Assembly (NCBI RefSeq): GCF_001484685.1
Contig: NZ_CP012200.1
Span: forward strand, 1,730,321 to 1,794,320
Reading direction: 5' to 3'
Source of the DNA: Thermococcus sp. 2319x1
GTDB taxonomy: Archaea > Methanobacteriota_B > Thermococci > Thermococcales > Thermococcaceae
DNA: 64,000 bases
In this document: piece after piece, positions 1 through 64,000 of the stretch
How positions within the stretch are numbered: the first letter of the stretch is position 1
Layout of the letters: each line of letters starts with the position of its first letter
Program-made: the position numbers and the translations under genes
Notes under the pieces: generated by a model
What the model was told of the DNA's origin: nothing
Seen by the model: only the letters and a program-made list of their open reading frames with translations
Database searches by the model: none

Positions 1-85
1 TTGTGAGGATTTCCTCAACTGTCTGAATCCCCTGACCTGCTGCACCGCCCAAAACGATAGAAACATCCTCCTTAAACTCGACCAT
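1..85 (-). CDS. 2-oxoacid:ferredoxin oxidoreductase, N-terminal fragment
   Basis: Only the first 28 codons are in the window; the gene runs off the left edge. The peptide begins MVEFKEDVSIVLGG and continues with AAGQGIQTVEEIL. This is the start of the gamma (POR) domain that opens the fused gamma-alpha subunit of 2-oxoacid:ferredoxin oxidoreductases, CoA-dependent enzymes that oxidise 2-oxoacids and reduce ferredoxin in the cytoplasm. The ATG follows a purine-rich ribosome site (GGAAGGGATGG). The family call rests on the glycine-rich motif alone, so the substrate (pyruvate, 2-oxoglutarate, 2-oxoisovalerate) cannot be assigned. Confidence 0.7.
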   Translation of the reverse strand, partial: MVEFKEDVSIVLGGAAGQGIQTVEEILT

Positions 86-142
86 ATGCCATCCCTTCCA
101 ATAAAGTTCGACTTTCGTCATAATAAGGTTTATGGATTAGGT

Positions 143-160
143 TTATATAATTTTCTTCTA
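143..160 (-). promoter_or_regulatory. BRE/TATA promoter of the 2-oxoacid oxidoreductase gene
   Basis: Read on the minus strand, an A-rich BRE-like stretch (AGAAAA) precedes TTATATAA about 60 bases upstream of the ATG at position 85. An archaeal start about 25 bases downstream would leave a leader of roughly 35 bases. This is an inference from motif and spacing only. Confidence 0.45.
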
Positions 161-222
161 AAGCCCTAACGATGAAGAAAGCAAACAAACTCTGGGAAAA
201 AGACAGAATTAAAGAGAAGAGA

Positions 223-873
223 TCACTCAAGCTTCTTGTAGCAGAACCACCAGTCGTAGCACTCTATCTCGCCCTTGGCCTTCGCTTCCTCGCGTTCTTT
301 AACTTGGTCAACTGTACTGGCCGGTGGGACAATGACTTTGTCACCTATAAGCTCATTGTTGGGCCACTTGTGGGGCAAAGCAACTCCCTTCTCGGTGCTT
401 ATCTTCAGGGCCTTGACGAGCCTTAAAATCTCGTCCCAATCCCTACCAACTTCGGCTGGGTAATAGACTATTGCCCTGATAACGCCTTTGTCATCAACAA
501 CAAAGACCGCTCTGGCAGTTATTGTGGCACCGCTTGGTATCATGCCGAGCCTATCGGCTAGGTCTCCTCTATCGTCTGCTATTACTGGGAAGGTTATCTC
601 CTCCCCGAGGTTCTCCTTGATCCATTCCATCCATTTGATGTGGCTGAATACTTGGTCAACGCTCAGTCCAATTGGCTCAACACCGAGCTCTCTGAACTTA
701 TCGATTCTCTTTTGTAGAGCGTAGAACTCAGTGGTGCAGACCGGGGTAAAGTCGGCCGGGTGGCTGAAAAGAAGGAACCACTTGCCCCTTTCTGCAAAGT
801 AGTCCGGGAGCTTTATCACTCCATGGGTTGTTTTTACCTCAACCTCTGGAAACTTTTCACCGATAGCTACCAT
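223..873 (-). CDS. peroxiredoxin (archaeal Prx6/AhpC type)
   Basis: This 216-aa thiol peroxidase reduces H2O2 and organic peroxides in the cytoplasm. The peroxidatic Cys46 lies in the motif [13 protein letters not shown]. Cys205 and Cys211 sit in a C-terminal CYDWWFC, the arrangement of archaeal Prx6-type enzymes in which a C-terminal cysteine resolves the disulfide. Length matches the family. The reading frame extends eight codons further upstream, but GAGGTGA lies five bases before the MVAIGEK start, which is therefore preferred. It has its own strong promoter and stands alone. Function is confident; the physiological electron donor cannot be read from the sequence. Confidence 0.95.
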
Positions 874-916
874 CTTCATCACCTCGCTTGTTTTCATATG
901 AAACTTTTAAAGTTCG

Positions 917-934
917 AATATATAAACCTTTCGG
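917..934 (-). promoter_or_regulatory. BRE/TATA promoter of the peroxiredoxin gene
   Basis: On the minus strand CCGAAAGG (BRE) is followed directly by TTTATATATTC (TATA box), about 45 bases upstream of the chosen ATG. It is one of the cleanest BRE/TATA pairs in the window, as expected for an abundant protein. Confidence 0.65.
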
Positions 935-1004
935 TTTTCCTAACAAAACTCAGAAACCCTAATTAGTTCAGCGACGTTTCCATTCCTAAGTTCGAAAGAA
1001 TAAC

Positions 1005-1745
1005 TCAAAGAGACACAAGTTGTAAAACCAGCCCGGATTTTTCACAGTGCTTCTTCAGTCTCTCAATGATCCTTCTATCTCCCCCGAGTACGGGCCAGAG
1101 GATGGAATCTATGTGGAGGGGAGGTATTCCAACTTCCCTCGAAATTTTCCTCCAGAATTTTACTGGCTCCTCGGATGTAAACCTTCTTGTATAATTTTCG
1201 ATTCTGAAGTCTTTTGGGATGTCGATTTCCATTGGATAGGGGATGAACTCTTTGAAAGCTATCCTTGAGGCATAGCCAAACATTTTTACAGCAAAAACAA
1301 TTGTTTTTGCATCTTCCTTTGAACTCATGACCCCTGCCAGACGATCCCGAAATCTCAGCATGTTGTGGTAGTAATTCCTTAAATCCTCCCCCGTTAGAGA
1401 GTTCAAAAAAGGCTCCAGCTTTTTAAGACGAGCCATCTTTGACTGAATTAATCTCCTGTTGGTTTTCGAGTTTGGTAAGAACTCGGAGTAAGCTGCTACG
1501 ATGCCTTTTGGAGGGTTTTTTGAGAAGTACTCCGAGAACTCCCACCACCAGTTCTCTCCTTTGGCAGAAAGCTGATAGCTAACGATTGAATTAGCCACCA
1601 CAAGCTTGAGAAAGAGCTCACCATCGTTAAGGTTTTTGTAAAGGTTCTCCAAAGCCGAAAACTGCAGGTCAACCTTCTCCTCGATTGTTCTTGCGCATTC
1701 AACACCGAGTTCCTTAAGAATGCTCTTGAGGGCTTCAACTTTCAA
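1005..1745 (-). CDS. archaeal 8-oxoguanine DNA glycosylase (AGOG), N-glycosylase/DNA lyase
   Basis: The protein removes 8-oxoguanine from DNA and nicks the abasic site (base-excision repair). The sequence is that of the AGOG family, a divergent helix-hairpin-helix GPD group: the segment QLSAKGENWWWEFSEYF near residue 60 and PPLHIDSILWPVLGG near residue 220 are characteristic. Length (246 aa) is normal. The frame is open further upstream, but the ribosome site GGTGG lies five bases before a TTG codon, so a TTG start (peptide MKVEALKSIL) is proposed; a start four codons upstream is possible. It is monocistronic, between the peroxiredoxin and the mbx operon. Confidence 0.9.
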   Translation of the reverse strand: MKVEALKSILKELGVECARTIEEKVDLQFSALENLYKNLNDGELFLKLVVANSIVSYQLSAKGENWWWEFSEYFSKNPPKGIVAAYSEFLPNSKTNRRLIQSKMARLKKLEPFLNSLTGEDLRNYYHNMLRFRDRLAGVMSSKEDAKTIVFAVKMFGYASRIAFKEFIPYPMEIDIPKDFRIENYTRRFTSEEPVKFWRKISREVGIPPLHIDSILWPVLGGDRRIIERLKKHCEKSGLVLQLVSL

Positions 1746-1806
1746 TTTTCCCACCAAAAAGAAAAAGGGGGTAAAGCCTTATAGAATTTGCGAAAAATAA
1801 AAGAGG

Positions 1807-2424
1807 CTACTCGGCTTTCTTTTCTTCTTTAGCCTCTTTCTCCTCTGGTGGCTTGGGCTTTGCCGGTGGCTTTAGACCGTAGCCGAGAATCCTGAACTCT
1901 ATCGCTTCACCGTCCCTCAAGATGTATCTTACCCTACCATCTTCAAGGTGCTCTATCTTCGCTAAAGGATGCCTGTAGTCTTTGAACTTTCTAACCTTCT
2001 CCTCCGGCAGGGGAACCCAGTCAAATAGCTCAAGCTCTTCCTCTTTCCACTCGGTTGTGAGGAGATAATTCTCCACATAGCCCAAGGCATTTGTGGGACA
2101 GACATCAACACAGAACTGGCAGAAAGTACAGCGTCCGTAGTCTATCTTCGGGTGGGCCCTCTTCTCGCCCTCTATCCAAGTCATCTCTATTGCCCTCGCT
2201 GGGCATATCTGGCCACACATGTTACAGCCTATGCACGTTTTCCAGTTGAGCGTGTGGAACCCCCTATACTTCTCGGCTATTTGTGTCTGTTCGTAGGGAA
2301 TCTTAATGGTAACGGGTTTTTTGAAGAGGTACTTAAGCCCAAGCCACGGCTTGAGGAATGAGGGTTTCTTCTTAACTTTCTCCTCAGGGGCAACTTTAAA
2401 TTCAACCTGTTTTGCGCTCTCCAT
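1807..2424 (-). CDS. mbxN: MbxN, NuoI-like 2x[4Fe-4S] ferredoxin subunit of the sulfane sulfur reductase
   Basis: This is the last gene of the 13-gene mbx operon. It carries two [4Fe-4S] motifs, CIGCNMCGQICP and CTFCQFCVDVCP, in the layout of NuoI/MbhN, and a charged Lys/Glu/Pro-rich C-terminal tail. In the Mbx (Mbs) complex this peripheral subunit passes electrons from reduced ferredoxin toward the cluster chain and the MbxL site on the cytoplasmic face of the membrane. The ATG at 2424 follows GGTGAT; the frame opens three codons earlier at a GTG that overlaps the ribosome site. The operon's gene order separates it from the related Mbh hydrogenase. Confidence 0.93.
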   Translation of the reverse strand: MESAKQVEFKVAPEEKVKKKPSFLKPWLGLKYLFKKPVTIKIPYEQTQIAEKYRGFHTLNWKTCIGCNMCGQICPARAIEMTWIEGEKRAHPKIDYGRCTFCQFCVDVCPTNALGYVENYLLTTEWKEEELELFDWVPLPEEKVRKFKDYRHPLAKIEHLEDGRVRYILRDGEAIEFRILGYGLKPPAKPKPPEEKEAKEEKKAE

Positions 2425-2429
2425 TTTTA

Positions 2430-3605
2430 TCACCTGTCTATGTCGGGTGGGCAGTTGTCGAGGCTCACCAAAATCACGGACACGTCTGCCAACCTCGCTC
2501 CAACCAAAAGCTGCTCTATGACTCTGATTCCATGGGCTATGCTCGGGCCTCTTATCTGAACCCTGTAAGGCTTGTTTCCTCCATCGCTTACTACATAAGC
2601 CCCAAAGTCACCTTTGCTCGACTCCACGTGAGCGTAAGCGTCTCCAGCTGGCACCTTAAACCTTGGAAGGGCCTTAAAGCCAGCGTGCTCCACCTTGTAT
2701 GGCCCGCTCGGTGGCCCCATTTCAAGGAGCTGTTCAAGGATGTAAAGATCCTGTTCAAGTTCAAACCTTCTTACGAGAACTCTTGCCAAGGCGTCTCCCT
2801 CTCTAAGCACCGGCACCTCAAAGTCAAGCTCTGGGTAAAGGAGATATGGGTCGAGCCTTCTGACATCGGCCCTAACTCCCGTTGCTCTGAGGTTTGGCCC
2901 GGTTACACCTTCTTCTAAGGCAAATTTCTTGTCCATAACCCCAATTCCCTCAAGCCTCTTGAATGTGATGTAGTTCTCAAAGAGGACGTTGTCAAAGTCT
3001 TTAAGTTTGTCTTTTAGATACTCCACAGTGTCCTTCAACTGCCTTAACCACTTGTCACCGGGTATGTCCCTTCTAACTCCGCCCGGAATCGTGTAGATGT
3101 GATAAACCCTCGCTCCGGTAAGCTGCTCGAAGAGCGCCATGAACCTCTCTCTATAAGCGGCGGCCCACTGTCCAGCGGTGTAGACACCGAGCTTAAACGC
3201 CATTCCCATAGTCCAGAACAGGTAAGCGCTAACCCTTGCCATCTCGAGAACCGTTGTCCTTATCCATTGGGCTCTCTCCGGAACCTCCCATCCCATGAGC
3301 TCGTCAACTGCCATCGAGTAGATTGCCTCCGGCACATCTGGCTCGGGAACGCATATTCTCAAAAGGAGGGCTATGTTTGTGTACCATGGCCTGTATTCGG
3401 CAAGCTTCTCAAACCCTCTGTGGAGGAAACCGGGGTTAGCTATGGCCTTGACCACCCTGTTACCGTCCATTTTAAGGATTAGGCTGTAGTTCTCGGTGGC
3501 CATGTGCTGTGGCCCAAAGAACAACTCGTAAGTGTCCTTTTCAAGGGGTAAAAGCTCCATCCCATTTTCTCTCGCTTCCCTAATCAACTCCTGTTGTGAA
3601 ACCAT
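2430..3605 (-). CDS. mbxL: MbxL, NuoD/NiFe-hydrogenase-large-like catalytic subunit
   Basis: This 391-aa protein is homologous to NiFe-hydrogenase large subunits and NuoD. The two CxxC motifs that bind Ni-Fe in hydrogenases are each reduced to one cysteine: Cys85 in RICVPEP and Cys385 in DNCPPDIDR. That is the known hallmark of MbxL, which reduces polysulfide (sulfane sulfur) instead of protons. The C-terminal tail ends at DIDR with no extension for maturation cleavage. GAGGTGA lies seven bases before the ATG. It is cotranscribed with mbxK upstream and mbxN downstream. Confidence 0.95.
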   Translation of the reverse strand: MVSQQELIREARENGMELLPLEKDTYELFFGPQHMATENYSLILKMDGNRVVKAIANPGFLHRGFEKLAEYRPWYTNIALLLRICVPEPDVPEAIYSMAVDELMGWEVPERAQWIRTTVLEMARVSAYLFWTMGMAFKLGVYTAGQWAAAYRERFMALFEQLTGARVYHIYTIPGGVRRDIPGDKWLRQLKDTVEYLKDKLKDFDNVLFENYITFKRLEGIGVMDKKFALEEGVTGPNLRATGVRADVRRLDPYLLYPELDFEVPVLREGDALARVLVRRFELEQDLYILEQLLEMGPPSGPYKVEHAGFKALPRFKVPAGDAYAHVESSKGDFGAYVVSDGGNKPYRVQIRGPSIAHGIRVIEQLLVGARLADVSVILVSLDNCPPDIDR

Positions 3606-3615
3606 CTATCTCACC

Positions 3616-4143
3616 TCAGATCACATAGTTTTCCTTATCCTCTTCAAACCTATCGAGCAGTTTGTACTTCCTCTTGACATAGCCAAGCATGTCAAAGTCC
3701 TTCCTGTGAGAAACCCCGGCTTCTCTGTCCTCATCTTCAAGAATCCATGGCATTTCAAGCTTATCGTTACCCTCAAAGGTTACCTTGTAGAATTCATGGG
3801 CGTCTCTCTCATAAGTTTCTGCTACCGGATAGATGTCCCTAACACTTGGAACCTTTGCCCTATCAACGTCCCTTGGAATCCTCGTCTTTACAAAGGCATG
3901 AACTGCATATGTGTAGCTCCACATCTGGTAAACGAGCTCTATCTCACCGTCCTTTGGCCAATCAACCGCCGTTATCTGCATCATCGACTCAAAGTTGTTT
4001 TCCTTGAGGAGGAGAAGAAACTCCCTTATCCTGTCGGCTGGAATCTTGAATTCTATTCTTCTCTGCCTTCTAACCCTCCCCTCTGCGTACGGTGCTTTTT
4101 GGAGTATGGTATCCACGATTACCTGCTCTTTTTCAAGGCTCAT
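3616..4143 (-). CDS. mbxK: MbxK, NuoC-like 30 kDa subunit
   Basis: This 175-aa protein matches the NADH dehydrogenase 30 kDa/NuoC family, including the conserved stretch DIYPVAETYERDAHEFYKVTFEG. In Mbx it packs against MbxL in the peripheral arm and has no cofactor. The start overlaps the mbxJ stop by four bases, indicating translational coupling. The ending CDS is ten bases before mbxL. Confidence 0.92.
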   Translation of the reverse strand: MSLEKEQVIVDTILQKAPYAEGRVRRQRRIEFKIPADRIREFLLLLKENNFESMMQITAVDWPKDGEIELVYQMWSYTYAVHAFVKTRIPRDVDRAKVPSVRDIYPVAETYERDAHEFYKVTFEGNDKLEMPWILEDEDREAGVSHRKDFDMLGYVKRKYKLLDRFEEDKENYVI

Positions 4144-4727
4144 TGCTCTCCTCCTCCAGTTTCTTTCTTTTTATTCATTAGCCATGGAATCCATCTTCTC
4201 GCGGTTCTCTCCCTCCAGCCCTCACCAAAGAGCTCGTCCTGGTTCTTCTTATAGTATTCGTAGTTTTCCCTGTAGCGCTTCCATCCATCGGCTTTGCCCG
4301 TTTCTATGAGTTCCATCATCTTCTTTATTCCGTCCATCACAGCCTCCGGCCTCGGCATACAGCCGGCTATTGCCACATCCACCGGGATGTACTTATCAAG
4401 GTGCTTTATTGCGTTGTAAGCGTCCCAGTAAATGCCGCCGTTGAGGGGACATGAACCGTGGGCGAGTACGTACTTAGGATCGGGCTGCATCTCGTAGGTT
4501 ATTATTATTCTCTTCAGGGTCTTTGGAGTTACATAACCGGTGATGAGGAAGAGATCGGCCATTCTCGGCGCTGGATTGGGCATCATACCGAAACGCTCAA
4601 GGTCGTATCTTGAGGTCATTAATGGGGGCATTTCTATACCCCCACATCCTGTACAGAATGCAACAATCCACATGCTTCTCTTTCTCGCAAAGTTGATGAG
4701 CGGTTCATACAACCTCCAATCTACCAT
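4140..4727 (-). CDS. mbxJ: MbxJ, NuoB-like [4Fe-4S] subunit
   Basis: The NuoB/hydrogenase-small-subunit family protein (195 aa) carries the cysteines for the proximal [4Fe-4S] cluster: CTGCGGIEMPP near residue 26, GSCPLNGG, and AGCMPRPEA. The cluster donates electrons to the MbxL site. The ATG at 4727 follows GAGGTGG; the frame opens three codons earlier at GTG. It lies ten bases after the end of mbxM and overlaps mbxK by four bases. Confidence 0.93.
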   Translation of the reverse strand: MVDWRLYEPLINFARKRSMWIVAFCTGCGGIEMPPLMTSRYDLERFGMMPNPAPRMADLFLITGYVTPKTLKRIIITYEMQPDPKYVLAHGSCPLNGGIYWDAYNAIKHLDKYIPVDVAIAGCMPRPEAVMDGIKKMMELIETGKADGWKRYRENYEYYKKNQDELFGEGWRERTARRWIPWLMNKKKETGGGEQ

Positions 4728-4737
4728 CTTCTCCACC

Positions 4738-5667
4738 TCACAAGCTTGCTAAGATAGCTCCAAGGGCCGCTATAATTGTGGGCCACTTCCAGTAGAACTT
4801 TGCGGCTTGATCTATGGTGAACCTCGGGAATATTGCGCCAACGAATGTCGCTATCAGCAGTACCGCCACCTGCTTGACGAGGAGCACGGCAAGGCTCGCT
4901 ATGGTGTTGAGTATCGGACTTGCAAATGCCGTGACCACTCCTCCGCCGAGGAAGATGTTGGCGAAGAACAGCGTCTCCGCGAAGAGGGCTATGGCGTGCT
5001 GTATCTGCAGTATTCCCATGTGCTTTCCTCCGAACTCCACCATTGGACCGAGGGATATCTCACCCGGGGCTATCATGATGTCGAAGGGCTCCTTTCCGAA
5101 CATCGCCTGCAGGACAATATCATAGGCTATCGCAGCAAGCAAGAGCGGAAGGTGAATTATGCTCCAGCCCATTGTCTGCTGGGCCATGACTATTTCGTAG
5201 GTGCTGAAGGTTCCGTAAAATTCAGCCAAGGCGATTATGGCAAATCCGAGCGGTACTTGAATCGCTAAAAGTGTAAGCAGGGCTCTCTGGGCACCAATGC
5301 CCGCATAAGGGTTCCCCGAGCTCATTGCAGCGAACATTATTCCCAGCATTGGGATTTCGAGGAGGAAGGTGATGAGGATTAAATCACCATAGGCTCTAAG
5401 GATTCCAATGCTGCCAAGTGGAATGAACATCAGGGCCAATATTGTCGCTCCTAAAGCGTAGATTACGCCAAAGTCGTAGATCAAACCGTGGGTTATGTTG
5501 CTCTTTTTGGAGAGAAGCTTTATTGTATCAAGGATGGGCTGGTAAATCGGGGGCCCAATCCTTCTGTGAATTCTTGCCGTGACTATTCTGATTATTCCCA
5601 TGAACATGAACCCTACAAAGGTCGCATAAATTAAAATTAGGAGAGCCTTCAAAGCGGTTTCAATCAT
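4738..5667 (-). CDS. mbxM: MbxM, NuoH-like membrane subunit
   Basis: This 309-aa, highly hydrophobic protein matches NuoH/MbhM, the membrane anchor that couples the peripheral redox arm to the antiporter-like subunits. RIHRRIGPPIYQPILDTIKLL near residue 32 and FDIMIAPGEISLGPMVEFGGKHMG in the second half are the conserved cytoplasmic loops that face the redox module. It begins immediately after mbxH'. Confidence 0.94.
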   Translation of the reverse strand: MIETALKALLILIYATFVGFMFMGIIRIVTARIHRRIGPPIYQPILDTIKLLSKKSNITHGLIYDFGVIYALGATILALMFIPLGSIGILRAYGDLILITFLLEIPMLGIMFAAMSSGNPYAGIGAQRALLTLLAIQVPLGFAIIALAEFYGTFSTYEIVMAQQTMGWSIIHLPLLLAAIAYDIVLQAMFGKEPFDIMIAPGEISLGPMVEFGGKHMGILQIQHAIALFAETLFFANIFLGGGVVTAFASPILNTIASLAVLLVKQVAVLLIATFVGAIFPRFTIDQAAKFYWKWPTIIAALGAILASL

Positions 5668-5670
5668 TCT

Positions 5671-7524
5671 TTACACCCCCCACAGTGCAAGGATTAGCAA
5701 GATTATTGCCAGATACCACGCGTAGCTTTGGACGCTTCCGTTGTAGATGTAGTTTCTCAAAACCTCGGCCAAGTCCTCAACCCATGCCCCAATGTCGCGG
5801 TAAAGCCTATCGAAGCTTATCCTGAGCCAGAAGGCAAGGGCCTCCTTGAGCGGAAGGAAGAAGTTCCTCCTTATGGTTAGGTTGTACTCCATTGTAACGG
5901 GGTTAGCGGATTGATATGTATCGGTAACTGGCACTTTCCTGACCTTTGCCCCAAGGAAGTAGATTATTCCAGCTATTATGATGCCCACTATGAGGTATAT
6001 CACTATCGCGAGAGCGTTGTACCTTCCAAAGCCAAGGTCGAGGACGAAGAGGTTTCCGCCGATAACTTCCTTTCCAAATATTTTGTTGAGTTCCCTCGCA
6101 ACGAGGCCGGGCGCTATGCCCAGGACAACGTTGAAAAGTGCTAAGATTGCCATCGCTATCGCCATTGGCAGCGGGGCATCCTTGGTGTCGTCAAGGTCGG
6201 TTGGCCTTTGCCCGAACCAGACGGCGTATGTGAACCTTATTAGGTAGACAAAACCTATTGCGCTTCCAAAGAAGACTATACCACCAAGTATTGGAAGGTT
6301 CTGGCTTATAACGGCTTCAAAGAGCACCCACTTGCTGGCAAAGCCAACGAGTGGGGGTATTCCGGCTAAGCTTAAAATCGCCACGAAGGCCATGGCGAAG
6401 GTGAAGGGCATCTTCTCGGCCAGTCCTCCCATGTCCGCAAAGGTCGTCTTGCCCGTTCTGTAAACGATGGTGGCCACTATGAGGAAGAACAACCCCTTGA
6501 AGAGTGCGTGGCTTAGAGCGTGGAACAGAGCTGCCTGCATGCTTAAAGCCGTGCCCACTCCTATGCCCACCAGTATGTAGCCGATTTGGCTTATACTTGA
6601 ATAAGCGAAGAGCTTTCTTATGTCCTCTTGAAGAGCCGCCAAAAGACCACCGACGATTATTGTTAAACCACCGAGGAAGGCTATAATGTAGCCGAACTTT
6701 GTCGTGCTTCTAAACCCTCCAAGTTCGATAGCCAGGCGAGTCCCCATGAGGATGTAGAGCATTACAAGACCATAAACACCGGCTTTGCTTAGAACTCCGC
6801 TGAACATTGCTGCGTAGCTTTGATTGGTCTCGGAGTAAGCGTCGGGCGCCCAAACGTGGAGTGGAAACATTCCCGCTTTAACTCCAAATGCAATGAGGAA
6901 GAGCAGGTATATAAGGGCGCTCTCACCTTTGCTGAAAACCGTATCTGCCCCAAAAGCCGCTGCATAAGCTTCTTTGTACATTGCCTGCTGTATCTGGGCA
7001 AAGTCAAACGTGCCGAGCTTTGCGTAAATAATTCCCAGTGCAATAAGCATCGCATATGCTCCAAAGACACTCAACAAGAAGTACTTTAGCGAAGCAGCTC
7101 TGTTGTAGCGGAGGACCATCATGAAGCTCGCAAAGGTCATTATTTCCCAGAAGATGAAGAAAGTCATAAGGTCGTTTGCGAGGAATACTCCAAGTACTCC
7201 GCTGAGGCTCATTAACGCAAATAACCATTCATAGCTGTCCTTAGCAGTCGAAACCAGTGCCAAAACTGCCGAAAATCCCACCAAAGCACCTATCCCTAGG
7301 AAGAACCAGTTCAATGTGTTTAGGGCAAAGGTTAGCTTAAAGACGCCCAAGTTGAGGACAAAGCTAAGGCCCTCGCCCGTCTTCTGGTATAGCAGAGCGG
7401 TGTATCCGAGTGAGACCCCGGCTCCTAAAACACCAAGGGTCTCTCTAATGCCTTTCATGTCAATGAGCCACGCCAGAGCACCGGCTATTAGGGGAGCAAA
7501 TATAACTAAGGCAAGTTCGTTCAT
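5671..7524 (-). CDS. mbxH': MbxH', second antiporter-like (NuoL/MrpD-type) subunit
   Basis: This 617-aa polytopic protein belongs to the proton/sodium-conducting NuoL/M/N-MrpA/D family. Conserved membrane residues are visible in FWEIMTFASFMMV, in the transmembrane Lys region of LLFLIAFGVKAGMFPLHVWAPDAY, and in FAYSSISQIGYILVG. The C-terminal extension with further helices fits the H' subunit, which takes the place of MbhI and provides an extra ion pathway. Having both H and H' before M distinguishes Mbx from Mbh. It overlaps mbxH by four bases. Confidence 0.93.
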   Translation of the reverse strand: MNELALVIFAPLIAGALAWLIDMKGIRETLGVLGAGVSLGYTALLYQKTGEGLSFVLNLGVFKLTFALNTLNWFFLGIGALVGFSAVLALVSTAKDSYEWLFALMSLSGVLGVFLANDLMTFFIFWEIMTFASFMMVLRYNRAASLKYFLLSVFGAYAMLIALGIIYAKLGTFDFAQIQQAMYKEAYAAAFGADTVFSKGESALIYLLFLIAFGVKAGMFPLHVWAPDAYSETNQSYAAMFSGVLSKAGVYGLVMLYILMGTRLAIELGGFRSTTKFGYIIAFLGGLTIIVGGLLAALQEDIRKLFAYSSISQIGYILVGIGVGTALSMQAALFHALSHALFKGLFFLIVATIVYRTGKTTFADMGGLAEKMPFTFAMAFVAILSLAGIPPLVGFASKWVLFEAVISQNLPILGGIVFFGSAIGFVYLIRFTYAVWFGQRPTDLDDTKDAPLPMAIAMAILALFNVVLGIAPGLVARELNKIFGKEVIGGNLFVLDLGFGRYNALAIVIYLIVGIIIAGIIYFLGAKVRKVPVTDTYQSANPVTMEYNLTIRRNFFLPLKEALAFWLRISFDRLYRDIGAWVEDLAEVLRNYIYNGSVQSYAWYLAIILLILALWGV

Positions 7525-9005
7525 GGGCTCACCCCCATTAGAGGAACGTTCTTAACATACTGGGCAACGTTGAAGATGTCACTTCCAGCTTTCTGCATAA
7601 CATTCCAGAATGGTTCTGGATAGATTCCAATGAGCATTATTAACGCCACCAGCAAGAGCATCACCAATGCCAGCACGCTGTTTTCCTTCACTTTCTCGCC
7701 CTCTCCCTTGAACCATATTGTGTGTATCAGCCTTATGTAATAGGTAGCCTCCACCAAGCTTGCACCCAAGATCAGTGCGACCACCCAAGTGTACCGAGCA
7801 TTTAACGCGGCAAGGATAAGTTGCATTTTGCTCCAGAAGATGTTGAATAGCGGTATCCCAATGATGCTTATTGCACCAATGGTTATTGCAAACGCGGTTA
7901 CCGGCATTCTCTTTCCTAAGCCTTCAAATTTGTCCATTTCTGCCCCTCCAAGCTCCACCGCAACGTAGCCAACTGCCAAGAACATAAGGGCTTTAACTAT
8001 TGCATGGTTAAACATATGGAATACGCTTGCGCTTACACCGCTTGCTGTTCCCAAGGCTAAGCCCACGGCAATCAGACCAACCTGAGCTATACTGGAATAG
8101 GCAAACATTCTCTTGACATTGCTCTGTCTTAACGCACTCATCTCACCAACGATAACAGTGAGGGTCCCCAAGATTATCAGCAACCTTAGGATTGAACTCC
8201 ATCCTTCTGCGGCGCTGAGAATATACACAACCCTTCCGATTGCGTATAAAGAGGCTTTAACCACAAAGGCGGAGAACATTGCCGTCACTGGGTGTGGGGC
8301 TTCTTGATACGCATCAGGCGCCCAGGCGTTAAGTGGGAACTGCTCCGCCTCAACTGCCAATCCAAAGATAAGCAATGCTAAACCTACTTTAGCAGCGATG
8401 GGATTAATTAGATTTGCCAACTGTGCAATGTGAGCCATGTTGAGCGTTCCAAGACTACCGTAAATCAAGGCGATACCGACGAGGAAAAAGCTTGAGCCAA
8501 CTCCTCCGAGGACAATGTACTTTAGAGCAGCTTCACTCGCTTCTCCGGTTTTGTTGTAAGCGGTCAATGCATAAGCGCTGATTGCGGTGATCTCCATGAA
8601 GACGAAGAGGTTGAAGAGGTCTCCAGTGGAAATCATACCGGTTGCACCGAGCATGAGGAGCAAGAACAACATTGCATACTTGTCCTTTGGTTCAACGCTA
8701 ACGGATTTAACGCTAAAGATTGCCATCAGGAAGCTGGCAACTGCAATAACTAAGACGAAGAGTGCTGCAAAGTGCCCAATGTAAAGGTTGATTCCCACTG
8801 GGGGCTTGAATCCACCTGTCATGATTATTATGGGCTTTCCAGTTGAGTAAACCTCGCTAAACACCCATGCTGCAATTCCGGTCTGGATTAGCGTTACCAA
8901 AGCCAAGAAGGGCATCACTGCATTTTTGCTAATTCTCTTGAGTATTGGAATGAAGAATGCACTAAACAACGGTAACGCGATGAGGAGTGAAGCGTACTGA
9001 CTCAT
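7521..9005 (-). CDS. mbxH: MbxH, MrpD/NuoN-type antiporter subunit
   Basis: This 494-aa membrane protein is the MrpD-like subunit of the Na+/H+ antiporter module. It shows the family motifs FVFMEITAISAYALTAY, a Lys/Glu-containing helix before EQFPLNAWAPDAYQEAPHPV, and FAYSSIAQVGLIAVG. It probably translocates Na+ or H+ as MbxL reduces polysulfide. It overlaps both neighbouring genes by four bases, so translation is coupled. Confidence 0.93.
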   Translation of the reverse strand: MSQYASLLIALPLFSAFFIPILKRISKNAVMPFLALVTLIQTGIAAWVFSEVYSTGKPIIIMTGGFKPPVGINLYIGHFAALFVLVIAVASFLMAIFSVKSVSVEPKDKYAMLFLLLMLGATGMISTGDLFNLFVFMEITAISAYALTAYNKTGEASEAALKYIVLGGVGSSFFLVGIALIYGSLGTLNMAHIAQLANLINPIAAKVGLALLIFGLAVEAEQFPLNAWAPDAYQEAPHPVTAMFSAFVVKASLYAIGRVVYILSAAEGWSSILRLLIILGTLTVIVGEMSALRQSNVKRMFAYSSIAQVGLIAVGLALGTASGVSASVFHMFNHAIVKALMFLAVGYVAVELGGAEMDKFEGLGKRMPVTAFAITIGAISIIGIPLFNIFWSKMQLILAALNARYTWVVALILGASLVEATYYIRLIHTIWFKGEGEKVKENSVLALVMLLLVALIMLIGIYPEPFWNVMQKAGSDIFNVAQYVKNVPLMGVSP

Positions 9006-9343
9006 CCCCTCAACCTCCTTATCTCTTCTACATTAAGGGTCTTGTACTTCTCGTAGAGGTTTATAACAACACTCAAGGCCATCGCAGTTGTTGCAACGCC
9101 AATAACTATTGCCGTAAGAACCAGAGCTTGAGGAATTGGATCCACGGCTTTATCTGGAGTTATTCCCTCGCTAAGTATGGGGGCGCTTTTTCCGCTCACA
9201 TAGCCAACACTAATGAGCAGTAAATTAACCCCGGTTTCCATTATGCTGAGCCCAACGAGCATCTTAAGGACGTTCCTCTTTACCAACACTGCATAAAATC
9301 CGATAAGGATTAATGCGATTGAAGCAAAGTAGTAGGGGTTCAT
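9002..9343 (-). CDS. mbxG: MbxG, MrpC/NuoK-like subunit
   Basis: This 113-aa protein has three predicted membrane helices and matches MnhC/MrpC (NuoK family), including KMLVGLSIMETGVNLLLISVG, in which a buried Glu is typical of the family. It is part of the antiporter module between mbxF and mbxH, with four-base overlaps on both sides. Confidence 0.92.
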   Translation of the reverse strand: MNPYYFASIALILIGFYAVLVKRNVLKMLVGLSIMETGVNLLLISVGYVSGKSAPILSEGITPDKAVDPIPQALVLTAIVIGVATTAMALSVVINLYEKYKTLNVEEIRRLRG

Positions 9344-10053
9344 TGCCCTCCCTCCTCGGGCTCTTTAACCATGTTGTCAACGATTCCGGTAAGCTCAGTG
9401 CCGACCTTTATTCCGATTAGGGTGTAGATTATTGGTATGAAACCAGCACTGAAAAGTCTCCCTATATTTTCCCTTCCGATTCCCCATGTTTGCCATATCC
9501 AGTCAAAGAGGAAGTAGCCGCCTATTGCTAAACCTATAAGACCAACCGTAACGTAGCCAACACCGGCGAGACCTTCAAGGGGCTCAAAGATTTTGTGATC
9601 TATTTCGTAGACCGTAAAGGCCAAGTAGAGGAACAGGAACGCTGTTGCGATTGTTGCCCCGCCAGGGAATCCTCCACCCGGAGTCAGGTGTCCGTGGATG
9701 AAGATGTAAGCCCCAAAGAGCATTATGAAGGGTAAAAGGAGCCTTGCACCGGTTGTTAAAACAACGCTTCCCTCTGTTTTTGCAGTTCTCTCCCTCTTCT
9801 TTCTCCATAGAAGGGCGGCAACACCTGTGGAAGCTATGAACAGCACGGTAACTTCTCCCAGAGTATCAAAACCTCTGTAGTTAACGACCACAGCGGTTAC
9901 AGCGTTTACTGCTCCGGTTTCTTCCTTAACATGCTCGAGGTAATATTTGCCTACGAGCATTCTATCTTCTCCGAAGGGAACCTGGTCGAGGGCTTTTGCC
10001 ATCCAGAAACCTATTATCAAGATGAAAACTATGGCGAGGATACGCTTCACCAT
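9340..10053 (-). CDS. mbxF: MbxF, fused MbhE-like and MrpB-like subunit
   Basis: The 237-aa protein combines two modules. Residues ~1-90 match the small MbhE-type domain (NYRGFDTLGEVTVLFIASTGV). Residues ~100-230 match MrpB (LLPFIMLFGAYIFIHGHLTPGGGFPGGATIA). In the Mbh hydrogenase these are separate proteins; the fused form explains why mbx has no separate E gene. The ATG at 10053 overlaps the mbxD stop by seven bases; an ATG four codons upstream is an alternative. Confidence 0.88.
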   Translation of the reverse strand: MVKRILAIVFILIIGFWMAKALDQVPFGEDRMLVGKYYLEHVKEETGAVNAVTAVVVNYRGFDTLGEVTVLFIASTGVAALLWRKKRERTAKTEGSVVLTTGARLLLPFIMLFGAYIFIHGHLTPGGGFPGGATIATAFLFLYLAFTVYEIDHKIFEPLEGLAGVGYVTVGLIGLAIGGYFLFDWIWQTWGIGRENIGRLFSAGFIPIIYTLIGIKVGTELTGIVDNMVKEPEEGGQ

Positions 10054-10322
10054 CTCACCCACCATCCCGTGCCTTCTTCCTCACTCTCGTATCTCTCGGT
10101 TCTCTTTATTGCGAAGATGAAAACTGCAGCGCTCAGAGCGGCCCCTATAGCTGCCTCAACCATAGCCACATCCGGCGCCTGGAGGAAGAAGAAGGCTATT
10201 GAGGCGAATAAGCTTACTGCAGCCATTCCAACTACCGCCGCCAAAAGGTCTCTCCACTCAACCGAGAAGATTGCGGAGAGTATCATAAGAGCGGCTATAA
10301 AAATGGCAACCCAGTCACTCAT
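10047..10322 (-). CDS. mbxD: MbxD, DUF4040/MbhD-like membrane subunit
   Basis: This 91-aa protein has three hydrophobic segments and matches the MbhD/MrpA-C-terminal (DUF4040) domain, with FLQAPDVAMVEAAIGAALSAAVF as its conserved core. The frame extends 14 codons upstream into mbxC, but GGAGGT lies eight bases before the ATG at 10322, which overlaps the mbxC stop. Part of the antiporter half of Mbx. Confidence 0.9.
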   Translation of the reverse strand: MSDWVAIFIAALMILSAIFSVEWRDLLAAVVGMAAVSLFASIAFFFLQAPDVAMVEAAIGAALSAAVFIFAIKRTERYESEEEGTGWWVRW

Positions 10323-10728
10323 TCGTCTCAACCTCCTGGGAGGGTTCTTCCAAACTCTCTCCAATCTCTTCCACTTGCTCCAAAGAATAATTTGCCTCCT
10401 TGTACTTATCCACGACGCTGCCTTCCCATAAAGGCACTCCGCTCTTGTAAGCAGCCCTAATTAGTGCATGCGCCGCTATCGGATTTGTCAAAAGCAAAAA
10501 CACGGCAATTATCAAGGTCTTTGGAATCCATGAATAGCTCCCAACTTCTCCAATGGCCCATATCCCAGTTCCAATGATGACGCCAAGGGACCCCAAAGTA
10601 GCGCTCTTGGTTGCAGTTTGCATTCTGTTGTAAACATCGGGCATTCTAATGAGACCTAATGAAGAGAGCACATAGAAGAATGTTCCAAAGAGCACAAGGG
10701 CTTGGCCAATTATTGAGGCAACGCTCAT
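10315..10728 (-). CDS. mbxC: MbxC, MrpG-like subunit
   Basis: This 137-aa protein matches MnhG/MrpG: a first helix, then LGLIRMPDVYNRMQTATKSATLGSLGVIIG, and a third helix with LTNPIAAHALIRAAYKSG. The C-terminal ~35 residues are acidic and cytoplasmic. It overlaps mbxB by four bases. Confidence 0.92.
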   Translation of the reverse strand: MSVASIIGQALVLFGTFFYVLSSLGLIRMPDVYNRMQTATKSATLGSLGVIIGTGIWAIGEVGSYSWIPKTLIIAVFLLLTNPIAAHALIRAAYKSGVPLWEGSVVDKYKEANYSLEQVEEIGESLEEPSQEVETNE

Positions 10729-10973
10729 AGACCTCCCTCCATGTATCTGGCGAAGGCTATAACTCCAACGAAAGCAAGAACTGCATAAACTAACGCCACG
10801 TCAAGGAATATTGCTCTCCTGTAGTAGAGGGCAAACAGCACCATCAGCCCGGTGGTTAAAGTGGTCATTATGTCCACCGCAACTATTCTGTCGGCTGTCG
10901 TTGGTCCTCTGAAAAATCTGTACATGCTCAAAATAACCGCGATGGCTATTAGGTATAAATAAATCTCTATCAT
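10725..10973 (-). CDS. mbxB: MbxB, MrpF-like subunit
   Basis: This 82-aa protein with three predicted helices matches MnhF/MrpF (YRFFRGPTTADRIVAVDIMTTLTTG near residue 18). It belongs to the Na+/H+ antiporter module. It overlaps mbxA and mbxC by four bases each. Confidence 0.91.
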   Translation of the reverse strand: MIEIYLYLIAIAVILSMYRFFRGPTTADRIVAVDIMTTLTTGLMVLFALYYRRAIFLDVALVYAVLAFVGVIAFARYMEGGL

Positions 10974-11476
10974 TCGAAGATCACCTTCAGGAATTTTTCA
11001 AAGGGTTTTGTTATGTTCTCAGAAGCCCCCTCTACACTTTTGTCTTTAACATCAATCCAGTGGATGAAGTAGCGATCGCCCTTAACATCGAGGGTAATTG
11101 TGCCCGGGGTTAGGGTTATTGAATTGGCAAGAGCCAGCTTTCCAACGTTGTTTGTGAGAACCGTTCTGCACTCAACAATTCCCGGATTTATTGGCCTTTT
11201 TGGATGTAAAACACGGTATGCAACGTCCAGATTTGCCATTATCATTGCCCAAAGGAAGTAGGGTATGTACGCTATGAAATACAGCACCCTTTTCGGATTA
11301 AGGTTTTCTAAGCCTCTCTCTGTAAAAACTTCGTAGGTCAGCGCTCCAACCATTAATGAAAATATCGCCCCGATGGTGAGCTCTTGAGGATCAAGGCTGC
11401 TGGTTAAAAACAACCAAATAATAAACAATATCAAAACGGTGTAGATGTACCGGCTTATCTTGCTTGCTTCTCCCAT
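10970..11476 (-). CDS. mbxA: MbxA, MrpE-like subunit, first gene of the mbx operon
   Basis: The 168-aa MnhE/MrpE-family protein has two N-terminal helices, the segment VYRVLHPKRPINPGIV, and NSITLTPGTITLDV, a family signature. It starts the 9.7-kb mbx operon. A GGAGGG ribosome site lies about nine bases before the ATG, and the promoter with SurR-type sites lies just upstream. Confidence 0.92.
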   Translation of the reverse strand: MGEASKISRYIYTVLILFIIWLFLTSSLDPQELTIGAIFSLMVGALTYEVFTERGLENLNPKRVLYFIAYIPYFLWAMIMANLDVAYRVLHPKRPINPGIVECRTVLTNNVGKLALANSITLTPGTITLDVKGDRYFIHWIDVKDKSVEGASENITKPFEKFLKVIFE

Positions 11477-11521
11477 TTAACAACCCTCCACAAGCCAAGG
11501 TTGAAATTTTTTACACCTAAC

Positions 11522-11530
11522 GTTTCTAAC
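11522..11530 (-). promoter_or_regulatory. SurR-type site overlapping the predicted mbx transcription start
   Basis: The sequence GTTTCTAAC is an exact GTTn3AAC, the recognition motif of SurR, the redox switch of the sulfur response in Thermococcales. It lies about 25 bases downstream of the mbx TATA box, so it should cover the transcription start. Such a position is consistent with repression that is relieved when sulfur oxidises SurR. The site is seen directly; the binding is inferred. Confidence 0.65.
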
Positions 11531-11547
11531 CTTTATTGGGAGATTGA

Positions 11548-11557
11548 TATTTATAAA
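11548..11557 (-). promoter_or_regulatory. TATA box of the mbx operon
   Basis: On the minus strand TTTATAAATATC follows the BRE-like GATAAGG. It lies about 75 bases upstream of the mbxA ATG, and is bracketed by the two SurR-type sites. Confidence 0.6.
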
Positions 11558-11577
11558 CCTTATCAAAATACCAAAAG

Positions 11578-11594
11578 GTTAAAAACCAATGGTT
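11578..11594 (-). promoter_or_regulatory. extended SurR-type site upstream of the mbx TATA box
   Basis: GTTAAAAAC followed after exactly five bases (CAATG) by GTT gives the full extended SurR consensus GTTn3AACn5GTT. It ends about 20 bases upstream of the TATA box in the direction of transcription. The match is exact in all nine defined positions. Confidence 0.7.
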
Positions 11595-11704
11595 AAACAA
11601 ATAAAAACTTGCTTTCCTGAATTTAACATAAAGAAAAATCACCGACAAACCGTATCAAGATTATGGCCCAATGTGTACATCAAGATAATAAGTTAAAAGA
11701 GAGC

Positions 11705-12205
11705 TCAATAAATGGAAATACGCTTAACACCCTCAAGCTTCGATAGTTCATTTATCAGTTCTCCTGGAATAGGCTTCTCGGTGATTATGGTCAAAGTGGC
11801 CTCCGGATAAAGCTCCGGATCTTCTGCAACAACCTGTACAATGTTTATCCCTCTCTCTGCAATCTTTGATGCTATCTTTGCCAGTATCCCTATGGCCCTT
11901 GGCTCGGGCTCTATCTCTATGACTCCATATCCGACATGCCTTCCGACGAACTTCATATGAACTGTGGGCTCGAGGTTCGTGTATACCTCTCTAAGCTCCG
12001 GGATTTTTAGTATCATGGAAACAGTCTCCTTGACAACCCTTCTATCAACGTCGAGGGCCTTGGCTATTTTTGTGTACGGAACCTCTATGTTGCCGCATTT
12101 TATTTTCATATCATCCGAAACCTTGAGACCGTATTTCAATAACAGTTTTGCTATTTGCTTTCTTACCGGATACTCATCAAAGTAGTGCTCAATTCTGCCC
12201 CACAT
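11705..12205 (-). CDS. ACT-domain protein, predicted regulator of amino-acid metabolism
   Basis: This 166-aa protein has an N-terminal HTH-like segment (residues ~50-75, VPYTKIAKALDVDRRVVKETV) and a C-terminal ACT domain (~90-166, beginning GYGVIEIEPEPRAIGILAKIA). This is the archaeal COG2150-type arrangement, thought to sense amino acids. The start chosen is the ATG after GGGGTGG; the frame opens three codons earlier at GTG. It is monocistronic and its target genes are not evident. Confidence 0.8.
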   Translation of the reverse strand: MWGRIEHYFDEYPVRKQIAKLLLKYGLKVSDDMKIKCGNIEVPYTKIAKALDVDRRVVKETVSMILKIPELREVYTNLEPTVHMKFVGRHVGYGVIEIEPEPRAIGILAKIASKIAERGINIVQVVAEDPELYPEATLTIITEKPIPGELINELSKLEGVKRISIY

Positions 12206-12350
12206 TTTCCCCACCCCTGTTCATAATAGTTCATCATTAGACCGTTTGCTACAAAAGTATTAAAATGTTTCCATGCAGAACTGTGTCCAATTATAGTTTT
12301 ATAAGTTTTGCTAAAGTTTTAAAAGAGCATAACCATTAAAGGGGAACGTT

Positions 12351-13604
12351 ATGAGAATAAAGCTTCCAAATTCGTATTTTGAGGAAGTTGACAATAGCAT
12401 AAGATTAATCTGGAGAAACACCCTCTATGCTGATTTTGAAAAAGCCCTCCTTGAAAAGGCCATTAGAAGAAAATTTAGAGTTAAACCCGAAATTCACGTT
12501 GAGAATGGATACCTTGTAGTGAATACAGAAAGCGAAGAGATTGAAAAATTCATTGCCTTCTTCATTCAGAGCCACCTTGGAGAATTTTTAAGGAGCAGGT
12601 ACACGAGAAGAAAAGTGGTATACATCCACGAAGGGATGGAAGTTCCTCTTTTGGGATATAACGGATTTGGTTTGATAGATAGGGGGACTAATCTAATTCA
12701 AATCAGAGGCTCAACTGGGTGTAATGTCTCATGCATCTTCTGCTCCGTTGATGAGGGGCCATACTCAAGAACCCGGCTTCTTGATTACGTTGTTGATATC
12801 GACTATCTGCTGAAATGGTTCGATGAGGTTGCCAGGTTTAAGGGCAAAGGTCTGGAAGCCCATTTAGATGGGCAAGGTGAACCTCTGCTATATCCGTTCA
12901 TTGTAGAACTCGTCCAAGGGCTTAGGGAAAACCCAAACGTTAGTGTGATTTCGATGCAGAGCAATGGGGTGTTGCTAAACGATAAACTTGTTGAAGAGCT
13001 GGCAGAGGCAGGTTTGGATAGGGTAAACCTCTCAATTCACTCCCTTGATCCCGAAAAGGCAAAAATGTTAATGGGAATGAAGGAGTACGATCTCAACCAT
13101 GTTTTGGAGATGGCTGAGGCACTTGTAAATGCCGGGATTGACGTTCTTTTGGCTCCGGTAATAATTTTTGGGATAAACGACAATGAAGCGGAGAAATTTA
13201 TAGAGTTTGCAAGAAAAATTGGTGCCGGGAAAAGATGGCCTGCTTTGGGTTTCCAGAACTACGTCCCCTATAAGTTCGGGAGACATCCCACAGTAAAGTT
13301 TCTATCATTTAAAGAGTTCTACGCATGGTTGAGAACTCTTGAAGAAAAAACCGGGATGAGACCACTTGTTCTAAGACCAGAACACTTTGGGATGCACAGG
13401 AGAAAATTTATTCCCTTGCAGTTCCACACCGGAGAAGTTGTCAAAGCAAAAGTCATCCTCCCGGGAAGAATTGATGGAGAAATGCTCGGAACAGCAAGGA
13501 GTAGGTTAATAGAGATAATAAACACGAACGCAAAAGTTGGCGATGAAATTAAGGTCAAAATAGTGAGAACAAGGCACGGAATCTACGTTGGGACTCCCGT
13601 TTAG
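12351..13604 (+). CDS. radical SAM protein with C-terminal TRAM-like domain
   Basis: The 417-aa protein has an N-terminal ~100-residue domain, a radical SAM core with the [4Fe-4S] ligands Cys124, Cys128 and Cys131 (GCNVSCIFC), and a C-terminal beta-barrel of the TRAM type (residues ~360-417, GEVVKAKVILPGRIDG). A TRAM domain usually binds RNA, which suggests an RNA-modifying role, but this is inference; it resembles the uncharacterised archaeal family COG2100. The promoter has TTTTATAAG about 50 bases upstream. It is the last conserved gene before the mobile island that starts at 13.65 kb. Confidence 0.8.
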   Translation: MRIKLPNSYFEEVDNSIRLIWRNTLYADFEKALLEKAIRRKFRVKPEIHVENGYLVVNTESEEIEKFIAFFIQSHLGEFLRSRYTRRKVVYIHEGMEVPLLGYNGFGLIDRGTNLIQIRGSTGCNVSCIFCSVDEGPYSRTRLLDYVVDIDYLLKWFDEVARFKGKGLEAHLDGQGEPLLYPFIVELVQGLRENPNVSVISMQSNGVLLNDKLVEELAEAGLDRVNLSIHSLDPEKAKMLMGMKEYDLNHVLEMAEALVNAGIDVLLAPVIIFGINDNEAEKFIEFARKIGAGKRWPALGFQNYVPYKFGRHPTVKFLSFKEFYAWLRTLEEKTGMRPLVLRPEHFGMHRRKFIPLQFHTGEVVKAKVILPGRIDGEMLGTARSRLIEIINTNAKVGDEIKVKIVRTRHGIYVGTPV

Positions 13605-13648
13605 AAAAATTTATTAATTTCCAGCCCTATGTGGATATTTGAGGGAAG

Positions 13649-14007
13649 GCTCATCTACTTATTGTGGCTGAAAGGTTTTTAAGTTTTCTTCATGACAGGG
13701 GTAATTACAAACGACATAATCGCCCGAAGATTATTCTTACCAGACCAAGAAGAGTGTTACAGGACAATCAGACAAATCCGCTGGCCAAACGGAGTAGCTA
13801 ATACTGCGGCAGTAAAAACATTCAGAAGAACGGACACACGCCGAAAAGAGCCCAGAAATACCACTGCAAAAACTGCAGAAAACACTTCAACGACCTAACA
13901 AGAACAATATTCGACCACCACTTATGATTCTCTGAAGGAGGGTTTGGGGATTATTAATTCTCATGGTGGTTCTCAGAACTAATATCAACCAGAATATCTA
14001 GATGAGC
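13649..14007 (+). mobile_element. MITE-like remnant 1 of an IS1595/ISXO2-type element
   Basis: The 359-bp element is bounded by imperfect inverted repeats: GCTCATCTA at the left and TAGATGAGC at the right, with further matched TATT, TGG and TGA blocks over about 24 bp. Inside are the transposase N-terminus (MTGVITNDIIARRLFLPDQE), a frameshifted zinc-ribbon region still readable as QKYHCKNCRKHFNDLTRTIF, and a few C-terminal codons. The DDE core is missing, so it cannot transpose by itself. No target duplication is visible (flanks GAGGGAAG and GTTATTTT). It has the same orientation as remnant 2 at 18.5 kb. Confidence 0.8.
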
Positions 14008-14250
14008 GTTATTTTTAATCAACACTCTCGCTGTGAAAACAGCCCTCTCATGCCTTCTTTTTACACATGATTAAAATTTCATGTTTCTAAGGAAAATTAT
14101 TGTGGTCAAAATACGTGTATTGTCTCCAAACCCAGATGTTACAAATTGCTCCAAATGAAGCCCTCAGAAAGCTCCTTTTCAAGCCACTTAAAAGAATCCT
14201 CATATTGTCCCCAATTCGAGATGTTATTCCTCGTTTGCATTCAAGTTACT
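14008..14250. other. non-coding stretch between remnant 1 and mcrC
   Basis: About 240 AT-rich bases lie downstream of mcrC. An open frame of 61 codons on the plus strand (14100-14285) runs into mcrC antisense and has no recognisable family or ribosome site. No tRNA, repeat array or clear terminator is seen. Confidence 0.4.
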
Positions 14251-15678
14251 TCATGGATTCAGAAGATCACAAAGTGATTTCTTAAGTGATTCCCCAAATT
14301 TCTTCTCAATTTCCTCAATTTTAAGCTCCTTTTTGAGAGTTTCCATGTCATACACCATAACTAAGAGCTTCCTGCCATCAAAAAACATAGCACTACCAAC
14401 TGTGGCTTCATTGTCTTCTGTCTTAATGCTTGAGTTGTACGTATAGCTCTTGGGGAATATGAGGACAGTAGGTACTCTACTAACATCATATTTTTCCTCA
14501 AGAATCTTGGCATAAACGTAAACCTGCCTCAGCAAATCTGGACTAATCTGAAGTTTGCCCTCTTTAATCCCTAGGGGCCTGTATTTGGCATCTAATACTG
14601 CAACAGGAATGCTGTTCTTACTAATAATAAAATCAGGATACTGTTTTCTTGTTATTATGTTTCCTCCTTTTTTCTCATCAAATAAATTCAACTCTCTCTG
14701 ATACTCGACTTCATACTCTTGGAGGCTTTTCTTGAGCACCCACAGTATGAACCGCTCAAACAATTCATTCATGTCAACGAAGAATCCTCCAACTTCTTCT
14801 CCAGAAATGCCACCAAAAGATTTCAAAATAATCTTAACAAGGTTAAAGGGTTTTCTAAATCGATCATTGAGACGAGTAAAATGCACTTTTCTCAAATCAG
14901 CCTCAGTTATCCGTCTAAAACTCACACCATCAAACACCATCATGAGCTCGCTCAGCAACTTCTTGTTGGCCAGCCACATTGTTTTTGAGAGCGAAAACCG
15001 TATCGTTGCATAGAATATCTGGTTAAGGAGGTTGTCCTCACTGAACTCATGAAGTTCAACACTGAATGTGTGTCTTTTGTGAGGCAACTTCTTTATCTGC
15101 CTGCTAACCAGAAGTTTCCCCCTTAGAAACTTCTCTTCCTGCTGTATCTCTTGATATTCACGGTAGTAACCTTTCTGCACTTCCTCCCACAGGCTTTTTG
15201 CGAAAAGGTGAATAAATATTTCGAGGATGCTATTAGGAATTTTTGAGTATCTAAGGTTGGCCAATTCTACATCTCGAATTTTCAGACCATAGGACACGTT
15301 AAGCATGCGAATAAATGCTAAAAGAGCTTCTTTCTGGCCTTGATAGTTTTGTTGATTTGTGCAGTTCTTATTTGAACCTTTTGACTTGAAGACTTTAGGA
15401 AGCACTTGGATGAGCAAGTTATCAATGGTCGCAAAACCGACATAATGCCGAGCCCTTACTGCATCGCTGTAGAGAAGTAGGAATCCCTTATTTTCATTTA
15501 ACTCCGTTTCTTCTGGACTGTCATTGGACATTGATTTGGGAGGATTTCTGGCAAATGCCCTATTCAATTTCCTTAAACTTTTTTCTATCTCATGCTCTGA
15601 TATCCCCAGCTTTTTTGAGAGACACCCATAAGAAACTTCGTCATGCTCGTAGAGGGTTAAAATTTTGAAGGAAGGCAT
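14251..15678 (-). CDS. mcrC: McrC-like PD-(D/E)XK restriction endonuclease subunit
   Basis: This 475-aa protein has an N-terminal domain (~1-300) and a C-terminal PD-(D/E)XK nuclease fold. The nuclease residues are visible as Asp349 in QYPDFIIS and Asp363/Lys365 in VAVLDAKYRPL. In McrBC systems McrC binds the McrB AAA+ ring, stimulates its GTPase and cleaves DNA that carries modified bases. It begins 14 bases after mcrB and has its own GGGGAG ribosome site. The frame is intact, so the system may be functional. Confidence 0.88.
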   Translation of the reverse strand: MPSFKILTLYEHDEVSYGCLSKKLGISEHEIEKSLRKLNRAFARNPPKSMSNDSPEETELNENKGFLLLYSDAVRARHYVGFATIDNLLIQVLPKVFKSKGSNKNCTNQQNYQGQKEALLAFIRMLNVSYGLKIRDVELANLRYSKIPNSILEIFIHLFAKSLWEEVQKGYYREYQEIQQEEKFLRGKLLVSRQIKKLPHKRHTFSVELHEFSEDNLLNQIFYATIRFSLSKTMWLANKKLLSELMMVFDGVSFRRITEADLRKVHFTRLNDRFRKPFNLVKIILKSFGGISGEEVGGFFVDMNELFERFILWVLKKSLQEYEVEYQRELNLFDEKKGGNIITRKQYPDFIISKNSIPVAVLDAKYRPLGIKEGKLQISPDLLRQVYVYAKILEEKYDVSRVPTVLIFPKSYTYNSSIKTEDNEATVGSAMFFDGRKLLVMVYDMETLKKELKIEEIEKKFGESLKKSLCDLLNP

Positions 15679-15692
15679 AGAGCTCCCCTAAA

Positions 15693-18077
15693 TCAGCTTT
15701 GTTCAGATTGTTGGAAACCATTTTCCAATTCCTGAGAGCTTTCAGGATTTCCTGAAGTGGTTTTCTCTGAAACTTCAGGTACTGAATTGATGATCTCCTG
15801 AAGAGCTTTAATAAAATCACTCTTCTCTGTTCCTAAGTCATATTTTTTGATTTTGTAAATTGAACTAGCCTCTATTTGCATGTTGGAAGCTGTGTTGAAT
15901 TTGCTTGCAGGGATGACCTCCTCGACAAATTCACTTCCAAGTAACCACCGCAGGGAGTCCCAGTCATTGTAGAAGTACTCCATGAGTAAAGGTATTATCT
16001 CATAGTACCAAGCAAACCAAAGATCCTCTAGTGTTTTGACTTTCATGAAATAGCTGTGGCCTATCCTGTGGTCCCTGTCTTTAATTGCCTCAATTTTAAT
16101 GTTCAGCTTTTCAAGTAGCTCTTTTAGGTTTATCCCTTCAATGGTCTTGTTCTCCAGTTCTTTTGGCTGTGGTTCAATCTCCAGAAATGCAAACCTTCTC
16201 CTTAGTGCGACGTCAAGTAATGCAATGCTTCTGTCTGCCGTGTTCATAGTCCCAATGATGTACAAGTTAGGTGGAACACCAAATGGTTCTCCTGAATATG
16301 GGAGGGTCACAATGATTTCGTTTTCCTCGCCTAAGCGTTTGTCATTTTCAAGGAGAGTTATCAGCTCGCCAAAGATTTTGCTAATATTACCACGATTAAT
16401 TTCATCAACGATAAGGTAGAATTTTGGAGCGTCTTTGTCTTTGAAGATACCTTCTCTTTTTTCTTTAGACAGCGATAGTAGTCTCCCCCATAGCTTCTTC
16501 TTGAGCTCGTGGTATCTTCCGTAATCTTTTACAGCATCTTGTCTTAGATATTGGAGAAGTTCGTCAAGTTCATCGGCAAAGTCTCCGAGTAATTCCTTAT
16601 GTCTTTTCAGAGTCTCAACAATTGCCTTAAGAGCAATCTTCTTGAAAATTCCATCCTCAACCACATAGACAACATTCTCTCCTTTGCTGACTGGTCTGAA
16701 GCCCTCAATGAACTCCTCATAACTGTAAGATTGGTGGAAGGTTACAAAGTCCCACCTATTTCCTGGTGTATTTTCTTTTGTTTCTAATCTCACATAATTT
16801 TGGGCGAGCCAAGTTTTTCCGGTTCCTGGTGGACCGTAGAGAATAATTTGACCTTTTCTTTCTAGGAGCTGAGTTATTTCTTCAGATAACTCGGGAGGAA
16901 TCTGTTCGTTATTGTTGGAATCGCTATTTAAGCCATTTAGAACACTTTCCAAGACTTTTCCAAATTTGCCCCAGTCAAGTTTTTCTAGAGTGTATGGAAT
17001 TGAAGGAAGCTCTTCCACAGTAACACCGTCGGAATTGTACCAAATAAACTCAACTCTCCTCGAGTGATTGTAATCCGTGCCTTCAATCGGGGACTCTTCG
17101 AGATATTTGTATTTTCCCGTAACTTTACAGATGGCAACTACCCTGTTAATTCCCTTCTTTAGTACAACAATATCCCCGATATTCATGTTGTAAAAATTGA
17201 TTAGCATAGTTGCAACAGGATTAGCTCCTTTAGAGGTATATTGATAAATCTCCCGAAGCTTTTGCCCCAATGCTTCTCTAAGGCCTTTTTGAGAGTTAAT
17301 ATCTTTTGCAATCATGGAAATGTCTCCGACTTTTCCCCATCCAATAAATATCCTTTTTTCATTGTAAAATGCTTCTAAAAATTTGCCTTCCTCACCGGGA
17401 TACATCTGCCAGACCTTAACTTTGTCAAAGAAGTTGAACATCTGGTCAATTTCAGCATTAATTGGAAATACATTTTCCGAGAGTTTACCCGCGATTTTTA
17501 GATATTCTTTTTTCAGTTCTTCAAAGGTCTCTTTGAATTCATTGTAATTGTGTTTATCGAATGAATAGTATCCCTCTAGAAACCTTCTGGAGCATGCGTT
17601 CATTATTGGGCAAGTTTCTATGTGCAACTTCCCATACAGCTCACCAAAGATGTTGAATAAGTTACCTTTTAGCCCAGAGAAATTCTCAGCTTGAGGATAA
17701 TGCTTTTTAAGAAGTTCATAAACTTCATCCACCCATTCTTCCCTAAATTCGTTTGAATTTTTTACATCAACAACTACTTCAGCAAGCTTTTGGATATCCG
17801 CTTTTGGAGCCCCACTTAGAAAGCTCTTGAGAAGCCAAATATTTCCAGCCCATATCTTCTTATTAAACAGTTCTTTGAGAAGCTTTGGCATATCGCCCTC
17901 TTTGTTTTCGAGCTTTCTAACAATTTCAGTAATGTCTTCTATGTTTCTCAACCATCCAGAATTACCTGTCAAGTCAAAATACGACTCATCTCTCTTTCCA
18001 ACAAATTCAACAAAGTTCTTCCAAAGGATTAATCTCTCATGTAGTTCTTTACGCTTACCCTCAATTAACCTTGACAT
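15693..18077 (-). CDS. mcrB: McrB-like AAA+ motor with N-terminal EVE/PUA-like reader domain
   Basis: The 794-aa protein has three parts. Residues ~1-210 are helical, with a segment around 150-190 (HIETCPIMNACSRRFLEGYY). Residues ~220-365 look like an EVE/PUA-like fold that reads modified DNA bases (IFIGWGKVGDIS, MNIGDIVVLKKGINRVVAICKVTGKYKY). From ~390 comes the McrB-type AAA+ domain with Walker A GPPGTGKT (415-422), Walker B LIVDEINRGNISKIFGE and the McrB signature MNTADRSIALLDVALRRRF. It recognises modified DNA and, with McrC, translocates and cuts it. GAGGTG precedes the ATG, which overlaps the upstream gene by 13 bases. The domain fold assignment for the middle region is from pattern, not alignment. 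Confidence 0.88.
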   Translation of the reverse strand: MSRLIEGKRKELHERLILWKNFVEFVGKRDESYFDLTGNSGWLRNIEDITEIVRKLENKEGDMPKLLKELFNKKIWAGNIWLLKSFLSGAPKADIQKLAEVVVDVKNSNEFREEWVDEVYELLKKHYPQAENFSGLKGNLFNIFGELYGKLHIETCPIMNACSRRFLEGYYSFDKHNYNEFKETFEELKKEYLKIAGKLSENVFPINAEIDQMFNFFDKVKVWQMYPGEEGKFLEAFYNEKRIFIGWGKVGDISMIAKDINSQKGLREALGQKLREIYQYTSKGANPVATMLINFYNMNIGDIVVLKKGINRVVAICKVTGKYKYLEESPIEGTDYNHSRRVEFIWYNSDGVTVEELPSIPYTLEKLDWGKFGKVLESVLNGLNSDSNNNEQIPPELSEEITQLLERKGQIILYGPPGTGKTWLAQNYVRLETKENTPGNRWDFVTFHQSYSYEEFIEGFRPVSKGENVVYVVEDGIFKKIALKAIVETLKRHKELLGDFADELDELLQYLRQDAVKDYGRYHELKKKLWGRLLSLSKEKREGIFKDKDAPKFYLIVDEINRGNISKIFGELITLLENDKRLGEENEIIVTLPYSGEPFGVPPNLYIIGTMNTADRSIALLDVALRRRFAFLEIEPQPKELENKTIEGINLKELLEKLNIKIEAIKDRDHRIGHSYFMKVKTLEDLWFAWYYEIIPLLMEYFYNDWDSLRWLLGSEFVEEVIPASKFNTASNMQIEASSIYKIKKYDLGTEKSDFIKALQEIINSVPEVSEKTTSGNPESSQELENGFQQSEQS

Positions 18078-18511
18078 CCTAACACCTCAATTTTGTTGCT
18101 AACTTTGTCAAGTATTCTTTTTACACTTTTCCAGTAAATTAAATCTTTTTCAGTTTTAATTTTTTCTTCATTTACCAGATATGCCCCTTTCGGAGTCTGG
18201 ACAATTAGCTTTTGTTCCAAAAGCTCTTCAAGAGTGTCGTCTAAAGATTTCCACGGTTTTATGATATTGAAGAACATTTCTCGATCCACATAGTAGAGAA
18301 CTGCCAAGAATTCTTCAAGGTCATTTTTAGTAACTCCTCTGCTCTTCCCTCTAACATGCTGGAGGTAGTAAATAACATTCAGGAGCAGAAACCTTCTTCT
18401 CCCAGCCCTAAGCCAGTCCTCCCAATGTTCAAGGTGCTCCTCAGGATGCTCTACACACTGTCTAATGTACTCAGAGATTTCTTTTGTTCTCTTGTTAGAA
18501 TCCTCATTCAT
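18065..18511 (-). CDS. unrecognised 148-aa protein, first gene of the mcr operon
   Basis: I do not recognise this family. The protein is mostly helical, without membrane segments or cysteine motifs. Its N-terminal third is rich in His, Glu and Trp (HPEEHLEHWEDWLRAGRRRF), and residues ~60-120 could form a winged-helix-like unit (TLEELLEQKLIVQTPKGAYLV). It overlaps mcrB by 13 bases, so it is almost certainly cotranslated with the restriction genes, and may be a specificity, regulatory or immunity component. AAGGGTG lies six bases before the ATG; the frame is open three codons further at GTG. The upstream inverted repeat of MITE remnant 2 ends only 22 bases away. Confidence 0.65.
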   Translation of the reverse strand: MNEDSNKRTKEISEYIRQCVEHPEEHLEHWEDWLRAGRRRFLLLNVIYYLQHVRGKSRGVTKNDLEEFLAVLYYVDREMFFNIIKPWKSLDDTLEELLEQKLIVQTPKGAYLVNEEKIKTEKDLIYWKSVKRILDKVSNKIEVLGCQG

Positions 18512-18533
18512 AAATAACACCCTTATCCTTTTG

Positions 18534-18990
18534 GCTCATCTACTTATTGTGGCTGAAAGGTTTTAAGTTTTCTTCCCGAGTATTAGATCATGACAGGGGT
18601 AATTACAAACGACATAATCGCCCGAAGATTATTCTTACCAGACCCAGAAGAGTGCTACAGAACAATCAGACAAATCCGCTGGCCAAACGGAGTAGCTTGA
18701 TTGCGGGAGAACTGAAGGTTTTTACTGACGAGTATTCCATTTATGATTCTCTGAGGGAGGGTTTGGGGGTTATTAATTCTCATGAGCGGGTTAATCATTC
18801 TGGGAGAGAGTTTGCACGTTGTGAGCATGTTAACAGTTGTGAGAACAGGCATGGTTTTCTGAGGGCTTATCCGAGGAAGTATCGTGTGCCAGCTTGAGTT
18901 GCAGGGTTATTTGGACTTTCTGGCGTTGCTTTTGAATAACAGGTGGGGGTGGTTCCCAGAACTAATATCAACCAGAATATCTAGATGAGC
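18534..18990 (+). mobile_element. MITE-like remnant 2 of the same IS1595/ISXO2-type element
   Basis: This 457-bp copy has the same ends as remnant 1 (GCTCATCTA and TAGATGAGC) and the same orientation. It keeps the transposase N-terminus (MTGVITNDIIARRLFLPDPE) and, after an internal deletion near 18697, the C-terminal part (DEYSIYDSLREGLGVINSHE, then VNSCENRHGFLRAYPRKYR), typical of ISXO2-like DDE transposases. The zinc ribbon and most of the catalytic core are gone. No target duplication is seen (TCCTTTTG versus GTTTGGGA). Confidence 0.82.
18557..18572 (-). promoter_or_regulatory. outward promoter candidate inside MITE remnant 2 driving the mcr operon
   Basis: On the minus strand the purine-rich GAAGAAAA precedes ACTTAAAACC, a plausible BRE/TATA pair. 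A start about 25 bases downstream would lie at the edge of the element, roughly 30 bases before the 148-aa gene's ATG. With only 22 bases between the element and that gene, the promoter must lie at least partly in the remnant. Motif match is moderate. Confidence 0.4.
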
Positions 18991-19240
18991 GTTTGGGAAT
19001 TTTGCATTTATCAACTTAAAACAGAAAGTACAGCCTCGGGGGGAGCGGGAAAATCATACGGAAACGTAACCGTCAAAGATTGCTTCATCTACCCAAATTC
19101 CAATTTTGGAAAATTGTAGCGAAGGAACTAAAAGCCGGAGGGGAAAATGTCGTAATGCTTGAATTCCCTACAAAATGCAACGGGCAATTTTTAGCGGTGT
19201 GGGTTGAAGAAGTAAACATCACATACTCCCCTTTCTCCTC
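18991..19240 (+). pseudogene. decayed 3' fragment of a secreted-type protein gene
   Basis: An open frame begins exactly at the right end of MITE remnant 2 and reads TESTASGGAGKSYGNVTVKD, then FIYPNSNFGK, before a TAG. One base shift continues it as IVAKELKAGGENVVML and EFPTKCNGQFLAVWVEEVNI. The composition (Ser/Thr/Gly, beta-strand alternation) suggests an extracellular domain. The 5' part is absent, so the fragment was probably cut off by the element or a later deletion. I do not recognise the family. Confidence 0.45.
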
Positions 19241-19293
19241 GAAAGGCAGTGCAAAAAATTGCTCTCGACAATATAGAATGCCCTTAACAAAAC

Positions 19294-19303
19294 TTTAATA
19301 TAT
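19294..19303 (+). promoter_or_regulatory. TATA box of the GH13 lipoprotein gene
   Basis: TTTAATATAT lies 33 bases upstream of the ATG at 19336. A start about 25 bases downstream falls within the adjacent TGM-like site and gives a leader of roughly 12 bases. Confidence 0.55.
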
Positions 19304-19312
19304 CTAGAGGAT

Positions 19313-19329
19313 GATCACTACCGGTGATA
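19313..19329 (+). promoter_or_regulatory. Thermococcales glycolytic motif (TGM), operator for Tgr/TrmBL1
   Basis: GATCAC-TACCG-GTGATA matches the TGM consensus TATCAC-N5-GTGATA in 11 of 12 defined positions. It lies downstream of the TATA box, covers the expected transcription start and overlaps the ribosome site. TGMs placed downstream of TATA are associated with repression by the TrmB-family regulator Tgr/TrmBL1, relieved by maltooligosaccharides. Confidence 0.7.
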
Positions 19330-19335
19330 CACAAT

Positions 19336-21530
19336 ATGAAGAGATGGGCTTCTGGGGTAGTGATGGTAATTCTCATAATAGGAACAATGGCTTCTGGGTG
19401 CGTTCAACAGAGTGTTCCTAAAACTACCGAACAAACTCTAACCCTTCCAGAAGGCAATTACAGCACTATTTATCTCAATGAAGAAACCAAAGAGACTTGC
19501 CCTCCAGGAAAAACCCCTGTAACTTTCACCTATAACCCACAGGAGGAGAATGTCACCTCCGTTAGCTTGCGCGGAACCTTCAATGACTGGGGAGAGTGGC
19601 CAATGGAAAAGAGGATGGAGTATGGACAATTTCCGTGTGCTTGGAACCTGGTAGATACGAATACAAGTTCTTCGTGGATGGCGAATGGGTAAAGGATATG
19701 TCCGCTGTAGACTCAACGGCCGATACCTACGTTGATGACGGCTTTGGCGGAAAAAATGCCGTCAAAATCGTAAAAGGCGAAAAAGGTCTGGGAATAGAGC
19801 ATGACCCCAAAAATCCCGCATATCTCTCAATTGCCGATAATAGGACGGTGATCAGGTTCAAAATACATCCCAACCAGATAAAATCAGCCCTTCTCGTAAC
19901 CTCCAATGGAGAATACGAAATGGAGCGCCAGCTCTGGTGGGGTTCTGGAGAAGTCTGGAGGGCTGAAATTCGGGAAGTGAAGCCAATTAAATATTACTTT
20001 AGGCTTGCGACAAAAGAGGGAGACGTTCTTCTTCTCAATACTTCCACCAATCCCTTCTTTACATTCGACGGGATAAACAGGTTCCCCCAAGTTGAATGGG
20101 TGGGCAAAGGAATAGGATACCGGATATTCCCGGATCGCTTTAACAACGGCGACCCGAGCAATGATCCCTTAGCCCTCCAAAACGACGAGCTCTGGTTCAA
20201 TGAACTCACGGATAAGAAACCTACCCTTTCAAACTGGAGCGATTCTATAGGCCCGCTCCACTGCTGCCACCAGTACTTTGGTGGAGATATAAAGGGAATA
20301 ATCGAAAAGCTCGATTACCTTCAAGAACTTGGAGTCACTGTTATCTACATAAACCCAATCTTTTTGGCTGGAAGCGCTCACGGCTATGATGTATACGACT
20401 ATTACCGCCTTGATCCACAGTTCGGGAGCGAGGAAGACTTAAAGACCCTCATTGAAGAGGCCCATAAAAGAGGTATCAGAATCATCTTCGACTTTGTCCC
20501 CAACCACAGCGGAATCGGACACTGGGCATTCCTAGATGTTGCATCAAGGGGAAAAGAAAGTCCCTACTGGAACTGGTACTTTGTGCAGAGGTGGCCCTTC
20601 AAATTGGGTGATGGGAAAGCCTACCTCGGCTGGTGGGGACTTGGAAGTTTACCCAAGCTCAACACCGCTAACCCAGAGGTCAAGGAATACCTAATAGGGG
20701 CCGCTCTTTACTGGCTCGATTTTGGATTTGATGGCATTAGAATAGACGCTCCGCAAGAACTCATAAACGCTGAGGAGTTTTTCTCCGAGCTAAGGAAGGC
20801 CATCAAAGAAAAGCATCCCGATGCGTATATAGTTGGAGAAATCTGGTCATTATCTCCAAAATGGGTTCAGGGAAACATCTTTGATTCTCTTATGAACTAC
20901 GCTCTTGGAAGAGACATCCTCCTAGCCTACGCAAGAGGGGACTGGAATGGAGAGGGGACACTAGAGCTTTTGGGCAGATACTATGCAAGTTATGGGGAAA
21001 ACGTCGTTGCCATGGGCTTTAATCTGGTAAGCTCCCACGACACCTCGAGAGTCCTTACAGATCTTGGAGGCGGGAATTTAGGAGACAGCCCCAAACCAGA
21101 AGCAATACAGAGACTAAAGCTCCTATCAACGCTTCTATATACGCTCCCAGGCATGCCTGTGACTTTTCAGGGGGATGAGAGGGGGCTCCTTGGAAACAAG
21201 GAACACTTCGATTCGCAGAGGTACCCAATACAATGGGACAGTGTAAATGAGGAAGTTTTAGATCACTACAAAAGCCTTGCAGATTTGAGAAAAAGCGTTC
21301 CAGCATTAACAAGCAGCAAAATAAAGTTTTACACTGCAAAAGAAGGAGTACTGGCGTTCTTTAGAGGGCACGACGATGAAGTACTTGTGGTTGCCAACAA
21401 TGCTCCAGAAGATACAGATATCTCTCTTCCTCCCGGAAGATGGAAGCTGGTGTGGCCAGATGGAGATAAAACATACGAGGGAAAGTTAACTGTCCCGGGG
21501 TTAAAAGTTTTGGTGCTTGTGAAAAGCTAG
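19336..21530 (+). pseudogene. GH13 alpha-amylase/neopullulanase-like lipoprotein, split by a frameshift
   Basis: The gene would encode about 731 aa. It begins with a lipoprotein signal (ASGC, Cys22), followed by a CBM20/48-like domain (VSLRGTFNDWGEWPM) and a GH13 barrel. GH13 regions are visible as DFVPNHS, GFDGIRIDAP (nucleophile Asp), IVGEIW (acid Glu) and LVSSHDTSR. At the A4 run at 19607-19610 the frame shifts: one additional A would join EWPMEK to EDGVWTISVCLEPGRYEYKF seamlessly. So it is either a recent pseudogene, a slippage-decoded gene, or a sequence error. The start follows GGTGAT by seven bases. Substrates are probably maltodextrin or pullulan outside the cell. An IS607 element begins 10-20 bases beyond the stop. 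Confidence 0.85.
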
Positions 21531-21539
21531 GTTCCGTTT

Positions 21540-21607
21540 CCTCCTGCACTTATTTTTGTTGCAGTCCTTGACTAATTATCATTAACGAGTTCTTGCAGTG
21601 CAGGAGG
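21540..21607 (-). repeat. perfect 11-bp inverted repeat at the tnpB 3' end, candidate omega-RNA/terminator hairpin
   Basis: CCTCCTGCACT (21540-21550) and AGTGCAGGAGG (21597-21607) are perfect inverted repeats 46 bases apart; one arm abuts the tnpB stop codon and the other lies in its last codons. In TnpB elements the guide (omega/reRNA) scaffold overlaps the tnpB 3' end and terminates at the right end of the element. The hairpin could be part of that RNA or a transcription terminator between the converging genes. Confidence 0.5.
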
Positions 21608-22863
21608 TTGGCCTCAACCACCAGCATCACCGGACTCACCGAGCCCTCCGCCGATGGCTCACAGGCCTTCGGGCTGAACGGAAACAGCCCCAACAAGTTC
21701 AAGACCGCAACAAAATCCCTGTCCATTGAAAAACCGCAAACCGGACACTCGAAAACCCTCCGACGCAGAGCGTCGTCACCGGGTTTAACCCTAAACGCAC
21801 CACAATGCGGACAAACCTGAGAAGAATAAGCAGGATTGACAAAAACCACAGAAACACCATACTCAACCGCCTTCTCAAAGACAAAACGCTGGAAACCATT
21901 CATTCCAATGTTGTGAAGCGTATCCCTCAACCTCGCCTCGCTCTTTCTTCTTTTCCTCACAATCCTTTGATTAAAATTCTTCGGAACGGCTTCAAGGACG
22001 AGAGTAGCGTTCAACTTCCCAGCGAGATCAGCAAGCCTCATCGCCAACTTCCTTTGCAAGTCAACCCTCCTGTTCATCTTCCTCCTACCGAATTTTTTGA
22101 GGAGGTTTCTACCACGCTTTGAGGGTAGTTTCCTCTTCCAACCGACCGAGTGAGTCTTTTGAACCTGCTTCCTCACGTCAGAATAAAACCTCGTCATTCT
22201 GCCCAAATCCGTCTTAACCTGAATTAAAAACTCGCGAGTGCCAAAAGAGACATTATCGACGTTATAATCCACGCTAAGGAATCTTTCGGTTGGTTCAAGC
22301 TCGGTGAACTCTTTCTCAAAGATGAAGTATGCAAGAACTTTCCGCTCCTCTTCAACGACGCGGAGTTTCACGCCAGCCTTGACCTTCCAGCCCTCGTCAA
22401 GATACCTGAAGAAGAGTTTGTGCGGTTTCAGCGGGAGTTTTATCCTACCCCTTTTCGTCGTGAAGCCTATGATGAGGATTTTTCTCCCATTTTTCAGGAC
22501 GTTGAACCGTGGAAACCTCTTGTAATCCCACAGAACGTCGTCCAGCCAGAGGGAGACGCGTTTGATGACGGGTTTCCCGGTTTTGGCCTTTCCCTTCTTC
22601 TTCAGTTCGAAGAAGCTCTTGGCTCTCGTCACTGCGTCTTGGCAAACCGTGTAATAATAGTGGGTTGGAAGATTGTGCTCCTCCTTGAGTTTTTTGTAGA
22701 AGATTTTCCTAAGTTTTAGATGGCTCTTCACTTTGTTTTCAACTGCATAGTTTGTCAGAAAGGTTAATATTTCCGAGTATTCGTCATAAATCTCTTTTAT
22801 CGCCTCGAACTTCTTTCCCGTGAGTGGGAGGCTTTCGAGGATGACTGTTCGGGTTAGTTTCAC
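21550..22863 (-). CDS. tnpB: TnpB, RNA-guided nuclease of an IS607 element
   Basis: This 437-aa protein has all TnpB hallmarks. The RuvC-like residues are Asp199 (SVDYNVDN), Glu291 (LVLEAVPKNF) and an Asp in MDRDFVAVLN (381/383). The zinc ribbon uses Cys351, Cys354, Cys373 and Cys376. TnpB uses an RNA from the element's end to cut DNA at the vacated donor site, which favours retention of the element. The start overlaps the tnpA stop (ATGA). The ~45-residue C-terminal extension after the third RuvC motif is longer than in some relatives. All catalytic residues are present, so it may be active. Confidence 0.9.
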   Translation of the reverse strand: MKLTRTVILESLPLTGKKFEAIKEIYDEYSEILTFLTNYAVENKVKSHLKLRKIFYKKLKEEHNLPTHYYYTVCQDAVTRAKSFFELKKKGKAKTGKPVIKRVSLWLDDVLWDYKRFPRFNVLKNGRKILIIGFTTKRGRIKLPLKPHKLFFRYLDEGWKVKAGVKLRVVEEERKVLAYFIFEKEFTELEPTERFLSVDYNVDNVSFGTREFLIQVKTDLGRMTRFYSDVRKQVQKTHSVGWKRKLPSKRGRNLLKKFGRRKMNRRVDLQRKLAMRLADLAGKLNATLVLEAVPKNFNQRIVRKRRKSEARLRDTLHNIGMNGFQRFVFEKAVEYGVSVVFVNPAYSSQVCPHCGAFRVKPGDDALRRRVFECPVCGFSMDRDFVAVLNLLGLFPFSPKACEPSAEGSVSPVMLVVEANLLHCKNSLMIISQGLQQK

Positions 22864-23480
22864 TCGTTCTCAACCTCCGCGAGGAGTTTTTTAAATTCTT
22901 GAACGAACCTTTTGTTCTTGTGGCTCCTTAGCCCATAAAGTCTCCCGGCAAAGCTGGTTATTATTGCGATTAAGTCTTCAACGAGTTCTTCTTTTGGTGT
23001 CTTGTCTTCTTTGAAGACTGTTTCAATCCTCACGTTGTATGCTGAGAAGAGTTCTTCCAGATATTTGAAGCCGAATCGTGTAAGCCTATCTGGATAAGTG
23101 ACGATAAGAACGTCATACTCGCTGTTTCTTGCGAGAGTGATGAGTTTTCTTAGGCCCTTTCTGTTTTCGTTCAGTCCAGAGGCTATTTCTTTCACCTCGT
23201 CCACGATTTGGTAGCCTTTGCTGATGGCGTATTGTTCGAGGGTTTTGAGTTGTGTTCCGAGGTCTTCTTTTTGGTCTCTTCCTGAAACTCTTGCGTAGAG
23301 GACTGCCCTCGTTGTTTCGTTCTTTTTACCCAGTAGTCGCTGGACTTCCTCCTCGGGAATTCTGAAGTCTCGGCCTATTTTGATGGCTCTGATTTTTCCA
23401 GCGTGAATCCAGCGAATTATGGTGACTTTGTTGTAGTTAAGGAGTTCTGCAACCTCAGAGGGTTTGTAAAATTTTGGCAT
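22860..23480 (-). CDS. tnpA: IS607-family serine recombinase TnpA
   Basis: The 206-aa protein begins with a MerR-like HTH (YKPSEVAELLNYNKVTIIRWI), followed by a small serine-recombinase domain with the catalytic Ser66 in LYARVSGRDQ and the conserved TYPDRLTRFGF. It catalyses excision and insertion of the element by a serine-recombinase mechanism. GGTG lies six bases before the ATG; the frame is open three codons further upstream. Confidence 0.9.
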   Translation of the reverse strand: MPKFYKPSEVAELLNYNKVTIIRWIHAGKIRAIKIGRDFRIPEEEVQRLLGKKNETTRAVLYARVSGRDQKEDLGTQLKTLEQYAISKGYQIVDEVKEIASGLNENRKGLRKLITLARNSEYDVLIVTYPDRLTRFGFKYLEELFSAYNVRIETVFKEDKTPKEELVEDLIAIITSFAGRLYGLRSHKNKRFVQEFKKLLAEVENE

Positions 23481-23561
23481 TGATAACACCTAAGTCAATG
23501 TATGCAACGAAAATATTTAAAACTTACGCAAAATACCAACTAGAGAACAGCCTTTTTATTT

Positions 23562-24695
23562 TTAAATAAACCTCGAACTCTTCACCCTAAGTTCTCCCTT
23601 TTCGTAGAGACCGATAAGTATTTCAGCAATTCTTTCCCCAGCCTTTCCATCTCCAAAAGGATTCTTAGCACTTGCCATCCTGCCGTAAAACTCTTCATCG
23701 TTTAGGAGCTTATCGACATAGTAAAAAACCCTGTCCTTCTCAAGACCGACTAAAACGTTCCCTCCCGCTTTTATTGTCTCCGGCCTTTCTGTATTATAAC
23801 GTAGGGTTATGCATGGGACGTTGAGAATTATGCTCTCTTCCTGAACTCCACCCGAGTCTGTTAAAACAAACTTAGCATTTTTTTGCAGTTTTAAAAAGTC
23901 TAAATAGCCAAGGGGTTTTGTTAGAATCACGTGCTCTTTCTCTTCCAGCTTTTCCCATAGACCTAAGGACTTTAATCTTTTTTCAGTTCGGGGATGGACG
24001 GGATAAACCACTGATATTGGGAGGGATTCTATTATTTCCACGAGTCTTTTGAGGTTCTCCTCGCTATCGGTGTTCTCAGCCCTATGGGCTGTCAAGAGGG
24101 CATATTCCTTTGATTTTAGTCCTAAAGCCTCAAGAATCCTGCTTTTCCTTTCGGCTATCTCCGAATTTTGGAGAACGGAATCAACTATCGTATTTCCAAC
24201 AACATAAACCCCTTCAACGATGCCCTCCTTCTCAAGATTTTTCTTCGCCTCCTCAGTCGGAGCAAAAAGAACTTCACTCGCGTGGTCGGCCAAAATTCTA
24301 TTTATTTCTTCCGGCATTGTCCTGTCAAAGCTTCTCAAGCCGGCTTCAACGTGTGCAACGGGAATTTTAAGCTTAACACTCGCCAAAGCTCCAGCCAAGA
24401 CGGTATTTGTATCCCCCTGAACCAATGTAACATCGGGCTTCTCCTTCATAAGAACTTCTTCTATCTTTATCATTGCCATTCCCGTTTGATAAGCCTGGGT
24501 TCCGGAGCCCACTTCGAGATGGTAGTCAATTTTATGTAGCTCGAGCTCTTCTAAGAAAATCCTGCTCATCTCATAATCGTAGTGCTGTCCCGTGTGAACT
24601 ATTAGCGGCTCAATGCCCCTTCTTTCGAATGCCCTTATTACGGGTGCGAGTTTTATTATCTCCGGCCTTGTACCAAAGACAAACGCCGGTTTCAA
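23562..24695 (-). CDS. wecB: UDP-N-acetylglucosamine 2-epimerase
   Basis: This 377-aa enzyme converts UDP-GlcNAc to UDP-ManNAc. Family features include FGTRPEIIKLAPVIRAF at the N-terminus, VQGDTNTVLAGALAS, HVEAGLRSFDRTMPEEINR and LTDSGGVQEESIILNVPCI. Length is typical. It overlaps wecC by four bases and acts directly before it in the pathway to UDP-ManNAcA, a precursor of surface polysaccharide or N-glycan. Confidence 0.94.
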   Translation of the reverse strand: MKPAFVFGTRPEIIKLAPVIRAFERRGIEPLIVHTGQHYDYEMSRIFLEELELHKIDYHLEVGSGTQAYQTGMAMIKIEEVLMKEKPDVTLVQGDTNTVLAGALASVKLKIPVAHVEAGLRSFDRTMPEEINRILADHASEVLFAPTEEAKKNLEKEGIVEGVYVVGNTIVDSVLQNSEIAERKSRILEALGLKSKEYALLTAHRAENTDSEENLKRLVEIIESLPISVVYPVHPRTEKRLKSLGLWEKLEEKEHVILTKPLGYLDFLKLQKNAKFVLTDSGGVQEESIILNVPCITLRYNTERPETIKAGGNVLVGLEKDRVFYYVDKLLNDEEFYGRMASAKNPFGDGKAGERIAEILIGLYEKGELRVKSSRFI

Positions 24696-25978
24696 TACTC
24701 GCCCCTCCCAATCCCTTTGAATACAAATCCTTTCGGAGGCTCTTTTACGACATGCCTTCCGTCTATGAGTATTTTGTTTCTCATAAGGCCTCCAAGGGCT
24801 TGCCAGTCTAAACTCTTAAACTCTGAATGGTCTGTTGCTATGACAGCTGCATCCGCCCCCTTTAAAGCCTCCTCAAGACTTTTATGCGTGCCTTTTACAT
24901 AAGGATCGTAAGTTCTAACCTCCATAACATCTTCCCTTATCTCCTCAATGAACTTAAGGGATGGGGAATTTCTTGTATCATCGGAATTCCCCTTGTAAGA
25001 CAGCCCCAGAACCACCACGACAGCTTCTTCCGGTGGAAGGTTAATCGTCTTTAGGGCATCCATAAGAAGATCCTTTGCAAAGAGCGGCATGTCTTCATTG
25101 ATTTCCCTTGCTTTCTTTATCAATCCAAAGTCTTCTTTTGCAGAACTGAGGAGCAGATATGGGTCTTTTGGCAAACAGTGGCCTCCAACACCGATTCCCG
25201 GTATATGGATTTTAACCCTTGGATGGGTGTTGGCAAGCTCTATTGCCTCAAAAACATTGACCCCATACTGGTGGGCAAGAAAAGCGAATTCGTTAGCTAA
25301 AGCAATGTTTACATCCCTAAAAGTGTTCTCCATTAGCTTTACCATTTCGCTTGTGGTCGAGTTTGTTTTAAAAATTTGGCCCTTTACAAATGACCTGTAC
25401 AAAAGCTCAGCGAGTTCAGAGCTTTCTTCATTTATCCCCCCGATTATTCTGGAGTTGTAAACGAGCTCCTTGAATATTCTGCCGGGCATGACCCTCTCAG
25501 GAGCATGAGCCATATAGAAGTCTTCCCCAGCTTTGAGGCCCGTCAGCTTCTCTACAAGCTTTGCCATCTTCAGAGTTGTCATAGGGGGAACGGTGCTCTC
25601 TATAATAATGAGAGAACCCCTCTTCATGGATTCAGCGGTTGTTCTAACGGCGTTTTCAAGATAGCTCAAGTCGGGAGTTCTATCATCTTTTAGAGGGGTT
25701 TGAACGCATATTATGTAGACATCCTTACCTGCTATCTCCTTCTTGTCTGAAGTAGCCTTTAAATTTCCGTTTTCAATTGCTCTCTTTAGCATCTCCTCTA
25801 TTTCCGGTTCGATTATGTGGGAATTCCCCGAGTTTATCTTTTTCACCACTTCTTCCCTTATTTCATATCCTATTACTTTAAATCCGGCATTGGCAAAAAT
25901 AATTGCCGTGGGAAGGCCAATGTAACCCAAACCTATGACAGCAATTTCTGCGCTTCTGTCCATTATCTTCTCCCTCAT
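24692..25978 (-). CDS. wecC: UDP-N-acetyl-D-mannosamine dehydrogenase
   Basis: The 428-aa enzyme oxidises UDP-ManNAc to UDP-ManNAcA with NAD+. The N-terminal Rossmann motif is VIGLGYIGLPTAIIFANAGF. The active-site Cys occurs in GIGVGGHCLPKDPYLL, and FRDVNIALANEFA is another family signature. Two Met starts are possible (25978 after GGTGAG, or 25963 after GAGGGAG); the longer is listed. It forms an operon with wecB. Confidence 0.93.
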   Translation of the reverse strand: MREKIMDRSAEIAVIGLGYIGLPTAIIFANAGFKVIGYEIREEVVKKINSGNSHIIEPEIEEMLKRAIENGNLKATSDKKEIAGKDVYIICVQTPLKDDRTPDLSYLENAVRTTAESMKRGSLIIIESTVPPMTTLKMAKLVEKLTGLKAGEDFYMAHAPERVMPGRIFKELVYNSRIIGGINEESSELAELLYRSFVKGQIFKTNSTTSEMVKLMENTFRDVNIALANEFAFLAHQYGVNVFEAIELANTHPRVKIHIPGIGVGGHCLPKDPYLLLSSAKEDFGLIKKAREINEDMPLFAKDLLMDALKTINLPPEEAVVVVLGLSYKGNSDDTRNSPSLKFIEEIREDVMEVRTYDPYVKGTHKSLEEALKGADAAVIATDHSEFKSLDWQALGGLMRNKILIDGRHVVKEPPKGFVFKGIGRGEY

Positions 25979-26277
25979 GCATTCTCACCAATGAAGAGAG
26001 ATTGAGCACCAAAATTTAAGGTTTTTCCACGAAACAATTTCGGGTGGTAATCTCAAAGATTTCCCGGCAAGCTCCAAGAAAATTTTAATAGACTACGTTT
26101 TCCTACGAACCTTTATGGGGTTACTCTGGTATTAGACCTTCTTTCATGAACAGAAAGCGTAATAAACAATTGGCAGATCAAAGAATTCCTAAATAACTTG
26201 AAAAATAAAGGCAGAAAAAACCGTTTTACGGAAACCCTTTTAATGGACAAAGCTGTCCATAATAATGGGTGAAATCC
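25979..26277. other. divergent intergenic region between wecC and the DUF354 gene
   Basis: It holds the promoters of both genes. On the minus strand TATTAAAATTT (near 26085-26095) is a TATA candidate for wecC. Near the plus-strand gene lies an 18-bp inverted repeat (listed separately). Nothing else recognisable is present. Confidence 0.4.
26243..26260 (+). promoter_or_regulatory. 18-bp inverted repeat upstream of the DUF354 gene, possible operator
   Basis: ATGGACA-AAGC-TGTCCAT is a perfect 7+7 palindrome with a four-base centre. It ends 17 bases before the GTG start and lies just downstream of a weak TATA-like TTTTAAT, so it could be an operator or an mRNA leader hairpin. Confidence 0.4.
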
Positions 26278-27366
26278 GTGAAGATATGGGTAGATATTGT
26301 CAATGCACCTCACGCTCACTTCTTCAAGGGTATAATCAGGGAGCTTGAAAAAAGAGGACATGAGGTTTTGGTCACCACGAGAGAGTTTGACGGCTTAACT
26401 GGAATCTTGGATATGTTGGGAATAGACTATTACGTTGTAGGAAAGCATGGCGGATCAACCCTTGAAGGGAAGCTTATAGCAAGTGTTGAGAGACAATACA
26501 AGCTTGCTAAGCTGGTAATTGAAGAAAAACCAGATTTGGCACTCTATAAAAATTCTCCGGAAGCTCCGAGGGTGGCTTTCGGATTGGGGATTCCTACAAT
26601 TGGATTTGCCGACAACGATACCGCCATAGCGGTCAACAAGCTCATGCTGCCCTTCACAAGGAGACTAATATACCCCAAAGCCATAGACGCTTACGAGCTC
26701 ATAAGATGCGGGGCAGATGTAAATTCCCTCAAGCCAATAAACGGCATACCGGAGTTGGCCCATGTATATGGCTTTATCCCCAGCAAAAAGCCCCTAAGGG
26801 AGTTGGGGCTATCTTCATACAGCTACATTGTGATGAGAACCGAGCCCATAAAGGCCAATTACTTTAACGGCGACGCCGAGAAGAGCGTTCTTGAAAATAT
26901 AATCCCTCTACTCCCGGATATTCCCATAGTGTTATTCCCAAGAACAGAAAGCCAAAAGAAGCGCTTTGAACACTTTGAAAACGTCATAATTCCGGAGCAC
27001 GTTACTGACAGCCTGTCCCTCCTCTACTATGCAAAGCTAATGATCGGTGCGGGGGGAACGATGAACAGGGAGGCCTTGGCTTTAGGAACTCCCACCATTT
27101 CAACTTACCCGGGCAGGCTTTTGTCAATTACGAGATGGCTTATAAGCCTCGGCATTAAGTTCCACTCCACCGATCCGATAGAAGTTTCTGAAAAGGCCTG
27201 GGAGCTTATGAGGAAGAACGGAGCCTTTAGAAAGCATATAAGAGGAATAATTGCCTCCATGGAGAACCCTATAGACGCTTTCCTAAGGGAAATCGAAATC
27301 TATGAAGAGTACGGCACCTTCCCTGCTCCGGAAATTTCCACAGAGGAGCTGGTGGACAAAGGATGA
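26278..27366 (+). CDS. DUF354 family protein (GT-B glycosyltransferase-like)
   Basis: The 362-aa protein begins VKIWVDIVNAPHAHFFKGII, the signature of the COG1817/DUF354 family, which has a predicted GT-B fold related to UDP-GlcNAc 2-epimerases. The conserved C-terminal MIGAGGTMNREALALGTPTIS marks the nucleotide-sugar binding half. Its place next to wecB/wecC suggests a role in surface polysaccharide assembly. A GTG start follows GGTGA. It overlaps the next gene by four bases. Confidence 0.82.
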   Translation: MKIWVDIVNAPHAHFFKGIIRELEKRGHEVLVTTREFDGLTGILDMLGIDYYVVGKHGGSTLEGKLIASVERQYKLAKLVIEEKPDLALYKNSPEAPRVAFGLGIPTIGFADNDTAIAVNKLMLPFTRRLIYPKAIDAYELIRCGADVNSLKPINGIPELAHVYGFIPSKKPLRELGLSSYSYIVMRTEPIKANYFNGDAEKSVLENIIPLLPDIPIVLFPRTESQKKRFEHFENVIIPEHVTDSLSLLYYAKLMIGAGGTMNREALALGTPTISTYPGRLLSITRWLISLGIKFHSTDPIEVSEKAWELMRKNGAFRKHIRGIIASMENPIDAFLREIEIYEEYGTFPAPEISTEELVDKG

Positions 27367-28640
27367 AAACCAATGCTGTTGTGAGTATTCTTCTCTTACT
27401 CCTCTACGCTTTTCCAACCACAGCTTTTGAATACTACCTACATGGGATTGGGAAGATAATTGACGATCCCCCACAAGCTGTTTCTCTGAACATCCAAGAG
27501 ATTCCCGTAACCTACGTTGTAGGCCCTGATCCGGAGGGGTACCTTTACGGAGTTGAGTACAGAAAACTGAGGCACGAGAGGAGGAAAATCCTAAAAAGCA
27601 GGGATGGAATAGCGTGGGAGCTTATATACGAGCATGGGACGGAGGTTAAATCTCTCTATCTCTGGAAAGGAGTTCTCTTCTTTTCAGACGCCGATGGAAG
27701 TGTATTCATGAAGAACGGAGAAAAATTCGAGGAGGTCTTAAGATTAGACAAAGACAAGTACGCAATATGGTGGTCGTGGGCAGGAAACGAGGAGTTTTTG
27801 CTTATAGGGGAATATGGGGCCAAATCCAACAGCGCAAAGGTTTACAGAAGTTTCGATGGGAGGCATTGCTAAACCCCCAGTATCGATAACCTTGGTGGAG
27901 CATCGCCCTCTGGTGATCTACCTGAAGAACGAGAAGCCGCTTGGAGTTACAGTAAAGGGGAAAGAGTTCAGAAATTATCTCTCCCCCAACTTAGCTTGGG
28001 TTCCAGTAAACGGAACTTTGGAAAAGCGGGGAAAATTTTTAGTATTTACCACATTAAGCCCCTCTGCAGTCCTTAAACTTAAACTTCCCCTAGAAAAAGG
28101 GTGGTATACCTTAGGTCTATGCATGAAAAGCTCCCGTTCATGGAACGAGATCGCTCCCGCCCGTGTAGCAGTCCTAACAAAAGAAAGAAGCTACGGGGGT
28201 TTAGCTCAAGTAAGCACTGAATTGAGACCTTTTTACTACGTATTCAACATGCCGGAAGATGGTACAGCGGAGATTGCGATAGAGTTTAACGGTAGCGCAG
28301 TTTACCAGATTGGGTGTTTATTCTTATCAAACGATTTGAGTACATCGAAGCCAAACGGTGAATTTCTAAAGGGGGAGGTTACTCAAAGAACGTGACGTTG
28401 AGGATAGATGGGAGAATTTATCACATAGGTGACCTCAGGCCGGGAGAAAAAAGAATCATCCGTGTAGAAAAGCTTCAAACTCTGGAACTCCTATCCGGAG
28501 GAGCTGTTGATTTGCTGATAACAGAAACTTCAGAAGGAGAAAAAGAAAACCCCAAGAGTACTCCCTTGACTATCCCGGCAGTCGTTGCATTTCTTGCTTT
28601 TGCATATCTACTTAAACGCCTGAAGCAACGGCCGGAGTGA
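27363..28640 (+). pseudogene. secreted, membrane-anchored propeller-type protein, multiply frameshifted
   Basis: Three pieces in alternating frames form one broken gene. The first (27363-27872) has a signal peptide (VVSILLLLLYAFPTTAF) and BNR/propeller-like repeats (ILKSRDGIAWELIYEHG, VYRSFDG). The second (~27870-28395) is a beta-rich domain. The third (to 28640) has a C-terminal membrane helix (IPAVVAFLAFAYLL) and a basic tail. The last shift is at the G5 run 28371-28375: one more G would join FLK to GGYSKNVTLRIDG. The first break looks like a deletion, as the second half of the propeller is missing. It follows the DUF354 gene with a four-base overlap. Confidence 0.7.
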
Positions 28641-29169
28641 TGTAAGCCTCAACAAAAGCCGCCGCTAGAAGCATTACAAGGGCTAAGGCAAGCATTCTCA
28701 CAGCTCTCTTAAATCCCCTTAAAAATCTCTCTCCAACGGTTCCTTCTCCGTTGATTATCTCAAGATACCACTCCACTCCCCCCATCCCGGCAACTGCAAA
28801 AGCCGGGATCTCTATCACCCCATGGGGAATAATAGCAAGAAGAATCTTCGCCAAGCTTTCCCCCTGTGCATTGAAGTACTGAATAACCACCCCCACTATA
28901 AAGCCGTTAAAGAACAATATTCCAGCCGGCACTATGCCAAAAAGAACTCCACCAAGGGTGCATATTACCGCGACCCTTGAGTTGTTGAGGAATATAAAGC
29001 TGAAGAGGCTGAACTTGTCGGTATTTTCTCCTATAGTCCCGCCAAAAAACTGCCTGAGGTTTGAGAACAGGTTCTCCGCAGAGTTTGGACTTAACATGGA
29101 AAATACCACACCAAAGAGAACTCCAGCGAGAAAAATTCCAAGAAAAGCGTAAAAAACTTTACTCCTCAT
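28612..29169 (-). CDS. SpoIIM/DUF95 family membrane protein
   Basis: This 185-aa protein has about five hydrophobic segments and matches the stage II sporulation protein M (DUF95) family: VFYAFLGIFLAGVLFG, FIFLNNSRVAVICTLGGVLFG, IIPHGVIEIPAFAVAG. Archaeal members have no known role, though membrane remodelling has been proposed for the family. The ATG at 29169 overlaps the stop of the upstream gene (11 bases). Its 3' end overlaps the pseudogene on the other strand by 29 bases. Confidence 0.85.
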   Translation of the reverse strand: MRSKVFYAFLGIFLAGVLFGVVFSMLSPNSAENLFSNLRQFFGGTIGENTDKFSLFSFIFLNNSRVAVICTLGGVLFGIVPAGILFFNGFIVGVVIQYFNAQGESLAKILLAIIPHGVIEIPAFAVAGMGGVEWYLEIINGEGTVGERFLRGFKRAVRMLALALVMLLAAAFVEAYITPAVASGV

Positions 29170-29446
29170 TTTCACCACGCAGAGCGTTTTTGAGGGCGAT
29201 TTTAAAGTCCTCAACGTTTATGTAAGGCATCTCAATGTCCAGCCTGACAGCAAAGAAGTCCTCTATCTCCTTCTCAAGCTCATCAAGTTTTTTTCCTCTT
29301 AACCGGCTCTCAAGCTCGCCGATAGCTTCCTCAGGATAGATAAAGAAGTCGCCAGTGATCTTTACGTCCTTTGCAATTCCCTTTTCTTCCTCAATCTCAA
29401 ACCTTATAAGGCCCTTTTTGGCTTTGTGCTCTCCTATTCTCCTCAT
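29159..29446 (-). CDS. lipoate-protein ligase C-terminal-domain protein (LplB-like)
   Basis: The 95-aa protein matches the accessory domain found at the C-terminus of LplA or as a separate subunit in archaeal bipartite ligases: GLIRFEIEEEKGIAKDVKITGDFF is characteristic. The separate subunit is required to adenylate lipoate. The catalytic partner is not in this window. The start chosen is the ATG before RRIGEHKAKKG; a TTG five codons upstream is possible. Confidence 0.75.
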   Translation of the reverse strand: MRRIGEHKAKKGLIRFEIEEEKGIAKDVKITGDFFIYPEEAIGELESRLRGKKLDELEKEIEDFFAVRLDIEMPYINVEDFKIALKNALRGENEE

Positions 29447-29500
29447 GCCCACCACAGACAAATTTAAAGCGGGTGGTTTTTAAAGGTTTATGAAAAATGA

Positions 29501-31450
<1,950 letters not shown>

Positions 31451-31508
31451 TCCTTTCTTTTTTCCACAAACCTAAAATATTCTGAGGCTTATTTACCTTG
31501 GTGGTTCA

Positions 31509-32396
31509 ATGAGAGGAGTGATAGTTCCCCTTGTAACGCCTTTTAATGAGGACTACTCCATAGACTTTCCTGCACTGGAAGAACATATAAACTACCTTCA
31601 AAACGCCGGAGTACATGGAATCTTCATCAATGCAACAACTGGAGAATTCACAAGCCTCAGCTTCGAAGAAAGAAAGCTTATCGCAGAGAAGGGCAGGGAG
31701 ATTGTTACCTCAACTTTCTATCTGGTAGGAACGGCTTCAACAAACACCTTTGAAGTGGTTGAGCTGACTAAGCATGCCCAAGATATCGGGGCGGATTATG
31801 TGGTTATAGCGCCCCCCTATTACTGTCCTCTCAGTGATGAGGCACTCTTTAACCACTACTCCATAATAGCAGAGAAAACGGATATCCCAATAATCCTCTA
31901 CAACATCCCGGGCTGTACAACTCCTCTAAGCGTTCCACTCATCAAAAAGCTCGCCACTGAGTACTCAAACATAGCCGGCATAAAGGAGACCATAGATAGC
32001 ATAAACCATGTTAGGGATGTCATATTTGAGGTCAAAGAAGAAAGAGGGGACTTTAAGGTTTTTACGGGCTTAGATCAGCACTTCCTCAATACGCTCCTCC
32101 TTGGAGGTGACGGAGGGATAATGGCATGCGCAAACTTTGCCCCGGAGCTCCATCTTGCCCTATACAAAGCCTTTGAAGATAAGGACTTTGAAAAAGCTAT
32201 GGAATATGCCAGAAAGCTTGCCAAACTTTCAAAGGTTTACGACCTCGCATCTTCCTTCGGCTCTGCAATAAAGATAGCAATGGGCATAAGGGGCTTCTCC
32301 ATAAAGCCCATCCTAAGACCCCCATACACGATGGACGGAGAAGAGGTTATAGGGAAGGTAAAAGACCTCTTGTCTTCACTGGGTCTTGTACCTTAA
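31509..32396 (+). CDS. DapA/N-acetylneuraminate-lyase family aldolase
   Basis: The 295-aa TIM-barrel enzyme has the family's features: [33 protein letters not shown], the catalytic Tyr in [11 protein letters not shown] and the Schiff-base Lys in [10 protein letters not shown]. It condenses or cleaves 2-oxoacids. Dihydrodipicolinate synthase is one option, but Thermococcales generally make lysine by another route, so a 2-keto-3-deoxysugar acid aldolase is at least as likely. It stands alone, converging on prf1 with a 21-base overlap. Confidence 0.82.
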
Positions 32397-33623
32397 AATT
32401 GCCCCGAGTCCACCAAATGCCCTGTAGAACTGCTGTCCATCCTCGGTGTCAAGGGAAATCACTTCAACTTCAGCCCCGCTCTCCTCCGCCATTTTTATTA
32501 ACTCCTCCGCAACATCCCATTTTTCAAAGCTTATGTTTTGGCTTCCACATTTGGGGCATGTTTTAAGGTTCTTCTTGTAAACTTCGTATTCGCTCTCGGT
32601 CATGGTCTTGAGCTCTTCCCAGCCGCAGTGGTTGCACTTTGCCTTAACGCGAACCCTGTCGTAGCCTTCGCTTATCAGGAGCACATCAACGGCTCCAAGC
32701 TCCAGAGCTTTTCTTACTTCCTTCTCTCCATAGGTTATCAAGCCCGTGTCCTTGACCAGGTGTCTGAAGAACTCCTGCACGAGCTTTCTCTCTCTAATTG
32801 CCTCGTGCTCCTTTAGTATGTCGCTTGCCTTTTCAACGAGCTCCCTCAGCCCGTACTCGCCGTGATAGCTTATGTCAACAACGCCAATTATCTTTTTCTT
32901 GAGCTCGTGGTGTAAATAATCCCCTTCAACGAACTCCTCCTTCGTGGGTCCGGGACCGCCGACAATGATTCCCTTAAGCTCATCTTTTTCAAGGAGGGGA
33001 AGGAAAGCCTTCGTTGCATGCTCTCCAATCCTCTTCATGAACTCATGCGTTTCCTGCTCCCTAATTCTCTCATATCTCCTTGCAGACTGACCACCGGCCC
33101 TTGTCTTTCCGGGAACGTTGGAGGTGAGCTCCTCAATGACCTCTATCTTCTTCCCCCTCAGAAGGCCTATAGTCGCTTCGTTCTTTTCAACCGTTATTAA
33201 GCCGTAGGCATCTTTAACTCGGAGCATCTCCTCAAGAGGCTCCGTAACAAAGGTTTGGTCACATCGATAGAGCCTCACGTTCAACGGTTCGGGTGGGATT
33301 ATGGCAAAAAGCTGTATATCCGTTACCCCTTCCTGTTCGCTGACGTTTCCAACAAATAAGGCCAAGCCCGTCTCCGGAGTTTGTTTGTAGAGCTTGAGAT
33401 GCTGCATTGCCCTTTCCAGAGCTCCGAGAACGTTCTTTCGAGTTGTCTTTGATTTGATGTTTTGTGCCGTGCCGTACTCTTCCCTAAGCTGCTGCATAAC
33501 CTTGTTTATGTCGTAACCGGCGGGGATGTAAAGGGAAACCAGTTCAGTCCCTCGACCTCGAATCTTCTTAAGCTCTTCTACCTTCTTTTTGAGCTCATAC
33601 ATTTCAGCAGATTTGTGAGACAT
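32376..33623 (-). CDS. prf1: peptide chain release factor aRF1
   Basis: This 415-aa protein recognises all stop codons and releases the peptide. The codon-reading domain shows NIKS (55-58) and YRCDQTF (119-125). The catalytic GGQ is at 177-179 in [15 protein letters not shown]-terminal zinc ribbon ([18 protein letters not shown]) matches other archaeal aRF1 proteins. The start is the ATG after GAGGTGAT; three upstream in-frame codons overlap the ribosome site. Confidence 0.97.
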
Positions 33624-33700
33624 GAACATCACCTCTAACAACTTATTTCTTCTCTCCCAACCACCTTTAAAAATTCGACTTTATAAAGGTTTGGAAAAGG

Positions 33701-33937
33701 CTAAAGGAAGGACAGAAAAGCCAAAAGGAAAACGCCCAAAATTCCACCCACGGCTATTATGAGGAAGTTTATAGGGGTGAGCTCTATGTGGGTAACCCCG
33801 AGGTAGTTCAAAACCCCCACGAGGATGAGCCCTATTACAGCGTTTACTGCCATCCATCTCAGCACAGCAAAGGTCAGCTTAACCACTATAACCGCGGCGA
33901 GTATCAAGAGCACTATGAATATCAGAAGGTTAATCAT
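33701..33937 (-). CDS. BofA-like membrane protein
   Basis: The 78-aa protein has three hydrophobic segments and matches the pro-sigma-K-processing inhibitor BofA family (LRWMAVNAVIGLILVGVLNYLG). Its archaeal role is unknown. GGAGGTGA precedes the ATG at 33937, which overlaps the stop of the HEAT gene by eight bases, so both are cotranscribed. Confidence 0.8.
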   Translation of the reverse strand: MINLLIFIVLLILAAVIVVKLTFAVLRWMAVNAVIGLILVGVLNYLGVTHIELTPINFLIIAVGGILGVFLLAFLSFL

Positions 33938-34508
33938 TTCCATCACCTCCAAGCTCTTTTATAACCTTCTCCGCTATCTCTCCGAGGGGCACCCATTTGA
34001 TGCCTTCCAGGGGCAAAATTACGGTATCGCTGACGTTTCTGAATTCCTCTATTAACGGAAGGGCTTCTTTCACCTTTAGCTTTCCAAGCATTAGAATCGC
34101 AAAGGCCTTCTTGTTTTTATCTCCCGTCTGGAGAATCTCAAGCAGTAGAGAAGTCATTTCATTCCTGAACTTTTCCCCAACCCATGGGAAGTATCTCAGC
34201 ATGATCTCAAAGCTCTGCATGGCGTTTTCTTTAACATAAGGATTGGGGTCGTTTATAAGCGAAAGCACGGTTATGGGGAGCCCTTCTTCAACGTATGGCA
34301 TCACAAGGTCTTTGTGCCTGACCGTTAGCTCTCCAATGAGGAGAAGCGCATCTCCCCTTATCCCCGGGTTCTCCTCGTTGAGGAGCTCCACTATGGCGTC
34401 CACATACTTTGGATCTTTCGCTGCAGAGCGGAGAGCCTCCTCAAAGTTTCCCTCCGAGAGCATCTTTATGACCTTATTCTTTTTCGATCCGAAGGAGAAC
34501 AATCCCAT
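33930..34508 (-). CDS. HEAT-repeat protein
   Basis: This 192-aa protein is built of short helical repeats (IVELLNEENPGIRGDALLLIGEL, VLSLINDPNPYVKENAMQSFEIM, LLLEILQTGDKNKKAFAILMLGKL) typical of HEAT domains, which serve as protein-interaction scaffolds. No enzymatic residues are evident. It precedes the BofA-like gene in a two-gene operon. Confidence 0.8.
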   Translation of the reverse strand: MGLFSFGSKKNKVIKMLSEGNFEEALRSAAKDPKYVDAIVELLNEENPGIRGDALLLIGELTVRHKDLVMPYVEEGLPITVLSLINDPNPYVKENAMQSFEIMLRYFPWVGEKFRNEMTSLLLEILQTGDKNKKAFAILMLGKLKVKEALPLIEEFRNVSDTVILPLEGIKWVPLGEIAEKVIKELGGDGND

Positions 34509-34562
34509 ACTTCATCACTTAAGTTATCTTACACCTTCATCCTTAAATGGGTTTTGGCTAAC

Positions 34563-34571
34563 CTTTAAAAG
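34563..34571 (+). promoter_or_regulatory. TATA box of the candidate C/D box sRNA
   Basis: CTTTAAAAG sits about 26 bases upstream of the predicted 5' end of the sRNA (34593), at the usual archaeal distance. Confidence 0.45.
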
Positions 34572-34592
34572 GCTCCCGGGAATTTAAAGTTG

Positions 34593-34645
34593 GGCAATGA
34601 GGAGAGCGAATTGCGCTGAGTGGTGATGACAGCTCGACCCGAGCC
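34593..34645 (+). ncRNA. candidate C/D box 2'-O-methylation guide sRNA
   Basis: The 53-base stretch has the full archaeal C/D layout: a terminal GGC/GCC stem, C box ATGAGGA (34597-34603), a 12-base guide, D' box CTGA (34616-34619), a three-base spacer, C' box GTGATGA (34623-34629, exact consensus), a nine-base guide, and a D-box variant CCGA (34639-34642). It lies in the gap before the MazG gene and has its own TATA box. The C and D boxes each have one deviation from consensus and no target has been matched, so it is a candidate only. It could be mistaken for leader sequence of the MazG gene. Confidence 0.5.
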
Positions 34646-34663
34646 ATCAATAGGGGTGGGAAT

Positions 34664-34954
34664 ATGCACATAAGGGAGTTCCAAGAGCTCATTAGGGAAC
34701 TTTACTTCCACCGGGATAAGAGGAGGGGCTTGGAGAAGACCTTCCTATGGTTTACTGAGGAGGTAGGCGAGCTGGCCGAGGCATTGAGGAAAAACGATAG
34801 AGAGGCCATGGAAGAGGAGTTTGCCGACGTTTTAGCGTGGCTTGTGAGCCTGGCCAACATAGCTGGAGTTGATGTGGAGGAAGCGGCGAAGAAGAAGTAT
34901 CCGGGAGTCTGCCCCTACTGCGGGAAGAACCCCTGTGAGTGCGAGAAGGAGTGA
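34664..34954 (+). CDS. MazG-like nucleotide pyrophosphohydrolase
   Basis: The 96-aa protein matches the MazG-like all-alpha NTP pyrophosphohydrolase family: WFTEEVGELAEALRKND supplies the metal-binding EExxE motif, and EEFADVLAWLVSLANIAG the second acidic motif. It would convert non-canonical NTPs to NMP and pyrophosphate. A C-terminal cysteine cluster (CPYCGKNPCEC) suggests a zinc-binding tail. The GGTG ribosome site precedes the ATG. Confidence 0.88.
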   Translation: MHIREFQELIRELYFHRDKRRGLEKTFLWFTEEVGELAEALRKNDREAMEEEFADVLAWLVSLANIAGVDVEEAAKKKYPGVCPYCGKNPCECEKE

Positions 34955-35006
34955 GGGCCTTATTTTTCCGAGATTCACTCCTTCTAAACTATGTCAAAAA
35001 GAGAAA

Positions 35007-35393
35007 TCAACGATCCGGTAGCCTCTTGAACCCATAAACCTCAAAGTCCCGGTCAAAAGTAAAAGCTTCCTTGATTTTCAGCCTCTCCATTATAGCAAAG
35101 CTCAAGCAATCTACGACATCCATGTCGTTCTGATGCTCATACTTCTCAAATATCTCCCAGGCCTTTTCCCAGTCTTCTTCCCTTTCTTTCTCAATTATCA
35201 CAACCCTACTCTTTGCGTAGCTTTTATAAAGCTGAATCGCAGTCTTCTTGTTAACCCTCTTTGAAACCCCATTAAGGAACTCCACCAGTACTGGCCTGCC
35301 AACAACGAACTTTATGCCGCTCCTAATAGATTTTTCAAAAAACTCTTTTGCTTCTTTATGATTTCTGTCGGTTCTGCTGGCTAACGCTATCAT
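35007..35393 (-). pseudogene. VapC-like PIN-domain toxin, N-terminally truncated
   Basis: The 128-aa frame is a PIN nuclease lacking its first strand. In the family the N-terminus contains DTSA with the first catalytic Asp. Here the upstream codons read PKTSA before MIALASRTD, with Lys in place of the Asp, and a stop codon just before. The later acidic residues (NDMDVVDCLSFAIM, FTFDRDFEVYGF) are kept. No vapB antitoxin is beside it. It is probably an inactive toxin relic, though an expressed protein without nuclease activity is possible. Confidence 0.7.
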
Positions 35394-35468
35394 CGCACTC
35401 GTTTTAGGTTATCGGTTCTTCACAATCCAGTCCTAAATAAAAAAAGAAGTTGTGGAGCATCTCCAAGA

Positions 35469-35846
35469 CTAATCGCCCAAAACATAAACTATCGCTTTGC
35501 ATGAGTCCAGGTTGTTCTCGTAGATGCACTTGTTGTAGGCGTTCTCAAGGGTGTCTGAGTATGTAAAGGTGGAGTCGTCTATCTCTTTTGTCTCCCCGTT
35601 GAACTCACACTGCCCGTTCGAGCAGGAGATGGTTTGGGCTTTGAGTTTCCCCCAAGTTCCCGTGGCTTCGTAATTGCTCTTTATGATCTCAACGCTATCC
35701 TGATACTGGAGAAGCTGGGCCTGCTGGGCGGAGTTTATTGTCTTCGGAACAACACCTTCGCCAAGGTAAAAAACCGCAACCAATATTATGACAAGAACGA
35801 GGGCAATCATTGCAGAATACTCGAGGGAACCTTGAGCTTTTTTCAT
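35469..35846 (-). CDS. class III signal-peptide pilin-like protein 3
   Basis: The 125-aa protein begins with MKKAQGSLEYSAMIALVLVI. This is a class III signal peptide (QxSxEY type), cut by an EppA-like prepilin peptidase before the Q, followed by a hydrophobic helix that forms the filament core. The C-terminal domain has four Cys residues, probably paired. A GGTGAT ribosome site precedes the ATG. It is the last of three tandem pilin genes. Confidence 0.85.
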   Translation of the reverse strand: MKKAQGSLEYSAMIALVLVIILVAVFYLGEGVVPKTINSAQQAQLLQYQDSVEIIKSNYEATGTWGKLKAQTISCSNGQCEFNGETKEIDDSTFTYSDTLENAYNKCIYENNLDSCKAIVYVLGD

Positions 35847-35876
35847 AAAAATCACCAAAAAAGGAAAGAGCCGAGA

Positions 35877-36314
35877 TCAGGTCGTTGAACCTGCAAGAAC
35901 TCCGAAGACTTGGCAAGCTTCCAACTTACCAGCTTGGCACTCATTGTAGACCGTTATTATAGACTTGTTGCTGCTGCCGAAATAAGTGGAAAGTGTATCC
36001 TTATATTCAGTGGGGACGCTGTATTGTGGGCTGGGAGAAACGCCAGGTATATTTAGGGTCAACTTCGTACTATTATTATCGTATGAAACAGTTGTACTAT
36101 TACTCCACCACCCTTTTGCTTGGAATGATGATTTTACAAGTTCCGCTTGACTTTGCAACACCGTTATGTCCCCTTGTGAAGCAGCCTGCTGCCCAGTGCT
36201 TGATATATACCTAACCACAACAAAGATTATTATCAGGGCCGCTGCTATCATGAAGAGGTACTCCAGCGCACCCTGACCCTTCTTCCTCCTAAACAACTTC
36301 TTCAGGTTTATCAT
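35877..36314 (-). CDS. class III signal-peptide pilin-like protein 2
   Basis: The 145-aa protein has the class III signal KKGQGALEYLFMIAAALIII at residues ~10-30, preceded by a short basic segment. The C-terminal domain is Ser/Thr/Asn-rich with two Cys. The frame stays open for 24 more codons upstream, but GGAGGTG lies before the ATG at 36314. Its signal closely resembles that of the next upstream pilin, so the two probably arose by duplication. Confidence 0.85.
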   Translation of the reverse strand: MINLKKLFRRKKGQGALEYLFMIAAALIIIFVVVRYISSTGQQAASQGDITVLQSQAELVKSSFQAKGWWSNSTTVSYDNNSTKLTLNIPGVSPSPQYSVPTEYKDTLSTYFGSSNKSIITVYNECQAGKLEACQVFGVLAGSTT

Positions 36315-36419
36315 TTTCCAACACCTCCGAAAGGGTATCTTCAAAGACAAATTACATCGAAGACCTATAAATATCTTTCCCCTCAATTATGCCGATCACT
36401 TCCGCAAATGTGGTACAAA

Positions 36420-36905
36420 CTATTGAGGAATCCACAACGACTCGTCGAGGGTGATTATTACCTTGCAAGCGTTTTCATCACCTGCGAGGCATTGGTCATA
36501 GAGCTCCTTAAGGGTTTTCAGATTATATTTCCCGTCCCCGTAGAGGGCCTTCACTTCCTCCCTGTATTCCGAGCCACTGTAGTCGAGGTAGTAGATGACC
36601 CTGTCACTCTTATCACACTTCCCATTTGAGCCTTTGTCCTTTATGCTTATGCCGTATTTGGAGCCAACTTTGTCTTTGGAATAACTCTCCGAGAGGATGT
36701 AAAAGCAGTATTCGTCGTTCCAGAGGCCTTTAGCAGTTAGCTTAGATTTTGCAAGCTCTGCCTGGCTTTGCAGTAATGCAATGTCACCTTGTTGTGTAGC
36801 TTGGCTTCCAGAACCGCTGATATAACTCACCACAGCGAAGATTATTATCAATGCTGCGGCAACCATGAAGAGGTACTCCAGTGAGCCTTGACCCTTCCGG
36901 CTCAT
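36420..36905 (-). CDS. class III signal-peptide pilin-like protein 1
   Basis: The 161-aa protein begins MSRKGQGSLEYLFMVAAALI, a class III signal followed by a hydrophobic stretch, and then a short region nearly identical to that of its neighbour (LLQSQAELAKSK). The C-terminal domain has several Cys (DEYCFYI, GKCDKSD, DQCLAGDENACKV). It is the first of three tandem prepilin genes and is divergent from the HTH protein gene at 36984. Confidence 0.86.
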   Translation of the reverse strand: MSRKGQGSLEYLFMVAAALIIIFAVVSYISGSGSQATQQGDIALLQSQAELAKSKLTAKGLWNDEYCFYILSESYSKDKVGSKYGISIKDKGSNGKCDKSDRVIYYLDYSGSEYREEVKALYGDGKYNLKTLKELYDQCLAGDENACKVIITLDESLWIPQ

Positions 36906-36983
36906 GCTTTGATTATCTTCGGAAAAGGATAAATATTTTTTTCCTCAATTTTACCTATGGGATAATCAAAAGTGGGGATAGCA

Positions 36984-37517
36984 ATGCTGGTCTTCATAGA
37001 GTGCGAGTCATCGAGCATTGAAAGCTGTTTAGAGGAGCTCAGAAAAAAGGCCGAAGTTTTAAAGAAAATCCCGGGAAGAATAGATAAAGCCAAGATAGAG
37101 CTCTCTTTCGGTGCCTTTATGAGCGTTAGAATAAGCCTGAGCATAGAGGTGGACAAAAACTATGGGAAGATGGTAATAGCTGAATACTCATCAGGGAAGG
37201 ACGTCCTCGAAAGGCTGCAGGAGAAGATGGGGGAGAAGGTAAAGAATGCCCAAATAGTGGACTTCACCTTCGGAACCTACACTATGCCAATAACCAGAAG
37301 GAAATATGCCGTAGGGATAGCGGTTGTGAACATACCAAGAGAAAGAGAAAGCTTCGATAATTTGAGCATTGAAGAAAGGAGGGCAATCCTGAGAAAAGCC
37401 CTTGAGCTTTTTGGCTGGAATCCAAAGGTTTTGAACATCTCTGAGATAGCGAGGCTATTCAACGTCTCGAGGGATTCAATCTACAACGACATAGAGCAGA
37501 TTTTGAAGGAAAGTTAG
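36984..37517 (+). CDS. unrecognised protein with C-terminal HTH, divergent from the prepilins
   Basis: The 177-aa protein has an N-terminal ~125-residue alpha/beta region (VFIECESSSIESCLEELRKK, YGKMVIAEYSSGKDVLERL) without a clear family, and a C-terminal HTH (residues ~150-177, NISEIARLFNVSRDSIYNDIEQIL). Its start is about 78 bases from that of the first pilin gene on the other strand. It may be a transcription regulator of the pilin locus or of itself. The ATG at 36984 follows GGGGAT; the frame opens four codons earlier. Confidence 0.65.
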   Translation: MLVFIECESSSIESCLEELRKKAEVLKKIPGRIDKAKIELSFGAFMSVRISLSIEVDKNYGKMVIAEYSSGKDVLERLQEKMGEKVKNAQIVDFTFGTYTMPITRRKYAVGIAVVNIPRERESFDNLSIEERRAILRKALELFGWNPKVLNISEIARLFNVSRDSIYNDIEQILKES

Positions 37518-37845
37518 AGGGCCCCTGAAACTTTGGAAGAAAGCTCTCGGAAATTTTGAACCCACCTTTCCTTGGGCTTTTCATTGCTTTTGCTAATTCT
37601 TTTCTTTTGATAGACCCCCTGCATCGTACAAAAAAGCGCAAAACCTTTAAGCCCCCTCATCGCTGTAAGAAAATGCGGGGATTTTCCATTTTCGGCTCCG
37701 TTATAAAATCTTGATGTGACACCCCAGCAATTTCTGCCCTTTTTCTATAGAAGGGAGCTCATTGCCGCTAAAGCTCAAAGTCTCTACCGAAGAGTTTATG
37801 GTATTTGAAAAGAACTGACAAATCGTTGTAAAAAATATAAAAAGC
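37518..37845. other. intergenic region of 328 bases between convergent genes
   Basis: It lies between the HTH gene and the site-2 protease gene, which converge. It holds runs of T and A with no open frame above 60 codons, repeat array or tRNA. I see no supported feature here. Confidence 0.4.
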
Positions 37846-39066
37846 TCACTGGACAACGCTTATGGGCACTGGCGTTGCCGAGAGGATGAATATTGCGAGC
37901 ACTATCAAAGCCAGAACTATTCTCTTAGGCGAAACTGGGCTGACCTCATCTAAAGCCCCCGGGTTTCCTATTCTTCCCATGAGGAGGATTATGAAGCCCC
38001 AGATGAGCCACCCTGCCCAGAGGACACTTAGCCCAATCATTGCCAAGCCCAGACCAAAGGTCAAAATCGAGTGGAGCTTTTCCCCAAGGAAGGCCCTCGC
38101 TATGTGGCCACCATCAAGCTGGGCGGCTGGGATTAGGTTTAGGAATGTCACAAGTATTCCCACCCACCCGGCTATCGCCACCGGGTGGAGGTAAATCACA
38201 TAGTCCCCGGGAACCCTAAAGATGTACCTCTCAAGGAGGAGCATTATAAGGCTTTGTCCAAAGGCTATCTCGCCCTCCATTTGAGCAGCAGAGATTGGTA
38301 AGGTTGGAGAGAGCCTTAACCCTATAAGTAGCACTGGAATGGCAACGATGAATCCCGCTATGGGTCCGCTTGAGCCCAGGTCTATGGCGGCGTTTCTCGT
38401 TGGTATTGGGGATTTAACCCTTATAACAGCTCCAAGAGTGCCGAGTATGTTTGGAAACGGTATGAAGTAAGGAAAAGTTGACTTTACGCCGTGAAGGGTA
38501 GCCGCTATCTTGTGCCCCATCTCGTGGGTGCCAAGAATAGCCAAAACGCTTATTGAAAAGGCCAGGGCATTTAGATAGATGTTCCTTATCCCCGGGAGGT
38601 TGTACTGGTCAAGAAAGGATATATAAGAACTTGAAAGCCAGTAGCCCGCAAAGAGGGTGCTCAAAACCGTTGCAATAAAAAGCCCTATGCCGATGAGGGG
38701 GTTTTCTTCCTTAACCTGCTGCGCTGGAAAAACGAAGAGAGCAACTTTGCCTTCCCTCTTTTTCAATGCCGCCCAGTAGCCGAGCTTCTCAAGCTCCTTA
38801 AGAACCCTCTCGAAGTTGGTCTCTTTCACCGATAAAACCTCAAAAGCCATTACGTCTCCTTTAGCCTGCATCTCGCCAAGAGAATAAAACTCGCTGAGCT
38901 TTTCCATGAGAGGCTCGTTAAAGGTTTCCTCAACCGGCTCAATCTCAAAGCCAACAAGAACCATGTCCGAGCCGCACTTTGGACAAGAATTTTCCAGCAA
39001 AGCTGCGTTGGACTCTCTAACCTCTCTATGGCCACATTTAACGCACTTGTAAATACCCTCTGCCAT
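37846..39066 (-). CDS. site-2 protease (M50) family membrane metalloprotease
   Basis: This 406-aa protein has an N-terminal zinc ribbon (Cys8, Cys11, Cys28, Cys31), a soluble domain to ~115, and six or more membrane segments. The HExxH motif is in LAILGTHEMGHKIAATLHGVK and the third zinc ligand in IPAAQLDGGHIARA. It cleaves membrane proteins within the bilayer; substrates are unknown. A GGTGG site precedes the ATG at 39066; the frame is open four codons further. Confidence 0.9.
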   Translation of the reverse strand: MAEGIYKCVKCGHREVRESNAALLENSCPKCGSDMVLVGFEIEPVEETFNEPLMEKLSEFYSLGEMQAKGDVMAFEVLSVKETNFERVLKELEKLGYWAALKKREGKVALFVFPAQQVKEENPLIGIGLFIATVLSTLFAGYWLSSSYISFLDQYNLPGIRNIYLNALAFSISVLAILGTHEMGHKIAATLHGVKSTFPYFIPFPNILGTLGAVIRVKSPIPTRNAAIDLGSSGPIAGFIVAIPVLLIGLRLSPTLPISAAQMEGEIAFGQSLIMLLLERYIFRVPGDYVIYLHPVAIAGWVGILVTFLNLIPAAQLDGGHIARAFLGEKLHSILTFGLGLAMIGLSVLWAGWLIWGFIILLMGRIGNPGALDEVSPVSPKRIVLALIVLAIFILSATPVPISVVQ

Positions 39067-39108
39067 TTTTTCCACCACTTAAAAAGAATAGGGAAGAAAG
39101 CTTAAAAA

Positions 39109-39501
39109 CTATTCCTCTATGATTACCTCCCCCCTGTCCGCATCCACCTCAACGATCTGGCCGCTCTTGATCTTGCTTATGTCCACTTTGTCCACCATGG
39201 GGATTTCTGCAATAATAGCTCCCGTTGCTACAATCGTCTCTGCCTCTTCAACAACTATTGCCTTAGGTGCAACACCGTTTTTCTTCAGCTGGTAAATGAC
39301 GTAAGAGCCAACAGTCGAGCCTTTGCCCCTCGGAAATACAAGGATTTTGTCCTTTATGATCTCTCCCCTGATGTCACTCTCGATGTCCTTCACTATGCCA
39401 GTTTTTGGGTCGACACCCCCTAAAAATGAGAGAGGCTTTTTTGAGACAAGGGCAACTCCCTTTGCCTTTCCTCTGGTGATTTTTCTTCCCTTAAGTCTCA
39501 T
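39109..39501 (-). CDS. phosphomevalonate dehydratase small subunit (aconitase X swivel domain)
   Basis: The 130-aa protein matches the DUF126/aconitase X small-subunit family (ITRGKAKGVALVSKKPLSFLGGVDPKTG, FPRGKGSTVGSYVIYQLKKNG). Together with the large subunit it dehydrates (R)-5-phosphomevalonate to trans-anhydromevalonate 5-phosphate in the archaeal mevalonate route. It follows the large-subunit gene after nine bases. Confidence 0.88.
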   Translation of the reverse strand: MRLKGRKITRGKAKGVALVSKKPLSFLGGVDPKTGIVKDIESDIRGEIIKDKILVFPRGKGSTVGSYVIYQLKKNGVAPKAIVVEEAETIVATGAIIAEIPMVDKVDISKIKSGQIVEVDADRGEVIIEE

Positions 39502-39510
39502 CTTCCCACC

Positions 39511-40671
39511 TCACGGTGCCTCGAGGATTAGCCTTTCAGTGTCCTCAAGCCTCACCTTCAGCCCGGCCGAGGAGAAGTAAAAGCTCGCCTTTCCGCTGTT
39601 AGTGGCTATCCCCTCATACCACCTCTCCACCGGAGATACTATTAAACAGCCGTCGGCTATTATCCTTCCGTTATATCGCTCTATAACCTCGGTATAGCCC
39701 AAGGTATCCGAGAGGGCCTTCACAGCCCTGCTTGCGGTTATTAAGAGCGGCACTTTCAAAGGCTTCCTCCTCATCTTCAAAAGCTCTGCCACCTCTTTTA
39801 TCTCCTGAATTGAAGCATGGGGACAGCCTATTACTATTGCATCTATCTCTCTCCACTCTGCGTTGAACTTTTCCTTAACCTCTTCGAGTCCCTTCTCATC
39901 AACCTCAATTCTCTCGAGCTTGTCCCCTATGGCGTGCCTGTATTCCGGAGTCTCGCCTTCAACATGGTAGAGTGCTATTGAGCCCGTTGCCGCCATTGAA
40001 GCTCCTAATTCCTTGAGGTAATCCGTCTTTTCCGGTTTAAGGTTCTTGAAGTAGGGTATATCGTTCTTCAGAGCTCTGCCGAGGTAGTAGCCCAAAAAGC
40101 TGTAGTCTGCAAAGTCTTTGAGCTTTGCTTTCACCTCAACGATTACCGTTGCCTTTCTGTTCTCCTCAAGGTGGAGACCATAATTTGGAGTTTTGCCAAC
40201 GATTGCGGCTGCAAGGCTTGAGGGTCCGCCTTCCCTGTTTGTTCTCGCTCCTATTATGGAGTTTGCAAAGATAACCGCGGAGCTCTCGCTCCATGCTATA
40301 TGGTCACCAAACTTCGGAAGGTTTGCACCGTAGTAGGGGGTGCAGGTGGAGGTGACCTCTATTCCCATGGCCCTATAGAGCTCGAGTATTTCCCTCTGCT
40401 TCTCCATGAATAGCTCGTCTCCTATGCCAGCCGGATTGAGAGTAGTATAAACGCTAACCTTCGCCCCGGAATTAACGAGGTCTTTCAGAAACTCTATTCC
40501 GGCATCTCCGATATTTTTGTAAGAAACCCCAGCCACCTGAGCACTTTTAATCGGAATCAATCTATCCGCCCCATAGATATCTCCCAATGCAACAAGGATT
40601 TCCATGGCCTTTTGCAATGCATAGCCGTATTCTCCGGCAAGTATCAGTTCCTCCTCCTTTGTGAGGTACAT
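39511..40671 (-). CDS. phosphomevalonate dehydratase large subunit (aconitase X)
   Basis: The 386-aa protein is an aconitase X catalytic subunit with a [4Fe-4S] site. Cysteines in VTSTCTPYYGANLP and IVIGCPHASIQEI and the motif TNREGGPSSLAAAIVGKTPNYG are typical. It acts in isoprenoid synthesis for membrane lipids. The frame is open for 27 more codons upstream, but GGTGAT lies before the ATG of MYLTKEEELILAGEYG, which matches the family N-terminus. Confidence 0.9.
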   Translation of the reverse strand: MYLTKEEELILAGEYGYALQKAMEILVALGDIYGADRLIPIKSAQVAGVSYKNIGDAGIEFLKDLVNSGAKVSVYTTLNPAGIGDELFMEKQREILELYRAMGIEVTSTCTPYYGANLPKFGDHIAWSESSAVIFANSIIGARTNREGGPSSLAAAIVGKTPNYGLHLEENRKATVIVEVKAKLKDFADYSFLGYYLGRALKNDIPYFKNLKPEKTDYLKELGASMAATGSIALYHVEGETPEYRHAIGDKLERIEVDEKGLEEVKEKFNAEWREIDAIVIGCPHASIQEIKEVAELLKMRRKPLKVPLLITASRAVKALSDTLGYTEVIERYNGRIIADGCLIVSPVERWYEGIATNSGKASFYFSSAGLKVRLEDTERLILEAP

Positions 40672-40860
40672 CTCATCACCAATATAAAATTGGAGGGGGA
40701 GTTTAAGGGCTTTTTCATCACATGAGAAAAGCCCGGCAGTTAAATCCGGCATGGTGGGATTGGAGTTAAATCCAAATAAAGGGCTAAAAAGTTAGAAATG
40801 TTTTTAGACACTTCCAATGGAGTATCCGGCATTTGAAACTCCCGAAAGAGATACCGCAAA

Positions 40861-40870
40861 CTTTATAAAT
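40861..40870 (+). promoter_or_regulatory. TATA box of the initiator tRNA gene
   Basis: CTTTATAAAT, preceded by the BRE-like CGCAAA, lies about 36 bases upstream of the tRNA 5' end. This leaves room for a short 5' leader to be removed by RNase P. Confidence 0.65.
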
Positions 40871-40901
40871 CGGCTTCTTATTAATAGGTAACGGGTCAAG
40901 C

Positions 40902-40979
40902 AGCGGGGTGGGGCAGCTAGGAGTGCCCGCCGGGCTCATAACCCGGAGGTCGGTGGTTCAAATCCACCCCCCGCTACCA
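40902..40979 (+). tRNA. initiator tRNA-Met (CAT)
   Basis: The sequence folds as a complete tRNA: acceptor AGCGGGG/CCCCGCT, D arm GGGC/GCCC, anticodon stem CCGGG/CCCGG with loop CTCATAA (anticodon at 40937-40939), T arm GGTGG-TTCAAAT-CCACC, and an encoded CCA end. The A1-U72 pair and three G-C pairs in the anticodon stem identify it as the initiator tRNA, not elongator Met or Ile2. Confidence 0.96.
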
Positions 40980-41256
40980 GTCTATTTTTGAGCATTGTTT
41001 TATACATGCTCCAGCCTAAAAGTTGCTGTTTCCCCCGTATGATAAATCCTATCATCTTGTAAAACCCAGAGAGATTATCTTTTCTGTAAATCCTTATCTC
41101 GTAAAGATCTGAGGAGTATTGGTACCCTTTTTCCCCGGATCTTTACTGTGGTGCCTCTTTTGTTAAAACTAATTCCAATTTTACTCCAAACGTTGCAGTC
41201 AATTAAGTTAGGGCAACCTTATAAACCCTCTCCGATTAGGTCAAAGGGGGCTTGCC

Positions 41257-42082
41257 ATGGATCTGGTAGTTTTGGGGCATGTTGCGATTGACCACATAAT
41301 CTTTCCCGATAAGAGAGAAATGATCCTTCCGGGAGGAGCGGCCGCGGCTGTTGCCACTTCCGCCGCTCTAAGTGGAGCCAAAGTGGGATTGGTTACAAAG
41401 GTCGGAAAGGACTTCCCCATGGAGTGGCTGAAAAACCTTGAAGGAATCATAGACATTAGGGGAGTTCACGTTCTCGAAGGGAAAACAATGCACATCTACA
41501 TGATCTACCACGAAGACGGGAGCGTCGATGCGCCGGTGGAGATGGGAGTGGCAGAGAAGATGGGTGAGACAGAGATTCCGGATGATTACCTAAACGCGAA
41601 AATATTTCACATCTCTCCAATACCACCGGAAGAGCAGCTAAAGGCGATAGAAAGACTAAAAGGCAAAAGGGTTACCCTGGATTTCAACCCGACATACATG
41701 GAGGAATACAAGACAAAAAGGGAACTCATGAAGGAGATAGTGTCAAAAGCGGAGGTAGTTTTTCCAAACGAAAGGGAGGCAAAAACTATAACCGGAGAAA
41801 AGGACATCAAAAAAGCCGCCGAAAAGCTTCACGAATGGGGGGGCTAAAATCGTCGTGGTAACCATGGGAGAAAAGGGGGTTCTGCTTTATAACGGGAGAG
41901 ATTTCAAAAAGTTCAATGCTCTTCCAGTAGAGGAAATCGTAGACCCAACGGGAGCTGGGGATGCTTTTGCTGGTGGCTTTCTAGCTTATTATGCAAGGGA
42001 GAAGAACCTCGAAGAGTGCATAAAGCAAGGACTGACGAGGGCAAGAGAGGTGCTAAAGAAAAAAGGAAGCTGGAGCATCTAA
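41257..42082 (+). pseudogene. PfkB-family carbohydrate/nucleoside kinase, split by a G-run frameshift
   Basis: The first ~195 codons (VVLGHVAIDHIIFPDKREM, LPGGAAAAVATSAALSGAKVG) and the last 75 (DPTGAGDAFAGGFLAYYA, the catalytic anion-hole motif) lie in different frames. Removing one G from the G7 run at 41837-41843 joins HEWG to AKIVVVTMGEKG, a perfect PfkB sequence of about 275 aa. It may be a real inactivation, a slippage-controlled gene, or a sequence error. Substrate is not predictable; Thermococcales have PfkB kinases for ribose-1-phosphate, cytidine and inositol. TATA CTTATAAAC lies about 40 bases upstream. Confidence 0.82.
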
Positions 42083-42492
42083 TCACTCGTGACTATCCTT
42101 GAGAATACGTAGAGGGTAATTAGAATAAAAACGGCAACTGCGGTGACCTCGAGCTTGGGCATGACCAAAGAGAGCCCCATTATGAGGGCGTAGGTGGGAA
42201 TGGCCAATAGAGATGCTATGCTCAAGATTAGATAATGCTCTCTGGGGGCTTTTTCCCTATCTAAGTAAGCGGACTCAATAAAGATTAAGGCTAAAGCCAC
42301 TATCAGAACTCCCAGAGCGCCTCCTATCTTGTAGTACACTAGGAAGCCTATAACGGCCATCAAAAACAGTGTGCCAAAGAAATAGGAGACAAAAGCTAAA
42401 GGAGCAAGCAGTAAGACCGGAAGGAGTTGCCTATAGCTTAGAAAGATGAAAAACAGGATTACAAGCGGTATCGGTGAGAACTTTATCCTCAT
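42079..42492 (-). CDS. small membrane protein of the MoxR/DUF58 cluster
   Basis: The 137-aa protein has about five hydrophobic helices and no recognised family. It overlaps the DUF58 gene by four bases and ends the operon DUF4129-unknown-MoxR-DUF58-this gene, so it probably belongs to the same membrane complex. Its end overlaps the kinase gene on the other strand by four bases. Confidence 0.7.
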   Translation of the reverse strand: MRIKFSPIPLVILFFIFLSYRQLLPVLLLAPLAFVSYFFGTLFLMAVIGFLVYYKIGGALGVLIVALALIFIESAYLDREKAPREHYLILSIASLLAIPTYALIMGLSLVMPKLEVTAVAVFILITLYVFSRIVTSD

Positions 42493-43733
42493 AACTTGAT
42501 CACCTCTGCGATGGCGCTTCTAAGGGGTTTTCTGGTATCCCAGTCTATTATTAAGGCATAGGCGGAAAGCTTCCTTAAGTATGCTTTCCTCTTGAGGGCC
42601 AGTATCCTAACCGCCAGCTCTTCCTCTTTGCTTCTTGGCTCGATGGCTGAATACAGATCCGGGGAGATCACTATTATCTTGTATCCGTAGCGATAAATCA
42701 TCTCAAGGGCCCTTCTGCTCTCTTCGCTAACAAGGGGTGAGATGTAGATTATCTGGGCATTTGCAGGAAAGCGCGTCCTTATAAGATGTTCAACCTGATA
42801 GGCGATTAGGTTATTTTTATCCGGCCTAGCAGTGCTTAGAATGTCAACACACCTGAAGAAATGCCTCTTTCCATAATCCACCCTAACCCACAGGGGGACG
42901 CTCTCCGAAAGCAAAAGACCAAAGCTCGTGCCGTTTTTAAGGCAGTCGAGCATGAGAGAGGCAGCAGCCCTTACAGAGTAGTCTATAACCCTGCCCCCCA
43001 AATAGCCAGCGTCCACTATTATCACAACATCAACTTTTCTCTCGCTCTCATACTCGTTGCTCATTATTTTGCCCATCTTTGCAGTTGCTTTCCAGTTTAT
43101 TATCTTGAAAGGATCCCCGGGCTGGTATTCCCTTATGGCGTGAAACTCTACTCCTTCACCTATCCTTGGAGATGGCAAGGGACCAACGGTTATTTTCGTA
43201 CCCTTTGTGGAGTAGGGAGTGATGACGTCCTCTATGAGCGGAACACCGATAAGCTCATCATACAGCTCAACCGCCTTGTCCCTTTTGAAAAATCCAAATG
43301 GATCTTGGTAGCTCAAGTATATCCAGCTAAACTCATGAACCCCTCTGCGTACCCTAATCTTGTAGGAAAGCTCCCTCACTTCATCTTTTTTTAGGGAAAG
43401 TAAGAACTCGTTCTTACCTTCAATAACCTCAAGCTCCCCCGGTGTGCCATCCACAAGCCTTAAGCTTGGAATTCTTTCGTTGGACTTTACGGTTAATCTT
43501 ACTTCCACGGTTTCTCCTTCAAGAATTCTGTCGTGAGGCAGGATTCTCTTAATCTCCACGTCAAGTTTTGGTTTAAAAAATGCAACCGCTATGAAAAACA
43601 GCCAAAGTATCGGAAGGACAAGATATACCATATCCCAGCGAAGGGTAAAGAAAGCAATGAGTACCCCTATCCATAGTACAAGAAGAAGCTGAAGGGCTTT
43701 TCCAGTTGGATAAAATTCCTTCATAGCTATCAC
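42489..43733 (-). CDS. DUF58 domain protein
   Basis: The 414-aa protein has two N-terminal membrane helices, a beta-rich central domain (~60-180) and the DUF58/VWA-like region with the signature GEGVEFHAIREYQPGDPFKIINWKATAKMG. DUF58 proteins pair with MoxR ATPases, probably in assembling or activating protein complexes. It overlaps moxR and the following gene by four bases each. Confidence 0.88.
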   Translation of the reverse strand: MIAMKEFYPTGKALQLLLVLWIGVLIAFFTLRWDMVYLVLPILWLFFIAVAFFKPKLDVEIKRILPHDRILEGETVEVRLTVKSNERIPSLRLVDGTPGELEVIEGKNEFLLSLKKDEVRELSYKIRVRRGVHEFSWIYLSYQDPFGFFKRDKAVELYDELIGVPLIEDVITPYSTKGTKITVGPLPSPRIGEGVEFHAIREYQPGDPFKIINWKATAKMGKIMSNEYESERKVDVVIIVDAGYLGGRVIDYSVRAAASLMLDCLKNGTSFGLLLSESVPLWVRVDYGKRHFFRCVDILSTARPDKNNLIAYQVEHLIRTRFPANAQIIYISPLVSEESRRALEMIYRYGYKIIVISPDLYSAIEPRSKEEELAVRILALKRKAYLRKLSAYALIIDWDTRKPLRSAIAEVIKL

Positions 43734-44683
43734 TCAAACTTTGGAACGGGTATTTTTTCAAGCATTCTCTCCATGACCATCTCTTGACTTACCCGCGTAT
43801 ACCAAAGCTCCCTCTTCAGTATGAGCCTATGACTTAGTGCAGGTATGGCAACTTTCTTCACGTCATCTGGGATAACGTAGTCCCTGCCTTCCAAAACAGC
43901 GTATGCCCTCGAAAGCTTGAGCAGAGCTAAAGTTCCTCTTGGAGATGCTCCAACTTCAATTTCCTTTTTATTTTCCCTTGTTGCCCTCACTATCTCGGTT
44001 ATGTATTCAAGAACGGCATCGCTCACATAAACATCCTCAACTGCCCTCTGCATCTCTACAACCTCTTCAGCAGAGGTTATTTGGCCTATATCCACTTCTT
44101 CCTTCTTTCTCTTGATCCTCCTCTTGAGAATCTCGAGCTCCTCCTCCTTGGTCGGGTAACCCACCCTGAGCCTGACGAGAAATCTATCGAGCTGTGCCTC
44201 TGGCAAGGGGTATGTTCCCTCTTGCTCAATCGGGTTTTGGGTGGCTATTACGACAAAGGGCTTCTCAAGCTGGTAGGTTTTCCCTTCTATAGTTACCTGC
44301 CTCTCCTGCATAGCCTCAAGCAAAGCTGATTGAGTCTTTGGGGGTGCCCTGTTGACCTCATCGGCAAGAAGGATGTTTGTAAACACCGGCCCTTTTTTGA
44401 ACTCGAATTCAAGGGTTTTCTGGTTGAAAACACTAACACCGAGTATATCTGAGGGAAGTAAATCCGGTGTAAATTGAACCCTTTTGAACTCAACTCCCAG
44501 TGCCGAGGCAAAGCTCTTTGCCATTAATGTCTTTGCCAATCCCGGGAGATCTTCAATGAGAATGTGCCCATCGGCAAGTATTGTTGCCAGCATAAGCTTT
44601 AAGACTTCCCTTTTCCCAACTATTGCCTTTCCAACTTCATTTAAAATCTCGTTTCCTTTTTCATAAACTTCCTCTACTCTCAT
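43730..44683 (-). CDS. MoxR-family AAA+ ATPase
   Basis: The 317-aa ATPase shows a Walker A of the MoxR type (LPGLAKTLMAKSFA), the motif GPVFTNILLADEVNRAPPKTQSALLEAMQE with Walker B, and VIATQNPIEQEGTYPLPEAQLDRF. MoxR proteins act as chaperone-like partners of VWA/DUF58 proteins. The frame extends 15 codons upstream into the preceding gene. The ATG at 44683 is nine bases past GGAGG and one two codons earlier is closer; the family N-terminus supports the chosen start. Confidence 0.9.
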   Translation of the reverse strand: MRVEEVYEKGNEILNEVGKAIVGKREVLKLMLATILADGHILIEDLPGLAKTLMAKSFASALGVEFKRVQFTPDLLPSDILGVSVFNQKTLEFEFKKGPVFTNILLADEVNRAPPKTQSALLEAMQERQVTIEGKTYQLEKPFVVIATQNPIEQEGTYPLPEAQLDRFLVRLRVGYPTKEEELEILKRRIKRKKEEVDIGQITSAEEVVEMQRAVEDVYVSDAVLEYITEIVRATRENKKEIEVGASPRGTLALLKLSRAYAVLEGRDYVIPDDVKKVAIPALSHRLILKRELWYTRVSQEMVMERMLEKIPVPKFE

Positions 44684-45092
44684 TAACATCCGCCTCCACA
44701 ATTTCAAGAACTTTTTCGAGATCTTCAAGGAATTTGTTCCCAGAGCCCGTTATTTTAAGATTCTCAACCCTTGCCTTTGCCTTTTCTCTATCCTCTTCAA
44801 CTATTTCATATATCTCCAAGAGGGAGTCGAGAACTATTTGCTTGGCAACACTACCTTTCTTTGCCATTTTTATAATATCCGCAAGCCTTTCAAAGTCCTC
44901 CCTCCTCCTTTTCTGTTCTCCCCTTCTTGGAATATAAGGAAGCTCAGCCTCTTCGAGTATAAAAGCCAAAAGTATTGTTCCCACTATTAAAACGGCTATC
45001 CACCTAACCAAATACGAAGCAGCGAAGATTGCGACTAAGACGAAGGGGACAGTTAGGATCAGGGCAATGTTAAGCCTCAACTTCATTTGCAT
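44661..45092 (-). CDS. unrecognised membrane protein of the MoxR cluster
   Basis: This 143-aa protein has two N-terminal membrane helices (LNIALILTVPFVLVAIFAAS, RWIAVLIVGTILLAFIL) and a charged helical C-terminal domain (~60-143) that may form a coiled coil. I do not recognise the family. It overlaps the DUF4129 gene by 23 bases, and MoxR by 23 bases, so it is cotranslated with them. Confidence 0.7.
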   Translation of the reverse strand: MQMKLRLNIALILTVPFVLVAIFAASYLVRWIAVLIVGTILLAFILEEAELPYIPRRGEQKRRREDFERLADIIKMAKKGSVAKQIVLDSLLEIYEIVEEDREKAKARVENLKITGSGNKFLEDLEKVLEIVEADVNESRGSL

Positions 45093-45909
45093 CCCCCTTG
45101 ATTTTCATGTAAAGCTCATAAGCCTCCCTCGCATCTTCCATAGTTACCTTTTCCGGAGCGTATTTTGCCTTTTCAAAAAGCCTCGCAAGCTTTACATATG
45201 CGTCGTGTTTGTATTTTACCTTTTCAGCATGCTCCCAATGAGTCCAGCTTTCTCTGTAGGGGATGCCCAAAAGCCTAAGCCAGATCACTGCGTTCTTGTA
45301 GAGCTTCACCACAATTTCGTTCGGATCTCCAAGGAAATCTATGCCCTCTTCTTCCAACTTCTTATCAAATTGTTCAACAATCTCTTTAAGTTTTCTCCTT
45401 TCTCTGGCAGCCCTCAAATCAAGATAAAACCTCACCGCAACATAGCTGAGGGTTATTACAAGAACTCCAAAGAGAGCATATAGGTAAACGCTACCTTCTG
45501 AAGACCCTCCAAAGGGATTTTGGAAATACCTCTCGTAGAAGCTAACGTGATAACCCTGATTAACGTGGTAAATTCCCTCACTCCCGTTCACCGTCATATT
45601 CGGTAAGGGAGTCTTGTAAACCTTGTAGAGAATGAGGAGAGCAAGTATAGTGGAGCCTATTATTATGGCAAGGAAGATGCCCCAGTTTACACCGTATTCC
45701 GGGCCCTTTTTCGCAAAAGGATCTCCAACAGTTAGGAAAATCTGGATCAGTATTATGCCCCCAAGAACTATCAAGATAGCAAAGAAAAGCCCTGTTAGGT
45801 AATAGTCTTGATTACCCTTCTTAATTTCACCTATCTTAGCCTCAGAGCTTACTATTGCGCCCATTAGCAGGATTATCAGCAAGTATAGGGCCATTATTCC
45901 ACGCCTCAT
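45070..45909 (-). CDS. DUF4129 domain membrane protein
   Basis: The 279-aa protein begins with a signal or first helix (MALYLLIILLMGAIVSS), has further helices near residues 35-55, 75-95 and 140-160, and a C-terminal DUF4129 domain (residues ~170-270, VIWLRLLGIPYRESWTHWEHAE). DUF4129 proteins are found with MoxR, DUF58 and transglutaminase-like proteins. It is the first gene of this operon. Confidence 0.8.
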   Translation of the reverse strand: MRRGIMALYLLIILLMGAIVSSEAKIGEIKKGNQDYYLTGLFFAILIVLGGIILIQIFLTVGDPFAKKGPEYGVNWGIFLAIIIGSTILALLILYKVYKTPLPNMTVNGSEGIYHVNQGYHVSFYERYFQNPFGGSSEGSVYLYALFGVLVITLSYVAVRFYLDLRAARERRKLKEIVEQFDKKLEEEGIDFLGDPNEIVVKLYKNAVIWLRLLGIPYRESWTHWEHAEKVKYKHDAYVKLARLFEKAKYAPEKVTMEDAREAYELYMKIKGDANEVEA

Positions 45910-45982
45910 AAAGTACCATCACATAGAATTATGTAAAGATAGGTTTAAAAAGTTTTACAGCTTGGAAGAAGTTGGTGAGAGT

Positions 45983-46477
45983 ATGGAAAAACTCCCGCAG
46001 TTGTTCGTTGAGGCAGAGTTTGAAGAATGCTTTGAAGGAGACGAGGCAAAAGTTGATTGCATAATAATCCAAGACAACATAGAGGTTAGACTACAAAAGG
46101 GACAAAAGCTTCCGGAGTTTATAGACGTTAAAAAAGCAAAGTTTCTGCGGAAAGAAATTTACGACAGGTTTCACTTTTATGTGGATAAATACGAGCATAA
46201 AATGCTCTGTGATGCGAGAATAGTTTTCCCCGATAGAAGAACCGAGATAAGGCTGTATAAAGGAGACGAACTTATGTTGCTCCCGGTGGAGGGGTTTGTT
46301 TCCACGATAATAGCTGGAGTGGGAAACAGGGTAAGAAAAAGCGATGCCTTCGCTGCAATAACAACTAAAAAAGGAGAAGTCCACTACCTAAAGCCTCCAA
46401 AAAATGGGGTGGTGGTTTACATAGACGAGTTCACTAATAGGCCTCACTACATTTACTACCTTCTCCCGGAGGAATAG
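45983..46477 (+). CDS. DUF2118-like protein
   Basis: The 164-aa protein appears to belong to the archaeal DUF2118 family, with a C-terminal half that resembles a biotinyl/lipoyl-like beta barrel (VGNRVRKSDAFAAITTKKGEVHYLKPPKNGVVVYI). No function is known. The ATG at 45983 follows GGTGA; the frame opens seven codons earlier. It is monocistronic. Confidence 0.65.
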   Translation: MEKLPQLFVEAEFEECFEGDEAKVDCIIIQDNIEVRLQKGQKLPEFIDVKKAKFLRKEIYDRFHFYVDKYEHKMLCDARIVFPDRRTEIRLYKGDELMLLPVEGFVSTIIAGVGNRVRKSDAFAAITTKKGEVHYLKPPKNGVVVYIDEFTNRPHYIYYLLPEE

Positions 46478-46669
46478 CTAAAGACTCCAATTATTGCCCT
46501 TACGTTTTCTCTGATTCTCATTTTTAAGCATCTCCCCCTCATACAAAAATCACCCATTGGAGTTTTGATTGAGGGAGTATATAATTTTCACAAACTTGTA
46601 TAACGCTGACCAAAAATGTTATAAAGTTAGTGGAGGAGTTAAACTTGAAGAAATTTAGTTGGTGAAAAA

Positions 46670-47152
46670 ATGAAAGTTGAAAAAGGAGATTTTGTGGTTT
46701 TTAACTACATTGGAAGGTTTGAAAACGGAGAAATATTCGATACGACTTATGAGGATATCGCCAAGGAAGCGGGCATTTATGTTGAGGACAGAGCATACGG
46801 GCCCCTTGGGGCTAACGTTGGTGTCGGTGAGCTTATCCCCGGAATAGACGAGGCTCTTATAGGGATGCAAATCGGAGAGAAAAAAACCATAGTGGTTCCT
46901 CCCGAGAAAGGCTACGGGATGCCAAGGGATGACCTGATAATTGATGTCCCAATAGAGGAGTTCGAAAAAGCAGATATAGAACCGGTAGAAGGGGCTTACA
47001 TAATGACCGATAGTGGGATAGCAAGAATAACCGCAGTCACAGAAGAAAACGTAACTTTGGACTTCAACCATCCTCTGGCAGGCAAGACACTAACGTTTGA
47101 AGTGGAAATAGTGGATATAGAAAAGGCAAGGCCAGAATCAGATGAATCCTGA
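46670..47152 (+). CDS. FKBP-type peptidyl-prolyl isomerase (SlyD-like)
   Basis: The 160-aa protein has the FKBP core (KGDFVVFNYIGRFENGEIFDTT, LIPGIDEALIGMQIGEKKTIVVPPEKGYG) with an inserted IF domain (~residues 85-135), as in archaeal short FKBPs. It catalyses proline isomerisation and acts as a chaperone. GGTGA precedes the ATG. Its last 15 bases overlap the TadC-like gene on the other strand. Confidence 0.93.
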   Translation: MKVEKGDFVVFNYIGRFENGEIFDTTYEDIAKEAGIYVEDRAYGPLGANVGVGELIPGIDEALIGMQIGEKKTIVVPPEKGYGMPRDDLIIDVPIEEFEKADIEPVEGAYIMTDSGIARITAVTEENVTLDFNHPLAGKTLTFEVEIVDIEKARPESDES

Positions 47153-48058
47153 TATCTGAACCCTGGTGGCCACAAGGAATATCACAACTCCAAGTATGGC
47201 CAGCATTGCGCTGTACTTGAAGCCTGCAGAGAACTTTCCTTCTCTTATTATTCCAATTCCTAACCCCGAAACTATGGCTTGTATTGCCACAAACGCAAGG
47301 GAAACATTTTTTATCGCTTCTAATGGCAGGTTAAGTCCCACTTCGGGAGTGTTCATACCCCCCATAATCTGGGATACAACCCCCAGGATGAATGGCCCTA
47401 TGAAGCCGCTTGCAATTATAAAGAACATTGCCTGCATTCCGGTTGAAGCTTTCCTCTCCTTTTTTATTCTCAGTATTTCACGGACGTCGTTGGCAACCGC
47501 CACAAGTACATCGGCCATCGGGGCTCCTCTCTCGTAGGCCTCCAGGATGATCATTGTGGAGCGATAAATTACCGAAGATTTCTTGTTTCTTATTGCAAAG
47601 GCTCTCAGGGCTTCTATTGTTGCTCTACCCCTCTTTATCTCCTGTACTGTTCTCTTGAATTCCTCTGTCAATGCTCCAAACCTTGCAGTTGATGCCTCCT
47701 CCAAAGCTTCAGAGAAGGAAACTCCAGCCCTCAAAGAACTTGCAAGATAGAAGAAAGCATCGGGAAGATTTCTTTCCATGTCTTCTATCTTCTTGGATAG
47801 GAGGTAGTATGGATAAACAAACGCAACTCCCAGAAAAACCGCAAGAGATGGTGGGATTACGTAGATCTTGACTGGAGACAGAATGAAAACTATTATCCCG
47901 ACCAATCCTGCCAGCAGTAACGATATCAGCAAAAATTCAAGCGCTAAAAATGATATTCCCGCCGAGTATAGGAAGAGCTCGTACCTCCTAACCCATCTCT
48001 GGGGAAGCAGCTTCCCAAGGGCTTTCGCAAATGGCCTGAGGAATTTAACTTCAGCCAA
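47138..48058 (-). CDS. TadC-like membrane protein of the pilus assembly system
   Basis: This 306-aa type II/IV secretion GspF-family protein has helices near residues 30-75, 215-245 and 255-300, and the cytoplasmic signature LPDAFFYLASSLRAGVSFSEALEEAS. It forms the inner-membrane platform for pilin assembly together with the TadB-like protein. It starts at TTG, six bases after GAGGTGA. Confidence 0.88.
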   Translation of the reverse strand: MAEVKFLRPFAKALGKLLPQRWVRRYELFLYSAGISFLALEFLLISLLLAGLVGIIVFILSPVKIYVIPPSLAVFLGVAFVYPYYLLSKKIEDMERNLPDAFFYLASSLRAGVSFSEALEEASTARFGALTEEFKRTVQEIKRGRATIEALRAFAIRNKKSSVIYRSTMIILEAYERGAPMADVLVAVANDVREILRIKKERKASTGMQAMFFIIASGFIGPFILGVVSQIMGGMNTPEVGLNLPLEAIKNVSLAFVAIQAIVSGLGIGIIREGKFSAGFKYSAMLAILGVVIFLVATRVQISGFI

Positions 48059-48064
48059 ATTTAA

Positions 48065-49126
48065 TCACCTCGGCTCACTGCGTTTTATCATAAACACAAC
48101 GAGTGTTGAGATAGCTGGGAACCCAAAGAGCAGAATAACGGCTAACCCTTGGACGGGCATTACTAACGCCCTACTCATTAATGAAGCGGCCAGTATCGCC
48201 ACAACGAATAGCGTTGGCATTATTATGGTTATGAACATGTAAACAAATGCCACACCGTTTACCTTTTGGATGTACTCCACAAGCTTCATTCTGTATTCAA
48301 AGGAAAAGTCCTCTGCCAGTTTGTAGAGAATATCCGCCAAGTTTCCACCGAATTTTGTGGCCCTAAGGATCTGCTTTACAACTCTACTAACGTTTTCGGA
48401 CGCCATCCTCTCCTCAAACCTCATTAGTGCATCTTCAAAGGACGTTCCTCCGTGCATGTCTCTTATCATAAGGTCAAATTCCTCGGATATGGGACCATAA
48501 TCCGCATTGGCAACGGAAACCATTGCCTCAGCTATACCAACTCCAGCACTCAAAAGCGATGCCATGTGCCTCAAAACATATGGAAGGGCTTTTTCCACCT
48601 CTACAACCCTTCTTCGCCAGACTATTCTTGGATAGTTTCTCATATACAGGAATCCACCAATAAAGCCCAGTATCCCGAGCATCAGGGAGATGTCAACAGG
48701 CATGAGGAGAAAAACGCCTATTAAAAAAGCAAAAATTGCAGTGAAAATGGAAACACCCAGCATCAGTGCAACGAACTGCTCTTTACTCATTTTAATGTTA
48801 GCCCTCACGAGGTCATAGTCGAGTCCCTTTAGGGACTTTGTAAACGATTCAACTGGACCCCTAAAGTGCCTAAGCACAAATTCTGAGAATCTATGGGTAA
48901 AAGATTCCTCCAGCTCTCTTTTTCTCCATTCAACAATCTCTTCAAGTTCTTTTTCGTATTTTTCTTCTCTCTCCTGAGAGACTTCCTCTTGAAGTTTTTT
49001 CAGGAGTTGAAGTCTTTCCTGGAAAGTTAGTGTTTTAGGAATTCTTGAAATAGGACGTTCGCTAACCTCTATAGTTTTTTCACCCAGCCTTTCAATGAAT
49101 TTAAGTATTTTCTCCTTTACCCCCAA
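48065..49126 (-). CDS. TadB-like membrane protein of the pilus assembly system
   Basis: This 353-aa GspF-family protein has an N-terminal cytoplasmic ~110-residue region, two central helices, the signature LPYVLRHMASLLSAGVGIAEAMVSVANADYGPI, and two C-terminal helices. It is paired with the TadC-like gene, as usual in archaeal pilus operons. A TTG start follows GGTGAG by five bases. Confidence 0.88.
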   Translation of the reverse strand: MGVKEKILKFIERLGEKTIEVSERPISRIPKTLTFQERLQLLKKLQEEVSQEREEKYEKELEEIVEWRKRELEESFTHRFSEFVLRHFRGPVESFTKSLKGLDYDLVRANIKMSKEQFVALMLGVSIFTAIFAFLIGVFLLMPVDISLMLGILGFIGGFLYMRNYPRIVWRRRVVEVEKALPYVLRHMASLLSAGVGIAEAMVSVANADYGPISEEFDLMIRDMHGGTSFEDALMRFEERMASENVSRVVKQILRATKFGGNLADILYKLAEDFSFEYRMKLVEYIQKVNGVAFVYMFITIIMPTLFVVAILAASLMSRALVMPVQGLAVILLFGFPAISTLVVFMIKRSEPR

Positions 49127-49137
49127 GTCCTCTCACC

Positions 49138-52100
49138 CTAGATGACTGTTCTAACTTTTTCAGTTAACTCAATTGAGGCGTCCTTCTCTATTTTCCTCAG
49201 CAACTCTTCTTGATCAATGTAGAATTCTCTAATGTAATGGCCAACTTCTTCTATACTCCTTATTCCTTTCTCTACCATCCATTGGAGGATAACTTCTCTC
49301 TTTATCCTCTCCTCTAGGAGCTCATCCATTGTTAAACCTGTATGCTCAGCAAGCTGGTTTAGAACCCTACTCGGAACTCCCGTGCGGTAAAGCTCATCCT
49401 TTGCTGGATTGTACTTATAGATGGTGTTCAGCTGGACGCTTTCCCCCTCTATTCCGGAAACCTCAGCTATCTCGGTGATCCTTCTTATGGTTCCTTTCTT
49501 TCTGTTGTTGAACCTTACCTGCATTATGATAACATCCAAAGCTGGAATCATGATTCTTGGAACGTTCATAGGTGGACTCTCAAGCCTTACGATTGTTTCC
49601 CTAGCTGAATTGGAGTGGATTGTACCCATACAATTGGAAACCAGTATCCCGTTGGCTACATAATTGTGGTCGTCCTCCACCGTGAGATCGTAGAGGTATT
49701 CAATACCTAGCTCTCTCGGGTCAACTTCTTCAACACTTACAACTTCATCCCAATAGACATCCCCTTCGGCTATCAGCTGGAGTCTCTTTCCCATTACCCA
49801 AGCGTCTTCATCGCCGATGTCTTTGGCCACCTGCTGAAGAGCAAGGGCTATTCCCTTAAGTGCAGAACGTCTTATTTCTCTGGCCCTTCCTTTTTCTATA
49901 TGTCTGATAAGACTCTCAGAAACTTTTTCCCCTGCATAATGGGAGGCCAGCTTTGAAAGCTCTGCAACTGTCAGTCCTAACCTCCGGCGGATGGGGGTTA
50001 TCATTTCGCTCGATACCGGGACTCTGCGTGTTTTTCTTCCACGGTATGCCTTCTTGGTGTTCAAGATTTCCATAAGTTTGGCCCTTTTCCTTGAATGGCG
50101 TAGGGGTATAAATTTTGCGAATTTAGTAAGGTCTTCAATTCCACCTATGATTACCCTGAATATTTCGCCTTCTTTGAATTCCCTATTCTTTACACGGGAG
50201 ACTGTGCTTATTATCCCCAGTCTCTGGAGAGCGTACCATATCTTTCTCGCTGCATTTTCGCTCTTGGTTACCAAAATTATGGAGGGTCCGTTTTTATCCA
50301 CATATCCATCGGCATCAAAGAGTCCAGCTATAAAGTACCTCATGAGCTCATCGTTTGAGAGAACTATATCCGGAACGTCCCATATCTCAGATTTTTTACC
50401 CTTAGGTATTCCAAATATTCTCGAAATCATTTCGGCGAAAATCTTCGAACCAACGGTCACAACTGTGCTTTTTCCATTGCCCTTCATGTGGGGCACGTAG
50501 TTCGGTATAAAGTTCGAGACTGCGCTTACAAAGGCTTCCATGTAATCTTCATCGTCAAATGTAGCTGAGATGTAGTAGCCATTTGATGAGATATATCCAT
50601 CGCCAAGGATAACTCCAGCGATGTATGAGAGCTTTTCATCGACCTCCCTGATCAATTTCACATGGTGTGAATTTACTGATGACAGATATTGGGCCTTCTC
50701 CGGAGGAAGACCTTCGTTAGGAACTTTTACCATTCCCTTTCCATTGGGGATGAGGTAGTAATCGCTTATTTTTACATAAATGTGGGGATCAACAATGGCT
50801 TTGTACTGGGGCGGTTTGGGAGGATTCATCATTACTGCAACCCTATCCCCAACCCTGAGTTTCTCCGCTTCTTTCCTGATCACATCCCCATTGGAGAAGA
50901 CAAAAAACGGGTGGGTCTTAGTAAGTATTACCTCATTGCCCATTCTTGTCTTTATGCGCATCAGCCTTTCTCCATCTCTGACTTTTCTTCTCCAAACTCT
51001 TGAAACAATATGCTTACCCGCCTTGAGATCTGGACCAACGCTAACTACTTCAAAACGATCTTTTTCATCGAGTACTATGTACTCAAGATCTTTGTACGTC
51101 TCAATTCTATCAGAGTACTTCTTGAAGAGTTCCTCAACCAAATCTCCTATAAGCACGAATTTCCCATTAGAGAGCTGAATAACCGAGAAGTCGTAAAGCG
51201 CTCCATTATGTCCCGTATTCATTGCCGTGAACATGGTCCTTGCCTCAGGGCCTCTGACCTCACCGACGATAATTCTATCCGGACGCATTCTTAGGGTGTT
51301 CTTAACGAGATCATCCATCGTTATTTCTCCCTTTCCTTCTATGTTTGGAGGCCTTGTTTCAAGCCTTACCCAGTGCTCGATTGGCAATTGAAGTTCTGCA
51401 GTATCTTCAATACTTATAACACGCTCACTTGGAGGGATGAACATTGCCAATGCGTTAAGGGTGGTAGTTTTACCAGAACCAGTACCTCCGGCAACGAGGA
51501 CGTTCGCAGGCTTAACTCCAAGACCGTCAACAAAAACCCAGAGCAGAGACGCTATTTCCAAATTAAAGGTGCCGTACTTCAGGAGATCAATTATCGTAAG
51601 GGGGTCTTTTTTGAATTTTCTTATGGTTAACGTAGGTCCATCTAAGCTAACGGGTCTAATAGTTGCGTTTACCCTACTCCCATCGGGCAAACGGGCATCC
51701 AAGAGTGGGGTTTGCTGGTCAATTCTTCTTCCAACCTGCCTTGCTATACGTTCAATAATGTTTAATATTTCCCTCTCATCCTCAAAAACGATGTTAGTTT
51801 TGCACATGTAGAACTTTCTGTGCCACACGTATACTGGTCTTCCCGTTCCTATTACCATGACTTCCTCCAGGTTATCGTCCCTAACAAGGGGATCAAGTTT
51901 TCCGTAACCTATCATGTTCTGGACAACCAGATTTACGAGAGTATTCATTCTTGCCTCGGAGATAGAAGGGGCAAGTTCACGCATTATGTTCTTTACAGCC
52001 CTTCCAAATATTCTTCTTCTCTCCTCCGGATCGGGGATGCTCTCGGGGTCTATTTGTATCTCTGCAATTGCCCTATCCCTAACAATTCTCACGAGTTTTT

Positions 52101-52479
52101 CTTCCTCTTCACTCAACTTTGGAAGGCGTATTTCATAAATTGGAATCGGCTCTCCTCTAACTCTAAGAATTCTCACATTTCCATATACATCAAGAACCTT
52201 CACTTCCTCTCCATAATATGTAGGAAGGGGGACTTTTGGTGAGCCTCTTGTGGACTTCAATATCTCCTCTAAGCTGCTCCCCTCCCTACTCTCAAAGGGT
52301 AAGAATCTTGAAGGAGTTTTAACTTCTGGCACAATGGGAGATAGTTCTTCCTCGGCCTTAGGTTTTTCTTCTCTTCTCTCTTCTTTTATTATATCTTCCA
52401 AAGGGGCTGCTTCTTCACTTAAGATCTCTTCTATCCATGATAAGCCTGAACGTTTTTTCTTTTTCTCCTCCAAATTCAC
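49138..52479 (-). CDS. klbA: KlbA/TadA-type secretion ATPase with intein
   Basis: The 1113-aa precursor is an archaeal type IV pilus/secretion ATPase (590 aa after splicing) that powers pilin assembly. Walker A is GGTGSGKTTT (331-340), the Asp box is SIEDTAELQ and the Walker B-like segment DRIIVGEVRGPEARTMFTAM, which is directly followed by the intein (427-949). The C-terminal extein begins at Cys950 (CMGTIHSNSARETIVR). The N-terminal ~90 residues are acidic. It starts at GTG after GGTGA; the overlap with the upstream gene is 65 bases, so the exact start is uncertain. Confidence 0.93.
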   Translation of the reverse strand: MNLEEKKKKRSGLSWIEEILSEEAAPLEDIIKEERREEKPKAEEELSPIVPEVKTPSRFLPFESREGSSLEEILKSTRGSPKVPLPTYYGEEVKVLDVYGNVRILRVRGEPIPIYEIRLPKLSEEEEKLVRIVRDRAIAEIQIDPESIPDPEERRRIFGRAVKNIMRELAPSISEARMNTLVNLVVQNMIGYGKLDPLVRDDNLEEVMVIGTGRPVYVWHRKFYMCKTNIVFEDEREILNIIERIARQVGRRIDQQTPLLDARLPDGSRVNATIRPVSLDGPTLTIRKFKKDPLTIIDLLKYGTFNLEIASLLWVFVDGLGVKPANVLVAGGTGSGKTTTLNALAMFIPPSERVISIEDTAELQLPIEHWVRLETRPPNIEGKGEITMDDLVKNTLRMRPDRIIVGEVRGPEARTMFTAMNTGHNGALYDFSVIQLSNGKFVLIGDLVEELFKKYSDRIETYKDLEYIVLDEKDRFEVVSVGPDLKAGKHIVSRVWRRKVRDGERLMRIKTRMGNEVILTKTHPFFVFSNGDVIRKEAEKLRVGDRVAVMMNPPKPPQYKAIVDPHIYVKISDYYLIPNGKGMVKVPNEGLPPEKAQYLSSVNSHHVKLIREVDEKLSYIAGVILGDGYISSNGYYISATFDDEDYMEAFVSAVSNFIPNYVPHMKGNGKSTVVTVGSKIFAEMISRIFGIPKGKKSEIWDVPDIVLSNDELMRYFIAGLFDADGYVDKNGPSIILVTKSENAARKIWYALQRLGIISTVSRVKNREFKEGEIFRVIIGGIEDLTKFAKFIPLRHSRKRAKLMEILNTKKAYRGRKTRRVPVSSEMITPIRRRLGLTVAELSKLASHYAGEKVSESLIRHIEKGRAREIRRSALKGIALALQQVAKDIGDEDAWVMGKRLQLIAEGDVYWDEVVSVEEVDPRELGIEYLYDLTVEDDHNYVANGILVSNCMGTIHSNSARETIVRLESPPMNVPRIMIPALDVIIMQVRFNNRKKGTIRRITEIAEVSGIEGESVQLNTIYKYNPAKDELYRTGVPSRVLNQLAEHTGLTMDELLEERIKREVILQWMVEKGIRSIEEVGHYIREFYIDQEELLRKIEKDASIELTEKVRTVI
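49633..51201 (-). mobile_element. KlbA intein (523 aa) with LAGLIDADG endonuclease
   Basis: The intein interrupts the ATPase between NTGHNG and CMGTIHS. It begins with Ala (ALYDFSVIQL), ends with Asn after the block G motif VANGILVSN, and Cys follows: the arrangement of KlbA inteins, which splice without a Cys/Ser at position 1. The homing endonuclease motifs are YIAGVILGDGYISSNG and YFIAGLFDADGYVDKNG. Between the second motif and the C-terminal block, an XRE-like HTH is visible (IRRRLGLTVAELSKLASHYAG, SESLIRHIEKGRAREI). Confidence 0.93.
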
Positions 52480-53311
52480 TCACCCTCATGAGGTTTTCCC
52501 ATTTGATGCTGTAGGTGATTTCAAACTTATTACCTAAAAACACTATCCAAACCGGATAATCAAATTTTAGCTCAGGTTTTTTGGGTATCCGGGGTAACTC
52601 AGGCTCTTCTTTGCTCCCCGCAAGTAAACCAGTTCCAGAGGAAACAACTATTCTTGAAGAAAGCTCTGAGAGACTGCTTGAGCTTCCTTCAGGTGTTCCG
52701 TTCAGATACTCAGGTATGTACTCCCTAACGTATTGAGCATATTGGGAAAGAACAGTATCAACGTATTCGCTGTATTTCATTGTATACTCTGGAGTAAAGT
52801 CGCTCATTTCAGCCCCTTCAAAGAGTACCGGTAGTCCTATGGCAATATACTTTGAATTTCCGGGTGATGGATTCTCTATCGTTACCTTAACACTTCCGCT
52901 GTACTTGAGCACCTTCACATAACCATCTGAAATGAAGAACGTGTCAACTGCATAGTACTTCTGAGGATAGAGGATTAACTGAGGATATATAGGGCTGTAA
53001 AATATGTTTGGACCTTCCACTCCGCTTATTGTGCCCGTGGATAAAGGTTCGTTAATCTTTACATTTACCTGAAGTGTCTCATATGGGGCAATCCAAAATC
53101 CCAAGGTGTTAACGATTCCAATATCTCCGTCTTTCCTAAACAAAGTGTAGTTATAATCAGGATTTATTAAAACAAATTTGTAAAACGGACCCGCATTCAC
53201 CAAGGTAACGTTTAGATCGACCGTGGCGGATGCGTTAACACTCTCTTGTGCATTAACCAAACCCGAAACTAGCAAAACAAGGAAAAAGAGCGGGAGCATC
53301 TTCCTTGGCAT
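52415..53311 (-). CDS. secreted protein of the pilus operon
   Basis: This 298-aa protein has a signal peptide (MPRKMLPLFFLVLLVSGLVNAQE), and its body is rich in Asn, Ser, Tyr and beta-strand patterns (ATVDLNVTLVNAGPFYKFVLINPDYNYTLF). I do not recognise the family. Position between DUF515 and the ATPase suggests an outer component of the pilus machinery. The ATG at 53311 follows GGGTGA; GTG at 53320 overlaps the upstream stop. Confidence 0.72.
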   Translation of the reverse strand: MPRKMLPLFFLVLLVSGLVNAQESVNASATVDLNVTLVNAGPFYKFVLINPDYNYTLFRKDGDIGIVNTLGFWIAPYETLQVNVKINEPLSTGTISGVEGPNIFYSPIYPQLILYPQKYYAVDTFFISDGYVKVLKYSGSVKVTIENPSPGNSKYIAIGLPVLFEGAEMSDFTPEYTMKYSEYVDTVLSQYAQYVREYIPEYLNGTPEGSSSSLSELSSRIVVSSGTGLLAGSKEEPELPRIPKKPELKFDYPVWIVFLGNKFEITYSIKWENLMRVSEFGGEKEKTFRLIMDRRDLK

Positions 53312-53316
53312 CCCGG

Positions 53317-54732
53317 TCACCCAACGATCTTTGTTATGTAGATGGCATTTCTATATTTAAGTATATCCTCAACGAATTCTGCTGGGACTTCAACTATCAC
53401 CAAGACCTTAGCAGTGGGTTCCGTAGCCAATAACCCCGTGCTTTGCTCAAGGTCGAGCACCTTCCACCTGTACCTTGCGAGCTGCTCCTTAACTTCATCT
53501 GCCGCAGCTATCTTGTTGGCCGCAATGGCCTTTAATATCTCGTTTAGTGCAACATTGTAGGTGTAGGATGCACTTATCATCTGTGAACTTGATTGGGTTG
53601 TGGAGTGGCTTTCATCTTTATTCTGCTGGTATGAAATTGATTGATCACCGGGGGCATAGCTCTCCGAATATTGGTCTGAGTAGGAAGTTTCCGAAGAGGT
53701 CGTTATATCTTTGGTCTCTTGCTGTGACTCCGATACTGCAATCACACCAGAGTCTGTTAGGAAGAGAACCATGTTCACATATCCTTCATCCGCTATCTTT
53801 TGAATAGATGTTGAATTTATCTGAGCAAAAATCTTTATCTTGTCACCCGATGAGAGGAAGGCACCATTAACGTTCTCCCTTGGCAAAACTAAAGCGACTT
53901 GCACCATTTCAGCTTTCTCTACTGTGTACTGAAGAAGCTCAGTGAGGTACGTAACTTTGCTGAGCATGTACTTTGCTTCTGCTTTCGTGTATATGCTCTT
54001 TTCCGCACCTTTCTTGAGGATCACCTTTTGGGTGGGAGTGATGTCTATGAGGTAATAGTAATATTTCCTCCAGAGCTCAAGCAGATACGGATTGGGGTCA
54101 ATTAAAGATACCTCATCTTCTGTTTTTGCAGAATTAACCTTATCCTTTAATTGGTTTAGAGTTTGAATAGCTTCGCTCTTTATCTCCTCTGGGAGAGGCT
54201 GAGAGAGGAGAAGTTCAAAAGATTGCTCTATTTGTGATAACTTTGTGCTCTTTGCCTGTTGAAGCTCCTTCTGAAGACGCTCTTGCTCTAATTGAGCTTT
54301 TCTCTGCTCTGCTATCGCCTTGACGTTTATCTTCTCAAGTTCCTCTATGCTCTTTGCTTGGTTGATCTGATTTATTAGCTGGGTTTTCATTGTATCATTC
54401 TCAAGTTCCCCTGTGAAATACTGGTTGACCTCCCCGATCTTTGCAAGTTTGGCCTCTTGAAGCTGTTTTGCAGCACGATTTTGATAGGTTGTGTATATCC
54501 CTATAACAACAGCAATGAGAATGACAGCTATAACAGATGCGCCTATAATTATTCTTTTACGTCTCTCCCTTTCCCTAAGCCTTCCCAATCTTGAAGGTTT
54601 TCTGGGAGGTGAAGCTCCTGGGACAGGAGCAGCAGGAGTTGTTTTCTCTTCTTTCTCCTCAACAGAAACTCTACCCAACTCCCTCAAGCGCCTTATTTTT
54701 TCTTCAATATCCTCCGCCACGGCCAGCACCAC
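53317..54732 (-). CDS. DUF515 protein of the pilus operon
   Basis: The 471-aa protein has one membrane helix (~residues 60-82, IIIGASVIAVILIAVVIGIY), a cytoplasmic Pro/Arg-rich N-terminus, a coiled-coil region (~90-200), and an extracellular beta-rich domain with a Ser/Gln/Tyr-rich stretch (~350-400). It matches the archaeal DUF515 family, found with KlbA-type pilus operons in Thermococcales. Start GTG at 54732, or 54720, which is seven bases past GGTGGT. It is the first gene of the operon. Confidence 0.78.
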   Translation of the reverse strand: MVLAVAEDIEEKIRRLRELGRVSVEEKEEKTTPAAPVPGASPPRKPSRLGRLRERERRKRIIIGASVIAVILIAVVIGIYTTYQNRAAKQLQEAKLAKIGEVNQYFTGELENDTMKTQLINQINQAKSIEELEKINVKAIAEQRKAQLEQERLQKELQQAKSTKLSQIEQSFELLLSQPLPEEIKSEAIQTLNQLKDKVNSAKTEDEVSLIDPNPYLLELWRKYYYYLIDITPTQKVILKKGAEKSIYTKAEAKYMLSKVTYLTELLQYTVEKAEMVQVALVLPRENVNGAFLSSGDKIKIFAQINSTSIQKIADEGYVNMVLFLTDSGVIAVSESQQETKDITTSSETSYSDQYSESYAPGDQSISYQQNKDESHSTTQSSSQMISASYTYNVALNEILKAIAANKIAAADEVKEQLARYRWKVLDLEQSTGLLATEPTAKVLVIVEVPAEFVEDILKYRNAIYITKIVG

Positions 54733-55121
54733 CGGATAATATTTAACTTCTCTTAAACTGATAGTCCTAAGTGTGAATATTCCAGTTAGGTATTTTAGGC
54801 TTTACTCCTTATTTACTTTTTGGTGGTGGAAGGTGGAAAAGCTAATAATAAAAGCCGTGGAGATTAAAGGAAAGTGTCCGGTATTTAAGGTTGGGGATGA
54901 GGTAGTTATAGAAGGACCAAAAGTCAACTTAAAAGAGACTGATGCAATCTGCACCCATGCATTTGCCTCTTTCCTTCCTTACATAGTGGCACTGCGAAAA
55001 GGAATTAAGGCTTCAGAGATAGGACTTGGGAAAGGGGAAAAAGCCTATGTGCAGTGCCTCGACCCCGGGCCTCCATACACGGATGGAGGAACGGTAATAT
55101 TTGAAATAACGGTGATAAAAG

Positions 55122-57289
<2,168 letters not shown>

Positions 57290-57296
57290 ATAAAAA

Positions 57297-57974
57297 TCAG
57301 CAAAGAATTGAGCGCTCAGAAAGCACTTCCTCCTTCAAAACCCCAATTCCCTCTATCCAAGCCTCAACAACGTCACCATGCCTCAGAGGTCCAACGCCTT
57401 CGGGGGTTCCAGTCGCTATTATGTCGCCCGGTTCGAGGGTCATTATGCCAGAGACATACTCTATTATCTCATCTACCTTGAATATCATCTTGCTCGTCCT
57501 TGAGAGCTGCCTTATTTCGCCGTTAACTTTTAGACCAATTTCAAGGTCGTCAACGTTTATTTCCCTCCTATCAACTATTCTCGGCCCTATAGGAGCAAAT
57601 GTATCAAATCCCTTCGCCACAGTCCATGGAAGGCCTTTTTTCTTCGCCTCCCATTGGAGATCCCTGGCGGTTATGTCGAGCATTATGGTGTAGCCCATGA
57701 CGTAGTCCATTGCCTCCTCTCTTGAAACGCGCTTTGCGCGCTTCCCTATGATGACGGCAAGCTCTACTTCATGATCAACGTGATTGCTTTTTCTCGGCAA
57801 GATTATCGTTTGATTTGGACCTATTAAAGCTGAGGGGGGTTTGAGAAAGATCACCGGCTCTTCGGGAACTTCATGCCCAAGTTCCCTTGCATGTTCAGCG
57901 TAATTTCTTCCGAGACATATTATTTTGCTTGGCTTAACCTCGTAGAAGCCATCTCTAAAGGGTAAACGAATCAT
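57297..57974 (-). CDS. fumarylacetoacetate hydrolase (FAH) family protein
   Basis: The 225-aa enzyme matches the FAH fold (KIICLGRNYAEHARELGHEVPEEPVIFLKPPSALIG, EVELAVIIGKRAKRV, TGTPEGVGPL). The acidic metal-binding site is present. Such enzymes cleave acylpyruvates or decarboxylate 2-oxoacids; the substrate cannot be assigned. GGTGAT lies four bases before the ATG at 57974. Confidence 0.88.
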   Translation of the reverse strand: MIRLPFRDGFYEVKPSKIICLGRNYAEHARELGHEVPEEPVIFLKPPSALIGPNQTIILPRKSNHVDHEVELAVIIGKRAKRVSREEAMDYVMGYTIMLDITARDLQWEAKKKGLPWTVAKGFDTFAPIGPRIVDRREINVDDLEIGLKVNGEIRQLSRTSKMIFKVDEIIEYVSGIMTLEPGDIIATGTPEGVGPLRHGDVVEAWIEGIGVLKEEVLSERSILC

Positions 57975-58055
57975 GGAATCACCAGACAAAATTATGCTTT
58001 ACAGAGCTTATAAATTATGAGGTACAAACCTCACGAAAGTTTGAAGAAGAGAAAG

Positions 58056-59207
58056 CTATTCCCTTAAAGGCTCCGGAATGGCCTTATCCCACTGCTCCCT
58101 TGCCAGTTCTCCAGTGTACTTGAACTTCTCAACAAGCTTTTTAGCCTCTTCCCTCTTCTTCTGGTGCTCCCTCAAGAAGTTTTGAACCTTTTCTATGAGA
58201 TAACGCTTGCACTGGCCGCATAACAGTTCTCCATTCTTGCATGCATGGTACCTCTCAAGCAGGGCTTTGTCGTCTTCCTCAAAAAATATCTCGAGCCATT
58301 TGAATACGACACACTTATCCGGCTCTCCCCCAAGTTCTCTCTGTTCCTTTGCTGTAGCTCTTCCTCCGGTTAAAGCGTACTTCCATATTTTCTTACCAGC
58401 TTCCTCGGGATCGTCTGTTAGGTAAATAGCAGTTTCTGGCTTTGAAGCGCTCATTTTACCTCCAAGACCCATCAATCCGGGAACGAACTTTGAGTGCAGG
58501 GCAGCTGCTTTGTAATAGCCCAAACTTTCGGCAAAGTCCCTCTGTATTCTCCAGTAAGGATCTTGATCTATAGCTGCAGGGATGAGGGAACGTTTTTTCT
58601 CAAAGAAAGTCGGAGCCGCTTGGATTGCCGGATAAAATATCATTCCGATTTTGCTCTGGTCGTTAAACCCAAAAACGGCTTTTGCCATTGAATAGGTGAC
58701 TTTCTTTGCTATTGGAATTGCCATCTCGTAGATTTTGGTGAACTCACTATTCTGAAAGATGAACGTCCTATCCGGGTCAAAGCCAACTGCAATGATATCG
58801 AGGATGTTTTCATACGCCCATCTTTTGGTGTCGTCGAAGGTTAAATTTGACTTGAAGAGGAACTTTTCATCATCCGTTATTTGAATATACAGGTTAACTC
58901 CAAAATTCTCCTGGAGCCATTTTGTTGCAAAGAACGGAATTATATGGCCTATGTGCATTGGCCCGCTGGGGCCTCTTCCCGTATAGAGGAAAAAGCTCCT
59001 TCCTTCTTCGTAGTCTTTAAGTACAAGGTCATAGTCCCTATGGGAGAAGAAAAACTTCCTCCTAAAGTATATTGGAAGCTCACTTTTGGTGAGTTCTCTG
59101 GTCTTTTCAAGCAGCTCTTCGGTAAGCGGCGTCGTTCCGAATTCCTTGATAAGCTTGTCGTAGTCTACTACACCTTTCACTTCCCATGGAGTTACTTCAA
59201 ATTCCAT
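58056..59207 (-). CDS. trpS: tryptophanyl-tRNA synthetase
   Basis: The 383-aa class I synthetase has the archaeal/eukaryotic layout. HIGH appears as GPSGPMHIGHIIPFF, and the KMSKS motif as GKMSASKPETAIYLTDDP. The anticodon-binding domain follows. GGAGGTG precedes the ATG at 59207; the frame is open five codons further. Confidence 0.96.
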   Translation of the reverse strand: MEFEVTPWEVKGVVDYDKLIKEFGTTPLTEELLEKTRELTKSELPIYFRRKFFFSHRDYDLVLKDYEEGRSFFLYTGRGPSGPMHIGHIIPFFATKWLQENFGVNLYIQITDDEKFLFKSNLTFDDTKRWAYENILDIIAVGFDPDRTFIFQNSEFTKIYEMAIPIAKKVTYSMAKAVFGFNDQSKIGMIFYPAIQAAPTFFEKKRSLIPAAIDQDPYWRIQRDFAESLGYYKAAALHSKFVPGLMGLGGKMSASKPETAIYLTDDPEEAGKKIWKYALTGGRATAKEQRELGGEPDKCVVFKWLEIFFEEDDKALLERYHACKNGELLCGQCKRYLIEKVQNFLREHQKKREEAKKLVEKFKYTGELAREQWDKAIPEPLRE

Positions 59208-59333
59208 CCAGAACACCTCCAAAGTTCAAACTAGCCAAAAAAGGATTAAGGTTGTCATCACCAAAGCCAAAAGCAATCACCGTGCATGATCTAAGAGTAG
59301 AAAATAAGAATATAAAGTTTTCCCAAGGCGAAC

Positions 59334-60719
59334 CTAAAGCATCTCCCTGAGATACTGCCCATATTTAACCAAGGCATATACTGCATCAACGCCATCTTCG
59401 ACGGTTTCAAAAACCGGCACCCCAGTTTTTTCTATCCTCCTCGCCATTTTCTCCGGGAACTCACCACCGGGAGCTACGAAAACTATCGGCTTTCCATACT
59501 TCTGCATTTCGCCAACTTTTTCCACGATACCTTCATCCAAAGCCGGGCTCTGGAAGAGTGCTATTACAGCGAGAACGTCAACGTTCTCATCCTCCAAAGC
59601 ATAGCGCATGGCAATTTCATATCTGCTGGAGGGAGCGTCCCCAATTATGTCAATGGGATTCTTGTAGCTCATATGCTCGGGCAGTTTCCCTTCCTCTATT
59701 GCCCTCGCGAATTTTTCTTTGGTTTCCTCACTAAGCTCAGCCATTTTTAATCCTGCCTCAAGAATCCCATCGCTCATCATCACCCCAGCTCCGCCACCGT
59801 TTGTAACTATTGCAATCCTATCCCCCTTTGCAGGCTTCTGCATTGCCAGTGCCTTTGCATAGTTAAACAGTTGCCTCATGCTTTTCGCTTCTAAAACGCC
59901 AGTCTGTTCAAAAGCCGCTTTGTAGATCGCATAGCTTCCCGCCAGACTCCCGGTATGGGATGCTGCGGCTTTGGCTCCGGCTTCAGTTCTCCCGCTCTTA
60001 AGAATCACAACGGGCTTCTTTTTTGTTGTATCTCTAGCAGCTTTTAGGAACTTCCGGCCATCCTTAACTCCCTCAAGATATGCCGTGATGACCTTAGTTG
60101 CTTTGTCATCCTTCAAATACTCCATGAAGTCGCTCTCATCAAGATCGGCCATGTTTCCGAGGCTTATGAATTTACTCATTCCCACCTCATGTCTCGCAGC
60201 CCAGTCGAGAATTGCTGCACCGAAGGCACCGCTCTGGCTCATAAACGCTATTCCACCAAATTCTGGCCTAGCCTGCCTTTCCGGAGGATTAAAGGTACAA
60301 TCAAAGCCATTTTCAATGTTTGTAATTCCCAAACAGTTTGGCCCAACAACCCTTATGCCCCATTTTCTTGCCACTTCAACGAGCTTCTCCTCAAGTTCTA
60401 CATTTCCAGCTTCTTTAAAGCCCGCACTTATCACTACCGCTCCCTTTACTCCCTTTTGACCGCATTCCTCAAGCACCTGAGGCACGAACCTTCCAGGGAT
60501 TGCTATAACAGCTACATCGACTTCTTCAGGTATCTCCAAAACGCTCCTATACGCTTTAATTCCCATCACTTCACTTTCCTTAACGTTTACTGGATAGATC
60601 TTGCCCTTAAAACCGGATTTTATGAGGCTTTTCATTATAGCATTTCCGATTTTTCCTTCTTTGTTTGAAGCACCTATTACAGCAACACTCCTTGGGTAGA
60701 ACAGGAAGTCCAGATTCAT
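59334..60719 (-). CDS. acyl-CoA synthetase (ADP-forming), alpha subunit
   Basis: The 461-aa protein has a CoA-binding N-terminal domain (FYPRSVAVIGASNKEGKIGNAIM), and ligase-CoA domains with the phosphorylatable His in KAAASHTGSLAGSYAIY. It makes ATP from acetyl-CoA or other acyl-CoAs in peptide or sugar fermentation. A beta subunit gene is not adjacent, as is usual in Thermococcales. TATA TTTTATAAATG lies 50-60 bases upstream. Confidence 0.93.
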   Translation of the reverse strand: MNLDFLFYPRSVAVIGASNKEGKIGNAIMKSLIKSGFKGKIYPVNVKESEVMGIKAYRSVLEIPEEVDVAVIAIPGRFVPQVLEECGQKGVKGAVVISAGFKEAGNVELEEKLVEVARKWGIRVVGPNCLGITNIENGFDCTFNPPERQARPEFGGIAFMSQSGAFGAAILDWAARHEVGMSKFISLGNMADLDESDFMEYLKDDKATKVITAYLEGVKDGRKFLKAARDTTKKKPVVILKSGRTEAGAKAAASHTGSLAGSYAIYKAAFEQTGVLEAKSMRQLFNYAKALAMQKPAKGDRIAIVTNGGGAGVMMSDGILEAGLKMAELSEETKEKFARAIEEGKLPEHMSYKNPIDIIGDAPSSRYEIAMRYALEDENVDVLAVIALFQSPALDEGIVEKVGEMQKYGKPIVFVAPGGEFPEKMARRIEKTGVPVFETVEDGVDAVYALVKYGQYLREML

Positions 60720-60857
60720 ACCGTTCCCCCCACAATAATGATCATGCTTGTCGTTCGATGTGGGGATTTTACATTTATAAAATTTTCCGGGTTTAGGGAA
60801 AAGGTTATATGCCGGAACGCTTAAATTCTTGTTAGAACGTTAAAATTGGTGGGGGCA

Positions 60858-61439
60858 ATGAAAAAGAAGGTTAAACTAATCACGGATCCAGAGGTAATAA
60901 AGTTAATGCTGGAAGATACGAGGAGGCAGATATTGAAATTGCTCAGAAGCAAGGAGATGACGATTTCCCAGCTTAGTGAAATTCTCGGCAAAACACCACA
61001 GACAATCTATCACCACATCGAAAAGCTAAAGGAAGCCGGCTTAGTGGAGGTAAAAAGAACCGAAATGAAAGGAAATCTGGTGGAAAAATACTACGGAAGG
61101 ACTGCGGATGTATTTTACATAAATCTCTACCTTGGAGACGAGGAGCTTAGATATCTGGCCAGATCACGGTTAAAGACAAAGCTTGATGTTTTCAAAGCCC
61201 TCGGGTATGAGTTCGATGAGGAGGAACTCTTAAACATAATGGACAGACTTTTAGAGAAGGAGCACTCGTACACGGCGAAAATTTCTGCAGAAATAGAGGA
61301 AAAGGAAGAGGCCCTCAAGGAATTTTCAAATGAAGATATAATCCATGCGATTGATTGGCTTACCATGGCAGAGCTTGGAAGGGATGAAGAAGCGATAGAG
61401 CTCTTGAGAAAGCTTGGAGAAATACTTAAAAAGGAGTAA
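60858..61439 (+). CDS. ArsR-type winged-helix regulator 1
   Basis: The 193-aa protein has an N-terminal ArsR-like winged helix (residues ~10-75, TRRQILKLLRSKEMTISQLSEILGKTPQTIYHHIEKLKEAGLV) and a C-terminal helical domain rich in Glu and Lys. It is divergent from the acyl-CoA synthetase gene and followed by the DUF211 gene after 24 bases. GGTGGGGGCA precedes the ATG. Effector unknown. Confidence 0.85.
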   Translation: MKKKVKLITDPEVIKLMLEDTRRQILKLLRSKEMTISQLSEILGKTPQTIYHHIEKLKEAGLVEVKRTEMKGNLVEKYYGRTADVFYINLYLGDEELRYLARSRLKTKLDVFKALGYEFDEEELLNIMDRLLEKEHSYTAKISAEIEEKEEALKEFSNEDIIHAIDWLTMAELGRDEEAIELLRKLGEILKKE

Positions 61440-61463
61440 GTTCAAATGGAAACGGGATAGAAA

Positions 61464-61769
61464 ATGGCAAAAGGCATTAGACTTCTCGTGTTAGACGTGC
61501 TTAAACCTCACCAGCCCATGGTTACTGAGCTGGCTTTGGGGTTGAGTGAGCTGAGGGGGGTAGAGGGGGTTAATATTACCCTCGTGGAGATAGATAAAGA
61601 AACGGAAAACGTAAAGATAACAATCGTCGGAGATAATTTGAACTATGAAGAGATTGTAAGAACTATAGAAGAGTTTGGTGGAGTTGTGCACAGCATTGAT
61701 ATGGTTGCTGCGGGAAAGAAGATTATTGAGGAAAGCGAGACCCCTCAAGATAGGCTGGAGGAATACTGA
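61464..61769 (+). CDS. DUF211 family protein
   Basis: The 101-aa protein belongs to the DUF211 family (GIRLLVLDVLKPHQPMVTELALGLSELRGVEGVNITLVEID), which has a ferredoxin-like fold. Metal-ion binding has been suggested for the family; no function is established. It lies between two ArsR-like regulators and ends directly at the start of the second. Confidence 0.88.
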   Translation: MAKGIRLLVLDVLKPHQPMVTELALGLSELRGVEGVNITLVEIDKETENVKITIVGDNLNYEEIVRTIEEFGGVVHSIDMVAAGKKIIEESETPQDRLEEY

Positions 61770-62336
61770 GTGAGGGAAGTTTTAATTATTACCGAGCCTG
61801 AAAGAATTAAAGTGCTATCCGACCAGACGCGCTTCCAGATAGTCAGCTTACTCAGGGAAAGACCTATGAGCGTTGGCGAACTCGCGGAACTCCTTAGAAA
61901 GGACCGTTCCACAATACACCGCCACATAAAAGCTCTTGAAGAGGCAGGATTCGTGGAGGAGATCGGAAGGGACGGCGTCGAGCGTTTCTACTCGAGAACA
62001 GCGAGGCTCTTCCTCCTCAAGCCCTTCGGGGAAGAAGAGGATATAGTGGCATTCAGGATGCGCTACCTTCAAGTGGAGGCCGAGCGCATCTACAACCTCC
62101 TCAAAAAGGCCGGCTTTGACATTAAAGACAGGGAAGAGTTCATAGAGCTCACGAGAGAAGTCCTGGGAGACATGGAGGACCTGGCCAGAGAACCTTTGAA
62201 AAGACTCGAAAACGTTGAGCTTACGGAGATTGAGCTTTTCCACGTCCTCAACATGCTCGTGTTTCTCGAGTCCTGCGAACTCTGCGAGAAGGCCAAGAGG
62301 GCAAGGGAGCTCCTCGGCATCGGGGAGCTTAAGTAA
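61770..62336 (+). CDS. ArsR-type winged-helix regulator 2
   Basis: The 188-aa protein starts at GTG directly after the DUF211 stop (ECTG-type junction, no gap). Its ArsR winged helix (TRFQIVSLLRERPMSVGELAELLRKDRSTIHRHIKALEEAGFV) is similar to that of regulator 1. A C-terminal domain with CELCEKAKRARELL could bind metal. Its 3' part is richer in GC than the genes upstream. Confidence 0.83.
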   Translation: MREVLIITEPERIKVLSDQTRFQIVSLLRERPMSVGELAELLRKDRSTIHRHIKALEEAGFVEEIGRDGVERFYSRTARLFLLKPFGEEEDIVAFRMRYLQVEAERIYNLLKKAGFDIKDREEFIELTREVLGDMEDLAREPLKRLENVELTEIELFHVLNMLVFLESCELCEKAKRARELLGIGELK

Positions 62337-62470
62337 AATTTTTTGCTTACCATTTTACATCTTAGCCATATCCTCAATGTCTCCTTTCCACATCTTTGCA
62401 TTATCCGATCCATCTGTCACACTCCGTTGATTAATATCCACTATTTTGCATCCATGACCACAAATGGAAA

Positions 62471-62482
62471 GGTTTAAATATT
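62471..62482 (+). promoter_or_regulatory. TATA box of the alpha-amylase gene
   Basis: GGTTTAAATATT lies about 55 bases upstream of the ATG at 62531, with purine-rich ATGGAAA as BRE. Confidence 0.6.
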
Positions 62483-62496
62483 CACCTGTAGTGATA
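62480..62496 (+). promoter_or_regulatory. TGM-like operator of the alpha-amylase gene
   Basis: ATTCAC-CTGTA-GTGATA matches the glycolytic motif TATCAC-N5-GTGATA in 10 of 12 positions. It lies at the downstream edge of the TATA box, before the predicted transcription start, again fitting repression by Tgr/TrmBL1 in the absence of maltooligosaccharide. Confidence 0.5.
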
Positions 62497-62530
62497 TATT
62501 TTTTTGACAATGATGTTTGGGGTGTGTAAA

Positions 62531-63910
62531 ATGGGGGCAAAGATTAGAACCACTGCCATTTTCGTGGCTCTCGTGCTCTTCATGGGGGTCTTTGCGGTTC
62601 CTGCAAGGGCAGAAACCCTCGAGAACGGCGGGGTTATAATGCAAGCCTTCTACTGGGACGTTCCGGCTGGAGGAATATGGTGGGACACCATAAGGAGCAA
62701 GATACCTGAGTGGCATGATGCAGGGATATCAGCCATATGGATTCCTCCAGCGAGCAAGGGAATGAGCGGTGGCTATTCCATGGGCTACGACCCCTACGAC
62801 TTCTTTGACCTTGGCGAATACTACCAGCAGGGGACCGTGGAGACACGCTTCGGCTCGAAGGAAGAACTGGTGAGAATGATAAACACCGCCCACTCCTACG
62901 GCATGAAGGTAATAGCTGATATAGTGATAAATCACCGCGCGGGCGGAGACCTTGAGTGGAACCCCTTCGTTGGAGGCTACACGTGGACGGACTTCTCGAA
63001 GGTTGCTTCTGGTAAATACACCGCCAACTACCTCGATTTCCACCCCAACGAGGTCAAGTGCTGCGATGAGGGCACCTTTGGAGGCTTCCCTGACATAGCC
63101 CACGAGAAGAGATGGGATCAGTACTGGCTCTGGGCAAGCAGCGAAAGCTACGCCTCCTACCTCAGAAGCATAGGAGTTGACGCGTGGCGCTTCGACTATG
63201 TTAAAGGCTACGGAGCATGGGTTGTCAAGGACTGGCTGAACTGGTGGGGCGGCTGGGCCGTTGGAGAATACTGGGACACGAACGTTAATGCACTCCTAAA
63301 CTGGGCCTACGCGAGCGGTGCCAAGGTCTTCGACTTCCCGCTTTACTACAAGATGGACGAGGCCTTCGACAATAAGAATATCCCGGCTCTCGTCTACGCC
63401 CTTCAGAATGGCGGGACTGTTGTCTCCCGCGACCCCTTCAAGGCCGTAACCTTCGTGGCAAACCACGACACGGACATAATCTGGAACAAATATCCCGCTT
63501 ATGCTTTCATACTCACCTACGAAGGCCAGCCGGTCATATTCTACCGCGACTACGAGGAGTGGCTCAACAAGGACAGGCTTAAGAACCTCATCTGGATACA
63601 CGATCACCTCGCTGGGGGAAGCACGAGTATAGTCTATTACGACAGTGACGAGCTTATATTCGTGAGAAACGGTTACGGGAGCAAGCCCGGCCTTATAACT
63701 TACATTAACCTCGGCTCAAGCAAAGCCGGAAGGTGGGTGTACGTGCCAAAGTTCTCGGGCTCATGCATACACGAATACACCGGCAACCTCGGCGGCTGGG
63801 TGGACAAATACGTCTACTCAAGCGGCTGGGTTTATCTCGAGGCTCCCGCCCACGACCCAACCAATGGCCACTACGGCTACTCCGTCTGGAGCTACTGTGG
63901 GGTGGGCTGA
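62531..63910 (+). CDS. extracellular GH13 alpha-amylase
   Basis: The 459-aa precursor begins with a signal peptide (to Ala27, [11 protein letters not shown]). The GH13 barrel shows [23 protein letters not shown] (nucleophile Asp), [10 protein letters not shown] (acid Glu) and FVANHDTD. The archaeal alpha-amylase features include [15 protein letters not shown] and the C-terminal beta domain. It hydrolyses starch outside the cell. The ATG follows GGTG by six bases. The gene and its upstream neighbour are GC-richer than most of the window (33/60 at 63181-63240 by count), which may mean exchange with another Thermococcales. Confidence 0.95.
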
Positions 63911-63933
63911 ACCCCGTCCCCACTCATTTCCCA

Positions 63934-64000
63934 TTATTCTTCCCGTTTCTCCAGGCCAAGCGTTTTTTCAGCCCCCAACGCCAGTCCAACCCTGAACAGC
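63934..64000 (-). CDS. C-terminal fragment of an unidentified gene
   Basis: On the minus strand an open frame enters from the right edge and ends with LFRVGLALGAEKTLGLEKREE and a TAA stop. The stretch is too short to identify. It converges with the amylase gene, leaving 23 bases between. Confidence 0.4.
   Translation of the reverse strand, partial: LFRVGLALGAEKTLGLEKREE

Follow-up and report, generated by a model that had tools for sequence, protein, structure and literature searches.

The mbx promoter and its operon

The window, i.e. the whole stretch of 64,000 nucleotides from Thermococcus sp. 2319x1 that was analysed, contains an mbx/mbs operon on the reverse strand (Table 1). The first gene, mbxA, is followed by complex-I-like subunits, and two products of the operon are Proton_antipo_M subunits (5671-7524 and 7521-9005). 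The available text of PMC12401011 gives two proton-pumping subunits as the mark that sets MBS (mbs/mbx) apart from mbh, and for this reason we assign the operon to mbx/mbs and not to mbh. The gene upstream of the promoter on the same strand (11705-12214) codes for a TrpY-family transcription regulator (NCBIfam NF053754).

Table 1. Features of the mbx locus. Positions are those of the window; T is the first base of the TATA box on the operon strand (11557).
Feature	Position	Strand	Basis or remark
mbx/mbs operon	1807-11476	-	ORFs; Pfam for 8 of its genes
mbxA, first operon gene, MNHE-type antiporter subunit	10970-11476	-	Pfam PF01899
Ribosome-binding site GGAGGG	11484-11489	-	sequence; same context in relatives
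Downstream SurR-type short site GTTTCTAAC (GTTAGAAAC on the operon strand)	11522-11530	-	T+27
Predicted transcription start, A at T+30	11527	-	TATA position and reported TATA-start distance
TATA box TTTATAAA	11550-11557	-	faces the mbx/mbs operon
Likely BRE region, GATAAGG on the operon strand	11558-11564	-	position only
Upstream SurR-type long site GTTAAAAACCAATGGTT	11578-11594	-	core 11578-11586, outer half-site 11592-11594

The original prediction had claimed an exact GTTn3AACn5GTT and an exact GTTn3AAC at this promoter, placed as SurR-type sites on the two sides of the mbx TATA box. Both motifs are present without mismatch, one upstream and one downstream of the box, and the genome has a SurR gene (see below). 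The start of the upstream core is at T-29, that of the downstream one at T+27. On the operon strand the long site reads AACn5GTTn3AAC, so that the extra half-site is on the side away from the TATA box. The downstream core, 27 bases past the TATA start, lies where the rule used for SurR-repressed promoters puts it, i.e. downstream of or overlapping the TATA box (PMC12162507 and PMC12401011, as far as their available text goes).

AAGG stands directly before the TATA box at a level of at least 90% in the genus of the window. The median TATA-start distance in T. kodakarensis is given as 23 bp in the available part of PMC4247193; counted from one or the other end of the box, this would put the start anywhere from about T+23 to T+31. 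The A at T+30 is our guess within this range, as it is a purine after a pyrimidine. With such a start, the downstream site of this genus would straddle or touch the transcription start.

SurR and its other sites in the genome

The SurR gene (G000:C1:737169-737858) encodes the PF0095-like C-terminal domain (PF22315) and its product matches PF0095 of P. furiosus (PDB 2qlz) with an E value of 3.5e-94 (CTEC versus CMEC). It is divergent from the adjoining gene pdo, which encodes a protein disulfide oxidoreductase (locus L119). Close orthologs of SurR were found in 92 of the 94 genomes of the family that were searched; in G081 the gene is split over two contigs, and eight entries were read through one or two stop codons. 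G010 and G065, which are 77% and 75% complete, gave weak matches only.

The accessible portions of three papers (PMC12162507, PMC12401011, PMC10025317) describe that reduced SurR binds GTTn3AAC(n5GTT), that it activates from upstream of the TATA box and represses from downstream of or over it, that it activates mbh, and that mbs is repressed by it in the absence of sulfur. Long motifs elsewhere in the genome are found before two mbh-type operons (whose first gene is antiporter subunit E), before surR itself, and before genes for thioredoxin reductase, a sulfide-dehydrogenase-like protein and a CoA-disulfide-reductase-like protein, the last of which is probably nsr. The site of surR is 27 bases before its TATA box, as compared to 29 for the upstream core of mbx.

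Other occurrences are listed here as observations in their own right. Three overlapping or adjacent long motifs are clustered at G000:C1:1246758-1246806 (L111:1459-1507), and this cluster includes the only GTTn3AACn5GTTn3AAC of the genome. It precedes a short ORF that matches part of a NADPH-dependent glutamate synthase-like protein and is perhaps the remnant of a decayed SurR-controlled gene; the ORFs rule out that the cluster belongs to surR/pdo. The second mbh-type operon (L117:1054-1155, G000:C1:520653-520754) has two long motifs, one well upstream and one beside the ribosome-binding site. Finally, paired inverted long motifs at L125, L126 and L128 (G000:C1:1398931, 1475093 and 1809835) could be the ends of mobile elements or belong to other genes.

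Chance expectation of the motifs

The long motif occurs once in the window against 0.42 expected, and 35 of 100 shuffled windows have at least one copy. The short motif occurs 27 times against 15.5 expected, a number that is reached in 2 of 100 shuffles. In the whole genome there are 619 short motifs as compared to 1026 for the backward control, whereas the long motif, counted on both strands, is about twofold enriched (26 versus 14 for the control). The short motif is thus not above expectation genome-wide, which is why a single short site means little. The weight of the evidence for the two sites comes from their conservation and not from motif counts.

Conservation of the two sites

Orthologs of mbxA were searched in the 94 family genomes, and the 88 that were found at 71% identity or above (one of them partial) provided the promoters for the comparison. 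The search gave no mbx ortholog in the other six (G010, G054, G081, G082, G083 and G088), which are outside the 88. Two kinds of loci were left out of all counts, i.e. 21 named loci (L031-L051) that match G genomes already counted, and the paralog L052 (Thermobrachium, 38% identity). The genera are denoted g1 to g6. We take g1, the genus of the window, to be the T. litoralis/T. sibiricus group, g2 to be Palaeococcus, g3 Pyrococcus, g4 Thermococcus and g5 the T. barophilus group.

The upstream core, defined as the best match between -130 and -88 and free to be placed anywhere in that range, is exact in all 88 promoters; each of 12 control patterns matched no more than 15 of these promoters (range 0 to 15). 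The register relative to the TATA box became apparent after this search: TTTATAA begins 28-30 bases after the start of the core, exactly in 84 of the 88 and with one mismatch in the other 4. The outer AAC half-site, on the far side from the TATA box, is exact in 86/88. The opposite extension (GTT at +14) is additionally present in 14/88 and never alone among the 88, so either extension is found in 86/88.

The downstream core, looked for at T+13 or T+27 (±1), is exact in 65 of the 88 promoters (55 at T+13 and 10 at T+27), and allowing one mismatch raises the number to 86. The corresponding shuffle rates per position are 0.09% and 1.8%. The remaining 23 promoters have no exact core at either place, a point against the double-operator reading proposed below. 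Among the 50 exact downstream sites of g4, which with 60 genomes is the largest genus, 15 different 3-base spacers occur, a variety that indicates that the arms are held and not the spacer. Both sites are thus supported by their conservation in related species, the upstream one far more strongly.

We also note a third exact short core (11403-11411) within the codons of mbxA. It is present in 14 of 30 genomes (6/10 in g1, 1/3 in g2, 0/3 in g3, 7/8 in g4 and 0/6 in g5), the 30 being those of the 88 with long loci.

Position of the downstream site in the lineages

The exact downstream core is found at T+13 in g3 (5/8) and g4 (50/60) and in none of the promoters of g1 (0/10), g2 (0/3), g5 (0/6) and g6 (0/1). 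G024, presumably T. kodakarensis, belongs to the T+13 type. The core at T+27 is exact in 9 of the 10 promoters of g1 and in the only genome of g6, and no promoter of the other genera has an exact core there (0/77). With one mismatch allowed, T+27 (±1) accounts for all ten promoters of g1, the exception to the exact motif being G079, which carries GTTAGAAAT. The usual mbs geometry is not seen in g1, where no promoter has a core at T+13 even with one mismatch (0/10). In G093, the g6 genome, the exact core at T+27 is another one, GTTTAGAAC. As a consequence, the two cores are 55-56 bp apart in g1 as compared to 42-43 bp in g3 and g4, i.e. about 5.3 and about 4 helical turns at 10.5 bp per turn. 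The probable nsr gene and pdo have their cores at about T+13 in the genome of the window (the TATA box of nsr is weak), so the displaced position applies to mbx but not to all SurR promoters of this genome. No description of the mbx promoter in the T. litoralis group was found in the literature searched, as far as its text was available.

The shift amounts to 14 bases, which is the length of GTTn3AACn5. Parts of the motif are also seen outside g1: GTT at T+27 is present in g2 (3/3), g5 (6/6), g6 (1/1) and some members of g4 (8/60), and in no member of g3 (0/8), and it is accompanied by AAC at T+19 in 2/3 of the g2, 6/6 of the g5 and 0/1 of the g6 promoters. This GTT overlaps a widespread TTA at T+28-30, which may be an initiator. 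Within g1, the downstream site is conserved to about the same degree in its arms, spacer and flanks, so its conservation in this genus is no proof of function.

In an rpoB tree of 22 chosen genomes, midpoint-rooted for drawing only, two groups appear, one of g2, g5 and g6 and the other of g1, g3 and g4. Among the forks between genera, only g3+g4 reaches the starred level (97/96), the others having 93/93 and 89/89. On this grouping the T+27 core of g1 and g6 would represent either two gains or an old state that was lost elsewhere. The idea that the downstream site arose by tandem duplication (GTTAG...GTTAG) was rejected on the basis of the distance between the TATA box and a conserved TGTAAAA-like element in the 20 promoters of g1, g2, g5 and g6. 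This distance is 41-43 in g1, 42-43 in G002 and G093, and 34-38 in the other eight; in other words, the g1 value is matched by G002 and G093 and no insertion special to g1 is needed.

A tentative and rather unlikely way to join these observations is a lattice of half-sites, GTT(T+13)-AAC(T+19)-GTT(T+27)-AAC(T+33), whose starts follow one another at 6, 8 and 6 bases and of which the lineages would keep different neighbouring pairs: the first in g3 and g4, the middle one in g2 and g5 and the last in g1 and g6. As part of the same tentative proposal, the mode of repression would have changed in g1, with SurR sitting on the start site and TBP/TFB left on a poised promoter. If this were true, the poised promoter of g1 would allow a faster release when sulfur arrives.

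Proposed regulation and alternative explanations

We propose that the mbx operon, which serves sulfur respiration, is repressed in the absence of sulfur through a double SurR operator, in a lineage variant of a known system. We put the probability of this reading at roughly 80%; the binding, the start site and the mode of repression we infer for this promoter. Its starting points are direct observations, i.e. the motifs, their conservation, the fixed TATA register and a SurR with its CxxC pair, and the redox switch, the repression of mbx/mbs and the position rule are taken over from published relatives. The sites very probably belong to SurR. The arrangement is the normal one of the family, in a lineage form that has its second site at the predicted transcription start.

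Without elemental sulfur, reduced SurR would occupy both sites, the long one upstream and the short one downstream, and keep the operon off. Sulfur would oxidise the CxxC pair, SurR would be released and the promoter would fire. In most of the family, a core 13 bases after the TATA start would hinder the assembly of TBP, TFB and polymerase; in g1 the core at the predicted start would hinder polymerase entry or initiation instead.

The first alternative restricts the SurR operator to the upstream long site; the downstream GTTAGAAAC would then belong to an initiator or to the leader and resemble the motif in g1 by coincidence. We consider this unlikely, but it has several observations in its favour. 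Plain letter shuffles of the mbx leaders contain a short core in 1.8% of cases, the start region of g1 is conserved as a whole with spacer and flanks included, the widespread TTA may be an initiator, and both arms of the usual T+13 site are missing in g1 (0/10). However, nearly all other lineages do have a downstream core in one of the two places, the 14-base step equals the repeat length of the motif, and G093 of g6 has its different exact core at the same T+27.

According to a second alternative, SurR would act in two ways: at an intermediate redox state it would occupy the upstream site only and activate mbx, and when fully reduced it would occupy both sites and repress, which would amount to a band-pass. 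The site positions allow that SurR possibly both activates and represses mbx, as the original prediction had suggested, and the upstream core is placed close to the register of surR's own site, surR being reported as a SurR-activated gene in the available text of PMC12162507. The long motif may also bind SurR more tightly. As far as the accessible data go, two conditions gave slightly reduced mbs levels in the surR mutant of T. barophilus (no sulfur at 0.1 MPa, and sulfur at 40 MPa), but the deviations overlapped. On the other hand, when sulfur was absent the same mutant had raised mbs at 40 and 70 MPa (though not at 0.1 MPa), which shows net repression there, and the literature searched, as far as its text was available, gave no clear case of SurR activating mbx. 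We regard the band-pass as improbable.

Less probable still is a third alternative in which SurR dimers at both sites touch each other across the TATA box, as a short loop or bridge, and repression needs this contact. The spacing in g3 and g4 (about four turns) would place the two sites on one face of the helix, and PMC12162507, in its available portion, refers to Hidese 2017 for cases in which both SurR sites are required. However, the spacing in g1 leaves the sites roughly 100 degrees off, which argues against a required same-face loop, and the downstream site is held relative to the TATA box (T+13), the upstream one being displaced by one base from genus to genus. The looping across the promoter that the original prediction had suggested is therefore disfavoured here. 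Finally, chance motifs without function are a negligible explanation, for the short motif is common in the genome but conservation refutes this idea for the upstream site and the downstream one is kept with at most one mismatch in nearly all promoters.

If the double operator reading is correct, the promoters point to the grammar of a central redox switch across an archaeal family, with an upstream site that is exact in each of the 88 promoters and a downstream site that takes either of two registers, 14 bases from each other. The natural T+13/T+27 pair could then serve to tell apart two ways in which archaeal repressors may act, i.e. a block of TBP/TFB assembly and a block of polymerase at the start. 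For the window itself, this is an ordinary and expected regulatory element.

Comparison with known systems

The response of the operon to sulfur has been described in several relatives, as judged from the available parts of the reports. In T. kodakarensis mbx transcription replaces that of mbh when sulfur is present, and Pa. pacificus, P. furiosus and T. onnurineus all have more MBX when sulfur is supplied (PMC6981617). The mbsL gene of T. aciditolerans hardly responds to sulfur (RQ 1.92), despite two SurR sites (PMC12401011). The trends of mbs after sulfur addition in T. barophilus are inconsistent. These two results, and the lack of an mbs increase in the T. barophilus surR mutant at 0.1 MPa without sulfur, agree poorly with the proposed repression.

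The original prediction regarded the double arrangement as seen here in particular. This part does not stand, as the arrangement is family-wide (86/88) and has been published for the same operon in several species; with two or more mbs sites already in print, it is not new. The mbs promoters of T. kodakarensis and T. aciditolerans SY113 are described as having two SurR consensus sites, as in the window, with a regulator of the same family (PMC12401011, citing Hidese 2017, in the text available). The difference is in the position: the accessible text of PMC12401011 places a mbs site over the BRE/TATA, whereas the downstream core of the window is at T+27, at the predicted start.

The partially available texts of PMC8595942 and PMC12162507 give three sites for mbs of T. 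piezophilus (29, 62, 98) and four for that of T. barophilus, two of which carry mutations. Both promoters resemble the window in having an upstream long and a downstream short site, but the downstream distances differ. The downstream site of T. barophilus is degenerate; it is GTTn3AAT in the printed text that was available, and G086 has ATTTTGAAC on the operon strand. The promoters of nsr and pdo, which SurR represses, likewise have their core behind the TATA box, as does mbx; in the genome of the window, however, these cores are at about T+13 and that of mbx is at T+27.

What the first reader, a model, noticed from the sequence alone, without database searches (positions are those of the whole stretch)
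13649..18990. McrBC-type defence island bracketed by two same-orientation MITE-like remnants
Two internally deleted copies of the same IS1595/ISXO2-like element, both keeping their terminal repeats, flank exactly the three mcr genes (14251-18511). The interior is 4.5 kb. This is the structure of a composite transposon or of recombination between two dispersed copies, and it suggests the restriction system was acquired or can be lost as one unit.
Basis: partly seen in the sequence, partly recalled or inferred. Interest (0 to 1): 0.65.

Follow-up and report, generated by a model that had tools for sequence, protein, structure and literature searches.

The report
MITE-bounded, truncated archaeal McrBC cassette
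A DNA-cutting defence operon in a Thermococcus-type archaeon sits exactly between two dead transposon remnants at a spot where its close relatives have neither; it probably arrived as one package, lost its first gene at the package edge, and may now be switched on by the remnant itself.

Summary
Two internally deleted IS1595-type copies, 13648-14008 and 18533-18991, same orientation, both inverted repeats kept, sit at the two junctions of a 4.5-kb insert carrying gene1 (winged-helix-like), mcrB and mcrC. None of ten assembled homologous sites in the genus has either remnant or mcr genes; the two nearest (about 91% identical) show the uninterrupted sequence, and McrB of this type is absent from all 12 other genomes of the genus. 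So the bracketed block came as one unit. A working composite transposon is not shown: no intact IS1595 transposase was found in the genome, all full-length copies examined are broken, and the target duplication is imperfect (outer flanks 6/8; each copy's own flanks 2/8 and 1/8). Best reading: a MITE-bounded (pseudo-compound-like) cassette gained by horizontal transfer, now probably unable to transpose unless a transposase is supplied. New member of a known kind.

The parts
13648..14008 (+). MITE copy 1: internally deleted IS1595-type element, 361 bp, both TIRs; 14-bp deletion near the left end, two large internal deletions
   Evidence: sub-lineage with the 14-bp deletion also seen in G082
18533..18991 (+). 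MITE copy 2: internally deleted IS1595-type element, 459 bp, both TIRs; one main internal deletion whose boundaries are shared with a G082 copy
18065..18511 (-). gene1, 148 aa, conserved HPEHWEDWLRAGRRRFLLLN motif; low-confidence winged-helix-like fold; first gene of the truncated operon
15693..18077 (-). mcrB-like AAA+ GTPase, 794 aa, Walker A GPPGTGKTW and MNTADRS motif
   Evidence: (TgMcrB 6ut3 E 4.5e-122)
14251..15678 (-). mcrC-like nuclease, 475 aa, PDF..DAKY PD-(D/E)xK motif readable
   Evidence: PF10117 E 2.7e-61; TgMcrC 6ut5 E 1.4e-116
18561..18572 (-). promoter-like BRE/TATA box GAAAACTTAAAA inside copy 2, facing the operon, ending 49 nt before the gene1 ATG
   Evidence: motif learned from 107 upstream regions scores 9.85 here (median upstream best 8.6); 1.9% of random 90-bp stretches reach it
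14036..14230 (.). conserved non-coding element downstream of mcrC, part of the cargo; 86-87% identical to the sequence next to mcrC in G024
18992..19298 (+). remains of a host gene of roughly 190 aa that is uninterrupted in G002/G005; 5' end lost at the insertion plus an internal deletion of about 219 bp
13640..13647 (.). left outer flank TGAGGGAA (candidate target-site duplication)
   Evidence: matches right outer flank 6/8
18992..18999 (.). right outer flank TTTGGGAA (candidate target-site duplication)
   Evidence: identical to the uninterrupted site

Best explanation
A horizontally acquired McrBC cassette whose two edges are non-autonomous IS1595-type MITEs in direct orientation (a pseudo-compound-like unit). 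Two different MITE sub-types had come to lie on either side of gene1-mcrB-mcrC, one at or near the 3' end of the upstream metallo-beta-lactamase gene and one downstream of mcrC (inferred). The block between them then entered this chromosome as one unit, either by transposition with a transposase supplied in trans, or as a circle carrying one MITE that recombined with a MITE already resident in the radical-SAM/amylase intergenic region; a short host stretch (roughly 60-70 bp) was lost there. The result is a three-gene operon without its MBL gene, probably transcribed from the promoter box in the left end of copy 2 (inferred). It should still be losable by recombination between the two MITEs, leaving one chimeric MITE (inferred), but it should not transpose on its own today. 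Shown: remnants at both junctions, uninterrupted site in relatives, foreign cargo, missing MBL gene, no intact IS1595 transposase found. Inferred: mechanism of entry, promoter use, possible excision.
For: Synteny is continuous on both sides in G002 and G005 but breaks exactly at the outer ends of the two MITEs (right: host sequence resumes at 18992; left: BLAST match to 13629, looser similarity to 13647). No McrB of this type in the 12 other genus genomes; nearest McrC are from two other genera. The two MITEs are not a local duplication: different left-end indels and different internal deletions, each type with a counterpart in G082. Outer flanks agree 6/8 (8/8 if a 2-nt insertion is allowed), own flanks 2/8 and 1/8; 8-bp duplications are seen at other copies of the element (8/8, 7/8, 7/8). 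Ten other Thermococcaceae gene1 loci with upstream sequence, and the Geoglobus locus, have the MBL gene upstream of gene1. Promoter box. Literature precedents: IS1595-family pseudo-compound transposon Tn7560 (PMC12561309) and MITE-flanked integrons (PMC10969869).
Against: The outer duplication is imperfect, and similar 7-bp TTTGGGA strings already stand about 70 bp apart in the uninterrupted site, so the 6/8 match may be coincidence plus a local deletion; among mismatched flank pairs of this element 4.6% reach 6/8. No other genome shows the same unit or a MITE beside mcr genes. No intact IS1595 transposase in the genome. Promoter use and excision are untested. One genome per species is held, so strain variation is unseen.
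Confidence: 0.6

Rival explanations
1. Recombination integration: a plasmid or circular DNA carrying the operon and one MITE recombined with a resident chromosomal MITE; no transposition of the block occurred.
For: Expected pattern is outer flanks alike and inner flanks alike: observed 6/8 and 5/8, against 2/8 and 1/8 within each copy; chance of 11 or more of 16 with random AT-rich 8-mers about 0.001. The copies look mosaic, with copy 1 sharing features with both G082 copies and copy 3.
Against: The inner flanks are T-rich and 5/8 is weak (10% of mismatched pairs reach it). No resident single MITE is seen at the site in any relative. No plasmid hit for gene1 or the element.
Confidence: 0.3
2. 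Sequential independent events: the operon came in by another route (for example illegitimate recombination) and two MITEs later inserted near its two ends.
For: MITEs of this family are dispersed and each copy is a different deletion derivative.
Against: Both insertions would have to fall on the two foreign/host junctions; neither copy has its own target duplication (2/8, 1/8); no relative has mcr without MITEs at the site.
Confidence: 0.12
3. Ancestral presence: the mcr operon was at this site in the common ancestor and was lost from the relatives.
For: The region is variable (amylase, the small gene and an IS differ among relatives).
Against: G002 and G005 keep an uninterrupted gene across the site; McrC groups with other genera.
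Confidence: 0.04

Closest known systems
Tn7560, pseudo-compound transposon of ISApl4 (IS1595 family), PMC12561309
   Same: Two same-orientation IS1595-family elements around a several-kb cargo; 8-bp target duplications at single copies
   Different: ISApl4 is active with an intact transposase and carries resistance genes in a bacterium; here the ends are dead MITEs and the cargo is a restriction operon in an archaeon
MITE-flanked class 1 integrons of Acinetobacter (reviewed in PMC10969869)
   Same: Non-autonomous MITEs at both ends of a cassette, thought to be moved in trans
   Different: Those MITEs are identical to each other and recur around several integrons; here the two MITEs are different sub-types and the unit was seen once
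Thermococcus gammatolerans McrBC (PDB 6ut3-6ut8; PMC7680126)
   Same: McrB AAA+ part and whole McrC clearly homologous
   Different: The N-terminal part of McrB was not matched to a solved structure; here gene1 precedes mcrB
MBL-gene1-McrB-McrC operons of Thermococcaceae and Geoglobus (this work, L117, L125, L177)
   Same: gene1-mcrB-mcrC order and sequence
   Different: The window lacks the MBL gene; a MITE stands in its place

Membership tests
IS1595-family MITE | Terminal inverted repeats shared with an IS1595 element | tested here: met
   GGCTCATCTA / TAGATGAGCG ends shared with 938-968 bp copies
IS1595-family MITE | Zn ribbon plus ISXO2-like DDE transposase in the parent element | tested here: met
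   PF12760 E 1.5e-10 and PF12762 E 6e-9 on the two halves of the G082 copy, both over the Pfam cut-off
IS1595-family MITE | 8-bp target duplication | tested here: inconclusive
   8/8, 7/8, 7/8 at L094, L093, L114; 2/8 and 1/8 at the two window copies
Composite / pseudo-compound transposon | Two copies of one element family flanking cargo, direct orientation | tested here: met
Composite / pseudo-compound transposon | Target duplication around the whole unit | tested here: inconclusive
   TGAGGGAA / TTTGGGAA, 6 of 8; a short host stretch lost at the site
Composite / pseudo-compound transposon | Site without the unit in relatives | tested here: met
   G002, G005
Composite / pseudo-compound transposon | Functional transposase from one of the ends | tested here: not met
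   Both ends deleted; third copy has stops; no PF12762 hit in the genome; the only other Zn-ribbon hit has a different DDE protein
Composite / pseudo-compound transposon | Excision or circle formation | not testable with these tools
   needs PCR or reads
McrBC type IV restriction | McrB AAA+ GTPase with MNTADRS motif and McrC with PD-(D/E)xK nuclease | tested here: met
   motifs read from the translation
McrBC type IV restriction | N-terminal modified-base reader in McrB | tested here: inconclusive
   residues 221-345 hit PADLOC PDC-S02 models; no PDB match
McrBC type IV restriction | Cleaves modified DNA | not testable with these tools
   experiment needed
Four-gene MBL-gene1-McrB-McrC operon | MBL/beta-CASP gene upstream of gene1 | tested here: not met
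   absent at the locus; own genome holds only a 40-residue fragment at G000:C1:667858-667977 and a distant 480-aa homologue

The most novel reading that the evidence does not exclude
MBL(beta-CASP)-gene1-McrB-McrC is an undescribed type IV restriction variant of hyperthermophilic archaea, and here a pair of dead MITEs has cut out, carried and given a promoter to its gene1-McrBC part, so that a defence operon became a losable, MITE-expressed unit.
Probability: 0.3. Interest if true: 0.6.

Novelty: new member of a known kind. Interest (0 to 1): 0.42.

Why it matters
It gives a concrete case, with an uninterrupted site for comparison, of dead transposon remnants bounding a transferred archaeal defence operon. 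It makes two questions testable: whether MITEs move or delete defence genes in Thermococcales, and whether a MITE end can supply the promoter. It also points to a conserved MBL-gene1 module that travels with two different McrBC-like nuclease sets.

Tried and rejected
PADLOC search of gene1 and McrC: no hit. Rfam scan of the locus: nothing real. Folding the 190-bp element downstream of mcrC: little covariation on either strand, so no RNA claim. Viral contigs with its core motif: eight exact 17-base matches, not examined and taken as probable chance. Plasmid collection for gene1 and for the IS: none. Attempt to derive the two window copies as reciprocal recombinants of G082-like parents: the copies are mosaics and no single pair of parents fits. 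Gene1 fold search: only weak winged-helix hits, no E under 0.001. Papers joining McrBC with beta-CASP: none in the held library.

Full report
Observation. The two remnants are real. Copy 1 spans 13648-14008 and copy 2 spans 18533-18991, same orientation, both with complete terminal repeats GGCTCATCTA...TAGATGAGCG. They derive from a 938-968 bp element whose better-preserved copies in genome G082 match the IS1595 Zn ribbon and the ISXO2-like DDE domain. Between them lie McrC (14251-15678), McrB (15693-18077) and a 148-aa gene1 (18065-18511), all on the minus strand. Both mcr proteins are uninterrupted and keep their motifs; they are clear relatives of T. gammatolerans McrBC.

Site in relatives. 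I fetched the homologous site from ten genomes of the same genus. In G005 and G002, which are about 91-92% identical, the radical-SAM gene is followed by a roughly 190-aa gene and then the amylase (largely deleted in G005), with no MITE and no mcr gene. In the window the match stops just before copy 1 (BLAST to 13629, visible similarity to 13647) and resumes exactly after copy 2 at 18992; the 5' end of the small gene is missing. The other eight sites also lack MITE and mcr as far as assembled; several lack the small gene or the amylase, and G004 carries a different transposon there. McrB of this type is absent from the other 12 genus genomes but patchy in the family, and the window McrC groups with G028 and G024, two other genera. 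The block is therefore foreign and the MITEs mark its two junctions.

How the unit formed. The element makes 8-bp target duplications: 8/8 at L094, 7/8 at L093 and L114. In the window, copy 1's own flanks agree 2/8 and copy 2's 1/8, while the outer flanks (TGAGGGAA / TTTGGGAA) agree 6/8 and the inner flanks 5/8. This is what one expects if the unit moved as one piece, or if a MITE-bearing circle recombined with a resident MITE. It is not proof: 4.6% of mismatched flank pairs reach 6/8 and 10% reach 5/8, and the uninterrupted site itself holds two TTTGGGA strings about 70 bp apart. The two copies are distinct sub-types, with different left-end indels and different internal deletions, and each has a counterpart in G082, so neither is a local duplicate of the other. 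All full-length copies I examined (G000, G082, G023) carry stops or frameshifts. Lesions are shared: copies 1 and 3 share a 4-bp deletion, copies 2 and 3 share changes near the 3' end (also found in two G082 copies), and copy 3 shares a 5-bp lesion with G082 copies. The copies therefore probably spread while already defective, needing a transposase in trans. No intact IS1595 transposase was found in this genome; the one other Zn-ribbon hit belongs to a 294-aa DDE-type protein that I judge by eye to be of another family.

The operon is truncated. Gene1 has 54-77% identical homologues in eleven other Thermococcaceae genomes. In ten of them upstream sequence is available and shows an MBL-fold protein of roughly 510-530 aa with an RMMBL domain upstream of gene1: directly upstream in most, with one small gene between in G004 and three in G026, split in two frames in G007, and cut by the contig end in G010 and G076; in G008 the contig starts at gene1. 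A Geoglobus MAG has the same order MBL-gene1-McrB-McrC (its MBL split in two frames). In the window the MBL gene is missing: copy 2 begins 21 bp before the gene1 start codon. The genome has only a 40-residue MBL fragment elsewhere and a distant homologue. In G004, G007, G008 and G010 gene1 goes instead with a DUF2357-PDDEXK_7 protein and a McrB-like AAA protein, so the module is exchangeable. AlphaFold gives gene1 a mean pLDDT of 82, and Foldseek returns winged-helix proteins without significance; I call it winged-helix-like only. The beta-CASP label rests on my reading of the motifs (HAHLDHVGN, HASGH, IPVHTE) together with the Pfam MBL and RMMBL hits.

Promoter. A motif learned without labels, but started from a TATA-like seed, from 107 upstream regions came out as GAAAACTTTAAA, the expected archaeal BRE/TATA type. 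The left end of copy 2 has GAAAACTTAAAA facing the operon, 49 nt before the ATG, with score 9.85; the median best score of upstream regions is 8.6 and 1.9% of random 90-bp stretches reach 9.85. The same box is in the left end of most other copies. Promoter use is inferred, not shown. MITE-borne promoters are known in bacteria (PMC10969869).

Comparison. The arrangement works like a pseudo-compound transposon such as Tn7560 (PMC12561309) or MITE-flanked integrons (PMC10969869). It fails one defining feature of an active composite transposon, a functional transposase from its ends, and the duplication around the unit is inconclusive. I therefore file it as a MITE-bounded cassette, a new member of a known kind, and do not claim present mobility.

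Noticed in passing
window 14036-14230: Conserved non-coding element of about 190 bp downstream of mcrC, 73-90% identical in G024, G089, G086 and G017; its core pattern occurs six times in 5 of 94 family genomes. Three copies share the same flanking 108- and 141-aa genes, and neighbours include McrBC, an SNF2-type helicase and an RM-like gene. Little covariation; unexplained.
   Followed up: partly
L155, L156, L159, L160: gene1 (with the MBL gene in three of the four) together with a DUF2357-PDDEXK_7 protein and a McrB-like AAA protein (PDC-M26A hit in G007) instead of McrBC: a module shared by two nuclease sets.
   Followed up: partly
G000:C1:667858-667977 (L178 4871-4978): Fragment of the MBL gene, with a 16-residue gene1-like match nearby on the other strand: possible decayed second locus.
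   Followed up: no
window 21550-23489: TnpB-like and serine-recombinase-like gene pair (IS607-like by eye) that falls in a gap of the alignment to G002 and G005.
   Followed up: no
L053 9520-10440: A different transposon (IS982-like by eye) sits just upstream of the same small host gene in G004: the intergenic region takes insertions repeatedly.
   Followed up: no
G000:C1:1835169-1836105: Third, full-length broken copy lies 35 nt from the start of a 414-aa ORF on one side and 43 nt from a 328-aa ORF on the other, both facing outward.
   Followed up: no
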